A stretch of 16,061 nt of DNA, from the NCBI GenBank assembly GCA_017651785.1, contig JAGCCD010000119.1, forward strand, positions 1-16,061, written 5' to 3'. Below, piece by piece: positions 1-16,061 of the stretch. The position numbers were made by a program, and so were the translations under genes. Numbering within the stretch: position 1 is the stretch's first letter; every line of letters begins with the position of its first letter. The stretch comes from Bacteroidales bacterium (GTDB lineage: Bacteria > Bacteroidota > Bacteroidia > Bacteroidales > UBA932). The notes under the pieces were generated by a model. That model ran no database searches, was not told where the DNA came from, and saw nothing but the letters and a program-made list of their open reading frames with translations.

Positions 1-1397
1 ACAAAGCCCTCAAGCGCGCCCACATCCTGGAGGGACTGCTCAAGGCCATTGACGTAATTGACGAGATTGTACACATCATCCGTCACTCCAAGAGCGTAGA
101 CGACGCAAAGGCAGAACTAATCGCTACCTTCGGCTTCACTGAAATCCAGGCCGCGGCAATCGTAGAAATGCGCCTCCGTCAGCTCACCGGACTCGAGAAA
201 GACAAGCTCCAGGCCGAGTACGACGATCTTGAGAAGTTCATCGAGCGCTGCCGTATCATCCTCGGCAGCGAGGCGGAGCAGCTCGCCATAGTAAAGTCCG
301 AGTCCGCAGAAATGAAGGCCAAATACGGAGATCCCCGCCGCACCGAGATAACCCTCGCCGCAGACGAATTCAACCCCGAGGACATCTATCCCGACGAGGA
401 TGTGGTAATCACCATCTCCCATATGGGTTACATCAAGCGTACCCCTCTGGCAGAGTTCCGCACTCAGAGCCGCGGCGGCGTGGGCAAGAAAGCCAGCGCC
501 ACCAGGGACGAGGACTTCATAGAGCACATCTTCGTCGCCAATATGCACTCCGTGATGCTCTTCTTCACAGACCAGGGCATCCGCTACTGCAAGAAGGTCT
601 ATGAGCTTCCCGAGGGCACCCGCACCTCCAAGGGCCGCGCCGTGCAGAACCTCCTCGCCATAGAGGCGACGGACAAGATCCGCACCTACCTTAACATCCC
701 CCTGCCCAAGAACGCAGATATGGATGCAGAGCGCTACGTCATACTGGTCACCAAGAAGGGCGTCATAAAGAAGACCGACCTGGCAGACTACACCAACTCC
801 CGCAGCTTCAACAAGGGCATCCGCGCCATCAACATCCGCGAAGGGGACGAACTGCTGGACGCCCTCCTCACAGACGGCAAGCACGAAATAATGATCGCCG
901 CCCGCAAGGGCCGCTGCTGCCGCTTCGACGAGTCCGAGCTCCGCAGCCTCGGCCGCAACAGTTCCGGCGTTCGCGGTATCAACATAGACGAGGACGACGA
1001 GGTAATCGGAGCCCTCTCCGCCAACCCTTCAGATCCCGACTACGCTTCTCGTACCGTACTGGTAGTGAGCGAGAACGGCTTCGGCAAGCGCACAGATACG
1101 GAGGAGTACCGCAAGACCTCGCGCGGCGCCAAGGGCGTCCGTACCATCAACATCACGGACAAAACTGGCCCGCTTGTTGCAATAAAGTCCGTCACAGAAG
1201 AGAACGACCTTATGATAATCAACCGTTCCGGCCTCACTATCAGAATGCCGGTAACAGACATCAGGGTCGCAGGAAGAGCCACGCAAGGCGTCAAGCTCAT
1301 CAACATCCGCGAGGGAGACTCCATAGCAGCGGTCTGCCCGGTACCCAAAGAAGAGGAGCAGGATCTCCCCGAATCAGAAGAACAGACTCAGGAATAA
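1..1397 (+). CDS. gyrA: DNA gyrase subunit A, C-terminal part (5' end outside window)
   Basis: This is the 3' part of the gyrase A subunit, which with GyrB introduces negative supercoils using ATP. The reading frame is open from base 3, so the gene starts upstream of the window. The first residues belong to the end of the breakage-reunion domain and its long helical tower, ending in MRLRQLTGLE at about 168-197. The rest is the DNA-wrapping C-terminal beta-pinwheel. A GyrA-box-like QSRGGVG lies at 465-485, and later blades repeat a pattern of G-(V/I)-(R/K)-x-I-N-I (for example GVRGINI, GVRTINI and GVKLINI). The GyrA box argues for GyrA over ParC. The protein ends in a Glu-rich acidic tail, as many GyrA proteins do. 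The TPR gene starts 19 nt after the stop, so the two are probably co-transcribed. Identification is firm; only the missing N-terminal half (with the active-site Tyr) cannot be examined. Confidence 0.96.
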   Translation, partial: KALKRAHILEGLLKAIDVIDEIVHIIRHSKSVDDAKAELIATFGFTEIQAAAIVEMRLRQLTGLEKDKLQAEYDDLEKFIERCRIILGSEAEQLAIVKSESAEMKAKYGDPRRTEITLAADEFNPEDIYPDEDVVITISHMGYIKRTPLAEFRTQSRGGVGKKASATRDEDFIEHIFVANMHSVMLFFTDQGIRYCKKVYELPEGTRTSKGRAVQNLLAIEATDKIRTYLNIPLPKNADMDAERYVILVTKKGVIKKTDLADYTNSRSFNKGIRAINIREGDELLDALLTDGKHEIMIAARKGRCCRFDESELRSLGRNSSGVRGINIDEDDEVIGALSANPSDPDYASRTVLVVSENGFGKRTDTEEYRKTSRGAKGVRTINITDKTGPLVAIKSVTEENDLMIINRSGLTIRMPVTDIRVAGRATQGVKLINIREGDSIAAVCPVPKEEEQDLPESEEQTQE

Positions 1398-1416
1398 CCA
1401 ATTATCACTCATAAAA

Positions 1417-2724
1417 ATGAAACGAATACTTATGGTACTGGCCCTTGCGGCCGCATTCACCGCAGCAAACGCACAGGTTAAGACTGTCCCCGCTGCCACC
1501 TCCGCTCTTGAAAAGGCAAAGGCGGATGTAGAGAATCCCAAGAAGGCCGGAAAGTTCGCCACATGGCTCAAGTACGGACAGGCCCTTGTGACCGCTTACG
1601 ACGCTCCCGCCGGCAACGGTTGGGTGGGCGCATCGCGTCAGGACATCCAGATGATCTCCAATAACGAGAAGCCCATCAGCTCAGAGACCGTCACCCTTGC
1701 CGGCGAGCAGTGGCAGAAGGATGTCTATCCTACCCGCAACTACTACTACAACTCCATCGGCCAGCTCGGTGTCATAGAGGTCACCCAGCCCATCAGCCCC
1801 ACCGCCCTCAACGATGCAATCTCCGCATTCGCCAAGGCGGCTGAGCTGGATGTCAAGAACTGCAAGGCAAAGGACATCAAGGCCGGTCTGCAGTCAGTTC
1901 AGAGCAAGCTCGTAGAGCGCGCATACGCCATGTACACCCTTGGCAACTATGCACAGTCATCCAAAGACTTCGAGGCTGCCGCACTCGCAGCAGGCACCGC
2001 CCCTCTGAGCCAGATAGACACCAATTCCATCTACAACGCAGGTTTCACCTCCTGGATCTCCGGAGATACCTCACGTGCCAAGAAGTTCTTCACGGACTGC
2101 CTCAATTACGGCTACTATTCCGAGGACGGTGAAGTCTACGCCAAGCTCGCAGACATCGCAGGCAAGGAAGGCGACGCAGATAAGGGCCGCGACTACCTTG
2201 AGGAAGGCTTCCAGAAGTTCCCTCAGAGCCAGAGCATCCTCGTCGGTCTCATCAACTACTACCTCACCAACAACGGCAGCACCGACCGTCTGTTCGAGCT
2301 CCTCGGCCTTGCAAAGAAGAACGAGCCCAACAACCCTTCACTCTATTATGTTGAGGGTAACATCCGCAAGCAGCTCGGCATGTACGACGAGGCAATCCAG
2401 GCCTACCGTGCCTGCGCAGGCATAGATCCCAACTATGCATACGGCTACATCGGAGAGGGCATCCTCTACTACGAACTCGCTCTCAAATATCAGGAAGAGG
2501 CCCAGAACGAGATGAACGACGCCAAGTATATGGCTCTGGACGCCAAGTTCCAGGAGGCCCTCAAGAACTGCGTCCCTCCTTTCGAGAAGGCCATTGAGAT
2601 GGTGAGCGGTACAGACAAGGTGGGTGTGGCAGAGTACCTCAAGAACGCCTGCTTCCGCTTCCGCAATGAGGAAGAGTACGCAGAGAAGTACAAGAAGTAC
2701 GAGGCAATCGTAGCAGGCAAGTAA
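1417..2724 (+). CDS. Secreted tetratricopeptide-repeat protein
   Basis: This 435-residue protein begins with a clear type I signal peptide: MKR, a hydrophobic stretch, then an AANAQ cleavage site near residue 20. It should therefore be periplasmic. Residues about 45-130 form an uncharacterised region rich in Tyr and Asn. From about 165 onward the sequence is helical TPR-like repeats, with recognisable units near 167-194, 203-230, 237-268 and 309-340 (the last has GMYDEAIQAY followed by DPNYA). TPR arrays bind protein partners, and no catalytic motif is visible. The gene follows gyrA by 19 nt with no promoter or terminator in between, so it probably relies on gyrA transcription. A TPR gene after gyrA is, from memory, a recurring arrangement in Bacteroidales. 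The start is the ATG giving the signal peptide; the A-rich upstream sequence (cataaaa) suits the phylum. The specific role is unknown. Confidence 0.88.
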   Translation: MKRILMVLALAAAFTAANAQVKTVPAATSALEKAKADVENPKKAGKFATWLKYGQALVTAYDAPAGNGWVGASRQDIQMISNNEKPISSETVTLAGEQWQKDVYPTRNYYYNSIGQLGVIEVTQPISPTALNDAISAFAKAAELDVKNCKAKDIKAGLQSVQSKLVERAYAMYTLGNYAQSSKDFEAAALAAGTAPLSQIDTNSIYNAGFTSWISGDTSRAKKFFTDCLNYGYYSEDGEVYAKLADIAGKEGDADKGRDYLEEGFQKFPQSQSILVGLINYYLTNNGSTDRLFELLGLAKKNEPNNPSLYYVEGNIRKQLGMYDEAIQAYRACAGIDPNYAYGYIGEGILYYELALKYQEEAQNEMNDAKYMALDAKFQEALKNCVPPFEKAIEMVSGTDKVGVAEYLKNACFRFRNEEEYAEKYKKYEAIVAGK

Positions 2725-3783
2725 TCAGCGTATACCTGTGGCGGCCTGAACCCTGGCGAGGGTCGCGCACATGTTGTCATAATCAGATGGATTGAGCCAT
2801 TCGCTCCGGCGGGTGGCCCAATCTTTTATTCTGACGGTGGCGTAACTGGGCGTGAGCTTGCCCGGAAGCGTGCACCAGAGCCAGTCCAGCTGTGGCTCAA
2901 GCATCTTTTTCTCTCCGCTTATATGGTCTATTACGAACCTGAGCGTAACAGCAAGCTCGAGCCTGGTGTTTTGTGCGCTCATATTGGAAACGGCGTTGCC
3001 CATTGAATAGATGACGGGAACGCCATTTATGTGAGTAGTGTCCTGAACCACGTGAGGATGAGCTCCCACAATGGCGCTGCAACCCTGCGCGGCCAGCCAG
3101 CGGGCCCATTCTTCCTGCTTTGCGCAGTGCCTCAGCTCATACTCTACGCCCCAGTGGGGAAGTGCCACTATGAAGTCGGCACCTGCGGATTTGCCGCTCT
3201 GTATGGCTGCGGAAACGTTTTCCTTGTTCATTCTCAGCACCTCCGGCGCCTTGCCGTCCGGTCCCACATTGGTGCCGTAGGTAAAGTTGACAAGCGCTAT
3301 CCTGATGCCGTGCTTATGGATGATTAGGGGTTCTTTCCCTATCCCGGTGTAACTGATGCCGTGTGTCTGAGCCATTGCATCGTAGACCTTCACGGTGCGC
3401 AGAAGGCCCTTTGATCCACGGTCCAGGATGTGGTTGTTGGCGGTAAGGAATACGTCTGCGCCGCAGGATGCCACGTATTCTGCATAATAGTCCGGAGTGG
3501 AAAAGGCGGGATAGCCGCTGTATGGCTCGCCGCCGAGCGAGAACTCCATATTGGCTATGCAGAAATCGGCCTGCTGCATATATGGCTCGATTTGTGAGAG
3601 GAAGTACGTATGGTCGTGCTGCAACTGGCGGGTGTGCATCATAACGTCGCCTATGATGTACAGGCTGACGGTATCTGAAGGGCAGTAGAGTGGCTTTGCC
3701 TTGGGAATGGGGTAGAGGAACTGAGCCTGCGATTCCAGGCACGTCAGAAGCAGGATTGCGACTATGATTGACCTTAAACGCAC
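2725..3783 (-). CDS. CapA family protein (PGA_cap, metallophosphatase-like fold), secreted
   Basis: This protein of about 352 residues matches the CapA/PgsA family (PGA_cap), first known from poly-gamma-glutamate capsule synthesis and related to calcineurin-like metallophosphatases. Visible family motifs, numbered from the upstream TTG at 3789, are GDVMMH (47-52), NMEF (80-83), ANNHILDRG (117-125), PHWGVEY (211-217), GAHPHVVQ (242-249) and SMGN (262-265). The putative metal-binding Asp, Asn and His residues are all kept, so it is probably active. A hydrophobic N-terminus ending SQAQ indicates export. GTG at 3783 is chosen as the start. The TTG at 3789 would lie inside the likely -7 box of this gene's promoter. 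No capsule genes lie nearby, so a capsule role is not supported; many Bacteroidota carry orphan CapA proteins of unknown substrate. Its stop codon abuts the stop of the convergent TPR gene with no gap. Confidence 0.9.
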   Translation of the reverse strand: MRLRSIIVAILLLTCLESQAQFLYPIPKAKPLYCPSDTVSLYIIGDVMMHTRQLQHDHTYFLSQIEPYMQQADFCIANMEFSLGGEPYSGYPAFSTPDYYAEYVASCGADVFLTANNHILDRGSKGLLRTVKVYDAMAQTHGISYTGIGKEPLIIHKHGIRIALVNFTYGTNVGPDGKAPEVLRMNKENVSAAIQSGKSAGADFIVALPHWGVEYELRHCAKQEEWARWLAAQGCSAIVGAHPHVVQDTTHINGVPVIYSMGNAVSNMSAQNTRLELAVTLRFVIDHISGEKKMLEPQLDWLWCTLPGKLTPSYATVRIKDWATRRSEWLNPSDYDNMCATLARVQAATGIR

Positions 3784-3786
3784 GTG

Positions 3787-3794
3787 CAAATATA
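3787..3794 (-). promoter_or_regulatory. Putative -7 promoter element for the CapA gene
   Basis: Read on the minus strand, the sequence is TATATTTG, a full match to the Bacteroidota -7 consensus TAnnTTTG. It ends only 3 nt before the GTG start at 3783, so the transcript would be leaderless or nearly so. No clear -33 TTG is seen at the expected distance, which lowers confidence. Confidence 0.4.
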
Positions 3795-3805
3795 ATAAAA
3801 TTGAT

Positions 3806-3813
3806 TAACTTTG
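3806..3813 (+). promoter_or_regulatory. Putative -7 promoter element for the SPOR lipoprotein operon
   Basis: TAACTTTG is a full match to the Bacteroidota -7 consensus TAnnTTTG and is followed by C, as is common. It ends 6 nt before the ATG at 3820. It would drive the five-gene unit ending at 10286. It lies only 11 bp from the divergent -7 box of the CapA gene, so the two promoters overlap back to back. No convincing -33 TTG is present about 20 nt upstream. Confidence 0.5.
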
Positions 3814-3819
3814 CGACTT

Positions 3820-4356
3820 ATGAAGAGAATAACGCCACTGCTCGTCCTCTTGCTGCTCGCCTGCCTTGTCAGCGGGTGCGATTTCTTCCGCACGCTTGCC
3901 GGACGGCCCACCTCGCGTGAGATTTCCCGCCGCCGGGCGGTCATCGAGCGCGCAGAGGCCCGCCGCATCGCGCTGGCAGACTCGCTTGAGCAGGCAAGAA
4001 AGGACTCCATTGCCCTTGTAAGAAAGGCCGAGGCCGACTCGCTTCATGCCATAGACACTCTCACCCTCATCGGCAAGTATCACAAAGCGTCCGCCTACAG
4101 GAACATACCCACGTCGCGGCTTCGCAGCAGGTATGCCGTAGTAGTCGGAGTCTTTTCCAACGACGCAAATGCCCAGCGCATGCTCTCCAAGTATGCAAAA
4201 GAGGGGATAGACGGCTATGTGCTCCAGTACCGCAGCTCCCTCAGGGCTGCCGTCGTTTCACCCTGCAATAAGGTCGCAGACGCCCTCGCGGCTTACCGTA
4301 AGGTGCGAGGGCTGCCGTTCTCGTCCTCCCAGACCTGGATAATCGTAAACGAATAA
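3820..4356 (+). CDS. SPOR-domain lipoprotein
   Basis: This 178-residue protein starts with MKR, a Leu-rich stretch and the lipobox LVSGC, with Cys20 as the lipidated residue; it is followed by DFF. Residues about 32-80 are rich in Arg, Glu and Ala with repeated ADSL-type segments and look like an alpha-helical or coiled-coil stalk. Residues about 104-176 form a SPOR domain (RYAVVVGVFS, then a helix, then AAVVSP and a final TWIIV strand). SPOR domains bind denuded glycan strands of peptidoglycan, often at division sites, so this is probably a membrane-anchored periplasmic protein contacting cell wall. No acidic run follows the lipidated Cys, so surface export is not suggested. ATG 3820 is preferred over the in-frame TTG at 3811, which lies inside the likely -7 box. 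The next gene begins 4 nt after the stop. Confidence 0.9.
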   Translation: MKRITPLLVLLLLACLVSGCDFFRTLAGRPTSREISRRRAVIERAEARRIALADSLEQARKDSIALVRKAEADSLHAIDTLTLIGKYHKASAYRNIPTSRLRSRYAVVVGVFSNDANAQRMLSKYAKEGIDGYVLQYRSSLRAAVVSPCNKVADALAAYRKVRGLPFSSSQTWIIVNE

Positions 4357-4360
4357 GGGA

Positions 4361-5680
4361 ATGAAGAGGATTATTCTTGCAGCAATATGCATACTGGCGT
4401 CCGTGCTTGCGCAGGCCCAGTTCCGCACCTCTTACTCTGACCTTTTAGACAGCGAGACCGTTCGCGCAATGAAGGAAGACGTGGGTTTCCTCGCCTCCGC
4501 CGCCCTTGAGGGCCGCGCCGCCGGTTCCGAGGGAGAAGCAGAGGCCGCCAGATATATGTCCGCCCGCTTCCTTGAGTGCGGCGCAGACCTCCTTTATCCG
4601 GAAGAGGGAGACCTCTTCGGAATCAAGCGTCCCTCGGGCGATACGCTCCGCTCCCACAACGTCGCCGCCTTCATAACGGGTTTTGACAAGAAGCTGAAAG
4701 ACAACTACATAGTGGTTTGCGCCAGGCTTGACAACCTGGGCACCTTGACGCTGAACAAAGACGGAGAAACCGTCACAAAGACATACTACGGCGCCAACGG
4801 CAACGCCTCCGGACTTGCGATGCTCATCCAGCTTGCGCAGCGCCTTGGCACAAACAGCGTGCTGCTGGGCCGTTCCGTCATCCTGCTTGCCTCCGGTGCC
4901 TCGCTGCCGGACAATGCGGGCACGTGGTACTTTCTCAACCGCTCCTTCGGCGGCAAGATAGACGCGGCGGTAGAGCTCAATATGCTCGGCACGGGATCAA
5001 CCGGATTCTACGCCTACACGGCATCCAATGCAGACCTCAACCGCACCATTACGGCCCTTTCCGGCACCCTTCAGCCCGTTCAGCCCAGAATCGTCGCCGC
5101 AGAGCCCTGCGCCTCAGACCACCGCATGTTCTACGACAGCAAGATCCCCTCGGTCATGTTCACCTCCGGAATGTATCCTGAGTACAACAGCGAGCGGGAC
5201 ACTCCCTCCATTCTTGAGTATGACTGGATGGAGCGCGAACTCGAATACATCTATAACTGCATAGTGGAGCTCTCCAACGCGCAGGCGCCGGATTTCGACC
5301 CTTCCCAGGAAGCGAAAGACCAGTATAAGTCGGAAAAGCCCGGCGTGGTGCCATATTACGACTGCGACGTACGGCCCTCTTTCCTCGGCAGCTCAGACCC
5401 TACCGTATTCCTGCAGAAGTGGGTATACACCTATCTGCGCTATCCCCGCGCTGCGGTGGAGCAGGGCATACAGGGCCGCGTGCTGGTAGATTTCGTGATA
5501 GACGAAAGGGGAAAGGTCACCGACGTAAAGGCGGTCAAGTCATCCCATCCTCTGCTTGAGGAGGAGGCGTTGCGCGTAATCAAAGCGTCACCTGACTGGA
5601 AACCCGGCCGCATGGGCGGCAAGAAGGTGAAGTCGCAGATGTCGCTCAACGTAGAGTTCCGCCTGGAAAAGAAGAAATAG
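4361..5680 (+). CDS. Secreted M28-like pseudopeptidase fused to a TonB C-terminal domain
   Basis: This 439-residue protein has a signal peptide (MKR, hydrophobic stretch, AQAQ near residue 20). It has an M28 peptidase-like domain (about 35-305) and a TonB C-terminal domain (about 345-435; [14 protein letters not shown], then FVIDERGKV). The M28 fold aligns without gaps around the active-site motifs, but key residues differ. AHYDHLG reads ARLDNLG (121-127), so the first His ligand is Arg. GADDNASG reads GANGNASG (144-151), so the bridging Asp is Gly. GAEE reads GASL (179-182), so both Glu are lost. NLDM reads ELNM (205-208), so the Asp is Asn. Only the SDH motif His (254) and Asp124 remain. 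A catalytic peptidase is therefore unlikely; a binding or scaffold role is inferred. With a cleaved signal peptide there is no inner-membrane anchor, so it is not a standard energy-transducing TonB. It sits between a SPOR lipoprotein (4 nt upstream) and leuS (10 nt downstream). Confidence 0.88.
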
Positions 5681-5690
5681 AACAAAACAT

Positions 5691-8420
5691 ATGGAATACG
5701 ATTTCAAGGCAATAGAAAGCAAGTGGCAGGAGTACTGGGCCGCAAACAAGACCTTCAAGGCATCGCAGGACACAGGCAAGCCCAAGTACTACGTTCTGGA
5801 TATGTTCCCGTATCCTTCAGGAGCGGGACTGCATGTGGGACATCCCCTGGGATACATAGCAAGCGACATCTACGCCCGCTACAAGAGGCTCAAAGGCTTC
5901 AACGTCCTTCATCCCATGGGGTACGACGCCTTCGGCCTCCCCGCAGAGCAGTACGCCATCCAGACAGGCCAGCACCCCGGCAAGACCACCGAGGACAACA
6001 TTGCCCGTTATCGCAGCCAGATGGACCGCATAGGCTTCTCGTACGACTGGGACCGCGAGGTCCGCACCTGCGACCCCGCCTTTTATAAATGGACCCAGTG
6101 GGCCTTCCTCAAGATGTTCGACAGCTGGTACGATCCGGATGCAAACAAAGCCCGTCCCGTTTCCGAGCTTGTAGACCGTTTCTGCACCACCGGTTATGAT
6201 GGAATTACTCCAGAGGCCTGGAAGGCTGCCACAGAGAAAGAGAAGTCCGATATCCTGATGCGCTATCGTATTGCTTATCAGGGAGAAACCTCAGTCAACT
6301 GGTGCGAGGGTTTAGGTACCGTCCTGGCCAACGACGAGGTTAAGGACGGCCTCTCGGTGCGCGGCGGCTTCCCCGTAGAGCAGAAAAAGATGACGCAGTG
6401 GCAGCTCCGCGTGTCGGCCTATGCCCAGCGCCTGCTGGACGGCCTTGACAAGCTGGACTGGAGCGACTCCTTAAAGGAGATGCAGCGCTACTGGATAGGC
6501 AAGTCTGAGGGCACTGAGATGGTGTTCAACACCGAGTGCGACGGCCGCCAGCTGCCCGTCACCATTTTCACCACCCGCGTAGACACCATATACGGCGTAA
6601 CCTTCATGGTGCTTGCTCCGGAGAGCGAGCTAGTTCCTGAGCTCACTTCAGCAGACCGCAAGGAGGCCGTAGAAGAATACCTCAAAGCCGTAAAGAAGAA
6701 AACCGAGCGCGAGCGCATGGCAGAAACCAAGAGCGTAACAGGCGTATTCTCAGGCGCTTATGGTATAAATCCGCTCACTGGCGAAAGAATCCCCATCTGG
6801 ATTGCCGAATACGTGCTTGCCGGCTACGGAACCGGAGCCATTATGGCCGTTCCTGCGCACGACAGCCGCGACTACGCCTTCGCCCGCAAGTTCAATCTCC
6901 CCATCGTTCCCATCATAGAGGGATGCGACGTGAGCGAGGAATCCTTCGACGCCAAAGAGGGCCGCTTGTGCAACTCCGGCTTCCTTAACGGAATGAACGT
7001 CAAAGAGGCCATAGAGGCGGCGAAAGACTATGTAGAAGCCCACGGCTTGGGCAGGCGCAAGACAAACTACCGTCTGAGGGACGCCATCTTCTCCCGTCAG
7101 CGCTACTGGGGAGAGCCGTTCCCCATCTACTATAAAGACGGCATCCCTTGCCCCGTCCCCGAGAGCGAGCTTCCGCTGCTCCTTCCGCAGATAGATTCCT
7201 ACAAGCCCACGGGCGAGGCCCCTCTTGCCCGCGCAAAGAACTGGACCTGGAACGGTTATCCCCTGGAGACGTCCACAATGCCCGGTTTCGCCGGCTCAAG
7301 CGCTTATTACCTGCGTTATATGGATCCCCACAACGACAATGCGCTTGTCTCTCACGAGGCAAACGACTACTGGCGCTCCGTAGACCTGTATGTAGGAGGC
7401 ACTGAGCACGCTACCGGTCACCTCATCTACTCTCGTTTCTGGAACAAGTTCCTCTGGGACCTGGGCTATGTGTGCGAGGACGAGCCTTTCCGCAAGCTCG
7501 TGAACCAGGGTATGATACAGGGCCGCTCCAACTTCGTATACCGTGTTGTGGGCACCAACCGTTTCGTGTCCCTCGGCCTCAAAGACAAGTACGACACCAC
7601 AGAGATTCACGTAGACGTGAACATCGTCCACGGTGACAAGCTTGACCTGGAAGCCTTCCGCGCCTGGCGTCCCGAATTCGCCGACGCCGAGTTCGAGCTG
7701 GAGAACGGCGAATACATCTGCGGCTGGGCCATAGAGAAGATGAGCAAGTCCATGTTCAACGTGGTGAATCCGGACCTCATTTGCGACACTTACGGCGCAG
7801 ACACCCTCAGGCTCTATGAAATGTTCCTCGGTCCCGTAGAGCAGAGCAAGCCCTGGGATACCAAGGGAATTGACGGCGTGAACAGGTTCCTCCGCAAGTT
7901 CTGGCGCCTCTATTACAACAAGCTTGACTGGCTGGTGGTGGACGAAGAGCCCACCAAAGATGAACTCAAGGCCCTGCATAAGCTCATAGGCAAGGAGCAG
8001 GAAGACATAGAGAACTTCTCTTTCAACACCACGGTGAGCGCATTCATGATCGCCGTGAGCGACCTTTCCGCCCTGGGATGCAACAAAAAGGCTATCCTGG
8101 AGCCTCTGGTCGTGCTCCTCAGCCCCTTCGCGCCCCACATCGCAGAAGAACTGTGGCAGAAGCTCGGTCACGATACATCGGTGGCCTATGCTTCGTTCCC
8201 CGAGTTCGTTCCGGCCTATGCGGCAGAAGACTCCGTCACCTATCCCGTTCAGTTCAACGGCAAGATGCGTTTCACCATCGACCTGCCCCGCAGCGCTTCT
8301 CCCGCAGAGGTTGAGGCTGCTGTGCGAAGCGCCGAGTCCACTCCCAAGTACGTGGGAGAGCAGTCGATAGTTAAGGTGATTGTGGTTCCTGGCAGGATTG
8401 TAAACGTTGTTGTGAAATGA
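5691..8420 (+). CDS. leuS: Leucyl-tRNA synthetase
   Basis: This cytoplasmic class I aminoacyl-tRNA synthetase charges tRNA-Leu with leucine. At 909 residues it is longer than the roughly 860-residue E. coli enzyme, as expected for this phylum. The HIGH-like ATP-binding motif is HVGH (48-51) inside [21 protein letters not shown] is intact at 683-687. The CP1 editing domain is present. Its Thr-rich motif reads TTRVDT (294-299), where many enzymes have TTRPDT, and the editing Asp that holds the leucyl amino group is Asp391 in MAVPAHD. So proofreading is probably active. An insert around residues 150-195, ahead of the [10 protein letters not shown] segment, resembles that of other Bacteroidota enzymes. 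The start ATG is 10 nt after the preceding stop, and its TGA overlaps the next gene's ATG (ATGA at 8417-8420), indicating translational coupling. Nothing suggests a T-box or other leader control. Confidence 0.98.
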
Positions 8421-9352
8421 GCCCCAAGACAAGAAAGATTCTGAGAACCGTGTGGGACTATCTGGCCCTCACTTTTGCGTGTTTCATATTCGCCATATCC
8501 TGGGAGTGCTTCATGATTCCCAACGGAATGTCCGCCGGAGGAATGATGGGCCTGTGCACCGTCGTGCAGTACGCTACCGGGGGCCTCATTCCCGCCCAGT
8601 ATTCGTACATAGTAATAAACGTAGTGCTCATCCTCATCGCCGTGTTGGCAATGGGAATAGGATTCGGCTTCAAGACGCTGTACTGCATAGCAATGTCTAC
8701 AATCGCAATGCAGATCATGTCCGGATTCACCGTTATGCATTCCTTGCCCGGAGAGTTCTTCTACGTGCGTGAGGCGCTGCTCATCCCGGCTATCGCCGGT
8801 GTGCTTGAGGCGCTGGGAATAGGTCTCGTAATCAGATACGGCGGCAGCACCGGAGGTACGGATATCATTGCCATAATGATCAACAAGTACTGGCCCGTGT
8901 CGCTCAGCACCGCTTTCTTCGTACTGGACTTCGTAGTCGTGTCCCTGCTGCTTTTTCTGCCGGACAAGACCTTTGCCGACGCCTGCTACGGCCTGGTGGA
9001 AATCATCGTCTTCATGATAATGATAGACCCGGTGGTGGGCGGCAAGAAGTCGTCGTATCAGCTTATCGTCTTCAGTAACAAATACGAGCTCATAGCAGAC
9101 CACATCGCCAACGTTATGGAGAGGGGAGTCACCGTCCTGCACGCTCAGGGCTGGTACACCAAACAGGATAAGAACGTCCTTCTGATCCTCATAAGCCAGA
9201 GGGAGTTCCCTGCGCTTTCCAAGGTAATTAAAGAAATAGATCCCAAAGCATTCATGTCCGTTTCTCCTACCCACAATGTCTACGGAGAGGGCTTCGAGGA
9301 AATCAAGACCGGTATAACCATCAATAAGAAAAAGAATGGCGGCAATGACTAA
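8417..9352 (+). CDS. YitT family membrane protein with DUF2179 domain (first copy)
   Basis: This 311-residue inner-membrane protein belongs to the YitT family. About five to six hydrophobic segments lie between residues 13 and 205. The family signature GGSTGGTD is at 142-149, preceded by a re-entrant-looking Gly-rich helix. The C-terminal part (about 210-295) is the soluble DUF2179 domain, with RGVTVL, GWYTKQ and DPKAFMSV typical of it. The family's function is not established; transport has been proposed from topology. It starts in the ATGA overlap with the leuS stop, so its translation is probably coupled to leuS, and it overlaps the next gene by 17 nt. The neighbouring copy is a clear paralogue: both carry GGSTGGTD at the same residue numbers and the same DUF2179 motifs. 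A tandem pair suggests a heteromeric complex, which is inference. Confidence 0.9.
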
Positions 9353-10286
9353 AAAATCCGTATTCACTTTCGTTAAGGAATACGCCATTATGACCGTGGG
9401 CATCCTGCTCTACGTTATGGGCTGGGTGCTGTTCCTCATTCCAAACAACCTCGTGGGCGGCGGAGTATCCGGTATCTCTTCCATCGTGCAGTATGCAACC
9501 AACGGCGTAATAAAGCTTGGTACGGTGTACTTTGTGGTAAACGCCGTCCTGCTCGTCATCGGAATGCTCACCCTGGGCAAGGCCTTCGGAGGCAAGACCA
9601 TATACGCCGTCATCCTCGCGTCCGTCGGCCTGAATGCGCTGCAGGGACTCATTCCGGCAGACATTACTCAGATTCTCGCTATCCAGAACGGCAAGCTCAT
9701 GAGTACGATAATGGGCGGTATCATGGCAGGCGCAGGCATAGGCATGACAATGTCGCAGGGCGGCAGCACCGGAGGAACTGACATCATAGCCCTGGTGGTC
9801 AACAAGTACCGCAATGTTTCCCCCGGCCGTATGATCCTGTGGATGGACGTCGTAATCATACTCTCGTCCCTTCTGGTGCCTTCCTACACCGCATCCGGAG
9901 ACCTTCTTCCCTGGCCGGAGAAAATCACCACGGTGGTGTACGGTTTCATACTGGTTGTAATCTGCAGCTCCGTCCTTGACCTGTACCTTTCCGGCTGCAG
10001 GCAGTCCGTCCAGCTCTTCATCCTTTCTCCCAAGTACCAGGAGATTGCGGACCTTATAACCAACGAGTTGCATCGCGGCGTAACGGTACTTGACGGAAAG
10101 GGCTGGTACACCAAGCAGAACACGGAGGTGCTTATGGTCATCACCAGGCGCACCGACGTCTCCATCCTCCTCCGTATGATCAAATCCGTAGATCCCAACG
10201 CCTTCCTGTCCGTCACATCGGTTACCGGCGTATACGGAAAAGGCTTCGACCAGATAAAGGAACGTGTAAAAAAGATTGACGCATAA
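9336..10286 (+). CDS. YitT family membrane protein with DUF2179 domain (second copy)
   Basis: This 316-residue paralogue of the preceding gene has the same layout: several membrane segments (about 13-215), GGSTGGTD at 142-149, then a DUF2179 domain (about 222-305) with RGVTVLDGKGWYTKQ and DPNAFLSV. It differs in the loop at about 181-196, which is longer (SYTASGDLLPWPEK). The ATG at 9336 gives a 17-nt overlap with the first copy; an in-frame ATG at 9345 (MTKKS) would give an 8-nt overlap and is also plausible. The overlap points to coupled translation and fixed stoichiometry. It is the last gene of the five-gene unit. No strong hairpin terminator follows directly, although a C5T6 run sits at 10296-10306. 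Function is unknown, as for the family. Confidence 0.9.
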   Translation: MAAMTKKSVFTFVKEYAIMTVGILLYVMGWVLFLIPNNLVGGGVSGISSIVQYATNGVIKLGTVYFVVNAVLLVIGMLTLGKAFGGKTIYAVILASVGLNALQGLIPADITQILAIQNGKLMSTIMGGIMAGAGIGMTMSQGGSTGGTDIIALVVNKYRNVSPGRMILWMDVVIILSSLLVPSYTASGDLLPWPEKITTVVYGFILVVICSSVLDLYLSGCRQSVQLFILSPKYQEIADLITNELHRGVTVLDGKGWYTKQNTEVLMVITRRTDVSILLRMIKSVDPNAFLSVTSVTGVYGKGFDQIKERVKKIDA

Positions 10287-10293
10287 TAATCGT

Positions 10294-10341
10294 TACCCCC
10301 TTTTTTACCCCATCAAATACCCCCTGACGTACCCCCTGAAA
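10294..10341. repeat. Four direct repeats of TACCCC at exact 12-bp spacing
   Basis: TACCCC begins at 10294, 10306, 10318 and 10330, giving four 12-bp units: TACCCCCTTTTT, TACCCCATCAAA, TACCCCCTGACG and TACCCCCTGAAA. The array fills the gap between the second YitT gene and the AraC-type regulator and ends 15 bp before that gene's likely -7 box. Regular spacing of a short conserved core upstream of a regulator promoter looks like a cooperative protein-binding array, possibly for the regulator itself. The pattern is seen directly; the function is inferred. Confidence 0.75.
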
Positions 10342-10344
10342 ATC

Positions 10345-10369
10345 GGGGCCAAACATTATTTTTGGCTCC
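10345..10369. promoter_or_regulatory. Inverted repeat overlapping the regulator gene promoter
   Basis: GGGGCCAAA (10345-10353) can pair with TTTGGCTCC (10361-10369) across a 7-nt loop, with one G-T mismatch. The right arm covers most of the likely -7 box TATTTTTG. It could be an operator dyad or an RNA hairpin near the 5' end. No T-run follows, so it is not a normal terminator. Confidence 0.45.
10357..10364 (+). promoter_or_regulatory. Putative -7 promoter element for the AraC-type regulator
   Basis: TATTTTTG matches the Bacteroidota -7 consensus TAnnTTTG in full and ends 8 nt before the ATG at 10373. No TTG lies at the usual -33 distance; that space is taken by the last TACCCC repeat. An activator bound to the repeats could stand in for the missing -33, which is inference. 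Confidence 0.45.
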
Positions 10370-10372
10370 GGT

Positions 10373-11335
10373 ATGAAAGTAAAAATATCAGTTCATTTTA
10401 TTGTAAGGGCGTCTTCCGCACTGGTCTTTGCCCTTCTGGTCTTATGTGACTTCCTTACAGGCAGGTCAGTCTGTCCGCAGGAGCTTTGCGCAGACATCTG
10501 GTGGGCCCTGCTGGTGCTCATCGTCTATCCTTCTTCGCACGAGAGCGTATACCCCTGCATACCGCTCACGGCTGTAGCTGCGGTTGCGGCCATATCGCTC
10601 AAATTAATGGATTTACCTCTGGCGGTGCAGGTTATTGCCGGCTCTGCGCTGGCCCTTGTTTCTGTGATACGCAGAAGTGTGATGAAGTTCTCGGACATTG
10701 AGCCTCTCTTCCACGTGAGCGGCGTATGGTACTGGATAGAAGACTATACCTGGCAGATTCACGTATGCATCTTCATCATAGCGGGCATTGCCGCTGCGGC
10801 ATCGGAGAAATCGGCCGTAATCTCCTGGCTTCTGGCTCTTTCGCTGGCTGCACTTTACTATGTTGAATACAAGCGCGTATATACGCGGAAGACAATGTTC
10901 TTGAGCGCTCGCAAGGAGGAGGACATACGTAAGGCACAGAAAGGCTCCGCTTTCAAACCTCCAATACGGTTCGTAGATTCCGACAGCAGGTCTGCGGCCC
11001 TTTTCAATGACGTAGTGAGCATTATGGAAAACCGAAAGCCCTGGCTTCAGGACGACTTTGGCGTGGACGATCTGGCACGTATGACGCACACCAACCGTAT
11101 GTACCTTTCCAAGGCAGTGAATTTTCACTCGGGGCGCAATTTTAATCAGCTCGTAAACTACTATCGCGTGCGCTACGCCAAAGAGCTCATCAGAAAAGAT
11201 CCAAGCCTCAAGATGGTGCAGGTTGCGCAAATGAGCGGCTTCCACACGGTGGTATCGTTCAATATGGCATTTAAACTCAACGAACGGATGACGCCCACAG
11301 AGTATGCCCAGTCGCTTAAGAGGTTGCAACCTTAA
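10373..11335 (+). CDS. Membrane-anchored AraC-family transcriptional regulator
   Basis: This 320-residue protein has an N-terminal membrane part and a C-terminal DNA-binding part. Hydrophobic segments lie near residues 10-28, 43-54, 63-78, 82-98, 129-144 and 147-164, so about five or six helices. A basic linker follows (165-200). The AraC/XylS double helix-turn-helix occupies about 222-318: a first HTH around VDDLARMTHTNRMYLSKAV and a second around MVQVAQMSGFHTVVSFNMAF, ending with the typical MTPTEYAQS. It probably senses a membrane or envelope signal and controls transcription from the membrane. It has its own promoter region with a repeat array and dyad, suggesting autoregulation. It is followed by a terminator and then the M64 lipoprotein gene in the same direction, a candidate target. 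No ligand-binding cupin or two-component domain is present. Confidence 0.9.
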   Translation: MKVKISVHFIVRASSALVFALLVLCDFLTGRSVCPQELCADIWWALLVLIVYPSSHESVYPCIPLTAVAAVAAISLKLMDLPLAVQVIAGSALALVSVIRRSVMKFSDIEPLFHVSGVWYWIEDYTWQIHVCIFIIAGIAAAASEKSAVISWLLALSLAALYYVEYKRVYTRKTMFLSARKEEDIRKAQKGSAFKPPIRFVDSDSRSAALFNDVVSIMENRKPWLQDDFGVDDLARMTHTNRMYLSKAVNFHSGRNFNQLVNYYRVRYAKELIRKDPSLKMVQVAQMSGFHTVVSFNMAFKLNERMTPTEYAQSLKRLQP

Positions 11336-11356
11336 AAAGGCAATTGTTGCTTTTTT
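11334..11356 (+). terminator. Intrinsic terminator after the AraC-type regulator
   Basis: AAAAAGGCAA (11334-11343) pairs with TTGCTTTTTT (11347-11356) across a 3-nt TTG loop, giving a 10-bp stem with one G-T pair; its right arm is itself the T-run. The hairpin begins within the stop codon of the regulator. Its right arm includes the TTG proposed as the -33 of the next gene's promoter. Confidence 0.7.
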
Positions 11357-11377
11357 GGCTGTAAAATCCTATTTTTA
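11347..11377 (+). promoter_or_regulatory. Putative promoter of the M64 lipoprotein gene
   Basis: TTG (11347-11349), a 20-nt spacer and TATTTTTA (11370-11377) fit the Bacteroidota -33/-7 arrangement, with one mismatch in the -7 box (final A for G). The ATG at 11401 lies 23 nt downstream, leaving a short A-rich leader. This is the only promoter in the window where a -33 element can be placed. Confidence 0.5.
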
Positions 11378-11400
11378 CGCAAATAATTCACTAAACAGCC

Positions 11401-14400
11401 ATGAAAGCCATCCGTCTTTTCGCCGTTCTGGGCAGCCTGCTCCTTGCTGCGTCAGCGTGTCAGGAAGAACCGTCATTAACTGTCTCCAGTTCTTCCAGCA
11501 TCAATCTGGGCGCCAATGGATCAAGCGATATCGTTTCCTTTACCTCCAACCGGGACTGGACCGCTACAGCATCAGAATCCTGGGTCAGCGTGTATCCGTC
11601 CTCCGGATCCGCATCTGAAAGCGCAATTACCGTTACGGTGAGCGCTCAGGCAAACACCACCTACGAGGACCGCAGCGCCACGGTTACAATTACGGCAGAC
11701 GGTCTCACTCAGACCATTCAGGTGAGGCAAGCTGCCAATGAGGCGCTTATCGTCGCAAACAAGTCATTCGAGCTTGCATCCGAGGCCACTTCATTCGAGG
11801 TGGAGGTTCAGACCAACGTGGATTACAACGTGTCAATATCGGACGGCTGGATCCGTCAGATAAGCTCAAAAGGACTCAAGATGGACAAGCTGGTTTTCAG
11901 TGTGTCGGAGAACGACTCTTATGACGCACGCACGGCTAAAGTAACCATCAAGCCTGTCTCCGGTGACGCAGAAGAGCAGGTCGTGAGCGTGAGACAGGCA
12001 CAGAAAGACGCCGTCCTTGTGGAGGATACGGTGTTCAACATATCCTGCGGCGGTGGAGACATAGAGGTGGCTGTATCCGCTAACGTTGAATTCGAGGTAA
12101 GCAGCGCCGCAGACTGGATCCACTACATCGAAACGCGCTCCCTCTCCAATTACGTGGTAAGGCTCCGCGTAGACGCCAACCCTTACACGGACGACCGCGA
12201 GGGCACGGTAACCATATCCCAGAAAGGCAGCTCTGCCAAGTATACCATAACCGTCAAGCAGGCGGGGAAGGACGTCCTTACGGTTGGCGAAGTAAAAGAA
12301 GTGGCGGAAGAAGGCGGAATTGTTGAGGTGGACATCCAGTATAACATAGACTACACCGTAGAAGTGGACTATTATGCACAGGACTGGATCACCTACATAG
12401 AAACCAAGGCTCCCACCAGCGGTAAGCTCCGTTTCATGGTTACCACCAATGACAAAGACGACATCCGTACGGGAAGTGTAACCATCCGTCCTTCGGGCTC
12501 CCTTGACCCCGTTACCTTGACCTTCCGCCAGCAATCCAAACTGCGCCGCCTGCTGACGGAGTTTTTCGGTGCCATGGACGGCCCCAACTGGGCTGTCAAC
12601 GATAATTGGGGAACAGATGAAAGTATATTCCGTTGGTGGGGTATCATTGGGAACAGTAACACCGGCATTACCGGGATGCAGTTCCGGGATATGGGCCTGA
12701 AAGGGTCGATCCCTGCTTGCATCGGCGATTTTCCCGATTTGGATTATTTCTTCATTTCCAATGAACCCGGTATTGTGGGCGCTTTGCCGGAATCTTTCAG
12801 TAAACTGGTCAAGATGAGGGAGTTGGTCATGAATAGAACATCCATGACTTCGCTCCCGGATGTTTTTGCGGATATGCCAAATCTGAAAAGCATATCTATA
12901 GCCGGTAATACTGAAATGACAGGGCCTCTGCCGGAGAGTATCGGCCGTTCCGATAATCTGGGCTATATAGGCTTGCACTACAATGCTTTCACTGGAACTG
13001 TCCCTAAATCCTATGTTAGGTGGGTAGATATCCTGAACGTCTATGACAACCGCCTTACCGGCAAGCTGTCAGATATATTCACAGAGCGGGAGGATATCCG
13101 CTCTTTCGTCAGAAATTCCAACCTTTGGCAGCAGAATGGCTATGGATTCGACATTTCCGACATAGAAATCCCCGGTTTCTACGGTTGGTTCGACGGCCAG
13201 ATCTCAGGAACGGACGGAAGCCTGTTCACTTTCGACGACGTTGTGGGCAAAAGCAAATATACTGTCTATGTAATCTGGGCTTCCTGGTGTCCGTTCTCCA
13301 GAACCCTGATGCCTGCGCTCAAAGAATATTATGAGAATTATCGCCAGGACGGACTGGAGATAATTGCCACATCCCAGGTCGGCGGAGTTGACGAATACGG
13401 CGTTGGACATATGATAAGCGACCGCGACGCATATATGGCGGAGGTGGTCTCAAAGGGATATGACCAGTGGTATAATTTCTATTGGCCGGATTATGGCAAC
13501 TCTTACCTGACGACTACTCCGAATGCCGAGGTTTATGACCAGAACGGAAACATTCTGTTCAGCAGTTTCGAAAATTATCCGGATCCCGTAAGGAACCGTT
13601 ACGGCAAGGTGGCTTCCACGCAGCTGATACCGTTCCTGGAAACACTGTTCGGCCCCGCTTCTCCTGCCGATCCATACACATCTTCCGATTATTCCAAAGA
13701 CGGCCAGGTGCTTACCTTGCAGAAAGCATCAGTGGGCAAGGGCATCAACATTGTCTTTATGGGAGACGCCTATACCGATAAAGACATGGGCAGTGGCGGC
13801 GTGTATGAAACCGTGATGAAGCAGGCAATGGAGGAATTCTTTGCCGTGGAGCCTTATAAGACCTATCGCAACAGGTTCAACGTGTATGCCGTGAAGGTCG
13901 TTTCAAAGAATGGCCGCATAGGGTCAGGATATACAACCGCGCTCGGTACCCGCTTTGGCAGCTGTACATATGTAGAAGGCGACGATGATAAGTGCTTCGA
14001 GTACGCAATGAAGGTTCCCGGCATCAACAGCAGGGAGAACCTGCTTGTAAGCGTGCTCGTAAACAGCAACCACAATGCAGGAACGGCCTTCCTGTTCAGG
14101 AACAACCAGTCTGCCGTTGCCAGAGTTCCTTCCTTCGGAAACGATCCCGATGCCTTCGGCTCCACCCTGCAGCACGAGGCCGGCGGCCATGGCTTCGCCT
14201 TCCTTGCCGACGAGTATGCTACCAACAGCGGCACTCCGCCCCAGTCATTCATAGACGAGTACAACGAAGTCTATGAAAAATACGGCTGGTACTCCAATGT
14301 AGACTTTACCGACGATCCTTCCAAGGTGCGATGGAGCGCATTCCTGAGTGACAGCCGCTACAGCTCCCTGGTCGGCCTCTACGAGGGCGCAGCACTGTAT

Positions 14401-14643
14401 ACCCAGGGCGCATGGCGTCCCACGGCAAACAGCATTATGAGGGATAATTACGGCGGCTTCAACGCTCCGTCACGATGGGCTATATACAAGCAGATCATGA
14501 AGCGCAGCGGAGAGGATTACAGCTGGGAGAAATTCCTCGAGTACGATGCGGTTAACCGCGGTACAGGTGACAAAGTACCGGAAGTGCCGCTCCGCACTCC
14601 GGCCCGGAGTCTTGAACCCGGCACACCTCCTGTAATCAAGTAA
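11401..14643 (+). CDS. Multidomain BACON / LRR / thioredoxin-like / M64 peptidase lipoprotein
   Basis: This 1080-residue lipoprotein has a lipobox ending ASAC (Cys20) followed by QEE; acidic residues there resemble the signal for surface export in Bacteroidota. Four BACON modules follow (about 27-110, 114-199, 203-287, 291-377), each ending in V/F-(R/K)-Q; these beta-sandwich domains are thought to bind glycans or mucin. Next come plant-type LRRs (about 430-556; LKGSIP, VGALP, TGPLP and TGTVP repeats) and a TlpA-like thioredoxin domain (about 590-750) with WCPFS (Cys630, Ser633; second Cys missing) and a likely cis-Pro707. The C-terminus (about 770-1060) is an M64 (IgA peptidase family) domain: NIVFMGDAYT, then HEAGGHGFAFLADEY (925-939). 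The His spacing is HExxxH rather than HExxH. A role in degrading host or dietary glycoprotein is inferred. Bases about 12600-13560 (LRR and thioredoxin) are visibly lower in GC than the flanks. Family calls are strong; substrate is unknown. Confidence 0.9.
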   Translation: MKAIRLFAVLGSLLLAASACQEEPSLTVSSSSSINLGANGSSDIVSFTSNRDWTATASESWVSVYPSSGSASESAITVTVSAQANTTYEDRSATVTITADGLTQTIQVRQAANEALIVANKSFELASEATSFEVEVQTNVDYNVSISDGWIRQISSKGLKMDKLVFSVSENDSYDARTAKVTIKPVSGDAEEQVVSVRQAQKDAVLVEDTVFNISCGGGDIEVAVSANVEFEVSSAADWIHYIETRSLSNYVVRLRVDANPYTDDREGTVTISQKGSSAKYTITVKQAGKDVLTVGEVKEVAEEGGIVEVDIQYNIDYTVEVDYYAQDWITYIETKAPTSGKLRFMVTTNDKDDIRTGSVTIRPSGSLDPVTLTFRQQSKLRRLLTEFFGAMDGPNWAVNDNWGTDESIFRWWGIIGNSNTGITGMQFRDMGLKGSIPACIGDFPDLDYFFISNEPGIVGALPESFSKLVKMRELVMNRTSMTSLPDVFADMPNLKSISIAGNTEMTGPLPESIGRSDNLGYIGLHYNAFTGTVPKSYVRWVDILNVYDNRLTGKLSDIFTEREDIRSFVRNSNLWQQNGYGFDISDIEIPGFYGWFDGQISGTDGSLFTFDDVVGKSKYTVYVIWASWCPFSRTLMPALKEYYENYRQDGLEIIATSQVGGVDEYGVGHMISDRDAYMAEVVSKGYDQWYNFYWPDYGNSYLTTTPNAEVYDQNGNILFSSFENYPDPVRNRYGKVASTQLIPFLETLFGPASPADPYTSSDYSKDGQVLTLQKASVGKGINIVFMGDAYTDKDMGSGGVYETVMKQAMEEFFAVEPYKTYRNRFNVYAVKVVSKNGRIGSGYTTALGTRFGSCTYVEGDDDKCFEYAMKVPGINSRENLLVSVLVNSNHNAGTAFLFRNNQSAVARVPSFGNDPDAFGSTLQHEAGGHGFAFLADEYATNSGTPPQSFIDEYNEVYEKYGWYSNVDFTDDPSKVRWSAFLSDSRYSSLVGLYEGAALYTQGAWRPTANSIMRDNYGGFNAPSRWAIYKQIMKRSGEDYSWEKFLEYDAVNRGTGDKVPEVPLRTPARSLEPGTPPVIK

Positions 14644-14644
14644 A

Positions 14645-14684
14645 AACAGCAACCGCCTTCGGAATTTCCGAAGGCGGTTCTGTT
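14645..14684. terminator. Bidirectional terminator between the M64 gene and the pseudouridine synthase gene
   Basis: AACCGCCTTCGGAA (14651-14664) is exactly complementary to TTCCGAAGGCGGTT (14666-14679). The stem extends with AACAG (14645-14649) against CTGTT (14680-14684), with one bulged C. On the minus strand the hairpin is followed by GTTTTTA, a good T-run for the convergent gene; on plus the T-run is weak. The minus-strand stop codon lies at the hairpin edge. Confidence 0.85.
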
Positions 14685-15384
14685 ATTCTACGGGAGGCCA
14701 GGACTGCGGGGGAGGGGCGACTATGTGCACCTCGGTGTGCTTGACGGGATGCTCGAACCGTATCTCGTGCGCGTGCAGGCAGATTCCGCCGTCCGGATTG
14801 GAGCGGGGCGCGCCGTACTTGAGGTCTCCCTTGATGGGGCAGCCGATATTGCCAAGCTGGCAGCGTATCTGGTGATGGCGGCCGGTGAGAAGCTCTACCT
14901 CTACAAGGTGATAGCGGTCAGAGCTGCTCAGGGAACGGTAGTTGAGTTTTGCCAGCTTTGCGCCCGGACGCTCGGTGGTTACATATGATTTGTTTTTTGG
15001 CTCGTTCTTAATGAGCCAGTTTTCCAGATGCCCCTGCGGTGGAATGGGCTTCTCGCAGCACAGGGCCCAGTATGTCTTGTGAAGGCCTGCTTCCTTGAGC
15101 ATTACGCCCAGGCGGCCCAGCGCCTTGCTTGTCTTTGCAAGCACGCAGATGCCGCTTACCGGCCTGTCCAGACGGTGGGGGATGCCAAGGAACACCTGCC
15201 CGGGCTTGTTGTCACGCACTGCTATGAAGGCCTTGTATGCATCGGCCAGGCACTCGTCTCCGGTCTTGTCTCCCTGTGTTATCTCACCGCTCTTCTTGTT
15301 TACGATGAGCAGGTGATTGTCTTCGTAGAGGATGCGGGATTGCAGGTCCGCGTATTCCTCCGCGCTCAGTTCTCTGTAAGCCAT
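14683..15384 (-). CDS. RluA-family RNA pseudouridine synthase
   Basis: This 233-residue enzyme isomerises uridine to pseudouridine in rRNA or tRNA in the cytoplasm. The catalytic motif HRLDRPVSG is at residues 70-78, with Asp73 as the expected nucleophile. The supporting motifs LLIVNKKSG (25-33) and LLTGRHHQIRCQL (near the C-terminus) are present. There is no N-terminal S4 domain, so it is a compact member, closer to RluA, TruC or YciL-type single-domain enzymes than to RluC or RluD. The exact target base cannot be told. The ATG at 15384 (MAYRELSAEEY) is chosen; the longer in-frame extension back to 15648 runs through the intergenic region and into dnaK and has no family similarity. A -7 box and a palindrome lie just upstream. 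It converges on the M64 gene and shares its terminator. Confidence 0.93.
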   Translation of the reverse strand: MAYRELSAEEYADLQSRILYEDNHLLIVNKKSGEITQGDKTGDECLADAYKAFIAVRDNKPGQVFLGIPHRLDRPVSGICVLAKTSKALGRLGVMLKEAGLHKTYWALCCEKPIPPQGHLENWLIKNEPKNKSYVTTERPGAKLAKLNYRSLSSSDRYHLVEVELLTGRHHQIRCQLGNIGCPIKGDLKYGAPRSNPDGGICLHAHEIRFEHPVKHTEVHIVAPPPQSWPPVE

Positions 15385-15388
15385 GGCG

Positions 15389-15396
15389 CAAAGATA
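15389..15396 (-). promoter_or_regulatory. Putative -7 promoter element for the pseudouridine synthase gene
   Basis: On the minus strand TATCTTTG is a full match to TAnnTTTG, followed by C, and ends 4 nt before the ATG at 15384, which implies a leaderless or nearly leaderless transcript. About 19 nt upstream the sequence is TTTT rather than TTG, so the -33 match is weak. Confidence 0.5.
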
Positions 15397-15397
15397 A

Positions 15398-15410
15398 TGA
15401 CAATTTGTCA
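15398..15410. promoter_or_regulatory. Perfect palindrome TGACAA-T-TTGTCA in the divergent promoter region
   Basis: TGACAA (15398-15403) and TTGTCA (15405-15410) are exact reverse complements around a single T. The site starts 1 bp from the -7 box of the pseudouridine synthase gene, inside its promoter spacer, where a bound dimeric regulator would block transcription. It lies about 93 bp before the dnaK start. The operator role is inference; a 6-bp arm can occur by chance. Confidence 0.4.
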
Positions 15411-15475
15411 GAAAACTGCGGGTGGCAAAGGATTTGATGAAATGTATGCGGACTCGCAGAGAGCCCGGAAAGTAA

Positions 15476-16061
<586 letters not shown>

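Follow-up and report, generated by a model that had tools for sequence, protein, structure and literature searches.

An M28 peptidase fold without its metal ligands, fused to a TonB C-terminal domain in Bacteroidales: a probable binding protein derived from an enzyme more than once

The stretch of DNA analysed here, called the window, comprises the 16,061 nucleotides of positions 1 to 16,061 of contig JAGCCD010000119.1 (assembly GCA_017651785.1, Bacteroidales bacterium). Positions 4361-5680 of its forward strand form an open reading frame that is a single coding sequence of 439 amino acids, made of an M28-fold domain and a C-terminal TonB_C domain. The features used below are the following, AAP standing for the Aeromonas/Vibrio aminopeptidase (structure 3b3t).

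3811..4356, + strand: SPOR-domain protein with a lipobox-like LVSGC (read by eye), adjoining the fusion on its upstream side in 74 of the 79 own-genus loci where the sequence reaches far enough
4361..5680, + strand: coding sequence of the pseudo-M28 and TonB_C fusion (open reading frame, Pfam)
4361..4420, + strand: residues 1-20, hydrophobic N-terminus, putative signal peptide (AQA-Q), read from the sequence
4451..5290, + strand: residues 31-310, M28-fold domain without active site
4724..4726, + strand: Arg122 in place of a metal ligand His (AAP His97), from AAP alignment, homologues and orthologues
4799..4801, + strand: Gly147 in place of the bridging metal ligand Asp (AAP Asp117), same evidence
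4901..4906, + strand: Ser181-Leu182 in place of the catalytic Glu and a metal ligand Glu (AAP Glu151-Glu152), same evidence
4979..4981, + strand: Asn207 in place of a metal ligand Asp (AAP Asp179), same evidence
5120..5122, + strand: His254 of the SDH motif, equivalent to AAP His230, conserved and no metal ligand (3b3t alignment, counted back from residue 245)
5186..5188, + strand: Asn276 in place of the last metal ligand His (AAP His256), from AM-1 alignment and orthologues
5432..5665, + strand: residues 358-435, TonB_C domain (Pfam; TonB chains 5lw8, 6sly and 2k9k by sequence)
5691..8420, + strand: leucyl-tRNA synthetase (leuS), the next gene downstream of the fusion wherever the sequence suffices in the own genus (76 of 76 loci) and in 48 of 59 such loci of other genera

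Two tandem genes for YitT-family membrane proteins follow at 8417-10286, overlapping each other and the end of leuS. Farther on, at 11401-14643, the window encodes a 1080-amino-acid chimera in which four BACON stretches are combined with leucine-rich repeats, a peptidase M64 domain and a thioredoxin/AhpC-like stretch; its leucine-rich repeat and thioredoxin-like matches fall below the Pfam cut-offs.

A sequence-only reading of this DNA had placed an M28 fold fused to a TonB C-terminal domain at 4361..5680, and the coordinates were borne out by the open reading frame and the domains by Pfam. Peptidase_M28 (PF04389) matches residues 100-292 at 55.5 bits (cut-off 21.3), while the match of TonB_C (PF03544) to residues 358-435 scores 73.3 bits (cut-off 24.6). 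The protein belongs by descent to peptidase family M28, as judged from profile and fold, and to the TonB C-terminal domain family, as judged from the profile. About 20 hydrophobic residues at its N-terminus end in AQAQ, with A19 and Q20 invariant in 23 of the 23 rows of alignment A1. This segment is probably a signal peptide and the protein probably secreted, the M28 domain apparently occupying the place of the TonB linker. The structural model of the window protein reached a middling mean pLDDT of 77.7, with residues 181-186 and 255-257 below 50, so that the shape of the pocket is not readable from it; the intact orthologue L139 was modelled at 89.0 from a different alignment, and the two values are therefore not comparable.

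Active-site residues were assigned by sequence alignment to AAP, which ends at AAP residue 245, the numbering being anchored on mutant names in PDB titles (D118N, E151H, M180A, S228A). The substitutions noticed previously, Arg122, Gly147, Ser181-Leu182 and Asn207, are all present in the sequence and all map on AAP. That reading had counted four of five metal ligands as replaced and had retained His254 as a ligand, and here it has to be corrected. Ser252-Asp253-His254 aligns with AAP Ser228-Asp229-His230, which rules out His254 as a surviving ligand. The last ligand, which we take to be AAP His256, is the His of a ‘YH-T’ motif, and the segment WYHTPNDT of AM-1 aminopeptidase aligns with EYNSERDT in the window protein, making Asn276 the fifth replacement. 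All 18 outgroup M28 proteins have this His, as do all 12 intact orthologues, the latter by definition of the group. Asp124 aligns with AAP Asp99, which is not known to be a metal ligand. As aligned, the window protein retains none of the five metal ligands (R122, G147, L182, N207, N276), and the catalytic Glu is gone as well (S181).

An alignment of orthologues had been proposed as a check, and it upheld the substitutions. A protein search gave 3364 homologues among 7997 scored, and residues were counted in the 120 listed, the window's own included. R122, D124 and S181 are present in 120 of 120 and H254 in 119; position 147 is G in 114 and S in 6, position 182 is Glu in none, and position 207 is D in 50, N in 45 and E in 25. 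The picture is the same in 96 rows of the window's own genus, namely the window, L083-L097 (assigned by genus label) and L003-L082 (assigned by similarity). L003-L082 are the best 80 of 292 confirmed loci; 16 of these 80 fell in the window's clade of the tree described below. R122 is found in 96 of the rows, S181 in 95 and G147 in 94, and with substitutions that are genus-wide a local loss or an error of the metagenome-assembled genome (MAG) was rejected. All five ligands are gone in 19 rows, four in 75 and three in 2; loss of all five is thus not general in the genus, mainly because position 207 is still Asp in many rows. After reduction to 84 non-redundant rows, each less than 90% identical to the others, R122 and N125 are each present in 84, N146 and S181 in 83 and G147 in 82. 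Asp207 is retained in 66, and position 276 is N in 60, D in 13, G in 9, and Q or S in one each.

The fusion, or a piece of it, was found in 24 of 25 genomes of the genus (E <1e-80), but not in G006, which is 80% complete. In the family (f1) it was present in 75 of 119 sampled genomes and 16 of 25 genera (E <=1e-40), and it was not detected in the other 9 sampled genera. Given these nine genera and G006, the fusion is not essential to the family. Eleven genomes without a fusion match (one from each of the nine genera, G006 and G076) gave M28-only or TonB_C-only matches. Among the matches listed for 295 genomes of the order (5 candidates per genome), those covering both domains came from four genomes, all of f1, and the others stop at model position 341 or earlier, of 432. 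Within this sample, the M28-TonB_C fusion looks confined to f1.

The other genera of f1 provided 67 places, of which 60 were read with their flanks; the seven left out were partial (G115, G084:C188, G057, G066, G094) or at a contig start (G084:C154, itself degenerate, and G106). All 60 orthologues have open frames of more than 400 amino acids. Twelve of them read HDDEEDH at positions 122, 124, 147, 181, 182, 207 and 276, that is, they carry the whole active site (six in g27, three in g20, and one each in g29, g32 and g34). The remaining 48 are degenerate in varied ways, with NDDKERR, HDAMEDR, RDCGENR, HDAGEDQ, HDDSEDN and QDSGNNG among the combinations. Counting the five ligands and the catalytic Glu, two of the six residues are gone in 6 rows, three in 17, four in 15, five in 6 and all six in 4. 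The catalytic Glu is missing in 46 of the 48, Glu182 is retained in 39 and Asp207 in 30. ‘Degenerate’ in this sense spans partial to total loss and is no proof of inactivity, and some of these proteins might still bind metal. Intact and degenerate forms coexist within genera g20, g27 and g32. In the order's outgroup M28 proteins (open frames of 491-557 amino acids, matched over M28 only) the site is intact in 18 of 18. The existence of intact orthologues had been named as the observation that would make the case a local loss. Such orthologues do exist (12 of 60), but the loss is not local, being genus-wide and having occurred more than once in the family.

The surroundings of the fusion are conserved as well. 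Eleven other-genus loci are exceptions to the adjacency with leuS: eight belong to g38, L129 has the gene 1.2 kb away, L165 has it 2.9 kb away, and L138 has none in the flank. In the eight g38 loci (L146, L148, L151, L152, L169, L172, L173 and L174) a YitT match on the opposite strand comes directly after the fusion, with LeuRS, on that strand too, beyond it, and the conserved block appears to be inverted in all eight. A SPOR gene upstream of the fusion was detected in 48 of 58 other-genus loci. LeuRS, YitT and GcvT were confirmed by Pfam in the window or in L139. Conserved neighbours make most of the intact and degenerate forms orthologues by position. A mix-up of paralogues was rejected on the same ground and from the single place per genome found at E <=1e-40 in 74 of the 75 matched genomes; the exception, G084, has a full match and a partial match on another contig. 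The groups differ in gcvT, which follows the SPOR gene upstream of the fusion in 57 of 58 other-genus loci and in 0 of 80 own-genus loci. YitT matches are found near leuS in most other-genus loci. Three loci with intact forms (L139, L128, L160) have two extra small genes upstream, of which, in L139, one has a Glyoxalase domain and the other is without a Pfam match. The neighbourhood (SPOR, leuS, gcvT and the two YitT-type genes) is mostly housekeeping and offered no transporter or functional clue.

The number of losses was examined by maximum likelihood, in a tree computed after removal of the active-site columns from 79 fusion rows and 7 outgroup rows out of the 18; all trees were built by ‘quick’ search with SH-aLRT support only, and two outgroup rows sit on long branches. 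Intact rows are found at several separate places in the tree. A single loss was rejected, since holding the 67 degenerate rows together cost 273 log-likelihood units (AU p 1.3e-45). Grouping the degenerate rows of ten genera was rejected as well (p 5.4e-4), as it was when g26 was added (p 2.5e-6), or g26 and the degenerate g20 rows (p 4.6e-66). By parsimony the fewest state changes are 7, and the best tree needs 10 if loss is irreversible. The test does not separate a position of L126 nested inside the degenerate g32/g31/g21/g19 group from one outside it (AU p 0.087), nor one from two losses in g20 (p 0.10) or in g27 (p 0.351). As read from these trees, a cautious count of losses is fewer than ten but more than one.

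We then compared the sites of the M28 domain in the own-genus and intact sets. Fifty-seven sites are invariant in the 12 intact rows, and the own genus has lost 10 of them (47, 85, 122, 125, 146, 147, 181, 182, 272 and 276). Eight of the ten are at, or at most 4 residues from, a catalytic position; five are invariant by the very definition of the intact set, and for three near-catalytic ones, 125, 146 and 272, invariance is not definitional. Six former active-site positions (122, 125, 146, 147, 181 and 272) have been re-fixed to new residues in 98-100% of the 84 rows. Judged from the alignment, this is not what plain drift would leave.

Selection on the gene was estimated from pairwise dN/dS (Nei-Gojobori) over 52 pairs with 80-98.5% amino acid identity and dS <1.5; all were between degenerate rows, 49 of them own-genus, and no intact-intact pair qualified. 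Median values were 0.088 for M28 (52 pairs), 0.070 for TonB_C (51), 0.176 for the linker (46) and 0.308 for the signal part (48). With 22 disjoint pairs, each row being used once, the medians were 0.075 for M28 (range 0.032-0.227) and 0.047 for TonB_C. The M28 part is under purifying selection. The dN/dS estimate that had been suggested as a check is thus low for this domain in both sets of pairs, and the earlier description, a maintained pseudoenzyme and not decay, is supported, as far as sequence goes, by it, by the conserved substitutions and by the frames of more than 400 amino acids in the other-genus orthologues. In general terms a pseudoenzyme is homologous to an enzyme, has lost its catalytic residues and is kept by selection, and the window protein, as far as its sequence tells, is of this kind.

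Positive charge is frequent at the former site. Lys or Arg occupies one of positions 122, 147, 181, 182, 207, 208 and 276 in 32 of the 48 degenerate other-genus rows versus 0 of the 12 intact ones; random sets of seven sites gave a mean of 7.0 of 48, and 32 or more in 0.18% of 20,000 draws. This count ignores kinship and includes position 208, added after g38 had been seen, and g26, g33, g35 and L136 are among the groups without Lys or Arg. The pattern would fit a replacement of the metal charge, and we take it as a lead only.

The explanation that we favour, and consider probable, is that the fusion is a selected non-catalytic binding protein, docked through TonB_C, in which catalysis was dropped more than once. 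The fusion would be exported to the periplasm. Its M28 domain would be deprived of the two zinc ions and of the catalytic base, and would have given up peptide cleavage. Selection would keep the fold for a binding role in the old active site or next to it, with a peptide, a partner protein or a free amino acid end as the likeliest ligand. Framework residues common to the intact forms are retained, G51-R52, S98, N100, D124, G144-A145, A149, G151, R171, D253 and D280 among them. The docking partner of TonB_C would most likely be either a TonB box, on an outer-membrane TonB-dependent transporter, or a further TonB_C; this docking is the weakest step of the proposed mechanism. The ancestor would have been a fusion with aminopeptidase-like activity that already had this docking domain, and binding would be the part that selection retained. 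A more specific version is possible but doubtful. It joins a selected, catalysis-free binding function of the family fusion, with the change from enzyme to pseudoenzyme repeated at one locus, to a two-zinc site that in the window's lineage would have been rebuilt as a fixed pocket of R122, N125, N146, G147, S181 and Y272, where arginine would replace the metal charge and where, next to a TonB-dependent transporter, a peptide or carboxylate end would bind.

Alternatively, the M28 part may be an inert carrier, no longer needed for catalysis, whose fold is kept for the folding and export of TonB_C, no pocket function being selected. The 48 degenerate rows are indeed diverse, as for a released site, at position 147 (A, S, N, K, C, G), at 181 (G, K, S, M, Q, A) and at 276 (R, Q, N, G, Y, F, P), and position 182 is free in the own genus, with 13 residue types among the 84 rows. 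Yet the six re-fixed positions are not free, and the median dN/dS of M28 is close to that of TonB_C and below that of the linker, which makes a mere carrier rather unlikely. The protein might also still be an enzyme, using one-metal or metal-free chemistry in the old pocket for a changed reaction. The genus set R122, N125, N146, G147, S181 and Y272 matches the degree of conservation expected of an active site, and Asp207 persists in most of the genus. We regard this as quite unlikely: in the window protein all five ligand positions have lost their residue, the residues at the same sites are quite different in other degenerate lineages, and within the M28 domain no His or Cys except His254 reaches 90% conservation among the 84 own-genus rows. 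This lack of a new conserved His or Cys also led us to reject a zinc site rebuilt from replacement ligands nearby, with aminopeptidase activity retained, as very improbable; the acidic D124, D253 and D280 vary little or not at all, but are equally kept in the intact orthologues and hence are no replacements. The assembly being a MAG, 66.7% complete and in 270 contigs, an artefact of assembly or frame could be suspected, but its probability is negligible with R122 and S181 in 120 of 120 listed homologues (one being the window's own) and with nearly the same agreement, G147 included, over the 96 own-genus rows.

Returning to the selected binding protein, many pseudoenzymes are seen only after the change, whereas here full-site and degenerate forms share a locus in related genera. 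The recurrence of the loss at this one locus makes it a replicated natural test of the passage from an enzyme to a binding protein, and of the function that the two would share. In practice, one should not conclude activity from a Peptidase_M28 match in this family of gut and rumen bacteria, because the site is partly or wholly missing from 48 of 60 other-genus orthologues and from 96 of 96 own-genus rows. Other M28 proteins of f1 were also read. A second line without TonB_C in the window's genus (L223-L234, open frames of 310-417 amino acids) is degenerate in 12 of 12 and forms one clade; the catalytic Glu is replaced by Lys, Arg or His, the bridging Asp by Ser or Ala and the last His by Asn, examples being HDSKEDN, NDSKRDN and HDSREDN. 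All four M28 proteins of 477-498 amino acids read in the same genus (L219-L222) have the intact site. Five rows taken from f1 genera or genomes that lack the fusion are divided, L235 (HDDNKDH) and L238 (HDDGKDH) being degenerate and L236, L237 and L239 intact.

Among the open-licence papers listed on these subjects, we came across no description of an M28 pseudoenzyme in bacteria or of an M28-TonB fusion. A term search of a 2024 review of inactive metallopeptidase homologues (PMC11266112) for ‘M28’, ‘transferrin receptor’, ‘nicastrin’ and ‘nicalin’ gave 0 hits. Compared with the M28 aminopeptidases (AAP 1amp, SGAP 1cp7, AM-1 2ek8, BSAP 6hc6), the window protein differs in having neither ligands nor catalytic Glu and in its fused TonB_C. 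The glutaminyl cyclases and zinc exopeptidases of Bacteroidetes (4fuu/7d1d BT_2548, 3tc8, and 3gux by sequence), whose structures are titled zinc exopeptidase, leucine aminopeptidase or glutaminyl cyclase, are crystal chains of about 290-314 residues without TonB_C. With the TonB energy transducers (5lw8, 6sly, 2k9k) the likeness is that of the C-terminal domain, at the 73.3 bits given above. TonB usually has, before this domain, an inner-membrane anchor coupled to ExbB/ExbD and a long periplasmic linker; the window protein appears to have an M28 fold in their place. Transferrin receptor 1, nicalin and nicastrin are eukaryotic M28-fold proteins without peptidase activity, and the first two were among the M28-fold matches of the window protein. 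These proteins carry other domains, whereas the window protein is bacterial, bears TonB_C and has intact orthologues at the same locus. Inactive M28-fold proteins were thus already known in eukaryotes, and what appears to be new here, as judged from the papers listed, is a bacterial case fused to TonB_C.
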